Assembly (NCBI GenBank): GCA_017432615.1
Contig: JAFRIV010000006.1
Location: 1 to 38,611 of the forward strand
Reading direction: 5' to 3'
Length of the DNA: 38,611 nucleotides
From: Oscillospiraceae bacterium
GTDB taxonomy: Bacteria; Bacillota; Clostridia; Oscillospirales; Oscillospiraceae
The notes beneath the pieces were generated by a model, which saw nothing but the letters and a program-made list of their open reading frames with translations, was not told the DNA's origin and did not search any database. This document shows, one piece after another, positions 1-38,611 of this stretch (the first letter of the stretch is position 1; the number at the start of each line of letters is the position of its first letter). A program made the position numbers and the translations under genes.

Positions 1-1
1 A

Positions 2-70
2 GAAAGACTCGCACAGGCCGGATACTACAGTATCCTTGACCGATACGAGTCTCTGCACTTATGCGATTGA
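2..70 (+). CDS. C-terminal end of a group II intron-encoded reverse transcriptase/maturase (partial)
   Basis: The open frame entering from the left edge reads 22 residues (beginning ERLAQAGYYSILDRYE) and stops at TGA 68-70. It ends directly at the first bases of a group II intron domain V, which is where the reading frame of an intron-encoded protein normally ends. The short tail resembles the last residues of bacterial group II maturases (Leu-x-Asp-x-Tyr type ending), but it is too short to place in a class. The product would help splice and mobilise the intron. The call rests mainly on position next to the intron RNA domains. Upstream parts lie outside the window. Confidence 0.6.
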   Translation, partial: ERLAQAGYYSILDRYESLHLCD

Positions 71-140
71 ACCGCCGTGTACCGAACGGTACGCACGGTG
101 GTGTGAGAGGTCGGGGCTTACTCAGCCCCTCCTACTCGAT
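65..140 (+). mobile_element. 3' end of a group II intron (domains V and VI)
   Basis: Domain V is visible as a hairpin: ACCGCCGTG (71-79) pairs with CACGGTGGT (94-102) with one G-U pair, a CG dinucleotide bulge lies at 92-93, and an upper stem TACC/GGTA (80-83/88-91) closes a GAAC loop. Domain VI follows with stem GGGGCT (113-118)/AGCCCC (124-129) and a likely bulged branch-point A at 134. The 3' splice site is probably after T140 (ends AT, fitting the AY rule). The CGC at 73-75 in the catalytic triad position suggests a class C type intron, but this is uncertain. Only the last part is in the window, so mobility cannot be judged. It points toward the convergent solute-binding protein gene. Confidence 0.8.
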
Positions 141-180
141 TTTTCTCACAGTTCCTGTCTTCTTTTGCGCATTTTTATTC

Positions 181-211
181 GGCTGATCTGAAATACAACT
201 TCAAATCAGCC
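181..211. repeat. Inverted repeat downstream of the solute-binding protein gene
   Basis: GGCTGATCTGAA (181-192) can pair with TTCAAATCAGCC (200-211) with one G-U pair and a 7-base loop. It lies 35 bases beyond the stop of the minus-strand solute-binding protein and could end or stabilise its transcript. On the minus strand it is followed by an A-rich rather than a U-rich stretch, so it is not a standard intrinsic terminator. Confidence 0.5.
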
Positions 212-245
212 TCTATGCCTTCCGTTCCGTTCTGCAGCAGGGCGG

Positions 246-1547
246 TCACTGCGTAAAGGAGCCGTAGCCGGCAACTGCCTCGTCGATGGTCATCTCACCC
301 GTTCCGACACGGTAGACTGCCTGCCGCAGCTGGATGACGGCATCATCCGTCAGTCCGATTACTTCCGGTGAAAGGATCCGGGATTCCGGAACATTCCCGA
401 ATGCGGCATACATGCTGTTAAAGGACAGGTCTCTCGTCGGCGACATAAGCCCCTTGTTCTGTGCCATCTCGTTCAGTTCCTGCGTCGTGATCAGAAAACG
501 CATAAATTCGTTGGCCATTTCCAGATTCGGACTTTCTTTGTTGACGGAGAACTGCAGATTCGACATATCAAGGAAGTTGGCACCTTCGTCCGACAGGGGG
601 ATCGGGACAAAGGTATAGGTAAAGGGATTGGCAATAAACGCCTCGGAACGGCTCTCCCGTTTCTTCGTCCCCGAGACAGTATCTCCGGAACAGGTCATCA
701 TGGGTACGTCGCCTTCGAAAAAGCGAAGGATCACGGCATCATAGTTGTTTTCGATCTCCGCACAGGCATCAAGGTCTACACAGCCTTCGCCCAGGAACTG
801 TACGATCTTCTCAAGGGTGGGGAGAATATACTCGCCGGCTGAGGCATCCAGGGTGTTGAGTTTTTTGACAGCCTCCGCATCCTGCGCCACGGTTCCGCAG
901 AAGAAGGGGTAAGCCGTCAAAGTGAACAGCGAGGTCGTCTCCTTTTTGGAGAAGCCCATCATCGCATTTTTATAGCCCTTTTCATGAAACGCATTGCATA
1001 CTGCCACCAGCTCCTGATAGGTCGTGGGAACGCTCAGTCCTTCCTTTTCAAAAAGACTGAGATTCACAAACATGCCGTAGGTGTTTGAGAAGACCGGGAC
1101 CATCGGGAGCGTGCCGTCACTCGTCTTCAGGATGATATTGCTGCGGATGCAGTTCAGATCAAGTCCCAGCGCCGGATCGGCCAGATTCTCGGCATGATCG
1201 ATGGAAGATTTATACTGATCCCGTCCGTACATCCAGGAGTAATTGACGTAGATGTCAGGGGCATCGTTTCCGTTCAGGACCGTGCCGATCATGTTGTTAA
1301 AGTCGTCAATCTTTGTATACACCAGTTCTGCTTTGGGATAATACTCGTTGAAGCGGTTAAATTCGGCTTCCAGCGCCTCAAAGTTGTCGTAACCGCCCGC
1401 AACGGTGATATGGCAGCTGGTGGAGGTATCCAGAGCCGGCCGGAATCCTTCCGCAACTGCTGCCGGTGCTTCCTGCTTTTCCGTGCCGCATGCGGCCAGA
1501 CTCAGGACCATCAGCATCGCCAAAAACATGCACAGTGTCTTTTTCAT
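246..1547 (-). CDS. Extracellular solute-binding lipoprotein, family 1 (sugar-type)
   Basis: 433 residues. The start at 1547 was chosen because it opens a lipoprotein signal peptide with lipobox LAAC (Cys20) and follows GGGG; a longer frame to 1646 only overlaps the upstream kinase. After the lipobox comes the usual low-complexity linker, then a two-lobe periplasmic-type binding fold resembling ABC carbohydrate-binding proteins. The start codon overlaps the kinase stop as ATGA (1544-1547), so translation is probably coupled. No permease or ATPase gene lies within reach in the window; downstream is an opposing group II intron. By inference the protein may feed ligand information to the neighbouring kinase rather than, or as well as, serve a transporter. 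The ligand cannot be predicted. Confidence 0.88.
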
Positions 1548-4084
1548 AATTGTCCCCTTCCTTCTTTGATTCTTCGGATCTCTTTTATCACTAATTTGAT
1601 ATCGACGGGTTTGGCAATATGCCCGTTCATCCCTGCATTCAGGCATTCTGTGACGTTTTCGGAGAAGGCGTCTGCCGTCATGGCAACGATCGGGATGGAG
1701 GATGCCCAGGGATCGTCTAATTTCCGGATCGCTCTGGTCGCTTCGAGGCCGTTCATCTCCGGCATCTGTATGTCCATAAAGATCAGCTCATAACTGCCCT
1801 CCGCAGCCGAACGCATCCTGTCTACACAGACACGTCCGTTTTCTGCCCGGTCGGCAGTGATCCCGAACATGGAAAGCATGGTGGAAATGATCTCCCAGTT
1901 GATATCATTATCTTCGGCTACCAGGATATGCAGCCCCTCCAGATCGGAGTAATCATCCTCCGGCTCGATGGATTTGGACTCTTTCCCGATAAGGCTGTTG
2001 ATCTTATCATAGAGCGTGGATCGGAAAAGCGGTTTGCTGACAAAGCCGTTCGCGCCCGCCGCTTTTGCCTTGTCCTCAATGTCCGACCAGTCATAGGCGG
2101 AGATCAGCAAGATCGGAACACCGGTGTCTATCTCCGACCGGATCCTGCTGATCATCTCCAGGCCGTCCATTTCGGGCATTTTCCAGTCAGCAATGATAAC
2201 ATCGTAATCCCGCCCGGAACGATGCCTTTGCTCGATCATGCCCAGCGCTTCCGGCCCGCTTCGCGCCTGGTCCACGGATGCACCGAGAGACACAAGGGTG
2301 TCAACAGCGGTCTCAAGCATGGTCTCATCGTCATCGACGATCAGCACGTCAATGGGGTCAAGCTGCATTTCTTCCCGCTGCCTGTCGGCCACGGGGATGT
2401 CCAGCACAACGGTGAAGGTCGTTCCCTTGCCCTGCTCGCTCTGGCAATCGATCGTTCCGCCAAGCAGGTCTACCATCTGCTTCGTGATGGCCAGGCCGAG
2501 CCCGGTCCCCTGAATGCTGTTGACACGGCTGTCTATCTGGCGTGAGAAGGGTTGATACATGTTTGCCATAAATTCCGGGCTCATGCCGATGCCCGTATCT
2601 GCTACCACATAGGTCAGCTTGACACATCCGGGGTCGGAGCTTGTTTCCTCGCGCAGCTCTACACTGACGCGCCCCCCCGGCAGGGTATATTTGATGGCGT
2701 TGGAGAGGATATTGATATAGATCTGGTTCAGACGGAGCTGGTCGGCATACAGATACTCTTTTTCCATCTGATTGATGTGGAAGCTGAAATCAATATTCTT
2801 TTCCTTGATCATCGGCTGTGAAATATTGACGAGGTTCTCGACCGTTTCCACAATGGAGAACGTCAGCGGACTCAGTTTCAGTTTACCGCTTTCCACCTTG
2901 GAAATATCCAGAATGTCGTTGATCAGCGTCAGCAGATGACTGCTGGCAAGGCTGATCTTCCGAAGGCTTTCTTTTGTTGACGCCACATCTCCCAGATTTT
3001 TCTCGGCAATAGTCGTAAGGCCTATGATGGCATTCATGGGCGTGCGGATGTCGTGGGACATGGTAGAGAGGAAATCGGTCTTTGCTTTGCTTGCCGACTC
3101 TGCTTCCCTGGCCGTGATCTGGAGGCGTTTGTTAATGTAAAGGATATAGAACAGATCAAAGACGAAAAGGATCAGCAGACCGGCAGAAATAACGCCGATC
3201 AGCAGCCAGTCTTCGGTGTTTGTATGCAGGTCCTTCACCTGCACGAGACCCAGCATTGTCCAGCCAGTAGTGTGTGAGATCGGGGTAAAGGCAAGGATGC
3301 ACTCCTCTTTGCGGGAGTTGATCATAGGGACGGAACCTGTCGAGGACGTGATCCTGTCGAACAGTTCTCTTGACGATTCGGGATCCGTCGGGTTATAAGA
3401 TTTGTAGAACTCAAAAAAACTGGAATTCTTAAAGCTGTATCCTTTCAGGACATAATCCCCGTTGGCATCGATCATGGACAGCTCGGCATCCGCCAGTTCT
3501 GTCTGCGGGAAGACCCATTTCTGTTCCAGCTCCGAGATGGGGATGACGCGCAGCAGCACCGCATCCCCGGCTGTCTCGCTTTCCGGATCATACAGCGTAA
3601 TAATGTTGCAGAATGCCAGTGACTGTTCACCGTTTATCGGGTTGGTGTAGGCGCGGGTTATGTTGATCGACTTTCCGATCTCATCGATCCAGTCCACCTT
3701 TTCCAGCAGGGTCAACCTTTTATAGGAAACAGCATAGTCATCGGCTGTGCCCTGTTTCGGGCGCGTGGAGAGACCGGTGAGCGTGTCGAGAGAGACCACA
3801 TGTGCCGAAGTGTTTTCAAGCACATGCGAGGTACGGATATAATCGGCAGCCTCCTCCATAGTCATTTTCCTGCTGTTGATGTAGTGCGCCCACACATCGC
3901 AGATCCTCTGCTCGCCCTCCAGATAATTCTCCGTCACATGCACCATGGTGACCGTTGTGTTTTCAAAGTGTTCTATCTGCCTCTGGTAGGATTCCCGGCT
4001 TTCAGCTCTGGTGTAGAGAACAACAAAGACCAGTATGGCAGCCATAATGATCACGTTGACGATGATAATAAAAATCCTTTTCAT
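1544..4084 (-). CDS. Hybrid sensor histidine kinase with two receiver domains
   Basis: 846 residues. The start at 4084 (reading MKRIF) has GGGAG nine bases upstream and sits at the first membrane segment; an in-frame ATG eight codons earlier has no ribosome site. Layout: membrane helix ~4-24; extracellular sensor ~25-288, Cache-like by size and place; second helix ~292-316; HisKA with SHDIRTP and phospho-acceptor His344; HATPase_c with N-box [18 protein letters not shown] and GTGLGL; receiver 1 with Asp633 ([10 protein letters not shown]); receiver 2 with Asp771 ([10 protein letters not shown]). There is no HPt domain, so a separate phosphotransfer protein is needed for output. It is co-translated with the solute-binding protein downstream, which suggests that both belong to one sensing unit. 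A promoter lies at 4165-4193. Confidence 0.95.
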
Positions 4085-4164
4085 AGGTTGATCTCCCAAA
4101 AAAGCCAAGTCATATCAGCGGGCGTCCCATCATCCGGAAGAAGATAAAAATACACTCATATTAT

Positions 4165-4193
4165 TATATACCATACAGATTTAATTTTGTACA
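4165..4193 (-). promoter_or_regulatory. Putative promoter of the kinase/binding-protein operon
   Basis: On the minus strand TGTACA (4193-4188) and TATATA (4170-4165) are 17 bases apart, with a TGG extended -10 motif before the second box. It leaves a leader of about 75 bases. It is a moderate match only. The region 4085-4414 holds no gene; its other contents are the divergent promoter at 4298-4326 and the leader of the next gene. Confidence 0.45.
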
Positions 4194-4297
4194 GTCTTTG
4201 TGCAGCTTTATGAACAGGATCGAACATTCTTTTTTTCTCTTTGTCACCCTTCACCGGTAACCATACAGGAATCTTCCCTCTTTATCAATACCCTGTG

Positions 4298-4326
4298 TTG
4301 ACGTTTTTAGCTCAAAAGGATATAAT
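4298..4326 (+). promoter_or_regulatory. Strong vegetative (SigA-type) promoter
   Basis: TTGACG (4298-4303), 17-base spacer, TATAAT (4321-4326). The predicted transcript begins near 4333 and gives an 80-base leader with two possible hairpins: GCCGGCC (4335-4341)/GGCCGGC (4366-4372) and CTGCC (4373-4377)/GGCAG (4383-4387), just ahead of the ribosome binding site. Confidence 0.8.
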
Positions 4327-4414
4327 TCAGCATTGCCGGCCGCCGCGAACGGTATCCTGCTGAAAGGCCGGCCTGCCAGACAGGCAGCACACAAGGAAAG
4401 AAAAGAGGAAAAAC

Positions 4415-5038
4415 ATGAAAAAACGGATCTGTATTCTGCTGGCAGCGTGTATGCTGCTGGTTTTGTCCGCCTGCGGAAAACAAACAGGATCTGAGGTCAA
4501 AGAGCCGCAGACCACCGTTGCGCCGGATGTGAATGCGCAATACAATGCGGTCCCGGAGGAGGACTCAAACCGGCAGGACCCTGTGACGAATGCAGATGAC
4601 AGCACGCCTGGAGCATCAGATCAGGGGCAGCAGTCTGCCGCCGGCAGCTTCACCGGCGTAATGGGCACCCAGTTTACCGTCCCGGAAGGTTTTATCAGCC
4701 TGGATCAAAGTCCGAACATCGGATATCAATATACCTTCTGGCATCCTGACCATGAGATCCGTATCGTGGTCTATGAGATCGCTCCCGGCTATATTCCGGA
4801 AGGCGCGTATGAAACTGACTATAATATTGCCTCGAAGAATCCGGATGTGACCTATTTCAATCATGGCGAAAACTGGTTCGTCCAGAGCGGATACAATAAC
4901 AACGGAGAAGAGATCTTTTACTCCAAGGAGAGCAATACCGACAACGGATTAAAAACTTTCTGGATCTCCTACCCGACTGCCAAGAGAGAATTCGGCGATC
5001 CCATCGCAGCGGATTTCGAGAAAAACTGTCATTTCTGA
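4415..5038 (+). CDS. Lipoprotein of unknown function
   Basis: 207 residues. The signal peptide ends in lipobox LSAC with Cys20, so the protein should be anchored to the outer face of the membrane. Residues ~25-70 are a polar linker rich in Gln, Asp and Pro. The remaining ~135 residues form a compact domain beginning near TGVMGTQFTVPEGF, with several aromatic residues and no cysteines apart from one near the C terminus. I do not recognise the family. The gene is monocistronic, preceded by a near-consensus promoter (4298-4326) and a purine-rich ribosome site (AGAGG). No terminator is seen after it. Confidence 0.85.
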   Translation: MKKRICILLAACMLLVLSACGKQTGSEVKEPQTTVAPDVNAQYNAVPEEDSNRQDPVTNADDSTPGASDQGQQSAAGSFTGVMGTQFTVPEGFISLDQSPNIGYQYTFWHPDHEIRIVVYEIAPGYIPEGAYETDYNIASKNPDVTYFNHGENWFVQSGYNNNGEEIFYSKESNTDNGLKTFWISYPTAKREFGDPIAADFEKNCHF

Positions 5039-5326
5039 TTTACCTCGCAGATCAGCAGGTTCCTTTGATCACTCCAGTTTTCCGCAGTGTCAGTAGCATT
5101 CCTCTGATTCCAAGTCGATGCAGTTATATAAGTTGATGTGAAGGGTCAGGAAAGACAACAGAAGGATATAGGAAGCATAATAAGACCTGTTGATGGAATT
5201 GCCGATTACAGCGTCTAAAGCTGGTGGAGAAGAAATCGATCTGACCATACAAACAAGAGACGCAAGAGCTTAAAACAGCGAGATATAAAAACCAAATCCG
5301 GACAAAAAAGAGGAGGCGTAAAAAAT
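5039..5326. other. Intergenic region with no recognised element
   Basis: 288 bases between the lipoprotein and dinB. I see no clear terminator, LexA-type box or riboswitch. The only open frame is 26 codons (5193-5273, +) behind an in-frame stop and without a convincing ribosome site; I do not call it a gene. The AGGAGG at 5311-5316 belongs to dinB. Confidence 0.5.
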
Positions 5327-6541
5327 GTGAACCAGATCATTCTTCATGTGGATATGGACGCATTTTATGCCTCTGTTGAAATTCGGGATGATCCCTCTTT
5401 GAAGGGAAAACCTCTGATCATCGGCTCTCTGCCGAGTGAGCGGGGTGTTGTGGCGACCTGCAGCTATGAAGCGCGAAAGTTCGGGGTGCATTCGGGTATG
5501 AACATCAAGGATGCCTACCGGATGTGCCCGCAGGGAATCTATAAACACCCGGATTTTGAAAAATACAGGGAAGTGTCCCGCCAGCTGCATCGGATCTGGG
5601 ATGCCTATGCTACGGCATCGGAAGCAATAGCATTGGATGAAGCTTATCTGGATCTGACAGATCGTGCAGGAAACTGGGAAGAGGCGCGGGAAATCGCCCG
5701 GACGATTAAACGCAGGACGTTTGAGGAGCTCCGCCTGACCTGTTCTGTCGGCCTGGCATACTCCAAGACTGCGGCCAAGACTGCCAGCGAAGAGAAAAAA
5801 CCCGACGGATATTATGAAATTCCTACAGCACAGGATTTCGTCGATCTGATCCTGGAGAGGGATGTGCAGGTTCTCTATACCGTGGGAGAAAAGACGGCGC
5901 AGAAGCTTCATGCAGCAGGGATCCATAAAGTAAGGGATATCCGGGAAAGACAGGAGGAGGTTGTCCGTCTTCTGGGGAAGCAGGGCCGGTGGGTCACACA
6001 GATCGCTTTCGGGATCGACGAGCGTAAAGTAACGCCGTATCACCCCGAGGACGCAAAATCCATTGGCCGGGAGATCACTTTTCAGGAGGATGTGAATGAC
6101 TACGCATTTCTGAAAGAAGTGCTGTTTCTTTTGTCCCTGAGTGTGGAAAACCGATCCCGACGGGTGGGGCTCCACGGGAAAGGGATCACATTAAAACTCA
6201 CTTATGCCAATATGAAGGGAATCACCCGGTCGCGCGTCGTCCCGGCATGTGATTCTGCAGTGGTGATCTATCAGGAATCCGGGAAAATGCTGGAGCAGGT
6301 GGAGAAAAGACCTGTCCGCCTGATCGGGGTGAGCCTTTACAATCTGTCCGGGGAAGAGGGACGCCAGCTGACCTTTGATGATCTGGATGAAGAAAAAGCA
6401 CTCGCCCGGGAAGCAGAGCAGGAAAGACTGCTTGCGGAACTGGGTGAGCGCTATCACCTGGATTTTGCAGGGCATCTGGAACAACTGTATCATGCACAAA
6501 CGCTCCACAAAACAGTGGAATATATGAGAAAACACCGGTAA
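5327..6541 (+). CDS. dinB: DNA polymerase IV (Y-family translesion polymerase)
   Basis: 404 residues. The start is GTG at 5327, ten bases after AGGAGG; the ATG two bases earlier runs straight into TGA, so GTG is required. Y-family marks: HVDMDAFYASVE with the first metal-binding Asp residues, CSYEARKFGV, and the catalytic IALDEAYLD (usually SIDEAYLD). The thumb with helix-hairpin-helix follows near residues 165-240, then the little finger. A short QLTFDD near residue 350 resembles a beta-clamp binding motif. The enzyme copies damaged templates with low fidelity. It is convergent with the EamA transporter, 20 bases away, without a visible terminator. No SOS box was found upstream, so damage control is not shown. 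Confidence 0.95.
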   Translation: MNQIILHVDMDAFYASVEIRDDPSLKGKPLIIGSLPSERGVVATCSYEARKFGVHSGMNIKDAYRMCPQGIYKHPDFEKYREVSRQLHRIWDAYATASEAIALDEAYLDLTDRAGNWEEAREIARTIKRRTFEELRLTCSVGLAYSKTAAKTASEEKKPDGYYEIPTAQDFVDLILERDVQVLYTVGEKTAQKLHAAGIHKVRDIRERQEEVVRLLGKQGRWVTQIAFGIDERKVTPYHPEDAKSIGREITFQEDVNDYAFLKEVLFLLSLSVENRSRRVGLHGKGITLKLTYANMKGITRSRVVPACDSAVVIYQESGKMLEQVEKRPVRLIGVSLYNLSGEEGRQLTFDDLDEEKALAREAEQERLLAELGERYHLDFAGHLEQLYHAQTLHKTVEYMRKHR

Positions 6542-6561
6542 GCCACCTGACAGCTGCGGAT

Positions 6562-7458
6562 TTACCGTTTTTCTTTCGGCCTGAAATCACGGTTGGCATA
6601 CAGCACAGCAAAAACAACAAAAATTATCCCCAGCACTTCCAAAAAAGACAGCCTTTGCCCAAAGAGCAATACGCCGAGTAAGGCAGCAAAAACAGGTTCT
6701 ACGGTGGCAAGCTGAGCGGCTTTGGAAGGCTCCATATCCTGTAGTCCGGCGGTATATAGAAGATAGGCAACCAGCCCGGTGGTCAGGCCGCACAGCACAG
6801 AAAGAAAGCTTGCAGCGGGAAGGGTCACCACCTCTGAAAACGTTCCGCCTTTTACAGAGAGAACACAGTATCCCGCGGCCGCAATGCCAAAAGTGTACAG
6901 CACGTTGGTAAGGGTGGAGTATCCCCGATTCTGCAGCATGCGGCTGAAGATGGAATAAAGGGAATAGCCGAGTGCAGCCCCCAGACCCAGAAGCAACCCC
7001 TTGCCGGTAATTGCATGTTCGCCGGCACCAATGCCGGAAACAAGCGCGCAGCCGACGACAGAAATCAAAATAGAGATTGCCTTTCGCAAAGAAATCTTTT
7101 CACGAAACAGGAATCCCGACAGGATCATCACCATTGCCGGAGAAGTATAGAGCAAAGCAGCTGCTGTGGCAATTTTCGTCTCTTTGATTGCAGCAGTATA
7201 GCAGGATGTGAAGAAAAGAATACTGGCCAGGCCGTTGGCCAGGAACAGGATCAGATCTTCCCGTTTTACAGACAGCTGCCGGCGGTCTTTGCCCAACAGA
7301 TAGAGAAAAACCGGCAGCGATGTAAACAAAAACCGCAGGAACATCATTGTATTGTTATGGATCCCATAGGTGCTGATTACCGTGACGAAGGAGCCATATG
7401 TTCCCCACAGCATGGCACTGATGATGACGAATGCGGTTGCTTTTTTATTGCTTTTCAT
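6562..7458 (-). CDS. EamA-family (DMT superfamily) transporter
   Basis: 298 residues with about ten hydrophobic segments in two EamA repeats (~8-140 and ~150-288). Typical marks are the N-terminal AMLWGTYGSF, the end-of-repeat stretch SPAMVMILSG, and EPVFAALLGVLLFGQ in the second half. Members of this family export or import small metabolites such as amino acids and nucleobases; the substrate cannot be told here. It is the last gene of a minus-strand run cca, uracil-DNA glycosylase, deaminase, transporter, 49 bases after the deaminase stop. The C terminus is short and basic (RDFRPKEKR). Confidence 0.9.
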   Translation of the reverse strand: MKSNKKATAFVIISAMLWGTYGSFVTVISTYGIHNNTMMFLRFLFTSLPVFLYLLGKDRRQLSVKREDLILFLANGLASILFFTSCYTAAIKETKIATAAALLYTSPAMVMILSGFLFREKISLRKAISILISVVGCALVSGIGAGEHAITGKGLLLGLGAALGYSLYSIFSRMLQNRGYSTLTNVLYTFGIAAAGYCVLSVKGGTFSEVVTLPAASFLSVLCGLTTGLVAYLLYTAGLQDMEPSKAAQLATVEPVFAALLGVLLFGQRLSFLEVLGIIFVVFAVLYANRDFRPKEKR

Positions 7459-7507
7459 AAACTGTTCCCTGATTCTATTTCAGAAAAGGCGGTCCGGAAC
7501 CGCCGCT

Positions 7508-8776
7508 TCAGCGAATCAGTCCTCTGCAGAAGGCATCTGCTGCGCGGTAGACTTCTTCCGGAGACTGACCGATCATAAATTCCCCGTTTTCATACAGAAT
7601 CTTTCCGTTTACCATCGTCAGACGGATGTTTTCCTTACTTCCGGAATAGACAAGATTGACGGCAGGATTATTCAGCGGGTGCATATTCGGCCGGTTCAGG
7701 TCGATAACGATCAGGTCGGCAAGCTTCCCCGGAGCAATGTCGTCGCAATCCGGCAGAGAGAGGGCACGGGCACCGTTTACACAGGCCATTTTCAGCACTT
7801 CTCCGGCGGGGCAGGCGGCGGCATCTTCCTCATAGATCTTTTGCAGCGTGGAAACCAGATACATTTCCCGGAAGAAATCCAGCGCATTATTGCTGGAGGC
7901 GCCGTCTGTGCCGATCGCAAACTGAACGCCGCACTTCCGCATCTTTTCTACCGGCGCTATGCCGCTGGCAAGCTTCAGGTTGGAAGCAGGGCAGGTGACC
8001 GCCCAGAGTCCGTGATCGGAAAAATACCGGATGTCTTCCTCCGTCAGATAACAGCAGTGAAAACCGCCTCCGCCATAGCGGAAGAACCCGATTTTATCCA
8101 GCACCTGCGTAGCTGACATTCCATAGCGTTCAATACAGCCTTCGGCTTCCGCCTTCGTTTCACAGAGATGGGTAAAACAGGGAGCCTTGTATTTTTCTGC
8201 CAGAGAAGCGAGATATTCCATCCGATCCAGAGAAGTGGTATATTCTGCATGGATACCGAGCCTGTATGAAACAAGTTCATGGTAGCTGTTGAAGCGCAAA
8301 TACTCCCTTTCAATGTTTTCAACGTCGGCATCGAAGTTGTTCAGCCCGGAACAGATTACTGTGCGGAATCCGGCATCCACGTTTGCTTTCGCGTAAGCTT
8401 CGTTGTGCACATACATGTCGAAACTGGCAGTAATACCGGAAGAAAGATACTCCATAATGCCCAGAGTAGTAAAAATATAAACGGCTTCATCGGTAAGTTT
8501 GGCTTCGTTCGGCCAGACGATCTCCCGCAGCCAGCCCTGCAGTTCCCTGTCATCTGCAAGGGAGCGTAAAAAAGTCATGGCGGTGTGGGTATGGGCGTTT
8601 TTGAAGCCGGGCATCAGCAGATCGCCGCGCAGATCGATCTGTCGGTCAAAGAGCGGCGCATCCTCACAGGCCGGACCTACATAGCAGATGCGGCTTCCGT
8701 CGATCCAAACCTCATCCGATCGGATTTGAAGATCGGGAGTAAAGCAAAGAATGTTTCCGTTGTAAAAGCGAATCAA
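7508..8776 (-). CDS. mtaD: Amidohydrolase, 5-methylthioadenosine/S-adenosylhomocysteine deaminase type
   Basis: 422 residues. The start is TTG at 8776, which overlaps the stop of the upstream uracil-DNA glycosylase as TTGA; AAGGAA lies upstream, and no ATG fits the conserved N-terminus. Metal-dependent hydrolase marks: AHTHTAM (His62, His64), a later His in HAEYT, HLCET with Glu, and TDGASSNN with the catalytic Asp. These, with LRSLADD and the long TIM-barrel spacing, match the MTA/SAH deaminase branch, which turns adenosyl sulfur nucleosides into inosyl forms in methyl-cycle salvage. Substrate choice within the family (guanine, chlorohydrolase types) is not certain. The tight overlap suggests co-translation. 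Confidence 0.87.
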   Translation of the reverse strand: MIRFYNGNILCFTPDLQIRSDEVWIDGSRICYVGPACEDAPLFDRQIDLRGDLLMPGFKNAHTHTAMTFLRSLADDRELQGWLREIVWPNEAKLTDEAVYIFTTLGIMEYLSSGITASFDMYVHNEAYAKANVDAGFRTVICSGLNNFDADVENIEREYLRFNSYHELVSYRLGIHAEYTTSLDRMEYLASLAEKYKAPCFTHLCETKAEAEGCIERYGMSATQVLDKIGFFRYGGGGFHCCYLTEEDIRYFSDHGLWAVTCPASNLKLASGIAPVEKMRKCGVQFAIGTDGASSNNALDFFREMYLVSTLQKIYEEDAAACPAGEVLKMACVNGARALSLPDCDDIAPGKLADLIVIDLNRPNMHPLNNPAVNLVYSGSKENIRLTMVNGKILYENGEFMIGQSPEEVYRAADAFCRGLIR

Positions 8777-9360
8777 AGTGATATGTTCCTTTCTAAACAG
8801 TCGGGCTGCAGGGTGCGCAGTGCCGCACGAATTTCACGAAAATCGGCAAAAGCTTCAGGACGTTTCGACGGATCACGCAGCAGCGCTGAGGGATGGAAGG
8901 TGGCAATGATCTGCCTGCCATCCCGTTCATACCATTTGCCGTGATCCCGTGTGATGCGGAATGCAGAGTCGATCAGGGTTGTGGCTGAGATCCTCCCAAG
9001 GCATACAAGAATTTTCGGGTCGATCAGCGTGATCTGCCGCTGCAGCCATTCACTGCAGGCATCCCTTTCCTCCGGGGAGGGATCCCTGTTGAGGGGCGGG
9101 CGGCATTTGACAATGTTGCAGATATAAACTTTTGTGCGGTCAAGCCCGACGAGCTGCAGCATCACATCCAGCAGCTGGCCGGCAGGTCCCACAAAAGGGA
9201 CACCCTGCAGATCTTCCTTTTCTCCGGGGCCTTCGCCGATGAATACAATGGGTGCATGTTCGTTACCCACCCCGAAGACGAGGTGATGCCGGGTGCTGCC
9301 AAGGCTGCACCGCATACATTGGGAACAGTCCTGCTTTAACTGATCAAAAGAATCCGTCAT
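8773..9360 (-). CDS. Uracil-DNA glycosylase, family 4 (iron-sulfur)
   Basis: 195 residues. The start at 9360 has AGGA at a good distance; the in-frame ATG at 9393 has none. Iron-sulfur ligands are visible as Cys15-x2-Cys18, then Cys86 and Cys102, the family 4 spacing. The catalytic motif is GEGPGEKED (42-50) and the second motif is HPSALLR near the C terminus. The enzyme removes uracil formed by cytosine deamination and starts base excision repair. It sits between cca (71 bases upstream) and the deaminase (overlapping), so it probably shares their message. Confidence 0.93.
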   Translation of the reverse strand: MTDSFDQLKQDCSQCMRCSLGSTRHHLVFGVGNEHAPIVFIGEGPGEKEDLQGVPFVGPAGQLLDVMLQLVGLDRTKVYICNIVKCRPPLNRDPSPEERDACSEWLQRQITLIDPKILVCLGRISATTLIDSAFRITRDHGKWYERDGRQIIATFHPSALLRDPSKRPEAFADFREIRAALRTLQPDCLERNISL

Positions 9361-9431
9361 TTTTTTCGTCCTTTTCTCAACATATGGAAACATTTCGGGA
9401 TTACTTTTTAGCTTTCCCCATGGAAAGGAAA

Positions 9432-10625
9432 TCAGGCATCATCTGACGGAATGACCAGCGAAAGCAGAAGATCCCGCTGGTTATTCTCCGGATAATCGAT
9501 CACATAGTCCAGTAAAAAATCCAGCATCTCCCCAAGCTTCCTGCCCTTATAACCGAGGGGAAGAAGATCCTTCCCGTTTACGGCCAGATTACGAAGGGAA
9601 AAGCATTCACCGCTTTTCAATACTTTCTTCAGCATTGATTCGGCATCTCCGCCATAGATCGCATCCCAGCAGAGGGCGGCGCACTCCACACTGTCCACAC
9701 CGTACCGGTTCAGAAGCCTTTTCCAGGCAGGAAACTCTGACGGAGGAGATTTGGAGAGAATTTCACAGGCATCACTGCAACAGCGGATCGTACGCCCGTC
9801 AAGCCTCAGGGATGTGAGAAAGCCGCGCACGGAGGAAATGCACTCGTCTGCCATCAGCACTGTGCAGAAAAGCGCCCAGCGGGGAAGCGCCTTTTTCCGA
9901 AGAGTGGCAATGCGAAGCAGTCCGGCGTCCCGGCTGAGATGGCCGTTGAGGAATGTATCCAACAGCCCAAGCCGGATCACGGTATACAAGGTTTCCGGGT
10001 GTGCGGTGAGAAGGATCTTTTCCATCTCGTCGCGGACGCGCTCCGCAGAGAGACCGGCAGACAGACCTGCATGCTCTTCTACAGCCCGGAATGTTTCTGC
10101 TTCGATTTCAAAACCGAGGCGGGAAGAAAAACGGAAGGCGCGCAGCATCCGCAGCGCATCTTCCTCAAAGCGTTTCGCGGGATCTCCCACACACCGAATG
10201 ACGTGCGCCTGAATATCCGCAATGCCATGAAAGGGATCGATGATCACCCCTTCAGAGGTAACGGCAATTGCATTGATGGTGAAATCCCGGCGGCTGAGAT
10301 CGGTATTCAAATCACCTACGAAACTGACGGTATCCGGATGCCGATGGTCGGCATAATCGCCGTCTGTCCGGAAAGTCGTGACTTCAACAAACTGCCCTCC
10401 GGATCGTACAGTGACCGTCCCATGCCGAATCCCGGTGGGGATGGCGTCGGGAAACAGCGCAAGCACCTGATCCGGAAGTGCTCCGGTGGCAACGTCCCAG
10501 TCGTGCGGCTGGACACCGAGGATCAGATCGCGCACACAGCCTCCTACGATACAGGAGGAATATCCGTGCGCTTTCAGTTTGTGAAGAACGGACCGCACAT
10601 ATTTTGGAGGGGTGATTTCAACCAT
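9432..10625 (-). CDS. cca: CCA-adding tRNA nucleotidyltransferase / poly(A) polymerase family
   Basis: 397 residues. The start at 10625 has AGGAG seven bases upstream; twelve further codons are open upstream without one. Class II nucleotidyltransferase marks are GGCVRD (28-33), DWD with metal-binding Asp42 and Asp44, RRDFTINA, and RMLRAFRF. The enzyme adds or repairs the CCA end of tRNAs; the only tRNA in the window lacks an encoded CCA, which fits this need. Some relatives split C- and A-adding activity, and this cannot be decided by eye. It heads the operon cca, uracil-DNA glycosylase, mtaD, transporter from the promoter at 10689-10717. Confidence 0.93.
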   Translation of the reverse strand: MVEITPPKYVRSVLHKLKAHGYSSCIVGGCVRDLILGVQPHDWDVATGALPDQVLALFPDAIPTGIRHGTVTVRSGGQFVEVTTFRTDGDYADHRHPDTVSFVGDLNTDLSRRDFTINAIAVTSEGVIIDPFHGIADIQAHVIRCVGDPAKRFEEDALRMLRAFRFSSRLGFEIEAETFRAVEEHAGLSAGLSAERVRDEMEKILLTAHPETLYTVIRLGLLDTFLNGHLSRDAGLLRIATLRKKALPRWALFCTVLMADECISSVRGFLTSLRLDGRTIRCCSDACEILSKSPPSEFPAWKRLLNRYGVDSVECAALCWDAIYGGDAESMLKKVLKSGECFSLRNLAVNGKDLLPLGYKGRKLGEMLDFLLDYVIDYPENNQRDLLLSLVIPSDDA

Positions 10626-10645
10626 GAGAAAGCTCCTGAAAGTTC

Positions 10646-10674
10646 TTGCAATCCACCGCACGGTGGACTATAAT
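10646..10674 (+). promoter_or_regulatory. murC promoter with an inverted repeat in the spacer
   Basis: TTGCAA (10646-10651), 17-base spacer, TATAAT (10669-10674). The spacer holds a perfect 6-base inverted repeat, CCACCG (10653-10658) and CGGTGG (10661-10666), two bases apart, which a repressor could use. Confidence 0.75.
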
Positions 10675-10688
10675 ATCTCTGTTTGGGT

Positions 10689-10717
10689 ATTGTATCATTT
10701 TATGCTCGAATCATCAA
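10689..10717 (-). promoter_or_regulatory. cca operon promoter
   Basis: On the minus strand TTGATG (10717-10712) and TACAAT (10694-10689) are 17 bases apart. It diverges from the murC promoter. The predicted leader is about 57 bases and runs across the murC promoter and its inverted repeat. Confidence 0.7.
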
Positions 10718-10770
10718 GAAGGAAATTGTGAACGATTGAACAATCAAACGGGAAATGGAGCGGAACACGA

Positions 10771-12144
10771 ATGGCTGAGTTTGAAAACTATATGTCACCC
10801 GGCAGAAGAGGGCACCTGGTCGGGATCGGCGGAGTATCCATGTCATCTCTGGCGGAGGTTTTGTATCATATGGGGCTTTCTATTTCCGGATCGGATACGA
10901 TGGAAAGCCAGAATGTGCGAAATCTGCGAGCGCTCGGCATCTCCGTTGCAATCGGGCATCGGAAAGAAAACGTGGCAGACGATGTGGAGTTTATCGTGCG
11001 AACGGCAGCAGTCCATGATGACAATGCGGAGATCATGGAGGCACACCGGAGGGGGATCCCGGTTTTTGAGCGTACACAGGCCTGGGGCACGATCTCCAGA
11101 GACTATGATAATGCGCTTTGCATTTCCGGTACACACGGGAAAACCACCACAACTTCAATGTGCACGCATATTCTGATGGCGGCAGAAAAAGACCCGACGG
11201 TCATGATCGGCGGCACGCTGCCGCTGCTGAAGGCAGGCCACCGGATCGGCCATGGAAACACGATCGTCATGGAAGCCTGTGAGTACTATAATTCCTTTCT
11301 GTCATTTTATCCGACGGTAGCGGTCATTTTGAATATTGAGGCCGACCATCTGGACTTTTTTAAGGACCTGGAAGAGGTCAAAAGAAGTTTCCGGATCTTT
11401 GCGTCCAAAGTGCCGGAGGACAGCGGTTATATTGTGGCAAACCGGGACGACAGGAATACCATGGATGCACTGGAAGGGCTGAAAAGAAAACGCATGACCT
11501 TCGGCATGACAGACGAGGCGGATGTAACGGCGAAAAATATCCGTTACAGCGGCACAAACACATCGTTTGACATCTATTACCGCGGACAGAAATTTACCGA
11601 TGTGATCCTGCATGTACCGGGAGTGCACAATGTGAAGAATGCCCTTGCTGCGGCAGCTGCTTCTATCTGTCTCGGAGTCAGGCCGACAGCGGTCAAATAC
11701 GGTCTGGCGGGGTTTAACGGAGCAGGAAGACGGTTCGAGTTTAAAGGAAAATTCAACGGCGCCGATGTTTATGACGACTATGCACACCATCCGGGCGAAT
11801 TGAAGGCACTGTTTGATACGCTGGAAACACTGGATTACAAACGGACGATCATTGTATTCCAACCTCATACCTACTCCCGAACGGCGGCTTTGTTTGAAGA
11901 CTTTGTTGCGCAGCTTCAGCGTCCTGACGTAGTTCTCCTGGCGGAGATCTATGCAGCCAGAGAACAGAATACCATCGGGATTTCTTCCGCCTCGCTCGCG
12001 GAGAGGATTCCGAATGCGTCCTTTTATCCCAGTTTTGAACTGTTGGAGAAGACCATGCGCGCCATTGCCAGACCGGGAGACATTATCCTGACCGTCGGCG
12101 CAGGGGATGTGTATAAACTGGGAGAATCCCTTCTTCAGGAGTGA
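10771..12144 (+). CDS. murC: UDP-N-acetylmuramate--L-alanine ligase
   Basis: 457 residues, normal length for the family. The N-terminal Rossmann part has HLVGIGGVSMSSLAEVL and ISGSD. The ATP-binding loop GTHGKTTT is at ~120-127, followed by EACEYYNSFL, NIEADHLD, and the C-terminal domain with DDYAHHPGEL. The enzyme adds L-alanine to UDP-MurNAc in the cytoplasm, the first step of the peptidoglycan peptide stem. GGAG lies about ten bases before the start. It appears to be a single-gene unit between its own promoter and the bidirectional terminator at 12175-12220. Confidence 0.97.
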   Translation: MAEFENYMSPGRRGHLVGIGGVSMSSLAEVLYHMGLSISGSDTMESQNVRNLRALGISVAIGHRKENVADDVEFIVRTAAVHDDNAEIMEAHRRGIPVFERTQAWGTISRDYDNALCISGTHGKTTTTSMCTHILMAAEKDPTVMIGGTLPLLKAGHRIGHGNTIVMEACEYYNSFLSFYPTVAVILNIEADHLDFFKDLEEVKRSFRIFASKVPEDSGYIVANRDDRNTMDALEGLKRKRMTFGMTDEADVTAKNIRYSGTNTSFDIYYRGQKFTDVILHVPGVHNVKNALAAAAASICLGVRPTAVKYGLAGFNGAGRRFEFKGKFNGADVYDDYAHHPGELKALFDTLETLDYKRTIIVFQPHTYSRTAALFEDFVAQLQRPDVVLLAEIYAAREQNTIGISSASLAERIPNASFYPSFELLEKTMRAIARPGDIILTVGAGDVYKLGESLLQE

Positions 12145-12174
12145 TCGATCTTTTCCTCTTCATGCACAAAATAA

Positions 12175-12220
12175 AACAGGCTCTCTGCCCGCATGCAAAC
12201 CAGCGGGCAGGGAGCCTGTT
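12175..12220. terminator. Bidirectional intrinsic terminator between murC and the serine hydrolase
   Basis: An 18-base stem (12175-12192 with 12203-12220, one G-T pair) encloses a 10-base loop. A run of A before it gives a good U-tract on the minus strand, and TTT follows on the plus strand. It serves two convergent genes. Confidence 0.9.
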
Positions 12221-12252
12221 TATAAGCAGCAGATAAAGGGAAGCGGAAATAC

Positions 12253-13296
12253 TCAAGGGATCGTCGGCGTCAAAGCGGTGGTAAAAACGGTTCCGGCAAT
12301 ATCATTTACATTGCCAAAGCGGTCATTCGGATAATTGGAGAGCAAGATCACGGCAACCTGGGCATTCCTGTCGATCCAGATCGACGCTGCTCCCTGAGCT
12401 GTTTCACCGGACTGCTGCAGAACACTTCCCCGCTCCAGAATGTTCCAGAAGTATCCTGTCTGCATTTCAGCGTTGATTTCTCCGGCCGGATCGGATGCCA
12501 GCAGGAGATAGGGTTCCGCGGAGGTGAGATAAAGCCGTGCATAGGCGATCATATCCCCGATCGTGGAGGAAAGGGAAGAAGAAGCAATATAGGCATCGGA
12601 AGTAAGCCAGTGCCACCCGTCCCTGACAGTGTCGTCTACGGCGATCCGGGTGTGCTTCAGGCCGAGTTCTTCCCTGGCAAAAATGGTAAGGATGCTGTAA
12701 TAATCCACATCGTATATCTGGGAAAGGACAGCCCCGGCTACTGCTGCTCCGAAATCGGAATAGGAGTAGAGATAAGGCGGTTTCGCTGTCAGCTTGAAGT
12801 TATTCACCTGTGCCACAAGATCGTTGGCGGAGATCCCGGAATAAGGGTTTTTCCGAATCGGAGAATGGAAGGCGACCCCGGGCGCATAGGAGCCGTATGC
12901 GGAAGTGTGGGTAACAAGTTCAAAAAGCGTCGGAGCATAGGCTGAGCGGGCAAGAGGGAGATATTCCGAAATCCGCTCAGAAGGTGAAACCCTTCCCTCT
13001 GATACAGCCTTAGCAGCAATGGCACCGGTGAAGGTCTTGGTAATCCCGCCAAGCTCATAGACACGGTCCGGAACAGGGATGACTTCTCCGTCGTGACCGT
13101 AGGCTGTAATCTCTGTACCGCTCGGTGTTACGATGGCAAGAGTTAACTCAACCTCCGGCTTGTTGCGGGTATAGGTGCGTATCATCCTGCCGGAATCCGA
13201 AGGGATCGGTACATCCGTAAACAGTGCGATGCAAATGCCTGCGGCTGTCACGGCGAGCAATAATAAAATTGTCAGAAAATAGCGTCTCTTTTTCAT
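12253..13296 (-). CDS. Membrane-anchored serine hydrolase-like protein (beta-lactamase/PBP class C fold), nucleophile missing
   Basis: 347 residues. The start at 13296 opens a basic signal-anchor (MKKRRYF then a hydrophobic helix ~8-26), which places the rest outside the cell. The longer open frame crosses the tRNA-Leu and is not coding. The body resembles class C beta-lactamase/DD-peptidase proteins, but the SxxK motif reads G-I-T-K: Gly84 (codon GGG) replaces the nucleophilic Ser while Lys87 stays. The second motif reads YSD, an accepted variant of YxN. The usual HxG region appears as QSGETAQG without His. I infer a catalytically inactive, perhaps wall-binding or regulatory, relative. A promoter at 13304-13332 would start the message almost at the ATG. 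A bidirectional terminator follows the gene. Confidence 0.85.
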   Translation of the reverse strand: MKKRRYFLTILLLLAVTAAGICIALFTDVPIPSDSGRMIRTYTRNKPEVELTLAIVTPSGTEITAYGHDGEVIPVPDRVYELGGITKTFTGAIAAKAVSEGRVSPSERISEYLPLARSAYAPTLFELVTHTSAYGSYAPGVAFHSPIRKNPYSGISANDLVAQVNNFKLTAKPPYLYSYSDFGAAVAGAVLSQIYDVDYYSILTIFAREELGLKHTRIAVDDTVRDGWHWLTSDAYIASSSLSSTIGDMIAYARLYLTSAEPYLLLASDPAGEINAEMQTGYFWNILERGSVLQQSGETAQGAASIWIDRNAQVAVILLSNYPNDRFGNVNDIAGTVFTTALTPTIP

Positions 13297-13303
13297 AAAC
13301 AGG

Positions 13304-13332
13304 ATTGTATCATAATTTGTGCAAATCGGCAA
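13304..13332 (-). promoter_or_regulatory. Putative promoter giving a nearly leaderless message
   Basis: On the minus strand TTGCCG (13332-13327) and TACAAT (13309-13304) are 17 bases apart with a TGA extended -10. Only seven bases separate the -10 box from the ATG, and no Shine-Dalgarno sequence is present. Confidence 0.55.
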
Positions 13333-13339
13333 GCTTTGC

Positions 13340-13368
13340 TTGACATCGGCCCTTTCAGGTGATAAATT
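13340..13368 (+). promoter_or_regulatory. tRNA-Leu promoter
   Basis: TTGACA (13340-13345), 17-base spacer, TAAATT (13363-13368). The predicted start is about 25 bases before the mature tRNA. Confidence 0.65.
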
Positions 13369-13398
13369 ATGTTTTGTGTCCGATGGAAAATGGAATAT

Positions 13399-13481
13399 GC
13401 CGGTGTGGTGGAATGGTAGACACCAGGGACTTAAAATCCCTTGGGAGCAATCCCGTGCCCGTTCGAGTCGGGTCACCGGCA
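13399..13481 (+). tRNA. tRNA-Leu (anticodon UAA)
   Basis: 83 bases. The acceptor stem GCCGGTG (13399-13405) pairs with CACCGGC (13474-13480), followed by discriminator A13481. The anticodon arm has stem GGGA/TCCC around the loop CTTAAAA, anticodon TAA. A long variable arm (type II) and the T arm with GTTCGAG are present. No CCA is encoded after the discriminator base, so the end must be added by the cca product. Confidence 0.96.
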
Positions 13482-13489
13482 TGTAAAAC

Positions 13490-13544
13490 AAGGTCTCAGG
13501 GCTGAGCAACGGTAAAAAATATACCGCTTCCGGCATGAGACCTT
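13490..13544 (+). terminator. Probable terminator of the tRNA-Leu transcript
   Basis: AAGGTCTCA (13490-13498) pairs perfectly with TGAGACCTT (13536-13544); the long loop contains a smaller CGGTA/TACCG hairpin. It is followed by ATTTATAT, only a modest U-tract. Confidence 0.6.
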
Positions 13545-13560
13545 ATTTATATAAGGTTTC

Positions 13561-13589
13561 TTTACAAACAAAAGCCCCTATGCTATATT
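13561..13589 (+). promoter_or_regulatory. Promoter of the thioesterase / Cys-rich protein pair
   Basis: TTTACA (13561-13566), 17-base spacer, TATATT (13584-13589), with a TGC extended -10 motif. The predicted start is near 13596. Confidence 0.7.
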
Positions 13590-13679
13590 GAAAACAGAGT
13601 AAACGGGAAACACCGGTCAGTCATGATGAAGAGCATCGATGGTTCCGCGATATACAGGAAAGGAACGGAAAAGTATTCT

Positions 13680-14069
13680 ATGGAAACAGGCATCAAAGGA
13701 TTTGCGGAAGAAACAGTCGATCGGACAAATGTGGCGTCCGCCGTCGGCAGCGGGCTTCTGGATGTATATTCCACCCCCAGTATGATTGCCTTGATTGAAA
13801 AAACAGCAAAGGATTCCGTGGAACCTTATCTGGAATCCGGACAGGGCACCGTGGGCATGCATCTGGAAGTGGATCATCTTGCACCGACACCGATAGGGGA
13901 AACGGTGCGTGCAGAGTCGGAGCTGATCGAAGCAGAAGGGCGTGTGCTCACATTTTCCGTCAGTGTTTATTCCAGAGTGGAAAAAATCGGGCAGGCGATC
14001 CACAAACGCTGCATCATTTTTAATGACCGGTTTGAAGCAAAAATGAAGACGAAATACGAGGAAAAATAA
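13680..14069 (+). CDS. FlK-like hotdog thioesterase
   Basis: 129 residues from ATG 13680, which matches the usual family start (short strand, then GIKG); ATG at 13623 would add 19 residues without support. Residues matching the Thr-Glu-His catalytic set of fluoroacetyl-CoA thioesterase FlK are visible: Thr32 in YSTPSM, Glu40 in LIEKTA, and His66 in DHLAPTP. Most relatives do not act on fluoroacetyl-CoA, and the real acyl-CoA substrate is unknown. The glycine-rich AVGSG turn is also typical. It is probably co-transcribed with the Cys-rich protein two bases downstream. The start is moderately certain: GGAA lies at a long distance. Confidence 0.82.
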   Translation: METGIKGFAEETVDRTNVASAVGSGLLDVYSTPSMIALIEKTAKDSVEPYLESGQGTVGMHLEVDHLAPTPIGETVRAESELIEAEGRVLTFSVSVYSRVEKIGQAIHKRCIIFNDRFEAKMKTKYEEK

Positions 14070-14071
14070 AA

Positions 14072-14449
14072 ATGACGAAGGCGGAAACTGCTGTCTGTTT
14101 AAAACATAACGGATACAACTGCTGCCAGGCTGTGCTTGGTGCATTCGCGGAGGAGACAGACTTCTCCGAGGATCAGCTGAAAAAACTGGGGATTGCCTTT
14201 GGAGGCGGCATGGGCTGTATGGAAGGCACCTGCGGTGCGCTGTGCGCAGCAGAGATGCTGCTGGGTGTGCTGAAATATGACGGAAAGCCGTTGCGTGCGG
14301 ACGCTGCCGCACTGCACAAAGCCTTTACGCAGCGCTGCGGTGCCAGTGTCTGCAAGGAACTCAAAGGGGTCGGCACAGGAAAAGTTCTCTGTGAATGTGA
14401 CGATTGCGTACGTATTGCAGCAGAGCTTGCGGAAGGCTTAAAATTGTAA
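14072..14449 (+). CDS. C-GCAxxG-C-C family small Cys-rich protein
   Basis: 125 residues with about ten cysteines: paired Cys17-Cys18 after NGYN, GGGMGCMEGTCGALCAA in the middle (Cys49, Cys54, Cys58), and a C-terminal CECDDC cluster. This arrangement matches the family named C-GCAxxG-C-C, whose members are thought to be redox or metal-binding proteins with no settled function. It has no signal peptide. The start lies two bases after the thioesterase stop, and GAGG inside that gene serves as ribosome site, so the pair is likely one message. Confidence 0.85.
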   Translation: MTKAETAVCLKHNGYNCCQAVLGAFAEETDFSEDQLKKLGIAFGGGMGCMEGTCGALCAAEMLLGVLKYDGKPLRADAAALHKAFTQRCGASVCKELKGVGTGKVLCECDDCVRIAAELAEGLKL

Positions 14450-14461
14450 AGGGATAGCAGT

Positions 14462-14489
14462 GAAACGGCATGTTTTCGTTGCCAGTTTC
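14462..14489. repeat. Inverted repeat overlapping the -35 box of the next operon
   Basis: GAAACGGCA (14462-14470) pairs with TGCC-A-GTTTC (14480-14489) with one bulged A. There is no U-tract. The right arm covers most of the -35 box TTGCCA, so it may be an operator or a weak 3' end for the preceding pair. Confidence 0.45.
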
Positions 14490-14507
14490 CGTCCGTCGTG
14501 TTATAAT
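14479..14507 (+). promoter_or_regulatory. Promoter of the lipoprotein / peptidase / cyclic nucleotide operon
   Basis: TTGCCA (14479-14484), 17-base spacer, TATAAT (14502-14507). The predicted start near 14514 gives a leader of about 30 bases. I see no other good promoter before 20,365, so it may drive seven genes. Confidence 0.75.
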
Positions 14508-14542
14508 ATCTTTGTTACTCTGTAATGAAGGTGAAAAACAGC

Positions 14543-15166
14543 ATGAACACAAAAACGATGAAACTGCTTGCCCTTTTGCTTGCAGCACTTATGACTTTTA
14601 TATTGACCGCGTGTGAAGTATCCAGCACCAGTACCAGTTCTGTGACGGTGACTACCAGCAAGACGGATGCGGACGGAAATACAACGACCAGTACAACGAC
14701 TACCCAGATCGACGTTTCGTCGGGGACTGACGGCGTAAAAACAACGACGGAGACGACCACGACAGAAACTTCTTCGTCGGAAGCGGCAGTTGAGGGAGAA
14801 GCAGATGACGAGGGTGATGAAGCCGGGTTGACGGAGCATCTTTATGCTACCTACAGCGTCGGAGCGAAAGGCAGCAACGAAGCGGGCGATATCTTCTTTT
14901 ATGCGTACAATGAGGACAACGACGATGCTCTGCTGGTGATCATTTCTGAAGACGGCACTCAGTATAACGGCTGGGAGGGCACGGCCGAGGTTGTTGACGA
15001 CCATGTTGTGCTTTACGGAACGGATTCCGAAGTTCCCTATGTGTTTGGAGAAACGGAAGACGGTTTTACCATGACGTTCTTGAATGACGGGGATGTTGCG
15101 ACGATGCAGTTTGTCGACATGGATGATTTCGTGAGTGATCTTGTGGCCGGCCGGATGGCGTTCTGA
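14543..15166 (+). CDS. Thr/Ser-rich lipoprotein of unknown function
   Basis: 207 residues from ATG 14543, preceded by AAGGTGA; an ATG six codons earlier has no ribosome site. The signal peptide ends in LTAC with Cys24. Residues ~27-75 are a Thr/Ser-rich low-complexity spacer, and ~76-100 are acidic. The remaining ~105 residues look like a small beta domain (TEHLYATYSVG, DIFFYAYNEDNDDALLVII). I do not recognise the family. It is the first gene of the run leading to the cyclic nucleotide genes, 36 bases before the peptidase. Confidence 0.8.
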   Translation: MNTKTMKLLALLLAALMTFILTACEVSSTSTSSVTVTTSKTDADGNTTTSTTTTQIDVSSGTDGVKTTTETTTTETSSSEAAVEGEADDEGDEAGLTEHLYATYSVGAKGSNEAGDIFFYAYNEDNDDALLVIISEDGTQYNGWEGTAEVVDDHVVLYGTDSEVPYVFGETEDGFTMTFLNDGDVATMQFVDMDDFVSDLVAGRMAF

Positions 15167-15202
15167 TATGCTGTACTGAACGAAGAGAATGAGGAGAGAC
15201 GA

Positions 15203-16957
15203 ATGAAAACAAATCGGAAAATACGCGGGATTTCGCTGCTGTTAGCTTGCATGATGATATTCAGCTGCATGTCCTGCGCCTTCGGGGAAGAGAAAGATGC
15301 GCACAGCATAACCATGAAGACGTACCCGTTCTATTTAGGCAGTTCATTGGATGATATGCTGAATCAGGAGTTCCCGCTCTATTTTGTGGACGGGGTTGCC
15401 GATCTGCCTTATGCGGATGTCCGTGATTGGGCCGAACTCCTGTGTTTTATCAACACGGATATTTCCGAAGACTCCGGCTATGATCTGAGCATTGAGTATA
15501 AAGATAAAGCAGTCACTCTTGAGAGAGAAAACGGGTACACGCTGAATTTTGATTTTGCCAACGGAAAGCTTGTGTTTGAGGATTATGACGCTTTCATGCA
15601 CAACTCCAATGATACGGCACTGATCGATCTGGTATCAGAGAGCAGCACAGATGATGCGGGCAACGCTCTCCTGGTCTGGCGAAACAAAGCAGACTCTTTT
15701 GACCGTTACGGAGACGTTATGACAGTGGATCTTGCCTCCTGCGGGATCCCGATGGTCATAAAGGATGAAAACTATCTTGTCCCGCTGCAGACGATGGATG
15801 ACTTTACACTTTTGCCCTCAATGTACAGTGTCATCTTTAACGGGCAGGCTCTCTTCCTCGTAAACGATGAAGTTTTCTTTGATTATAATGAAGGAGGCTA
15901 TACCGAGGTTGCGTGGAAGTATTACGATGCGCCTGCCGGCGAGCGCAGCAATGAACTGGCAGAATACAGTTATAATGAGTTGTGCCTTGCCCTGGATACT
16001 TTCTATGGACTGAAAGAAGCACATGATATTGACTCTTTCCGCAAGGTCTTCTGGCAGATCGGCTATGATGAGGTGCTCAGCGGCAACAGTGCACTGGATG
16101 CGGACAACGCTTTGAAGTCATTCATTGATTATTATCTGGACGACCTTCATTCTGGCTTTAACGAATACTCTGCGCTTGCCGGCATGAATTCGATTTCCGA
16201 CAGCACAGGGACGGCCAATCGCAAATTTGATGCACATTCCGATATTTACCGCAAAGCACGCGATGCCGCCTATCCGGACGGCTGGCTGCAGTATGAGGAA
16301 GTCGGCAACACGGCATACATCACCTTTGACTCCTTTTCGTCAAGATACTACGCACCTGCCTATTATGCGGCTAAAGAGGAAAACAACCAGTTGGATGACA
16401 CGGTAGCACAGATCATTGATGCCCATGCCCGGATCACACGGGAGGGCAGTCCCGTTGAGAATGTGGTGCTGGATCTGAGCAACAACACGGGAGGCGCGGT
16501 GGACGCCGCCGTTGTAGTATTGAGCTGGTTCCTCGGAGATGCCACCTTCAGTGTCAAAAATATGGCAACGGGTGCCCTTTCCAGCGCCGTATACCGTGCG
16601 GATATCAACCTGGACGGCGTGTTTGATGAAAAAGACACGGTCGCGGATAAGAACCTTTACTGCCTTGTCTCGCCGGTGAGTTTCTCCTGCGGCAATCTCA
16701 TACCGGCTGCTCTGAAGTCCTCCCAGAAGGTGACCCTGATCGGCCGGACTACAGGCGGCGGCAGCTGTGTGGTACAGCCGATGACTACCGCCTATGGCAC
16801 TGTTTTCCAGATATCCTCCGCGATGCGGATGTCTTTCCTGAAAAACGGTTCTTTCTATGATATTGACCAGGGTGTCGATCCGGATTACTACATCGACCAC
16901 ATCTCCAATTATTACAACCGTGCAGCCCTGACCGATTTTATCAACGGTCTGTTTTAA
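15203..16957 (+). CDS. Secreted S41-family peptidase-like protein
   Basis: 584 residues with a signal peptide (~1-28; SCMSC could act as a weak lipobox). The start has GAGGAG at good spacing. The N-terminal ~250 residues are not recognised and may contain a beta-rich binding part. Residues ~300-580 carry the S41 (tail-specific protease) fold: VVLDLSNNTGG, then SPVSFSCGN with the probable nucleophile Ser495, then IGRTTGGGS. In CtpA-type enzymes a Lys follows in FGKG; here that place reads TTGGG, so a Ser-Lys dyad of the classic type is not visible and the catalytic base is unclear. It acts outside the membrane, if active. It lies between the lipoprotein and the first cyclic-nucleotide-binding gene with no terminator. 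Confidence 0.85.
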   Translation: MKTNRKIRGISLLLACMMIFSCMSCAFGEEKDAHSITMKTYPFYLGSSLDDMLNQEFPLYFVDGVADLPYADVRDWAELLCFINTDISEDSGYDLSIEYKDKAVTLERENGYTLNFDFANGKLVFEDYDAFMHNSNDTALIDLVSESSTDDAGNALLVWRNKADSFDRYGDVMTVDLASCGIPMVIKDENYLVPLQTMDDFTLLPSMYSVIFNGQALFLVNDEVFFDYNEGGYTEVAWKYYDAPAGERSNELAEYSYNELCLALDTFYGLKEAHDIDSFRKVFWQIGYDEVLSGNSALDADNALKSFIDYYLDDLHSGFNEYSALAGMNSISDSTGTANRKFDAHSDIYRKARDAAYPDGWLQYEEVGNTAYITFDSFSSRYYAPAYYAAKEENNQLDDTVAQIIDAHARITREGSPVENVVLDLSNNTGGAVDAAVVVLSWFLGDATFSVKNMATGALSSAVYRADINLDGVFDEKDTVADKNLYCLVSPVSFSCGNLIPAALKSSQKVTLIGRTTGGGSCVVQPMTTAYGTVFQISSAMRMSFLKNGSFYDIDQGVDPDYYIDHISNYYNRAALTDFINGLF

Positions 16958-17013
16958 TAGCGCTCTGCAGTACAGATCAGGCGACAAAAAATCTATATCA
17001 AATGGAGGGAAGA

Positions 17014-17409
17014 ATGCAACTCAAAACATTCAACAAAGGGGAAGTTATTTTCCAAAAAGACGATTCCGGCGATTGCATGTATGAAGTATATACCGGGATA
17101 GTAGGCATTTACTCTGCATATGGCACGCCGGAAGAACAGCTGCTTACAGAGTATTTTCCGGATCATTACTTCGGCGAAATGGGCCTTCTGGAAAAAGAAC
17201 CGCGTTCAGCTACGGCAGTTGCTTTGAAGGATGACACAACGGTCGCAGTCATTACAGAAGACGGATTTGGTGAATTTATCGAGAAAAATCCTGTAAGTAT
17301 GCTGGTGCTTCTGCAGCAGATGAGCCGCAATCTCCGTAAAAGGACCAATGAATATGTCCGGGTCTGCCGCGAAATCAAGGAGTTATCCGAGAAGGAGGGC
17401 AAAGAATGA
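17014..17409 (+). CDS. Stand-alone cyclic-nucleotide-binding domain protein (first of two)
   Basis: 131 residues from ATG 17014, with GGAGGGA just upstream; the ATG at 17002 lies inside that ribosome site. A single CNB (CAP-type effector) beta-roll fills residues ~4-105, ending in a helix to ~131. The phosphate-binding cassette is intact: FGEMGLLEKEPRSATAVA with Glu55, Arg64 and Ser65 at the positions that hold ribose and phosphate in CAP. There is no helix-turn-helix, so this is not a CRP transcription factor. Its end overlaps the next gene as ATGA (17406-17409). Position beside a nucleotidyl cyclase suggests that it receives that signal; a partner protein is unknown. Confidence 0.9.
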   Translation: MQLKTFNKGEVIFQKDDSGDCMYEVYTGIVGIYSAYGTPEEQLLTEYFPDHYFGEMGLLEKEPRSATAVALKDDTTVAVITEDGFGEFIEKNPVSMLVLLQQMSRNLRKRTNEYVRVCREIKELSEKEGKE

Positions 17410-17888
17410 ACAGCAAAACCTTTGATAAGGGAGCCGTTATCTTCCGGCAGGGAGATTTTGCCGAATCCATGTTTGACATCATCTCCGGGAGCGTAGGAGT
17501 ATACGTCAATTACGGCACGGAATATGAGACGCAGCTTACTGTTCTGAAAGCCGGAGATTTCCTCGGGGAGATCGGTATGATCGAATATTTTCCCCGCAGT
17601 GCTACGGCGGTTGCGATGGAGGACGGAACCGAACTTCGGGAGATCGGGGAAAGCGAATTTGACAAGTACTTTAATACTCAGCCGGATCGCCTGCTGGCGA
17701 TCATGCGGCAGTTCAGCAGACGTCTTCGGGAATTGACGGCGGATTATGAATCAGCCTGTGATATCCTCGAGGAACTGAAAAAAGAAAACGGTAAGCCGGA
17801 AGAGAAAAAGGTGAACCGTTTCCTTGCATTCTATAACAGCGTAATGACATCGCTTAAGGACAGCAGCTTTATGTCATATCTCCAGTAA
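17406..17888 (+). CDS. Stand-alone cyclic-nucleotide-binding domain protein (second of two)
   Basis: 160 residues; the start overlaps the stop of the first CNB gene as ATGA. The CNB fold (~3-105) aligns without gaps to its neighbour through the cassette: FLGEIGMIEYFPRSATAVA again places Glu55, Arg64 and Ser65. It differs by a 30-residue C-terminal extension with a Lys/Glu-rich stretch and an ending in SFMSYLQ. No DNA-binding domain is present. The two genes look like an old tandem duplication that kept binding residues in both copies, so they may form heteromers or read different nucleotide levels. The cyclase follows after a hairpin. Confidence 0.9.
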   Translation: MNSKTFDKGAVIFRQGDFAESMFDIISGSVGVYVNYGTEYETQLTVLKAGDFLGEIGMIEYFPRSATAVAMEDGTELREIGESEFDKYFNTQPDRLLAIMRQFSRRLRELTADYESACDILEELKKENGKPEEKKVNRFLAFYNSVMTSLKDSSFMSYLQ

Positions 17889-17910
17889 TGTTTTCTGAAT
17901 AGGAAAAGAA

Positions 17911-17943
17911 TCGGCTTCCGTCCTCTCCAGGGACGGAAGCCGA
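17911..17943 (+). repeat. Strong hairpin between the second CNB gene and the cyclase gene
   Basis: TCGGCTTCCGTCC (17911-17923) pairs perfectly with GGACGGAAGCCGA (17931-17943). It is followed by ATTAAAC, not a U-tract, and the cyclase ribosome site AGAGG comes soon after. It may adjust read-through, message ends or cyclase expression rather than stop transcription fully. Confidence 0.6.
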
Positions 17944-17961
17944 ATTAAACAGAGGCACGGT

Positions 17962-19356
17962 ATGGAACGGAATATGGTCATACACAGCAGTATTATCTCC
18001 GGAATGTCGGAGGGAGTGATGGTTCTCCGATCCGGCGGTTCTATCGAGATCGTCAACGATGCTGCGCAAACCATTTTGAATAAGACGGAAGAAGAACTGA
18101 TAGGACAATCCTTCGCTCGCGTCTTTTTAGGCGAAGAGGAGAATGACGAGTTTATTCAGTGCGTTTTGAATGCCGCTTACGACATGGGGAAACGTCATGA
18201 AAGCTATGTCTCTTATCATACAGGGGAAAGCGTAAGGCAGCTGCGAGTGGTTTCCTCCTGCCTGCAGGAACAGGGAGAAGTCATCGGAGTGATTCTCGTC
18301 ATCAGCGACATCACCGAGCTTACGGAAATGCGGGATGCCATCCACGCGATGGAGACCATACAGGAACTGAACCGCCAGCTGGAACTTCGTAATCGTGTTC
18401 TGCAGGAAACGTTCGGCCGCTACCTGTCAGATGATATCGTACGGGAGATCCTGGATTCTCCCGACGGCTGGAAGCTCGGAGGGCAGAGACAGTATCTTAC
18501 CGTTCTGATGAGTGATCTGCGGGGTTTTACAGCCATGTCTGAAAGGATGCGGCCGCAGAGCCTGATCACAATGCTCAACCATTATTTCAGTGAAATGTAC
18601 GAGGAGATCGAGCGCTATCACGGGACTCTGATAGAATTTATGGGAGACGGAATGATGGTCATCTTCGGTGCACCGGTCCGCAGGGAAAACCATGCTTCCG
18701 ATGCCGTCGCAGCGGCCATCGGGATGCAAAAACGCATGGAGGCAGTCAACCGTTGGAACGCAGAACGGGGCTACGAGCCGATTTCCATGGGGATCGGTAT
18801 CAATACCGACAACGTGATCCTCGGGAATATCGGGTCGGAAAAGCGTACCAAATACGGCGTGCTTGGTGCGGCAGTGAATCTTGCAGGCCGGATCGAAGGC
18901 TTTACCACAGCCGGTCAGATCCTGATTTCACCCGGTACGCGTGCGGCGGTATCAAACGAACTGGATATCGCGCAGATCGTGAAAACCAGTATGAAGGGGG
19001 TAAAGGGAGAGATCCTGCTTTCCGACGTGGTCGGGATCCGGGAGCCCTATAATCTGCATCTGAACAGCAAAAAGTGCGAGCTGAAACCGCTGTCCCACCC
19101 GGTTCCGGTGCGTTTTTCCGTTCTGAAGGAAAAATACATCAGCGACAGCGGGCTGGAAGGGGAGATCCTTTCGGCTTCGGAAGATGAAGCAGTAATGAAA
19201 ACCGCGGAAAGCCTCTTTGTATGGGAAAATCTCTGTGTGGACATCGGGGATAACCTGTACGCAAAGATCACCGGGATCGAAGGGGATAGGGTCCATCTCT
19301 CTTTTACGGCAAAACCTCCCTGCTTTGCAGACTGGTTCGATCGGATCAACCGATAA
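17962..19356 (+). CDS. PAS domain class III nucleotidyl cyclase
   Basis: 464 residues, cytoplasmic, no membrane helix. PAS sensor ~8-118; helical linker ~120-150 ending in FGRYLSDDIV; cyclase homology domain ~176-345; C-terminal beta-rich domain ~380-455 that looks PilZ-like. Metal ligands Asp185 (SDLRGF) and Asp229 (GDG) and transition-state residues Asn306 and Arg310 are present, so catalysis is plausible. The two base-selecting positions are unusual: Glu225 stands where adenylyl cyclases have Lys, and Gly299 where they have Asp or Thr, a combination I associate with a branch of bacterial cyclases. ATP or GTP preference cannot be assigned. It follows two CNB genes and precedes a PHP phosphoesterase, probably as one operon. 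Confidence 0.9.
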   Translation: MERNMVIHSSIISGMSEGVMVLRSGGSIEIVNDAAQTILNKTEEELIGQSFARVFLGEEENDEFIQCVLNAAYDMGKRHESYVSYHTGESVRQLRVVSSCLQEQGEVIGVILVISDITELTEMRDAIHAMETIQELNRQLELRNRVLQETFGRYLSDDIVREILDSPDGWKLGGQRQYLTVLMSDLRGFTAMSERMRPQSLITMLNHYFSEMYEEIERYHGTLIEFMGDGMMVIFGAPVRRENHASDAVAAAIGMQKRMEAVNRWNAERGYEPISMGIGINTDNVILGNIGSEKRTKYGVLGAAVNLAGRIEGFTTAGQILISPGTRAAVSNELDIAQIVKTSMKGVKGEILLSDVVGIREPYNLHLNSKKCELKPLSHPVPVRFSVLKEKYISDSGLEGEILSASEDEAVMKTAESLFVWENLCVDIGDNLYAKITGIEGDRVHLSFTAKPPCFADWFDRINR

Positions 19357-19414
19357 AATGCAGGCCTGCCGCCTAATGCCGACGGAATTGCTGCTGTTGT
19401 TCTAAAGGGGAAAT

Positions 19415-20272
19415 ATGCAGAAAATCGACTTACATATGCATTCAACCGTTTCCGATGGCACGGATACGCCGGAGGAACTGCTGGAGAAAGTCCGCAGTGC
19501 CGGAATCCGGCTTTTCGCACTGACGGATCACGACGCTGTGAAAGGCTGTGTCTCTGCGCGGAAACTGCTCCGGGAGGGGGACCCGTTCCTGCTGCCCGGT
19601 GTGGAATTCTCCTGCCGGGATGAGGATGGGAAATATCATATCCTTGGTTACAATTATGACCCGGACAGCGCACACATTCAGAATCTTGTAGATACCGGCC
19701 ACAGCTTTCGGATGAAAAAAGCCGGAGCCAGGCTGGAGTTTCTTCAAAGCAGATTCGGTTTTTGCTTCCCGGAGGAAGAGATCCGGAAGCTGCTGGCTCT
19801 GGACAATCCCGGGAAGCCTCACATCGGGAATCTGATGGTGAAATATGGATATGCAGAAACCAAGGAACAGGCTATTCGTGATTTTATCAATCAGGCACGT
19901 TTTCGCAGTGAATTCATACGTCCGGAACAGGCTATTCGGAGGATCCTGCAGAGCGGAGGAATTCCGGTTCTGGCTCATCCCTCCTTCGGGAGCGGAGAGG
20001 AACTGATTGTCGGGGAAGAGATGGAAACCCGTCTGCGCCGGCTGATCGGGTTCGGCCTGCAGGGAGTGGAGGCGTTTTATTCCGGTTTTACGCCGAAACT
20101 GCGGAAGGAGATCCTGGGCTTTGCGGAGAAGTACCGCCTTTATGTTACTGCCGGCAGTGATTACCACGGGGAAAACAAACTGATACAGCTGGGAGACACC
20201 GGGCTTGATCAGGCTGTGAAGATCCCGGAGGGAATGGCGCGTTTTTTCGAAAGAATCAATTACAGAGATTGA
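19415..20272 (+). CDS. PHP-domain phosphoesterase (RNase AM/TrpH-like)
   Basis: 285 residues, a single PHP domain of the size seen in 3',5'-nucleotide phosphatases and the RNase AM/YciV/TrpH group. Metal ligands visible are His7 and His9 (DLHMHST), Asp14, TDHD with Asp38 and His39, Glu64 (GVEFSC), a His in KPHIGN, LAHPSFG, and GSDYHG near the end. There is no polymerase or histidinol-phosphatase extension. Relatives hydrolyse nucleoside 3',5'-bisphosphates or short RNA. By inference from its place after the cyclase it might help clear nucleotides of the pathway, but this is not shown. GGGG lies five bases before the start. Confidence 0.88.
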   Translation: MQKIDLHMHSTVSDGTDTPEELLEKVRSAGIRLFALTDHDAVKGCVSARKLLREGDPFLLPGVEFSCRDEDGKYHILGYNYDPDSAHIQNLVDTGHSFRMKKAGARLEFLQSRFGFCFPEEEIRKLLALDNPGKPHIGNLMVKYGYAETKEQAIRDFINQARFRSEFIRPEQAIRRILQSGGIPVLAHPSFGSGEELIVGEEMETRLRRLIGFGLQGVEAFYSGFTPKLRKEILGFAEKYRLYVTAGSDYHGENKLIQLGDTGLDQAVKIPEGMARFFERINYRD

Positions 20273-20361
20273 ACGCCCGGACCGCTGCAGTCGGCCTTCA
20301 TGGGGAGGACAGGCGGTCCTGTGTTGCGGATACGGAGACAAAACGGAAAGAGGGAGTGATC

Positions 20362-21252
20362 ATGATGTCAAAAAAGACAAAGGCGATCCTGAATTGTGTG
20401 CTTTCAATTGCAATATGTCTGTCAGCCGGTATGGGTGCCTGCGCTGAAAAGGATATCGCGGCGACGATGCCGGAACCTTCGAAAGAGAGCGGGACCTCCC
20501 GGATGATTATCGAGAAGATCCTGGTGCTCTACGGCACTTACGGAGAGGCTGCTTCAGATAGAATCGAAGAACTGATGGGCGAACTGGAGGCAGCCGATGC
20601 CCCTGCGGCAGAAAAATGGAAAGAGATCCTGAATTTATGGAGGGCGGATGATCCGATGATCCATGAGGATATCCTCCCTGACGGATTGCCGGATACCGAT
20701 GCGTTATGCATAGTCGCGCTGGGTTTTCAGCTGAACCCGGACGGCAGTATGAAGGATGAACTTATCCACCGCCTGGAGACGCTGAAGCGCAGTGCGGAAA
20801 AATATCCGAAAGCCCGGATCGCCTGTACCGGCGGAGGAACGGCACGGGACAATCATGCCGCAACAGAGGCGGGGGAAATGGCAAAATGGCTTGCTGAGAA
20901 CGGGATCGATCCCTCCCGTGTCATTGTGGAGGATCGTTCCCAGACCACTGCGCAAAATGCAGTTTTCACACTGGATATTCTGGAGGATCAGTTCCCGCAG
21001 GTTTCCGAGCTTGCCATTGTATCCAGCGATTATCATATCGCCACGGGAACGCTTCTCTTCAATGCCGAAGCCATTCTGCGCGGGAACAGAGATTTGAAAG
21101 TAATTTCCAATGCCGCCTGGAAAGCAACCTCCGGGACCCTTTCCCCGATGTTTCAGGCAGGAGCCCTGGTCGAACTCCTCGGCGACAGGGAAACGGCCTA
21201 CGATATCTACTTTAATACATACAATATTCATGAGATTCTTCCTCTTTCCTGA
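20362..21252 (+). CDS. Secreted YdcF/SanA-type (DUF218) protein
   Basis: 296 residues. GGGAG (20352-20356) serves ATG 20362 or the adjacent ATG 20365; the open frame back to 20269 has no such site. The N terminus is a signal peptide ending near AGMGACAEKD; Cys could be a weak lipidation site. The DUF218 domain spans ~110-270 with IVALGFQL, CTGGGTARDNHAATEAGEM, DRSQTTAQNA, and VSSDYHIATG. DUF218 proteins such as ElyC and SanA act at the envelope, some in lipid carrier or wall metabolism; the activity here is unknown. It closes the seven-gene run and is followed by the terminator at 21337-21376. Confidence 0.85.
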   Translation: MMSKKTKAILNCVLSIAICLSAGMGACAEKDIAATMPEPSKESGTSRMIIEKILVLYGTYGEAASDRIEELMGELEAADAPAAEKWKEILNLWRADDPMIHEDILPDGLPDTDALCIVALGFQLNPDGSMKDELIHRLETLKRSAEKYPKARIACTGGGTARDNHAATEAGEMAKWLAENGIDPSRVIVEDRSQTTAQNAVFTLDILEDQFPQVSELAIVSSDYHIATGTLLFNAEAILRGNRDLKVISNAAWKATSGTLSPMFQAGALVELLGDRETAYDIYFNTYNIHEILPLS

Positions 21253-21336
21253 ATCCATCCCGATAAAGCCGGCATACGAACCCCGCCTGCCTTGCTCTGC
21301 TCCCTTTCCGTGATTCCCTGCAGGATACTGTAAAAA

Positions 21337-21376
21337 AAGCATCTGCTGCCGTCTTTCAAGAGGGCAGCAGATGCTT
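21337..21376. terminator. Bidirectional intrinsic terminator
   Basis: AAGCATCTGCTGCC (21337-21350) pairs perfectly with GGCAGCAGATGCTT (21363-21376). TTTT ends the plus-strand side and an A7 run before the stem gives U7 on the minus strand. It ends the DUF218 gene and the minus-strand DUF523 gene. Confidence 0.92.
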
Positions 21377-21469
21377 TTCATAGGTTTCTTCTTTTTTTCG
21401 TCAGGGTATGTTTCACTCAAAACCGTTTCGTCTTAGCAAACAAAAAACGCCCGGGAAGAGCAAATCTCC

Positions 21470-21901
21470 TTACAGTCGGGAAAGGTATTCCTCTTCCGTC
21501 AGTACTTCGATCCCGTTTCGCAGAAAGAGCTTTGCCGTTACCCCGTTTCCCGCGGTCAGCTTTTTGCAGAAATGGCCGTCGTAGATGCAGCCCTTTCCGC
21601 AGGAAGGGCTCCTTGCTTTCAGAATGGCGGTTTCACAGCCATTTTCTTGTGCAATCTGCAAGGCGGCTTTCGCCCCTGCCTCAAATTCCGCTGTGACGTC
21701 CGTCCCCTCCCGGTTGCGCACCCGTTCTCCGCAGCACTCACTGGGGATCCGCGGGGTCGGCAGGCCGCCGAGTTCCTCCGGGCAGGCGGCCACGGCAAGT
21801 CCCTGATCCACCAGCGCCCGGACAGCAGGGACAAGATTCGTCCCGCCGTCATATCGGCAGCGAGACCCGGCAAGGCATTTGCTGACAAAGATCATAGGCA
21901 T
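21470..21901 (-). CDS. DUF523 family protein
   Basis: 143 residues. Three ATGs cluster at 21907, 21901 and 21895; GGAG is best spaced for 21901. The family N-terminus SKCLAGSRCRYDGG is clear, followed by CPEELGGLPTPR, a second Cys pair near ESEC-like text (SECCGERV), and LKARSPSCG. DUF523 proteins are small cytoplasmic proteins with conserved Cys, Asp and Arg; function is not established. It is a single-gene unit with its own promoter (21966-21994) and terminator. Confidence 0.88.
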   Translation of the reverse strand: MPMIFVSKCLAGSRCRYDGGTNLVPAVRALVDQGLAVAACPEELGGLPTPRIPSECCGERVRNREGTDVTAEFEAGAKAALQIAQENGCETAILKARSPSCGKGCIYDGHFCKKLTAGNGVTAKLFLRNGIEVLTEEEYLSRL

Positions 21902-21965
21902 CTGCATCTCCGTGAAAGAGGAATAAAACGGACAGAAAAAGATCCGTCGAAGGAAACTGCAGGGC

Positions 21966-21994
21966 ATTGTATCACAAAAGCAGAGGCCGGGCAA
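21966..21994 (-). promoter_or_regulatory. DUF523 gene promoter
   Basis: On the minus strand TTGCCC (21994-21989) and TACAAT (21971-21966) are 17 bases apart, with a TGA extended -10 motif. Confidence 0.65.
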
Positions 21995-22070
21995 GAAGAT
22001 AATCCCCGTTTCCGGTTCAGTTTTGCGCATCGACCCTGCGGCTCCGCTTTTTATAAGCAGGTTTTTTCAA

Positions 22071-22099
22071 TTGCCATCTGCCTTATTTTATGGTACAAT
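22071..22099 (+). promoter_or_regulatory. Promoter of the large secreted protein
   Basis: TTGCCA (22071-22076), 17-base spacer, TACAAT (22094-22099). The predicted start near 22106 leaves a 120-base leader that contains the repeats at 22131-22169. Confidence 0.7.
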
Positions 22100-22130
22100 A
22101 AAACTGAATATTTCCTTCACAATTCTTCTT

Positions 22131-22169
22131 TTTTGTGACAGTTTTGTGACGAACAGTGTTTTATACTGT
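22131..22169. repeat. Direct repeat and inverted repeat in the leader of the large secreted protein
   Basis: TTTTGTGAC occurs twice (22131-22139 and 22142-22150), 11 bases apart, close to one DNA turn. Directly after it ACAGT (22153-22157) and ACTGT (22165-22169) form an inverted repeat with a 7-base gap. This looks like a protein-binding region downstream of the start site; the binding protein is unknown. Confidence 0.5.
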
Positions 22170-22226
22170 GTTTATAGTCGTATTGTAAACCGAACATTCA
22201 ATAAAATCACAAAGGAGGAAAGGAAA

Positions 22227-25200
22227 ATGAAAGTAAAACGATCCCTGGCATTGCTGCTGACGCTGCTGATGCTCTGCAGCCTGATGCCAAATGCATTTGC
22301 AGGAAACTTGCTGCCGGGCAATGTTTACCCAACAGACAGCGGCTCCGGCGGCGGGCACACGCATGACTGGGGCCCCTTCCGGGTAACCAGAGAACCGACC
22401 TGCTCGGAATACGGCCAGCAGGTCCGTACCTGCCGCACCTGCGGAGAGAGGGATGTGCAGGGCATCCCGAAGCTCCCCCATACCTTCGGGGAATGGGAGA
22501 TCCTGATCCCTGCAACAGACCACAGCGCCGGTGAGCGGCAGCATACCTGCGAGATCTGCGGAGAGGTGGAGAAGGAAAGCTACGATCCGAAAGGGACCTT
22601 CCGCCCGGGAATGCACGGAGACGCCGTGCAGTGGATCCAGGAACACCTGGTCGACCACGGCCATCTGGATCATCACTATGTAACCAGAGATTATGACTGG
22701 ACTACCGAGCAGGCGGTGAAAGCCTTCCAGACTGCACAGGGCTTTACACCGGACGGCATTGCCTGGCCGCAGACAGTGGAGTGCCTGGAGCACGATTTTG
22801 ATGCCTGGGTAGTTACGAAAGAGATGACCTGGTATGAAACCGGAGAACGGCAGCGCACCTGTCTGAAATGCGGCTTCACAGAGACGGAAGTGATCGGCAC
22901 GATCCTTCGTCCGGGTGACTGGCGGAATGACAGAGACAAGGTCATTGCCCTGCAGGAGATGCTCAATAAACTCGGCTATTCTGTCGGTATGCCGGACGGC
23001 GATTACGGCGGCAAAACGCAGGCTGCCGTGGAACAACTGCAGAAAGACCATGGCCTGGATCCAGACGGCATCCTCTGGCCGGGCCTGTGGAATTTGATCT
23101 TCCCGCCCGATTTTAGCGCTGTCGGTGAACTCTGGGATCCTGAAAACCCGGATGGACTTCAGGAGGAAGGATCCGATGGTACGCTTTTCCCGAGGCCGAA
23201 CAATAACCCCGTTCTCAACGTTCCCATTGTTCCCATCCATGAAGCGGACAGGGATGCCGATGAAGACGGTACCGGCAGTGAGATTCCGGATCCGGGAGAC
23301 AGGGGAACCGTGATCTCGCGTGACCGGGATGATCCCGATGACGATATTCAGGAACCTGAAGACGAACCGGACGATCCCGACGAACCGGATGAACCGGACG
23401 AACCGGAAAATCCCGAAGACAATCCGGATTCTGCTGATTTGCCGGCAGCTGCAGGCAAGGGCGGCATATCACTGGATGTGGAACTGAAAATCGAGATCCT
23501 GACACCGCCGGAAGCCGACGGCACGTATAAAGAGGACTCAGATGTTGAGTTCCGTTATGTGCTTTACAATCACACACCGTATACGATCAAGGACGTCAAA
23601 GTGGTTCCTCTTTCCCAGTACCAGTGGGATACCATGCAGATCAATAAGGATTATCTGGTCACCATTTTTGATGCGGAATGGTGGGAAAGTTTAGGGCTGC
23701 AGCTGGAAGAACCGGATTATAATAAATTCGTGGTTGCCGAAGTGGAGGAGGTTGGTCCGTTCGGATCAGTCACCTGGCCGGCGATAAATCTCTTCCATTA
23801 TCAGGCGACGACGGTGAACGGCGGAAACGGCACCTATTATCTCAAGGCTTTCGCAAACTGTGATTTCTATGAAGAGGAAGAGTATCTCGGCAGAAGGCTT
23901 CCTATGGCGGAGGCTACGGTCAAATTCGGCAAAAAGCCTGCACCGGACCTCAGCGCGGAACTTTATTATAAAATCACTTCTGAACCGGCAAACGGCCAGT
24001 TCTATACCGATGGGGATACCGTCAGCTATAATATTTACCTGCACAATTCCAGCAACTATGATATCAAAAAGACAAAGGGATATCGTCTTAACAAAACAAA
24101 TGTAGAACATATCAATGGCGGCGGAGGGCTTGGGAGTTGCTTCGAGCAGAATGAAACGCTCAAGCCCGGGCAGACCCTCAAATGGGGGCCGTATACCGGG
24201 AAGATTTCCTTCTTCGAAGAAAGCGGTTGGGTCAAGCTGCAGTATACCGACGAGAAACCTCACGACTGGAGCGGGTTAAACGATGATCATATTGATCTTG
24301 CGGCCTTTGCCAATTGCCAGTTTTACGAAAATGACAAGAAGATCGGGGAAAAGCCGGTGACCGCAGCGGATGCGATTCCTATCGGGCAGGAAGTTCCCGC
24401 TGCAAAGCTGGAGATCGTTAATGCCCTGAAGCCGGATAACGGGACCTATTATGTCGAGGGAGAGACGGTCATGGCGGAATTCTTCCTGGACAATAAGGGG
24501 AATGTGACCATCTCCTCCGGCAAGCTCTTTGACACGACGGATGGGTGGGACCATCAGGTGGCAAACGCAACGATAGACCCGGGCAATTCTTATAATACCT
24601 ATTTTTACGAGGGAACAGTCAGCGCGGAGGAAGCGGAAAAGGGTGAAAAGCTGATCAGCGGCTTTGCAGACTGCACCTTCAAGCTGGCGGCAGGAGAAGC
24701 TTCCGACCACGTTGAGGATACCCTTTCTCTCCCCACCGGACCCAAACCGGAAGCAACCCTTACGGTGGAAGAAGCTGAACCGCCCGCCAACACCCTCTTC
24801 TATGAAGAAGGGGAGGAGATCCGGTACAAAGTGATCATCCACAATACCGGAAAAGTGGCGCTGGTGTCGACAGAACTGATGGGCGGTATCGACGGCGCAT
24901 CCAAACTGATCGGAACGCAGACCAATCTGCCGGCCGGTACGGATTCTGTACCCTTCTTTATAGAGCATACCGTCACGCATGAGGAAGCGCAGACCGGAAC
25001 CATTACCTGTGCCGTCACAGCAGATGCCGTGTTTGAGCTTGGGATGGAACTGCCGCTGTCCGGTGACTGCACCAGCAAGACCGGCGCTCCGGCGATCATG
25101 ATCAACATTGCTGAGGCCAGTTCCGCTTCCGACGGCTTCTACAAGAGGAATGAGACGGTGAGCTACGTTATCACCCTGTCCAATACCGGCAATGTGGACA

Positions 25201-26171
25201 TCCCGCAGGTGGACGTCTATTTCACCACGCCGCTCGGAACCGCCGCTTTGGATCAGATCTTCGATTTCTCCACAACCTCAACCTACACCGAAAGCTATAT
25301 CGTGGACGGGCCGGATGTGGCGGCCGGAGAGCTGACCGTCACTGCCACCGCTCAGGGAACCTTCAAGGGGGAGCCCGAGCTTGAAACGTCCGCTTCCTAC
25401 ACGGTAAATACCGGGATGATGCCGGTGAATGTAAAAGTGGTGATTGCAGAATTCAGCAGCCCCGGCCCTTACGGCTACTACACGCCCAGTGAAGTCGTCG
25501 ACTATATGGTCACGGTGACCAATGCCGGCGAAGAGACGCTTCCCATGGCCGTTGTCAAGAGTTACCTGCCGGGTATCGTGACGGATCTTGATACCGTAAC
25601 GGCTTTCCCCCCGAACACGTACTTTGATTATCCCGTGCACTACACCGTAACAGATACGGATGCCGGGAACGGCAAAGTGGCGCACCTGGCAGAATCTGTC
25701 TTTACCCTGCCGGATGACAGTATGCTGACGGCGGATTACACCCTGGAAGTGGACGCGGGCTTCCCGCCGGTTCCGGGTGAGGACGGGACGGAACCCGACG
25801 GAGACAGCTGCATCCGCACAGAGATCGGGGAAGAAGACGGAAAGCCCATTTACCTAATCACACCCTGCGAGGAGCATAAGAAAGTGGAAAACACCGTCGA
25901 AGCCTGGACAAAAGCTCTGAAGCAGGAATATGAAGATCTTGCCCGCATCGCAAATGCGGGAGGGAAGATCGCCATTACCGAGGAAGAGGATGCCTTCTTT
26001 GCCTGGCTGGAGGCGCAGGAACTGACGGACGAAGAGTGCATCGCCCTTCTGAAGGACCACTGTGCAGACCTCTGCTATCTCTCCCATACCGCGAAGACAG
26101 ACACCGCAGCGGAGCTTCTCCTGGAAGCGGCACAGTTTATCCCCGGATATGACCCCGCAGCACAGGAATAA
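22227..26171 (+). CDS. Large secreted modular protein with peptidoglycan-binding domains and repeated beta domains
   Basis: 1,314 residues from ATG 22227, directly after GGAGGAAAGG. Signal peptide 1-25 (cleavage after AFA). Residues ~47-120 and ~190-222 carry CxxC pairs in short HTFGEWE/CRTCGE-type units. Two PG_binding_1 modules lie at ~125-190 and ~227-292. An acidic Asp/Glu/Pro linker (~367-402) follows. Then come about six related beta domains of 110-160 residues, beginning near 413, 571, 722, 838, 953 and 1064; each starts with a strand, a turn like ADGTY or DGFY, and a segment like VSYxIxLxNTG, as in CARDB or DUF11 domains. The C-terminal ~140 residues are largely helical. No LPXTG or membrane anchor is present, so wall attachment is probably through the PG modules. 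A strong terminator follows. Confidence 0.85.
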   Translation: MKVKRSLALLLTLLMLCSLMPNAFAGNLLPGNVYPTDSGSGGGHTHDWGPFRVTREPTCSEYGQQVRTCRTCGERDVQGIPKLPHTFGEWEILIPATDHSAGERQHTCEICGEVEKESYDPKGTFRPGMHGDAVQWIQEHLVDHGHLDHHYVTRDYDWTTEQAVKAFQTAQGFTPDGIAWPQTVECLEHDFDAWVVTKEMTWYETGERQRTCLKCGFTETEVIGTILRPGDWRNDRDKVIALQEMLNKLGYSVGMPDGDYGGKTQAAVEQLQKDHGLDPDGILWPGLWNLIFPPDFSAVGELWDPENPDGLQEEGSDGTLFPRPNNNPVLNVPIVPIHEADRDADEDGTGSEIPDPGDRGTVISRDRDDPDDDIQEPEDEPDDPDEPDEPDEPENPEDNPDSADLPAAAGKGGISLDVELKIEILTPPEADGTYKEDSDVEFRYVLYNHTPYTIKDVKVVPLSQYQWDTMQINKDYLVTIFDAEWWESLGLQLEEPDYNKFVVAEVEEVGPFGSVTWPAINLFHYQATTVNGGNGTYYLKAFANCDFYEEEEYLGRRLPMAEATVKFGKKPAPDLSAELYYKITSEPANGQFYTDGDTVSYNIYLHNSSNYDIKKTKGYRLNKTNVEHINGGGGLGSCFEQNETLKPGQTLKWGPYTGKISFFEESGWVKLQYTDEKPHDWSGLNDDHIDLAAFANCQFYENDKKIGEKPVTAADAIPIGQEVPAAKLEIVNALKPDNGTYYVEGETVMAEFFLDNKGNVTISSGKLFDTTDGWDHQVANATIDPGNSYNTYFYEGTVSAEEAEKGEKLISGFADCTFKLAAGEASDHVEDTLSLPTGPKPEATLTVEEAEPPANTLFYEEGEEIRYKVIIHNTGKVALVSTELMGGIDGASKLIGTQTNLPAGTDSVPFFIEHTVTHEEAQTGTITCAVTADAVFELGMELPLSGDCTSKTGAPAIMINIAEASSASDGFYKRNETVSYVITLSNTGNVDIPQVDVYFTTPLGTAALDQIFDFSTTSTYTESYIVDGPDVAAGELTVTATAQGTFKGEPELETSASYTVNTGMMPVNVKVVIAEFSSPGPYGYYTPSEVVDYMVTVTNAGEETLPMAVVKSYLPGIVTDLDTVTAFPPNTYFDYPVHYTVTDTDAGNGKVAHLAESVFTLPDDSMLTADYTLEVDAGFPPVPGEDGTEPDGDSCIRTEIGEEDGKPIYLITPCEEHKKVENTVEAWTKALKQEYEDLARIANAGGKIAITEEEDAFFAWLEAQELTDEECIALLKDHCADLCYLSHTAKTDTAAELLLEAAQFIPGYDPAAQE

Positions 26172-26204
26172 ACAGCAGCAAAACTGCACCCCGCAATAAA
26201 ATCA

Positions 26205-26233
26205 GGGCGGCCTTCAGGCCGCCCTTTTCTTTT
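26205..26233 (+). terminator. Strong intrinsic terminator
   Basis: GGGCGGCC (26205-26212), loop TTCA, GGCCGCCC (26217-26224), followed by TTTTCTTTT. It ends the large secreted protein message. Confidence 0.95.
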
Positions 26234-26308
26234 GGAAGATATTGGCATTATGATTACCGAGTTATGAAATTAATAATATGAAAACCACGTTATGTAAAAC
26301 AGAATATG

Positions 26309-28114
26309 TCAAGTAAACAGATCGACAAACCGGAAGCTTCTGCAGTCTACCAGGCCGCGGTTGGTAAGGCGCAGTTCAGGCAGACAGGCAAGAGGCACGA
26401 TAGCCATCGTCATATAGGGGGAGTTGATAACGCAACCCATCTCACGCCAGGCGGCATCCAGTTTGCTGACGAGGTCCGCCACTTCTTCCACTTTTTTATC
26501 GCTGATCAGGCCGGCAATGGGCAGCGGAACAAGGGCAAGCACCTTTCCGTCAGCTACGGCGCACATCCCTCCGCCGCATTCGATCAGGGTGTTGGCGGCA
26601 AGAGCCATGTCTTCGTCGTTAGTCCCGGCAACCAGAAGGTTGTGAGCATCGTGGGCTACCGTCTGAGCCAAGGCGCCTTTTTTAAACCCGAAGCCTTTCA
26701 AAAAGCCGAATCCCTTTGTCCCGGTTTCGTGATGGCGCTCAAAAACAGCCATTTTGATCACGTCCTGGGAAATGTCCGGCGTGACAGCCCAATTTTTTAC
26801 AGGCAGATCCAGCAGCCTTTCATATGTGCCGACGCGATTCGGGATGATCTCAATGACGCGGGTGCGGATCGTGCTGCAGCCTTTGTCTTTTTCCGGTACG
26901 GGGATCCGGAAGCTTTCCGGTGTAATGGCGGAACCGACATGCATCGTCCCCAGAACGAAATCGGGATAGGCGGGCTCGCCGATGGAGACGCACATCTGCC
27001 CGTTCTCCGCAACAACTTCCCCGTCGATCATGGTCCGGGTGATCTGAATATTGCGAAGATCGCGGAAGAAAACGATGTCGGCGCACTTGCTCGGCGAAAT
27101 ACTGCCCATTTCATGATCCATCCGGAAGCAGGTGGCGATATTGATGGTGACGTACTGAATGGCCTTGATGGGATCCAGCCCTTCGCGGATGGCGCAGCGC
27201 ACGATATGATCCAGGTGGCCGTCTTTGACGAGCGTGTCGGGGTGGGTATCGTCTGAGATCAGGCAGGCGAAACGGTCGTCCACATGCTTGTCCAGAATAG
27301 CCCGGATGATCACAGGCATATCATGCCAGGCACTGCCGTACCGCATCAGCGCGTACATGCCGTGGCGCATTTTTTCCAGCACATCCTCCGCCCGCGTGGA
27401 TTCGTGGCAGCAGCGTACGCCGGAGGCAATATAGGCATTCAGCCCTTTACCGGTATCCGGCACGGAATAGTGCCCGGTGATGATGTTGTCCGACTTCAGG
27501 GTTTCTGCCAGTTCCCCGTGGATATTTTCCTCCGCGGAAAGAACATTGGGAAAGCTCATCATTTCCCCAAGTCCCATAATGCCGTCCCAGGTCATCATTT
27601 CCCGAATCTCTTCCGGCCCGATGTGGGAACCGGTGTCTTCAAATCCCGCCACTGCAGGCACGCAGGAAGGAGCGTTGGACATAGCCTTGAGAGGAGCCCT
27701 TTTGGCATCCTCAATCATAAATTTTACGCCTTCCGGCCCGCATACGTTGCAGATCTCGTGGGGATCCATGAAAATGCCCGTGGTGCCGTGTGGCACAACG
27801 GCACGTGCGTATTCTCCCACTGTCAGCATGGCGGATTCCACATGAATATGCCCATCCATAAAGCCGGGGGCGATGTACTGGTCCGTTCCGTCGATGATCC
27901 TGGTGTTTTCTCCGATGCAGTGAGCGGCGTCACCCACAAGAGCGATGCGGCCCTCGCTGATCGCTACATCCATTCCTTCCTGGATCTCACCCGTGCAGAC
28001 ATTGACCAGCCGGGCATTGAGGATGACGGTGTCAGCCTTCTCCACGCCCATGGCCACACGGGCGAGCGTTCTGGTGACTTCGTACAGGGGCTTTTTACAG
28101 AATTTGTTTAACAT
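26309..28114 (-). CDS. ade: Adenine deaminase
   Basis: 601 residues, usual length for the family. The start at 28114 has AAGGAAG upstream; the 52 codons further upstream are not family-like. The N terminus reads VILNARLVNVCTGEI; metal-site motifs are APGFMDGHIHVESAML and HGTTGIFMDPHEI. The middle has EMMSFPN, SDDTHPD and IQYVTINIATCF. The C-terminal adenine deaminase domain contains SHDAHNLLVAGTND-like text (AHDAHNLLVAGTND). The enzyme converts adenine to hypoxanthine and ammonia in purine salvage. It is a single gene with its own promoter (28147-28175); I found no purine riboswitch in the short leader. Confidence 0.95.
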   Translation of the reverse strand: MLNKFCKKPLYEVTRTLARVAMGVEKADTVILNARLVNVCTGEIQEGMDVAISEGRIALVGDAAHCIGENTRIIDGTDQYIAPGFMDGHIHVESAMLTVGEYARAVVPHGTTGIFMDPHEICNVCGPEGVKFMIEDAKRAPLKAMSNAPSCVPAVAGFEDTGSHIGPEEIREMMTWDGIMGLGEMMSFPNVLSAEENIHGELAETLKSDNIITGHYSVPDTGKGLNAYIASGVRCCHESTRAEDVLEKMRHGMYALMRYGSAWHDMPVIIRAILDKHVDDRFACLISDDTHPDTLVKDGHLDHIVRCAIREGLDPIKAIQYVTINIATCFRMDHEMGSISPSKCADIVFFRDLRNIQITRTMIDGEVVAENGQMCVSIGEPAYPDFVLGTMHVGSAITPESFRIPVPEKDKGCSTIRTRVIEIIPNRVGTYERLLDLPVKNWAVTPDISQDVIKMAVFERHHETGTKGFGFLKGFGFKKGALAQTVAHDAHNLLVAGTNDEDMALAANTLIECGGGMCAVADGKVLALVPLPIAGLISDKKVEEVADLVSKLDAAWREMGCVINSPYMTMAIVPLACLPELRLTNRGLVDCRSFRFVDLFT

Positions 28115-28146
28115 GATATGCTTCCTTTCTTTCCGGGATGAAAGTG

Positions 28147-28175
28147 ATGATATCACAGGACAGGCTAAAAAGCAA
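28147..28175 (-). promoter_or_regulatory. ade promoter
   Basis: On the minus strand TTGCTT (28175-28170) and TATCAT (28152-28147) are 17 bases apart with a TGA extended -10 motif. The leader is only about 26 bases, too short for a riboswitch. Confidence 0.7.
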
Positions 28176-28377
28176 TCGGAAATCCCTGCCTTTTCCTCCT
28201 CACTGCGGGGTTCCTGCCCGATAACTCCCGTATTCAAAATTGCAAACGCGGAAAGAAGCTTCCCCCGCAAGGTTCAGCGTTTCCTTCCGCGCCACTCATC
28301 CCTTCTCTCCGCGTGGTTTCCGCCCGAATATCCTGCGTTTACCAAAATTACGGGGGAAGACAGTCCCGGTACCGGGT

Positions 28378-28587
28378 TCACTGATGCGCTTCCCAGTATT
28401 CTTCCGCATCTTCATAATCCCAGAAGTCGTCATAGAACCATTCATAAAGATCCTCCGGATGGGCGTAATCGGAAGCATGAAACGGATCGGAAGCCGTCCC
28501 GCTGCCTTGCGGCGTCTTGCCCGTCCCGCTCTGCGGAGCTGTATTGCGCCTGCGGTCGAAAGTGACATCCGTCACCACATTCTGCAC
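28378..28587 (-). CDS. Small acidic-aromatic protein, start uncertain
   Basis: 69 residues if GTG 28587 is the start. The C-terminal half is rich in Asp, Glu, Tyr and Trp (HPEDLYEWFYDDFWDYEDAEEYWE), a pattern I associate with small hypothetical proteins of Clostridia. The frame stays open upstream to a TGA inside the DUF1294 gene but offers no ATG and no Shine-Dalgarno site. An ATG at 28631, overlapping the DUF1294 stop as ATGA, lies in another frame and ends after 19 codons. So either GTG is used with poor initiation, or a frameshift separates the start from the body. It has no recognised function and lies 40 bases after DUF1294. Confidence 0.5.
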   Translation of the reverse strand: MQNVVTDVTFDRRRNTAPQSGTGKTPQGSGTASDPFHASDYAHPEDLYEWFYDDFWDYEDAEEYWEAHQ

Positions 28588-28627
28588 GGCCGGCTGCTGC
28601 CTGCTGCCGTCTTCGCCGTTTCCCGCT

Positions 28628-28897
28628 TCATGCGGTTCTTGTCAGCCATATCCATGCTGCAAGCTGCAGGCCAAGGATAACCGGCATCCCGATCGTAAAA
28701 TACCGGTGCTTCGTCTTGTGGTGAAAGAACCGCATCCCGAGAATAGCGCCGACGCTTCCGCCGAAGATGGCGGTCAAAAACAGCGCCTTCTCCGAGATCC
28801 TCCAGGCGTTTTGCCGGGCTCTTCTCTTGTCTGCCCCCATCAGGAAAAATGCCGTGACATTGATGACCAGCAGATACAGAATGAAAGCATAATTCAT
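28628..28897 (-). CDS. DUF1294 small membrane protein
   Basis: 89 residues with three hydrophobic segments (~3-20, ~36-55, ~68-86). The family motif lies in MGADKRRARQNAWRISE after the first helix, followed by GGSVGAILGMRFFHHKTKH, both typical for DUF1294. No function is established. A promoter at 28944-28972 precedes it; the ribosome site is weak. The small acidic-aromatic frame follows in the same direction. Confidence 0.9.
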   Translation of the reverse strand: MNYAFILYLLVINVTAFFLMGADKRRARQNAWRISEKALFLTAIFGGSVGAILGMRFFHHKTKHRYFTIGMPVILGLQLAAWIWLTRTA

Positions 28898-28943
28898 CGT
28901 GATGCTTCTTTCAATGTTTTTTGTCCTTCTTGCCGCTGAAAAT

Positions 28944-28972
28944 ATTCTAACATAGTTTTCTGATGTTCACAA
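28944..28972 (-). promoter_or_regulatory. DUF1294 gene promoter
   Basis: On the minus strand TTGTGA (28972-28967) and TAGAAT (28949-28944) are 17 bases apart with a TGT extended -10 motif. Confidence 0.6.
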
Positions 28973-29054
28973 TGATATTTTAAACGGAAGCCAGCTGGGG
29001 ACGATCCTGTTTATGATGGGGAAGGCATTGCTGACTGCGAAGCCGGAATAAAAA

Positions 29055-29089
29055 ACACCGGGAGTGGAGCTTGCCTCCATCCCCGGTGT
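29055..29089 (-). terminator. Intrinsic terminator after the BadF-type kinase
   Basis: ACACCGGG (29055-29062) pairs with CCCGGTGT (29082-29089), with an inner TGGAG/CTCCA stem. The plus-strand A-run before it makes a U-tract on the minus strand, so it ends the kinase and hydrogenase message. Confidence 0.85.
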
Positions 29090-29138
29090 GTGAAAATGCA
29101 GAATAGATTAAGAACAGATTACAGCATACCGGTGCGGT

Positions 29139-30092
29139 TTATTCCGCTTCCACGCCGGGCTGGAGCGCATAGGTTTCCAGGAAACGCGCTTTGAAGTCCC
29201 GCGGGATCGAATCATCGGCCTGCCACATTGCCTCCAGGGCAGCCCCGTACAGGGTGGGCGTGTCGATCACTTTCAGGGTGCACCCTTCCGGCGCGCGGGC
29301 ACAGACTGCCTGGGCATATTCCGGCACATGCAGGAAGACTCCTCCGCCCAGAACGGCCCGATACGGCCTGCCCATAATGCGGTATGCCGTCTGCAGAGCC
29401 TCTTCATAATAATCTACCCCGCTGTTGAAGATCCTGGTCGCCACAGGGTCTCCTTTTTTGCGGGCTTTAAAGACTGCCGGCGAGAAGGAGGAGATGTACG
29501 CACGGCCTCCGGCATAGAGCGACGGGAGATGTTCCAGAACCGTTTCTCCCATTTCCGCTTCGATGATGGGGGTGAGCATCGTGGAAGGACCGCGACCGTC
29601 CCTTTCCCGCAGAACGGCCATCAGCGCATGACGCGCCAGATCATAGCCGCTGCCGCCGGTATCCAGCATATATCCGCCGCTTCCGATATAGTGGCGGTGC
29701 TTCCCGGCTTCGCGGATACAGCAGTAGGATCCCGTCCCGGAGATCAGGCATACGCCGTCGTCTTTCCCCAGCACGGCCGCCATAACGCTGCTGACGATGG
29801 AATCCATCCGGCACTTGGCACTCCCGACGCGGCGGGCAACCTGTTCCTGGATCTCCGGGTAATAAAATGCAACAGAAATGCTGCCGAATACGCCGCTCAG
29901 CTTTCCGCCTTCAGGCAGGCGGGCCATCATTTCATCCACGGTATCGCAGATCCGTTTTGCTGCTTCATCCGGCCCGATGTCGAAAGCGTTGGCTCCGCGC
30001 CCGCGTGTATAGGCAAGCACGGTACCGTCCTGGGCAAAGAGAACGCTTTCGGTCTTGTAACCGCCGGAATCAAGGGCAATATAATATTTCAT
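29139..30092 (-). CDS. BadF/BadG-family ATPase, N-acetylglucosamine kinase-like
   Basis: 317 residues with the ASKHA sugar kinase/hexokinase fold. The phosphate 1 loop is YIALDSGGYKTES, a middle glycine loop is LISGTGSYC, then GGYMLDTGGSGYDLAR, and a C-terminal AVLGGGVF. This resembles N-acetylglucosamine kinases of the BadF/BadG/BcrA/BcrD family; activators of 2-hydroxyacyl-CoA dehydratases carry Cys ligands not seen here. GGAGG lies nine bases before the start. It begins 45 bases after the hydA stop with no terminator between, so it probably ends the hydrogenase operon. The metabolic link is unclear. Confidence 0.85.
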   Translation of the reverse strand: MKYYIALDSGGYKTESVLFAQDGTVLAYTRGRGANAFDIGPDEAAKRICDTVDEMMARLPEGGKLSGVFGSISVAFYYPEIQEQVARRVGSAKCRMDSIVSSVMAAVLGKDDGVCLISGTGSYCCIREAGKHRHYIGSGGYMLDTGGSGYDLARHALMAVLRERDGRGPSTMLTPIIEAEMGETVLEHLPSLYAGGRAYISSFSPAVFKARKKGDPVATRIFNSGVDYYEEALQTAYRIMGRPYRAVLGGGVFLHVPEYAQAVCARAPEGCTLKVIDTPTLYGAALEAMWQADDSIPRDFKARFLETYALQPGVEAE

Positions 30093-30137
30093 TGCATTCA
30101 GCCTCCGTTTTATTTTAATGGGAAGTTCAGAATTCCG

Positions 30138-31829
30138 TCAGGAATGGCCATGGCCGGGATAGTGGATATGCAGCAGTTCATGCGCACGCCCCTTCAGGAG
30201 TTCGTTATAAATGTAGTCCAGATCCGGGTTCTGCTGAGGTATCTTCAGCTCACATGCCTCGTCCGCTTTGAAGATTGCCGTTACACGCTCCCTCTTCCGT
30301 GCATTGGAGGCAGGCGGCTGTCCGCCGCCGCCGATGCAGCCGTTGGGACAGGCCATCACTTCAATAAAATCGAACTGCTCTTCTCCGCTCTCCACTTTTT
30401 CAATCAGCCTGTCCGCATTGGCAAGCCCGTTTGCGACGGCAATGCGGATGCTGAGATCTCCCGCTGTAACGGTAAATGCCTTGATCCCGTCAAGCCCGCG
30501 CACGCCGCATTCGGCAATGGATTTGAGCGTGTCGGGTGAGGCATCGTCCAGCACTCTGCGGATCACGGCCTCCGTAACACCGCCCGTCACGCCGAAAATA
30601 ACGCCTGCGCCGGTATAGTCTCCCAGCGGAGAGTCCGGTTCGGAGTCCGGGAGATTTTTGAAGTCAATACCGGCCGCCTTGATCAGCCGGATCAGCTCAT
30701 CCGTTGTGAGAACAAGATCGATCAGCCGCTTTCCGTCCTTCTCCAGTTCCGGGCGCTTTGCTTCAAATTTTTTCGCAGTGCACGGCATGATGGCAACGGA
30801 GTAGACATCCTCATTCTTGAACTCCTGACGGATCAGTGCGCCCAGCATCTCCATCGGGCTTCCGGCCGTGGAGACCTGAGGCATCAGATGCGGATGCGCT
30901 TTCTCCACATGCTGGATCCAACCGGGGCAGCAGGAGGTAAACATCGGGAGTTTTGCGCCGGTTTTGATCTTTTCCAGGAATTCTGCGCTCTCTTCCATGA
31001 TGGTGAGGTCGGCAGTAACATTCGTGTCATAAACCACATCGACGCCCAGGCGGCGCAGTGCGGTGACGAGTTTGCCGGTGACAGGCTCATCCGCAGGCAT
31101 ACCGAATTCTTCCGCTATGCCGACGCGTACGCTCGGCGCAACCTGCACGACGACCTTCTTCGAGGGGTCATTGAGCATTTGCCACATCTCGGGGATCTGG
31201 CGATTGATAATGATCGCGCCCGTCGGGCACACCGCGGCGCACTGCCCGCAGCCGACGCAGCCCGTTTCACTGAGCATTTTCCCGAAACCGGGGGCAACGA
31301 TCACCTTCTTGCCGCGCTTTGTGAAATCGATCGCGCCGATATTCTGGACCTCGGAGCACATCCGCACGCAAAGGCCGCACAGGATGCACTTGGAAGGATC
31401 TCTCGTGATGCAGGGAGAGGAAACATCCAGGCGCTCGCGGGAATAGGTGTTCTCTTTGAAACGGGGTTCCACCACATTGTACCGGTGCGCATAGTCCTGC
31501 AGCTTGCATCTGCCGCTCTGTTCACAGGTAAGGCATTCCGCACGGTGGCTGCTCATCAGCAGCTGCAGTGTCGTACGGCGGCTTTCGATCACCTTTTTGG
31601 AATGGGTATGCACCACAAGCCCGTTGCGGGGCTGCATGGAGCAGGCGGCGTCCATCCCGCCGCGGTCGTTTTCCACCAGGCACAGCCGGCACCCGCCGTA
31701 GATCGAAAGATTTTCACAATAGCAGAGGGAAGGGATATCGATCCCGTTGTTCCGCGCGACCTCCAGAACGTTGCGTTCGTCCGTAAACGGGCATTCGATC
31801 CCGTCGATAATCATTTTCTTTTCAACCAT
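30138..31829 (-). CDS. hydA: [FeFe] hydrogenase catalytic subunit of the NAD-linked HydABC type
   Basis: 563 residues. Order: [2Fe-2S] ferredoxin domain (~1-80; CYCENLSIYGGCRLC), His/Cys-ligated [4Fe-4S] site (HRAECLTCEQSGRC, ~95-110), two [4Fe-4S] ferredoxin motifs (CILCGLCVRMC and CVGCGQCAAVC), then the H-cluster domain. All three H-cluster signatures are intact: TSCCPGW, MPCTAKKFE, and MACPNGCIGGGG. It should reduce protons or oxidise hydrogen in the cytoplasm, with HydB and HydC linking to NAD(H), perhaps by electron bifurcation with ferredoxin. It lacks the extra C-terminal [2Fe-2S] domain of the Thermotoga subunit and ends in a His-rich HYPGHGHS. GGAGG precedes the start. Maturase genes hydEFG are not in the window. 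Confidence 0.96.
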   Translation of the reverse strand: MVEKKMIIDGIECPFTDERNVLEVARNNGIDIPSLCYCENLSIYGGCRLCLVENDRGGMDAACSMQPRNGLVVHTHSKKVIESRRTTLQLLMSSHRAECLTCEQSGRCKLQDYAHRYNVVEPRFKENTYSRERLDVSSPCITRDPSKCILCGLCVRMCSEVQNIGAIDFTKRGKKVIVAPGFGKMLSETGCVGCGQCAAVCPTGAIIINRQIPEMWQMLNDPSKKVVVQVAPSVRVGIAEEFGMPADEPVTGKLVTALRRLGVDVVYDTNVTADLTIMEESAEFLEKIKTGAKLPMFTSCCPGWIQHVEKAHPHLMPQVSTAGSPMEMLGALIRQEFKNEDVYSVAIMPCTAKKFEAKRPELEKDGKRLIDLVLTTDELIRLIKAAGIDFKNLPDSEPDSPLGDYTGAGVIFGVTGGVTEAVIRRVLDDASPDTLKSIAECGVRGLDGIKAFTVTAGDLSIRIAVANGLANADRLIEKVESGEEQFDFIEVMACPNGCIGGGGQPPASNARKRERVTAIFKADEACELKIPQQNPDLDYIYNELLKGRAHELLHIHYPGHGHS

Positions 31830-31832
31830 GGC

Positions 31833-33716
31833 TTAACCCTCCTTGATGGCGCCGACCGGGCAGTTGGCTTTACACGTGCCGCACTTGATGCACCTTGTGG
31901 TATCGATCACATGGCGATGGCGGACCGTGCCTGTAATGGCATTGACCGGGCAGTTGCGTGCGCACTTTGTGCATCCGATACATTTGTCCGTGATGACGAA
32001 CTGGGACAGCGCCTTGCAGGTTCCGCAATGACAGCGTTTGTCGCGAATATGCTCCACGTACTCGTCTTCAAAGTTCAGCAGCGTGGACAGCACCGGGTTC
32101 GGGGCTGTTTTGCCGAGCCCGCACAGAGAGGATGACTGGATCATCTCCGCAAGGCTCTTCAGCTCGTCGATGTCGCTCATCCGTCCGTTGCCCTGGGTGA
32201 TCCTGGTCAGGATCTCGTTCATACGGGTGGTTCCTTCACGGCACGGTGTGCACTTTCCGCAAGATTCTTCACAGATAAAGTTCATAAAGAACTGGGCAAT
32301 ATTGACCATGCAGCTGTCTTCATCCATTACGACGAGGCCGCCGGAACCGATGATCGCGCCGACTTTTTTCAGGGAATCAAAATCCATCGGCAGATCCAGA
32401 TGTTCTTCCGTAAGGCAGCCGCCGGACGGGCCGCCGATCTGCACCGCTTTGAATTTCTTCCCGTTTTTGATTCCGCCGCCGATATCATAGACCACTTCCC
32501 GCAGGGTCGTGCCCATCGGCACCTCGATCAGGCCGGTGTTGACAACATTACCGGTGAGTGCAAAAGCCTTTGTGCCGGGGCTCCCTTCCGTGCCGACCGA
32601 GCGGAACCAGGCGGCGCCTTTTTTGATGATATCCGGGACGTTTGCAAACGTCTCCACATTGTTCAGGCAGGTCGGCTTGCCAAACAGCCCTTTGTCCACA
32701 CTGCGGGGCGGTTTGGTGCGCGGCATGCCGCGGTTTCCTTCAATGGACGCCGTCATGGCGGAACCTTCCCCGCACACGAAAGCCCCCGCGCCCTTGTTGA
32801 TGTGCATGTGGAAGCTTTTTCCGCTGCCGAGGATATTGTCTCCGAGAATACCCAGTTCCTCCGCCTGTGCAATGGCGATCGTCAGGCGATGGACTGCCAG
32901 GGGGTATTCCGCACGGACATAGATATAACCTTCCGTAGAGTCTGTGGCAACGCCGGCAATGATCATGCCTTCCAGCACCTTGTGCGGGTCGCCTTCCATG
33001 CAGGAGCGGTCCATAAAGGCGCCGGGGTCACCCTCGTCTCCGTTGCAGACGATATATTTTACCGGCTCTTCCTTGTGTGCGGCCACCTGGGCCCATTTTC
33101 TTCCGGTGGGGAACCCTGCACCGCCGCGGCCGCGCAGGCCGGAATCGGAGATCTCCTGAATGATCTCTTCCCCGGTCAGTTCAAAAAGGCATTTCGCCAG
33201 GGCGGTATATCCGCCGATGGAGAGGTATTCCTCAATGCTTTCCGCATCGATATGCCCGCAGTGCTCCAGAACGCGGCGCGTCTGCTTTTTGTAAAACGGG
33301 ATATCCTCCTGGCGCTTGCTCAGTTCTCCGCCCCGGTTATACCCCAGCCGTTCGATGAATTCTCCTCCGAGGATCGTCTTTTCCACGATCTCTTTGGCGT
33401 CTTCCGCTCTGCACTTTGTATACAGCCAGCCTTCCGGCTCGATCCGGACCAGAGGCCCCATTTCGCAGAAGCCGTGGCAGCCGGATTTTTTGACGCCGAT
33501 CACACTGTCTTCATGGGCATCCCCGAGCGCCACTTCAAAGGAAAGGCCGTGCGCGGCGATCTGATTCTTCAGTTCCTCATACAGGGCAAGGTTTCCGCCC
33601 GCAGCGCATCCGGTCCCGCAGCAGACAAGCACTTTGCGCTTTTCCGCTTTTTTTGCTGCAATGCATTTCTCCTGCAGTGCCTGGAATTCTGCCAGGCTGC
33701 CGATCTTCTCACGCAT
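31833..33716 (-). CDS. hydB: NuoF-like subunit of the NAD-linked hydrogenase
   Basis: 627 residues from ATG 33716, nine bases after AGGAGG; the ATG two codons earlier is only three bases from it. N-terminal thioredoxin-like [2Fe-2S] domain (CCGTGCAAGG then CHGFCEMG), NuoF core with FMN/NADH glycine loops (GRGGAGFPTGRKW and NGDEGDPGAF), an SLBB region, the [4Fe-4S] site CGKCTPCREGTTRM, and a C-terminal part with a CHCGTC site and two ferredoxin clusters (CIGCTKCARNC and CIKCGTCKANC). It oxidises or forms NAD(H) and passes electrons to HydA. The start overlaps the hydC stop by eight bases, and hydA begins three bases after its stop. Confidence 0.96.
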   Translation of the reverse strand: MREKIGSLAEFQALQEKCIAAKKAEKRKVLVCCGTGCAAGGNLALYEELKNQIAAHGLSFEVALGDAHEDSVIGVKKSGCHGFCEMGPLVRIEPEGWLYTKCRAEDAKEIVEKTILGGEFIERLGYNRGGELSKRQEDIPFYKKQTRRVLEHCGHIDAESIEEYLSIGGYTALAKCLFELTGEEIIQEISDSGLRGRGGAGFPTGRKWAQVAAHKEEPVKYIVCNGDEGDPGAFMDRSCMEGDPHKVLEGMIIAGVATDSTEGYIYVRAEYPLAVHRLTIAIAQAEELGILGDNILGSGKSFHMHINKGAGAFVCGEGSAMTASIEGNRGMPRTKPPRSVDKGLFGKPTCLNNVETFANVPDIIKKGAAWFRSVGTEGSPGTKAFALTGNVVNTGLIEVPMGTTLREVVYDIGGGIKNGKKFKAVQIGGPSGGCLTEEHLDLPMDFDSLKKVGAIIGSGGLVVMDEDSCMVNIAQFFMNFICEESCGKCTPCREGTTRMNEILTRITQGNGRMSDIDELKSLAEMIQSSSLCGLGKTAPNPVLSTLLNFEDEYVEHIRDKRCHCGTCKALSQFVITDKCIGCTKCARNCPVNAITGTVRHRHVIDTTRCIKCGTCKANCPVGAIKEG

Positions 33717-34221
33717 GTTCATGGGCCTCCTCTCTCAGATCCGCCACAAGGCTTTTCGCCTTGTCCGGCGTCATGGCTGCATGCACGACATCGTTGACCA
33801 TCACAACGGGGCTCAGCCCGCATGCCCCCAGGCAGGAGACGATTTCGATCGTAAACAGCCCGTCGTCAGAGGAACTTTTTTCCTCGCCGGTTCCCGTCGC
33901 CTCATACAGCGCCTGCAGAACATTGCTGCTCTTGCGTACATGACAGGCCGTGCCGCGGCAGACCTTGATCACGTATTTCCCCTTGGCATCCAGGGAGAAG
34001 TTGCCGTAGAAAGTGGCAACGCCATACAGTTTTGACTCACTGATCCCCACCTTTTTCGCAATGTGCGTCAGTGCCTCCTGCGGGAGGTAGCGATACTTTT
34101 CCTGGACGTCCTGCATGATGGCGATCACCTTTGATTTGTCGCATCCGTACTTGTCCAGAACGGCATCCACAAATGCCAGATTTACATTTTCCAAGGTTTT
34201 CTCTGTCCTTTCCATTTTCAT
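33709..34221 (-). CDS. hydC: NuoE-like subunit of the NAD-linked hydrogenase
   Basis: 170 residues with the thioredoxin-like [2Fe-2S] fold of NuoE. The helical N-terminal part is followed by LYGVATFYGNFS, then ligands in CRGTACHV and CLGACG. It pairs with HydB in electron transfer. It is first in the order hydC, hydB, hydA, and then the BadF-type kinase. No Shine-Dalgarno sequence precedes ATG 34221 or ATG 34215: the leader is a short A/T-rich stretch, so initiation may be weak or depend on an unstructured leader. The promoter is at 34248-34276. Confidence 0.93.
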   Translation of the reverse strand: MKMERTEKTLENVNLAFVDAVLDKYGCDKSKVIAIMQDVQEKYRYLPQEALTHIAKKVGISESKLYGVATFYGNFSLDAKGKYVIKVCRGTACHVRKSSNVLQALYEATGTGEEKSSSDDGLFTIEIVSCLGACGLSPVVMVNDVVHAAMTPDKAKSLVADLREEAHEHA

Positions 34222-34247
34222 GTATTTGAAAAAAGATTAACAATATT

Positions 34248-34276
34248 ATTTTATCGTAGAACAGGCAGAAATGCAA
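34248..34276 (-). promoter_or_regulatory. hydCBA promoter
   Basis: On the minus strand TTGCAT (34276-34271) and TAAAAT (34253-34248) are 17 bases apart. The leader would be about 20 bases long and carries no Shine-Dalgarno sequence. Confidence 0.55.
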
Positions 34277-34365
34277 GGAAAATATCTGAAATTATTCGAA
34301 CCTCCGGCGGGCATGCAGCTGCCTTGCGTCTCCCTGCCTGCCCTCCCGTCCCCTGTTTTCCCGTG

Positions 34366-34394
34366 TTGACATCCCGCAAAAACTGAATTACAAT
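34366..34394 (+). promoter_or_regulatory. Promoter of the ABC importer operon
   Basis: Consensus TTGACA (34366-34371), 17-base spacer, TACAAT (34389-34394). Confidence 0.85.
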
Positions 34395-34402
34395 ACGGTG
34401 TT

Positions 34403-34418
34403 GTCATTATTAAATGAC
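34403..34418. promoter_or_regulatory. Putative operator at the importer transcription start
   Basis: GTCATT (34403-34408) and AATGAC (34413-34418) form a perfect inverted repeat with a 4-base centre. It begins eight bases after the -10 box, so a bound repressor would cover the start site. Confidence 0.6.
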
Positions 34419-34434
34419 GGAAAGGACGCTGTTC

Positions 34435-35427
34435 ATGATGAAAATCCTTCGCTCTCTGCTGTTTCTTTTTGTTGCCTGCATCCTTGCGGCTTCTCCTTTT
34501 TCTTCCGCCGTTTCCCTGGCGGAAGCGTCCGCGCCTGACGCGGATCTCCCTGTTCGCGTCCGCACGCTCAACGGGACGACGGGCTTCGGCATGGCCGGCC
34601 TGATCTGCGACAGTCAGGAGGGAAAAACCTCTCTGAAATACAGTTTTTCCGTAGAGACCGATGCCTCCAATATCACTTCCGCGCTGGTCAGCGGGGAATG
34701 CGATATTGCGGCGCTCCCGACCAATGCCGCTTCCGCGCTGTACAACAAAACAGGCGGAAAGATCCAGGTCCTGGCTCTGAATACCAGAGGGGTCCTTTAC
34801 GTTGTGACAAACGATCCTGCGGAGATATCCTCCCTGGCGGATCTTGACGGAAAGACCGTGTACGCCCCCGCCCAGAACCCGACATTCATTTTTCAGGCGC
34901 TTTGCGATGCACAGGGCGTGCACCCGGTCATTGACAACACGTTTGCGCAGCCTGCCGAGCTGAACACAGCCGCTGCAGCGGGTCAGGTCGGCATCGCCGT
35001 GCTGCCTCAGCCGATGGTCACCATCGCCTGCACCCAGAATCCGGACCTGAAAGTCGCGCTGGATCTCACCGCGGAATGGGACAAGGTCTTTGAAGCGGGA
35101 AGCCTGGTCCAGGGCTGCGTCGTCGTCCGCCGCACATTTGCCGAGGAGCATCCTTCGGAAGTTGCGGCTTTTCTGGAGGACTACCGTGCTTCCGTTTCTC
35201 TCCTGGAGGAGGATCCTGCTCTGGCCGCGCAGAAGATCGAGCAGGCCGGCGTGTTTGCCAAAGCCGCCGTCGCGGAAAAGGCGATCCCTGCCTGCAACCT
35301 CTGCTTTGTGACCGGCACGGAAATGCGCGCGCAGCTCTCCGCTTTTCTGAACATCATGGCTGAAGCGGCGCCGCAGTCGATTGGGGGAGCTGTTCCCGGA
35401 GACGACTTTTACTGCATTCCGGGATGA
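34435..35427 (+). CDS. ABC importer substrate-binding protein, NitT/TauT (SsuA/ThiY-like) type
   Basis: 330 residues from ATG 34435, with AAAGGA nine bases upstream. A signal peptide covers ~1-30 (possible lipobox FVAC is poor). The body has the periplasmic binding fold type 2: VRVRTLNGTTGFG, GECDIAALPTNAASALYN, LADLDGKTVYAPAQNPTFIF, and a late segment QGCVVVRRTF. Such proteins bind sulfonates, nitrate, thiamin precursors or similar ligands; I cannot choose among them. It is the first gene of a complete importer; its stop overlaps the permease start as ATGA. Confidence 0.88.
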   Translation: MMKILRSLLFLFVACILAASPFSSAVSLAEASAPDADLPVRVRTLNGTTGFGMAGLICDSQEGKTSLKYSFSVETDASNITSALVSGECDIAALPTNAASALYNKTGGKIQVLALNTRGVLYVVTNDPAEISSLADLDGKTVYAPAQNPTFIFQALCDAQGVHPVIDNTFAQPAELNTAAAAGQVGIAVLPQPMVTIACTQNPDLKVALDLTAEWDKVFEAGSLVQGCVVVRRTFAEEHPSEVAAFLEDYRASVSLLEEDPALAAQKIEQAGVFAKAAVAEKAIPACNLCFVTGTEMRAQLSAFLNIMAEAAPQSIGGAVPGDDFYCIPG

Positions 35428-36188
35428 AAACTCCCTCCCGGAAACTTCTGACCGGCTGCTGTGTATTCCTGTTCTGGTTTACGGTATGGGGTGTTGCGGC
35501 AAAGATCATCGGGAGTGAGCTGCTGCTGCCCGGTCCTTTTCAGGTCATCCGGCGGCTTGCTGAACTCGCAGGCACGGCGGCATTCCGCCTGAGCATCGGC
35601 TTTTCCATCCTCCGCATGCTCGGCGGGATCTTCTCCGGTGTGATCCTCGGCATCCTGCTTGCCGTCCTGACGGAGAAAAGCCGCCTTGCCGCTGCTCTTG
35701 TCTCTCCGGTGATGACGGTCGTCAAGAGCACACCGGTAGCCGCTTTTATTTTTCTTGCCCTGCTCTGGATCGGGCGCAATATCCTGCCGGCATTTATCTC
35801 GTTCCTGATGGTCCTGCCTGTGATGTGGGCGAATATTTCCGCGGGGATCGCCGGGATCGACCCGTCCCTTCTGGAACTGGCCCGTGTCTATCGGTTCTCC
35901 CGCCGGAAGACGCTTCGCCTGATCATCTTCCCGTCTGTTTTTCCGCATTTCCGCGCGGCATTGTGTTCTGTTCTCGGTCTCGGCTGGAAGGCCGGCGTTG
36001 CGGCGGAAGTCCTGACGGTTCCCGCCCGTTCCGTCGGCAAAATGATTTATGAGTCCAAGCTCTATCTGGAGACGACCGATCTCTTTGCCTGGACGCTGAC
36101 GATCATTCTTCTAAGCCTTGTCTTCGAAAAACTTCTGCTGCAGCTTATCCGCCGGATCGGAAGAGAGGAGCGCAGAGATGATGCTTGA
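35424..36188 (+). CDS. ABC importer permease, NitT/TauT (SsuC-like) type
   Basis: 254 residues with about six hydrophobic helices. The coupling (EAA) loop region reads SLLELARVYRFSRRKTLRLIIFPSVFP, matching the family, and is preceded by TPVAAFIFLALLWIG. It lies in the membrane and should work with the adjacent binding protein and ATPase. The start overlaps the binding-protein stop (35424-35427); its own stop overlaps the ATPase start region by eleven bases, so all three genes are coupled. Confidence 0.92.
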   Translation: MKTPSRKLLTGCCVFLFWFTVWGVAAKIIGSELLLPGPFQVIRRLAELAGTAAFRLSIGFSILRMLGGIFSGVILGILLAVLTEKSRLAAALVSPVMTVVKSTPVAAFIFLALLWIGRNILPAFISFLMVLPVMWANISAGIAGIDPSLLELARVYRFSRRKTLRLIIFPSVFPHFRAALCSVLGLGWKAGVAAEVLTVPARSVGKMIYESKLYLETTDLFAWTLTIILLSLVFEKLLLQLIRRIGREERRDDA

Positions 36189-36771
36189 AGTGGATCGCAT
36201 CGCTGTATCGTACGGAGAAAAGGCAGTCCTCACCGACTGTTCTCTTTCCATGGATGCCGGCGATCATGTTGCGCTGATGTCTCCTTCCGGGTGCGGGAAG
36301 ACGACGCTTTTGCGGGTTGTGCTCTCTCTGCTGCCTCCCTGCAGCGGCACCGTGCACTGCTCGGCGCAGCGTATTGCCGCCGTCTTTCAGGAGCCACGCC
36401 TTCTTCCCTGGTGCACTGCGGCGGAAAACATTGCCGCCGTTTTATCCGGTAGTCAGAAATCGGACTCGGAAGCCCGTTCCTGGCTTGAGAAGGTCGAACT
36501 TGCCGATGCCGCCGGGCTCTATCCTTCCGCTCTGTCGGGGGGGATGCGCCAAAGGGTCTCTCTTGCCCGGGCGCTGGCTTACAGCCCTGATCTTCTCCTT
36601 CTGGATGAGCCGTTTCAGGGGCTGGATGACACCCTGCGGCTTCATATGACAGAGCTGATCCTTTCCGCCGTGCCGCACGCGGCAATTCTCCTTGCCACAC
36701 ACAGCGAGGAAGACGCAAAAGCACTCGGCTGCAGGATCCTGCATTACGACAGAGGCGGTTTTGTCCCCTGA
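36178..36771 (+). CDS. ABC importer ATP-binding protein, NitT/TauT (SsuB-like) type
   Basis: 197 residues from ATG 36178, seven bases after GAGGAG; a further ATG follows at once. Walker A is SPSGCGKTTLL, the Q-loop is AVFQEPRLLPW, the signature is LSGGMRQRVSLARA, Walker B is LLLLDEPFQGLD, and the H-loop is LATHSEED. It is shorter than usual (about 240-260) because it ends soon after the H-loop, without a C-terminal extension; all catalytic motifs are present. It is the last gene of the importer operon, followed by the hairpin at 36809-36835. Confidence 0.93.
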   Translation: MMLEVDRIAVSYGEKAVLTDCSLSMDAGDHVALMSPSGCGKTTLLRVVLSLLPPCSGTVHCSAQRIAAVFQEPRLLPWCTAAENIAAVLSGSQKSDSEARSWLEKVELADAAGLYPSALSGGMRQRVSLARALAYSPDLLLLDEPFQGLDDTLRLHMTELILSAVPHAAILLATHSEEDAKALGCRILHYDRGGFVP

Positions 36772-36808
36772 AAAAAGAGGCTGTAAAAAACAGACGGAAA
36801 AAGAAACG

Positions 36809-36840
36809 GCGAGAGTCCTGCTTCAGGATTCTCGCTGTTT
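36809..36840. terminator. Intrinsic terminator between importer and flavodoxin genes
   Basis: GCGAGAGTCCTG (36809-36820) pairs with CAGGATTCTCGC (36824-36835), one G-T pair, three-base loop, then TGTTTTC. The A-rich stretch before it gives a U-rich tail on the minus strand, so it probably also ends the flavodoxin message. Confidence 0.85.
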
Positions 36841-36890
36841 TCTGTCCTTACCTGTTCAATTACGATCTCTGTCCCTCTTCGGAAGGCTCC

Positions 36891-37352
36891 TTATAATCCC
36901 AAAGAATCCAGCCAGGGGCCGATATCGGATGATCTGTTTAGCAATTTGCTTCCGCCGATCCCGCCGTTTATCTTTGTGTTGAGTTTTTCAACAGCCTTGG
37001 ACATATTGCTGCCGCCCGATGTTGCGAACAGATAGACTTCCTTGCCCTCCCAGTTATGATCCTCGACGAAAGAGTCAATAATGTTGGGCTCGGCGTAATA
37101 CCAGATAGGGAAACCGATAAAGACGACCTGGTAATCAGAAATATTCCCGATTTTCTCCTGACAGGGAACTTTCTGATTTAATAATTTTTCCCGGTTGCAG
37201 CGTGCAAGAGGATTGGTCCATTTCAGATCCGCTGCTGTATACGGCTTCTCCGGTTTTATCTCGAACAAATCGGCTTTCAACTCATCAGCAAGCTTCTTCG
37301 CTGCCTGAGCGGTAGTCCCGGAAGGGGAGAAGTATGCAACTAAAATATCCAT
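36891..37352 (-). CDS. Flavodoxin
   Basis: 153 residues from ATG 37352, six bases after AGGAGG (the ATG three bases earlier is too close). The FMN phosphate loop is near the N terminus: YFSPSGTTAQAAKKLA. Further marks are VFIGFPIWYYAEPNI (FMN-ring loop) and LFATSGGSNM. It belongs to the flavodoxin_4-like group that often lacks acidic long-chain insertions. It would carry electrons, or reduce quinones, in the cytoplasm; partners are unknown. It is a single gene with a moderate promoter at 37405-37433. Confidence 0.92.
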   Translation of the reverse strand: MDILVAYFSPSGTTAQAAKKLADELKADLFEIKPEKPYTAADLKWTNPLARCNREKLLNQKVPCQEKIGNISDYQVVFIGFPIWYYAEPNIIDSFVEDHNWEGKEVYLFATSGGSNMSKAVEKLNTKINGGIGGSKLLNRSSDIGPWLDSLGL

Positions 37353-37404
37353 CATTTTCCTCCTGTTATCTTCCTGTTTGAAGGCTCTCTCCGTTTCCGC
37401 TTCG

Positions 37405-37433
37405 ATTATACCGCATAAAGGCTTCCGTGTATA
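37405..37433 (-). promoter_or_regulatory. Flavodoxin gene promoter
   Basis: On the minus strand TATACA (37433-37428) and TATAAT (37410-37405) are 17 bases apart. The leader is about 50 bases. The rest of the 350-base gap to Hsp20 holds the palindrome, CIRCE and hsp20 promoter listed separately. Confidence 0.6.
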
Positions 37434-37522
37434 CTGTTTTTTTAACCGATGGTTCTGAAGGAAAATCTTTTTATCCGGTGAAAAATCGCAGCGAAAGCGA
37501 ATTATATAAAAGAAAGTTCACA

Positions 37523-37541
37523 AATTCTTCACAGAAGAATT
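37523..37541. promoter_or_regulatory. Perfect palindrome next to CIRCE, possible second operator
   Basis: AATTCTTC (37523-37530) and GAAGAATT (37534-37541) are exact inverted arms around ACA. The last two bases are shared with the first two of the CIRCE element. It lies just upstream of the -35 box of hsp20. Confidence 0.6.
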
Positions 37542-37566
37542 GGCACTCTCTCTTGACGAGTGCTAA
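37540..37566. promoter_or_regulatory. CIRCE element (HrcA operator)
   Basis: TTGGCACTC (37540-37548), nine-base spacer, GAGTGCTAA (37558-37566). The consensus is TTAGCACTC-N9-GAGTGCTAA, so one base differs. HrcA is the known repressor of this site in Gram-positive bacteria. The element covers the -35 box of the hsp20 promoter (37553-37558), as expected for repression. Confidence 0.95.
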
Positions 37567-37581
37567 AAATGGTGGTATAAC
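37553..37581 (+). promoter_or_regulatory. hsp20 promoter
   Basis: TTGACG (37553-37558), 17-base spacer, TATAAC (37576-37581) with a TGG extended -10. The -35 box lies within CIRCE. The leader would be about 120 bases. Confidence 0.8.
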
Positions 37582-37706
37582 ATACTCGCAAGAGGGAAAG
37601 AGATCCGGAGCTTTGATCCTGGGTTTCCTCAACTCCCCTTGCGGCATATACCACAGCAACAGCCCTGAACAGCATCCAGGACCGAAAATAAAAGGAGGTT
37701 TGACTT

Positions 37707-38162
37707 ATGTTGTACATGCCTGGTATTTTTGGTGAGGATCTGATGGATCGTTGGTTCGACGACATGGATCGTGAATTCGCCCGGATGGAGAAGCCGCTTT
37801 ACGGTCACAACGCGAAGAACCTGATGAAGACGGATGTGCGGGAGCACGATGACAGCTATGAAGTGGATATCGAGCTGCCCGGCTTCCACAAAGATGAAGT
37901 TCAGCTCAGCTTGGAGAACGGGTACCTGAACATCACGGCGGCCAAAGGCCTTGACAAGGATGAGAAGGACAAAAAGTCCGGCAAGCTCATCCGACAGGAG
38001 CGCTATGCCGGCAGCATGAGCCGCAGCTTCTATGTGGGCGAGGAGCTCACGGAAGAGGATATCAAAGCCAAACTGGAGCACGGTGTCCTGTCGCTGCAGA
38101 TCCCGAAGAAGGAAGCAAAGCCGCAGCTGCCTGAAAAGAAGTACATTGCCATTGAAGGCTGA
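37707..38162 (+). CDS. hsp20: Small heat-shock protein, Hsp20/alpha-crystallin family
   Basis: 151 residues; AGGAGG lies nine bases before the start. A short N-terminal arm (~1-40) precedes the alpha-crystallin domain (~41-130): MKTDVREHDDSYEVDIELPGF, DEVQLSLENGYLNITA, RSFYVGEELTEEDIKAKLEHGVLSL, with the A/G-x-L-like HGVLSLQIPK near the end. The C-terminal tail is Lys/Glu/Pro-rich. It holds unfolding proteins without using ATP in the cytoplasm. Control by HrcA is indicated by the CIRCE element at 37540-37566. A terminator follows at 38178-38202. Confidence 0.96.
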   Translation: MLYMPGIFGEDLMDRWFDDMDREFARMEKPLYGHNAKNLMKTDVREHDDSYEVDIELPGFHKDEVQLSLENGYLNITAAKGLDKDEKDKKSGKLIRQERYAGSMSRSFYVGEELTEEDIKAKLEHGVLSLQIPKKEAKPQLPEKKYIAIEG

Positions 38163-38177
38163 TCGATCTCTTTACAG

Positions 38178-38210
38178 CTCCCCACCGATCCCCGGTGGGG
38201 AGTTTGCTTT
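38178..38210 (+). terminator. Intrinsic terminator after hsp20
   Basis: CTCCCCACCG (38178-38187) pairs perfectly with CGGTGGGGAG (38193-38202), five-base loop, then TTTGCTTT. The DUF308 gene starts 28 bases later, so some read-through is possible. Confidence 0.9.
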
Positions 38211-38230
38211 CAGGAAGGGAGATGTGAATC

Positions 38231-38611
38231 ATGATGACAAGAAAAGTTATATCTGTAATCCTTGGTGCTTTGATGATCATCGCAGGCGTGTACTGCTTCT
38301 TCACGCCCGTGGAGGCATCCGCTGTGATCCCCTTTGTTCTGGGAATCGTCATGATCGGTGACGGTATCGGGCGTATCGTTACCTGGTTCGATATCCGGGA
38401 TATCGTGCGGCAGAGTGCGTGGGTGCTCGTGAGCGCGGTTGTATCTCTGATCTTTGGCCTTATGCTTGTGCTCTCGCCGGTATTGCAGATGTCTGTCGGC
38501 GTGTTTGTGATCCTGCTGACGGGCTGGTGGATCCTGGCCCTTGGCATCATCCGAATCGTCCACGCTTTTCACTTGCTCAAGCTCAAGAAAGAATCCGACG
38601 GGTTTGGCTTC
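38231..38611 (+). CDS. DUF308 (HdeD-like) membrane protein, cut by the window end
   Basis: 127 codons are visible from ATG 38231 (another ATG follows at once), with GGGAG upstream; no stop occurs before the edge. Four hydrophobic helices are seen: ~5-24, ~30-46, ~60-80, ~87-113. The paired helices with SVILGALMIIAGVYCFFTP and the later ISLIFGLMLVLSP-like text (VVSLIFGLMLVLSP) are typical of the DUF308/HdeD repeat. The function is unknown in most bacteria; HdeD of Escherichia coli is tied to acid stress. Lying just after hsp20, it may be partly expressed with it under heat stress. Confidence 0.85.
   Translation, partial: MMTRKVISVILGALMIIAGVYCFFTPVEASAVIPFVLGIVMIGDGIGRIVTWFDIRDIVRQSAWVLVSAVVSLIFGLMLVLSPVLQMSVGVFVILLTGWWILALGIIRIVHAFHLLKLKKESDGFGF

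What the first reader, a model, noticed from the sequence alone, without database searches (positions are those of the whole stretch)
17014..20272. Candidate cyclic nucleotide signalling operon: two CNB proteins, a PAS cyclase and a PHP phosphoesterase
Seen: two stand-alone CNB proteins coupled by ATGA, a PAS class III cyclase and a PHP phosphoesterase on one strand with 58-73-base gaps and no U-tract terminator. Known: class III cyclases make cyclic nucleotides and CNB domains bind them; PHP relatives hydrolyse nucleotides. Inference: this is a full make-sense-clear unit without a CRP factor, so the receivers must act on other proteins.
Basis: partly seen in the sequence, partly recalled or inferred. 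Interest (0 to 1): 0.72.

Follow-up and report, generated by a model that had tools for sequence, protein, structure and literature searches.

The report
Paired cyclic-GMP receivers with their cyclase
A gut/rumen Clostridia genome carries a small gene set that probably makes the messenger cyclic GMP and reads it with two different receiver proteins that are found together, a kind of signalling hardly known in these bacteria.

Summary
The core CNB1-CNB2-cyclase is conserved: 15 of 15 genomes of the genus with this PAS cyclase have both CNB genes directly upstream. PHP is not part of that core: it follows the cyclase in 0 of 14 relatives. In 11 of 14 that slot holds an MBL-fold hydrolase with the cyclic-nucleotide phosphodiesterase motif.

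The cyclase has intact catalytic residues and the Glu-Gly pair of the guanylyl cyclase Cya2, so cGMP is the likely product. The CNB proteins fall into two types, A and B, found as A then B (42 of 42 complete pairs), or fused as B-A in two other lineages. This points to an obligate two-part receptor. CNB pairs track the PAS and short cyclases (28 of 30 genomes, against 2-6 of 71). One cyclase often serves two or three pairs.

A conserved RNA-like hairpin sits between CNB2 and the cyclase in 12 of 15 genomes, with no comparable match elsewhere in 101 genomes. Nothing is shown biochemically. Targets are unknown.

The parts
17014..17409 (+). CNB1 (type A receiver), stand-alone cyclic-nucleotide-binding domain, 131 aa
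   Evidence: PF00027 73.3 bits; keeps GEMGLLEKEPRSAT; clade A with 100/98 support
17406..17888 (+). CNB2 (type B receiver), stand-alone CNB domain plus C-terminal tail, 160 aa
   Evidence: PF00027 66.9 bits; keeps GEIGMIEYFPRSAT; clade B; ATGA overlap with CNB1
17911..17955 (+). conserved hairpin (stem 17911-17943) and tail in the CNB2-cyclase gap
   Evidence: homologous in 12 of 15 genus loci; 98.3% of cells paired, 3 pairs with changes on both sides; only site of the pattern in own genome; no comparable match elsewhere in 101 genomes
17962..19356 (+). PAS - class III nucleotidyl cyclase, predicted guanylate cyclase, 464 aa
   Evidence: D185, D229, E225, G299, N306, R310 invariant in 16 rows; best solved relatives 6fht and Cya2 2w01
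17989..18312 (+). PAS domain of the cyclase (residues 10-117)
   Evidence: PF00989 43.5 bits
18493..19011 (+). catalytic domain of the cyclase
   Evidence: PF00211
19090..19353 (+). C-terminal domain of the cyclase, about 88 aa, unassigned, conserved in three lineages
   Evidence: A5 alignment; no credible Pfam or PDB relative
19415..20272 (+). PHP-family metallo-phosphoesterase, in the slot that holds an MBL-fold PDE-like gene in relatives; not part of the conserved core
   Evidence: PF02811 40.1 bits; NCBIfam bisphosphate phosphatase 116.9 bits, below cut-off 400
20362..21252 (+). DUF218 protein, next to PHP also in relatives
   Evidence: PF02698 61.2 bits; DUF218 match near PHP in 11 of 28 orthologue loci
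15203..16957 (+). S41-family peptidase upstream (neighbourhood, membership unsure)
   Evidence: PF03572 71.2 bits; S41 with a small lipoprotein next to the CNB pair in 5 of 25 further CNB loci
14525..15166 (+). Ser/Thr-rich lipoprotein upstream (neighbourhood); promoter-like site 14479-14507 before it
   Evidence: homologue beside CNB pair and S41 in L116. The region has no more promoter-like sites than shuffles give

Best explanation
This is a cyclic-mononucleotide signalling module, most likely for cGMP. The cytosolic PAS domain senses a ligand or redox state and, through the FGRY transducer helix, sets the activity of a Cya2-like class III guanylate cyclase. The product is bound by CNB1 and CNB2, two different stand-alone CNB proteins that work as one obligate A+B receptor, comparable in layout to the two CNB domains of PKA-R or PKG but split over two genes, with no kinase gene seen beside them. 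The loaded receptor then acts by protein contact, not DNA binding. One cyclase serves as hub for several A-B pairs placed beside different outputs. The messenger is cleared by an MBL-fold class-II-like phosphodiesterase, here on another contig; PHP at most assists. The hairpin before the cyclase probably holds its synthesis below that of the receivers. Shown from sequence: gene order, conserved residues, A/B pairing, co-occurrence, hairpin. Inferred: cGMP as product, receptor assembly, targets, clearing enzyme, role of the hairpin.
For: Core order in 15 of 15 genus genomes with the PAS cyclase, and a linked CNB protein in 6 of 7 further named MAGs and in two genomes of a third lineage. Metal, transition-state and Glu-Gly substrate residues invariant in 16 of 16 rows; best solved relatives are a Cya2 chimera (6fht) and Cya2 itself (2w01); one residue, E488K, turns Cya2 into an adenylate cyclase (PMC5995499 passages); GCs carry Glu instead of Lys, and Cya2 has an E-G pair (PMC4215837 passages). 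Ligand motif kept in 60 of 60 CNB domains. A/B split 100/98; 42 of 42 complete pairs A then B; fused B-A proteins in L072-L075, L077, L078, L135, L166. CNB pairs in 28 of 30 genomes with PAS or short cyclases, in 0 of 6 with only the 600-700 aa cyclases and in 2 of 65 without a cyclase, 4 more of those unresolved (Fisher p about 7e-17 or lower). MBL gene after the cyclase in 11 of 14 relatives, motif [ST]HxHxDH in 25 of 25, best solved relative YhfI, 6kns, which prefers cAMP/cGMP (PMC9117128 passages). Hairpin.
Against: No activity, binding or transcript was measured. Cya2 has a Tyr that strongly boosts GC activity; this family has Gly there (N-L-A-G-R against N-L-T-Y-R), so GTP preference could be weaker. 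Two genomes with a short cyclase lack a CNB pair (G037, G065), and two without a detected cyclase have one (G100 and G069, both MAGs of 85-86% completeness). L076 has the PAS cyclase but no CNB nearby. The Fisher test ignores shared ancestry. The CNB base-contact residues were not assessed, so cGMP against cAMP binding is open. The short cyclases of the same genus carry D/E/A/S and D at the two specificity sites, so the CNB pairs there may read another nucleotide. A redox or other ligand for CNB cannot be excluded. The MBL assignment rests on motif and weak profile scores (62 bits against a cut-off of 400; RNase Z models score similarly).
Confidence: 0.62

Rival explanations
1. Same module, but the messenger is cAMP (or another cNMP): the cyclase is an adenylate or mixed cyclase despite the E-G pair and the CNB pair reads cAMP as CRP does.
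For: CNB domains resemble cAMP-binding CRP, PKA-R and EPAC as well as cGMP-binding PKG. In L153 a CHASE2 cyclase with Lys at the first site, as in adenylate cyclases, is followed by a TIM barrel and a CNB protein. The Tyr that boosts Cya2 GC activity is replaced by Gly.
Against: Glu and Gly invariant in 16 of 16 PAS cyclases; the AC-determining Lys is absent; Cya2 and its chimera score over 75 bits above the next solved relatives, 3r5g CyaB and 1wc0 (that these two are adenylate cyclases is partly recalled).
Confidence: 0.2
2. One reading: PHP is the dedicated enzyme that hydrolyses the cyclic nucleotide, a non-homologous replacement for the MBL enzyme in this lineage.
For: PHP occupies, 58 nt after the cyclase, the slot that holds a putative metallo-phosphoesterase in most relatives: MBL in 11 of 14. 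A calcineurin-like enzyme with the CNP C-terminal domain follows the short cyclase in L057 and a 61% homologue in L059, and an AP_endonuc_2 TIM barrel follows the PAS cyclase in 4 of 7 further named loci. The PHP metal-site motifs are present.
Against: PHP follows the cyclase in the window only; 28 orthologues sit elsewhere, 14 of them near SpoIIE genes. Its own genome also has the MBL gene. Family relatives are nucleoside bisphosphate phosphatases or exoribonucleases, not cNMP hydrolases. The TIM-barrel family is named for xylose isomerase, so that slot need not be a phosphoesterase.
Confidence: 0.15
3. A Pycsar-like anti-phage system: the cyclase makes cCMP or cUMP on infection and the CNB proteins are effectors.
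For: PADLOC PycC models hit the cyclase (best 67.3 bits) and PycTIR/TIR-effector models hit the CNB proteins (best 38.4 and 45.6 bits).
Against: Those matches cover only the shared cyclase and CNB domains. No TIR or other effector domain is present in 131- and 160-aa proteins, whereas Pycsar receptors carry TIR or transmembrane domains (PMC11224242 passages). Core order conserved across a genus, with no match at E<=1e-40 in 72,556 plasmid records and only 4 phage records with a catalytic domain at 34-35% identity. The specificity residues are of the GC type.
Confidence: 0.05
4. The gene order is inherited by chance or by co-transcription of housekeeping genes, with no shared pathway between CNB pair and cyclase.
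For: The members of one genus share ancestry; operon neighbours often persist without functional link (general knowledge, no call).
Against: Re-arranged and fused versions in two other lineages with order reversed, presence/absence correlation, hairpin conserved only at this site.
Confidence: 0.05

Closest known systems
Synechocystis guanylyl cyclase Cya2 (PDB 2w01; chimera 6fht)
   Same: Class III catalytic domain with the same E-G substrate pair; FGRY motif of the transducer helix present
   Different: Cya2 has a CHASE2 sensor and a membrane segment; this enzyme has a PAS domain and an unassigned C-terminal domain, lacks the Tyr of Cya2, and is linked to CNB pairs
Xanthomonas XC_0250 / XC_0249 cGMP pathway (PMC3770947, passages seen)
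   Same: Guanylate cyclase encoded beside a CNB protein that reads cGMP
   Different: There the CNB domain is fused to a GGDEF output; here two different stand-alone CNB proteins have no recognised output domain
Rhodospirillum centenum gcy/CgrA cyst pathway (PMC4681086, passages seen)
   Same: Cyclase and cGMP receiver gene linked
   Different: CgrA is a CRP-type transcription factor; no HTH here
Pycsar (PycC with PycTIR/PycTM; PMC11224242, passages seen)
   Same: Class III cyclase plus CNB protein in one locus
   Different: No TIR effector found; GC-type specificity residues
PKA regulatory subunit / PKG tandem CNB domains
   Same: Two unlike CNB domains in one receptor; a fused protein (L073) matches these in the PDB
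   Different: Bacterial, split into two genes in the genus; no kinase seen beside them, none searched for genome-wide
MBL-fold class-II phosphodiesterases YhfI, Rv1339, Apyc1
   Same: The relatives' enzyme in the slot after the cyclase has [ST]HxHxDH and matches YhfI best
   Different: In the window this slot holds a PHP protein instead; profile scores are far below family cut-offs

Membership tests
Class III guanylate cyclase (Cya2 type) | two metal-binding Asp, transition-state Asn and Arg | tested here: met
   D185, D229, N306, R310 invariant in 16 rows
Class III guanylate cyclase (Cya2 type) | Glu in place of Lys and a small residue (Gly in Cya2) in place of Asp/Thr | tested here: met
   E225 and G299 invariant in 16 rows; same letters in 2w01
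Class III guanylate cyclase (Cya2 type) | Tyr next to the transition-state Arg, reported to boost GC activity | tested here: not met
   Gly309 in all 16 rows against Tyr in 2w01; reported role. Not a defining feature of all GCs
Class III guanylate cyclase (Cya2 type) | makes cGMP | not testable with these tools
   needs an assay
Cyclic-nucleotide-binding domain PF00027 | score over the curated cut-off and the phosphate-binding cassette | tested here: met
   (73.3 and 66.9 bits, cut-off 27.5); motif in 60 of 60 domains
CRP/FNR transcription factor | C-terminal helix-turn-helix domain | tested here: not met
   only PF00027 in 131 and 160 aa; best NCBIfam CRP hit 57.8 bits against cut-off 266
Pycsar | CNB receiver fused to TIR or transmembrane effector | tested here: not met
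   no TIR or other effector family in the CNB proteins; transmembrane segments not run through a predictor
Pycsar | cyclase makes cCMP or cUMP | not testable with these tools
   needs an assay; residues are GC-like
Tandem-CNB receptor of PKA-R type | two distinct CNB domains in one functional unit | tested here: inconclusive
   A plus B in 42 of 42 complete pairs and in the fused proteins; physical complex not tested
Tandem-CNB receptor of PKA-R type | controls a protein kinase | not tested
   no kinase family was searched for in the genome
3',5'-nucleoside bisphosphate phosphatase / RNase RNM (PHP) | NCBIfam cut-off | tested here: not met
   116.9 of 400 and 107.7 of 375 bits; metal-site motifs present
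Atypical class-II PDE (MBL enzyme of relatives) | [ST]HxHxDH motif | tested here: met
   25 of 25
Atypical class-II PDE (MBL enzyme of relatives) | NCBIfam cut-off for cyclic nucleotide-degrading PDE | tested here: not met
   62.2 of 400 bits for L042, 54.9 for L039
Intrinsic terminator (hairpin 17911-17943) | U-tract after the stem | tested here: not met
   no + strand call at this site; tail AATTAAAC in the window, often ATTTGAAT in relatives

The most novel reading that the evidence does not exclude
Uncultured gut/rumen Clostridia run a dedicated cGMP network built as hub and spokes. One PAS guanylate cyclase, one class-II phosphodiesterase and several copies of an obligate two-subunit CNB receptor (A+B) without a DNA-binding domain control different protein outputs (SpoIIE/STAS partner switching, S41 peptidase and lipoprotein sets, GG-leader LysM proteins). 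A dedicated RNA hairpin sets the cyclase-to-receiver ratio.
Probability: 0.4. Interest if true: 0.8.

Novelty: new variant of a known kind. Interest (0 to 1): 0.62.

Why it matters
Proven bacterial cGMP pathways are few; those I saw passages on are from cyanobacteria, R. centenum and Xanthomonas, and even cAMP is doubted for many Firmicutes (PMC5217690 passages). My searches of the held paper library for guanylate cyclase or CNB systems in Firmicutes/Clostridia listed nothing whose title or abstract start describes this arrangement; most subscription papers are not held there. If the A+B receptor is real, it is a simple bacterial counterpart of the two-domain receptors of PKA and PKG. It would make testable why such receptors need two unlike cyclic-nucleotide sites, and what CNB proteins do in bacteria when they are not transcription factors.

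Tried and rejected
PHP as a conserved member: rejected. A 'frameshifted' MBL gene in L035, suspected from a poor gene call, was wrong: the ORF is intact. The first gene caller was polluted by antisense ORFs and was replaced by a codon-usage caller, which still missed the MBL gene of L032 (found). CNB motif search with too strict a pattern was redone; even then 5 of 45 loci had one member outside the pattern, because of PRNAT or PRSAA variants in L114, L115, L121 and L131; in those four, best BLAST hits are again type A then type B. L117 stays unresolved (one CNB found by my gene calls although one search listed two). The cyclase C-terminal domain looked PilZ-like to me; no Pfam or PDB support, so I leave it unassigned. 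Structure prediction never ran. Wider survey: 2 of 391 class genomes have the PAS cyclase at E<=1e-60 and 29 of 391 any PF00211 at E<=1e-10; G491, whose cyclase is intact in L166, is not in the list, so it was either not sampled or missed there. CNB base-specificity residues: not pursued. Cyclase-class and CNB-pair counts per genome were made by hand from the listings. One search does not list its weakest matches, so on a re-check I fetched the surroundings of 16 listed hits in 11 cyclase-free genomes: G069 has an A-B pair, while no second CNB was found beside the listed hits in the others, among them G012 and G080, earlier held open.


Full report
What is there. The window is contig C34 of a 2.40-Mb, 50-contig assembly, 87% complete. 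Named relatives carry titles of uncultured Lachnospiraceae, Ruminococcaceae, Oscillospiraceae and Eubacteriales MAGs, one of them from sheep duodenum; from recall, the RUG prefixes mark rumen MAGs. Family scores are over the Pfam cut-offs. The genome has one PF00211 cyclase and four PF00027 domains: this pair, and a second pair on C10 whose second member carries a weak ParB-like tail.

Conservation of the core. In 101 genomes of the genus, 15 (window included) have the long PAS cyclase. In all 15 the two CNB genes lie directly upstream on the same strand (in L034 CNB1 is cut by the contig end). Of nine named loci, L070 and L071 have the contig lengths of two genomes already counted (G096, G031). 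Of the other seven, six (L072, L073, L074, L075, L077, L078) have, instead of two CNB genes, one 333-337 aa protein with two CNB domains downstream of the cyclase; L076 has none among the genes shown. In a third lineage, G185 (L135) has a 309-aa double-CNB protein about 80 nt upstream of a PAS cyclase, and G491 (L166) the same with touching genes; both cyclases keep the Glu-Gly pair. In a sample of 391 class genomes the PAS cyclase is rare: own and G185 only at E<=1e-60.

Two kinds of receiver, found together. An ML tree of 60 CNB domains splits 100/98 into type A (CNB1, CNB1b, C-half of fusions) and type B (CNB2, CNB2b, N-half of fusions). In a FastTree of 103 domains a split that puts the window's CNB1 with the fusion C-halves and CNB2 with the N-halves has support 94. 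On it, 42 complete pairs in 40 of 45 loci are A then B, with no AA, BB or BA; in five loci only one member passed my motif filter (with for four of them). The fused proteins are B-A. Split and fused forms with reversed order are hard to explain unless one A must go with one B. This is inference; no complex was measured. All 60 domains checked keep the GE...RSA(T/S) cassette. That its Glu and Arg touch ribose and phosphate is recalled knowledge.

Co-occurrence. From the listings, counted by hand: CNB pairs (two PF00027 matches under 700 nt apart) occur in 15 of 15 genomes with the PAS cyclase, in 13 of 15 with only the short cyclase (not G037, G065) and in 0 of 6 with only the 600-700 aa cyclase. 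In the 65 without a detected cyclase, G100 (L112) and G069 (L218) have a pair. G008, G055, G082 and G098 stay open because two matches each are not listed. In the other cyclase-free genomes with unlisted matches no second CNB was found beside the listed ones. Fisher p is 2.6e-20 to 7.2e-17 for 28 of 30 against 2 to 6 of 71, ignoring shared ancestry. Several genomes have two or three pairs and one such cyclase (for example G024, G084, G094), so the cyclase looks like a hub and the pairs like spokes. Other genomes of the genus also carry CRP-like single CNB proteins.

What it makes. The best PDB matches of the cyclase are the Cya2 chimera 6fht (218 bits) and Cya2 2w01 (192 bits), then 3r5g CyaB (115) and 1wc0 (76). 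Metal Asp185 and Asp229, transition-state Asn306 and Arg310, and the specificity pair Glu225/Gly299 are invariant in 16 rows. Passages of PMC4215837 say that GCs carry Glu for Lys and that Cya2 has E-G; passages of PMC5995499 say the E488K change makes Cya2 an adenylate cyclase; the 6fht row shows Lys there. Against: Cya2's Tyr, reported to boost GC activity, is Gly here. The FGRY motif of the transducer helix named in PMC5995499 is present (residues 151-154). Short cyclases of the genus have D, E, A or S with D at the two sites, so their product is open.

How it is cleared. PHP is not the conserved answer. Its orthologues (57-71% identity) occur in 28 of 100 other genomes, none with a cyclase gene within 1.5 kb by my reference proteins; 14 of 28 have a SpoIIE-type phosphatase gene and 11 of 28 a DUF218 gene there. 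So PHP-DUF218 belongs to a partner-switching neighbourhood that also touches the cyclases: SpoIIE or STAS genes lie beside them in several loci. In 11 of 14 relatives the slot after the PAS cyclase holds an MBL-fold protein: ten by direct search and G063 by its second contig; not in G031, G096 or G024, where the contig ends 571 nt after the cyclase. In 13 of 17 short-cyclase loci it lies directly upstream of that cyclase (L062 starts inside the cyclase). All 25 copies of 240-330 aa tested have [ST]HxHxDH, the signature of atypical class-II PDEs (PMC9293780 passages; there Rv1339 also degraded 3',5'-cGMP). Best solved relative is YhfI, which prefers cAMP/cGMP (PMC9117128 passages). NCBIfam scores are far below cut-off, and RNase Z models score about as high. 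The window genome keeps a copy on C39. A calcineurin-like enzyme with a CNP C-terminal domain (L057, and by homology L059) and an AP_endonuc_2 TIM barrel (4 of 7 further named loci; also L153) fill similar slots. That the slot is for phosphoesterases of any fold, PHP included, is a possible but unproven reading.

The hairpin. The CNB2-cyclase gap folds into a 13-14-bp stem (-30.8 kcal/mol; 0 of 200 shuffles as stable). Twelve of 15 genus loci have a homologous stem; L043 has a strong stem of other sequence; L041 and L042, with 42-nt gaps, have none. On ten distinct rows 98.3% of cells pair, three pairs change on both sides (26 of 500 shuffles reach that) and several cells use G-U, which favours RNA over a DNA operator; the number of pair types is no higher than in shuffles (324 of 500). 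Slid controls are lower, but relatedness and a structure taken from these rows inflate such scores. A covariance model finds the twelve sites at 50.9 bits or more; the next best elsewhere in 101 genomes, reverse-strand readings of the same stems apart, is 33.4 bits (60 first-look candidates scored per genome). An exact pattern is found at one place in the own genome. There is no U-tract, so it is not a standard terminator. A role as attenuator or processing/stability element is my inference.

Rivals and filing. It is not a CRP (no HTH) and not Pycsar by its parts (no TIR effector). It works like the Xanthomonas and R. centenum cGMP pathways in linking cyclase and CNB protein (passages) but has neither their GGDEF nor their CRP output. 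I call it a new variant of cyclic-mononucleotide signalling.

Noticed in passing
L035 14976-15236, 9052-9312, 12478-12726, 11981-12304; L032 3345-3689, 5555-5824; L038; L044; L045; own genome L067 2522-2764, 5781-6044: Small proteins with a double-glycine-type leader (such as ELEEVSGG) fused to LysM or CW_7 wall-binding repeats lie near CNB pairs in several genomes, own genome included (Pfam for two of them). A possible leader-exported wall-binding family.
   Followed up: partly
L116, L120, L122, L125, L130 and window 14525-16957: A Ser/Thr-rich lipoprotein and an S41 peptidase sit next to CNB pairs in 5 of 25 further CNB loci (L109-L133) and in the window.
   Followed up: partly
L046-L062: Short stand-alone class III cyclases with D/E/A/S in place of the Lys and D at the second specificity site, directly after an MBL-fold PDE-like gene in 13 of 17 loci. 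The product is unclear.
   Followed up: partly
L153 268-3534 (G365): CHASE2 cyclase with Lys at the first specificity site, then AP_endonuc_2 TIM barrel, then a CNB protein with a Cys-containing tail.
   Followed up: partly
L034 1196-3036, L035, L110, L067 9249-11163: Second CNB pair whose B member carries a weak ParB-like tail (tested in L067), followed by a HAD-like protein; in L034, L035 and L110 it lies downstream of the cyclase, MBL and SpoIIE genes.
   Followed up: partly
L218 2324-3202 (G069) and L112 (G100): A-B CNB pairs in genomes where no class III cyclase was detected; the MAGs are incomplete, or the pairs answer to another source of messenger.
   Followed up: no
window 70-140 (+): Rfam group II intron match, 43.2 bits, near the contig start.
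   Followed up: no
window 13399-13481 (+): tRNA match (53 bits) lying antisense within ORF 12253-13536.
   Followed up: no
G031:C50:715-762: Best off-site match to the hairpin model, 33.4 bits; context not read.
   Followed up: no
window 19090-19353 and C-termini in A5: Conserved unassigned C-terminal domain of the PAS cyclase, about 88 aa, found in three lineages.
   Followed up: partly
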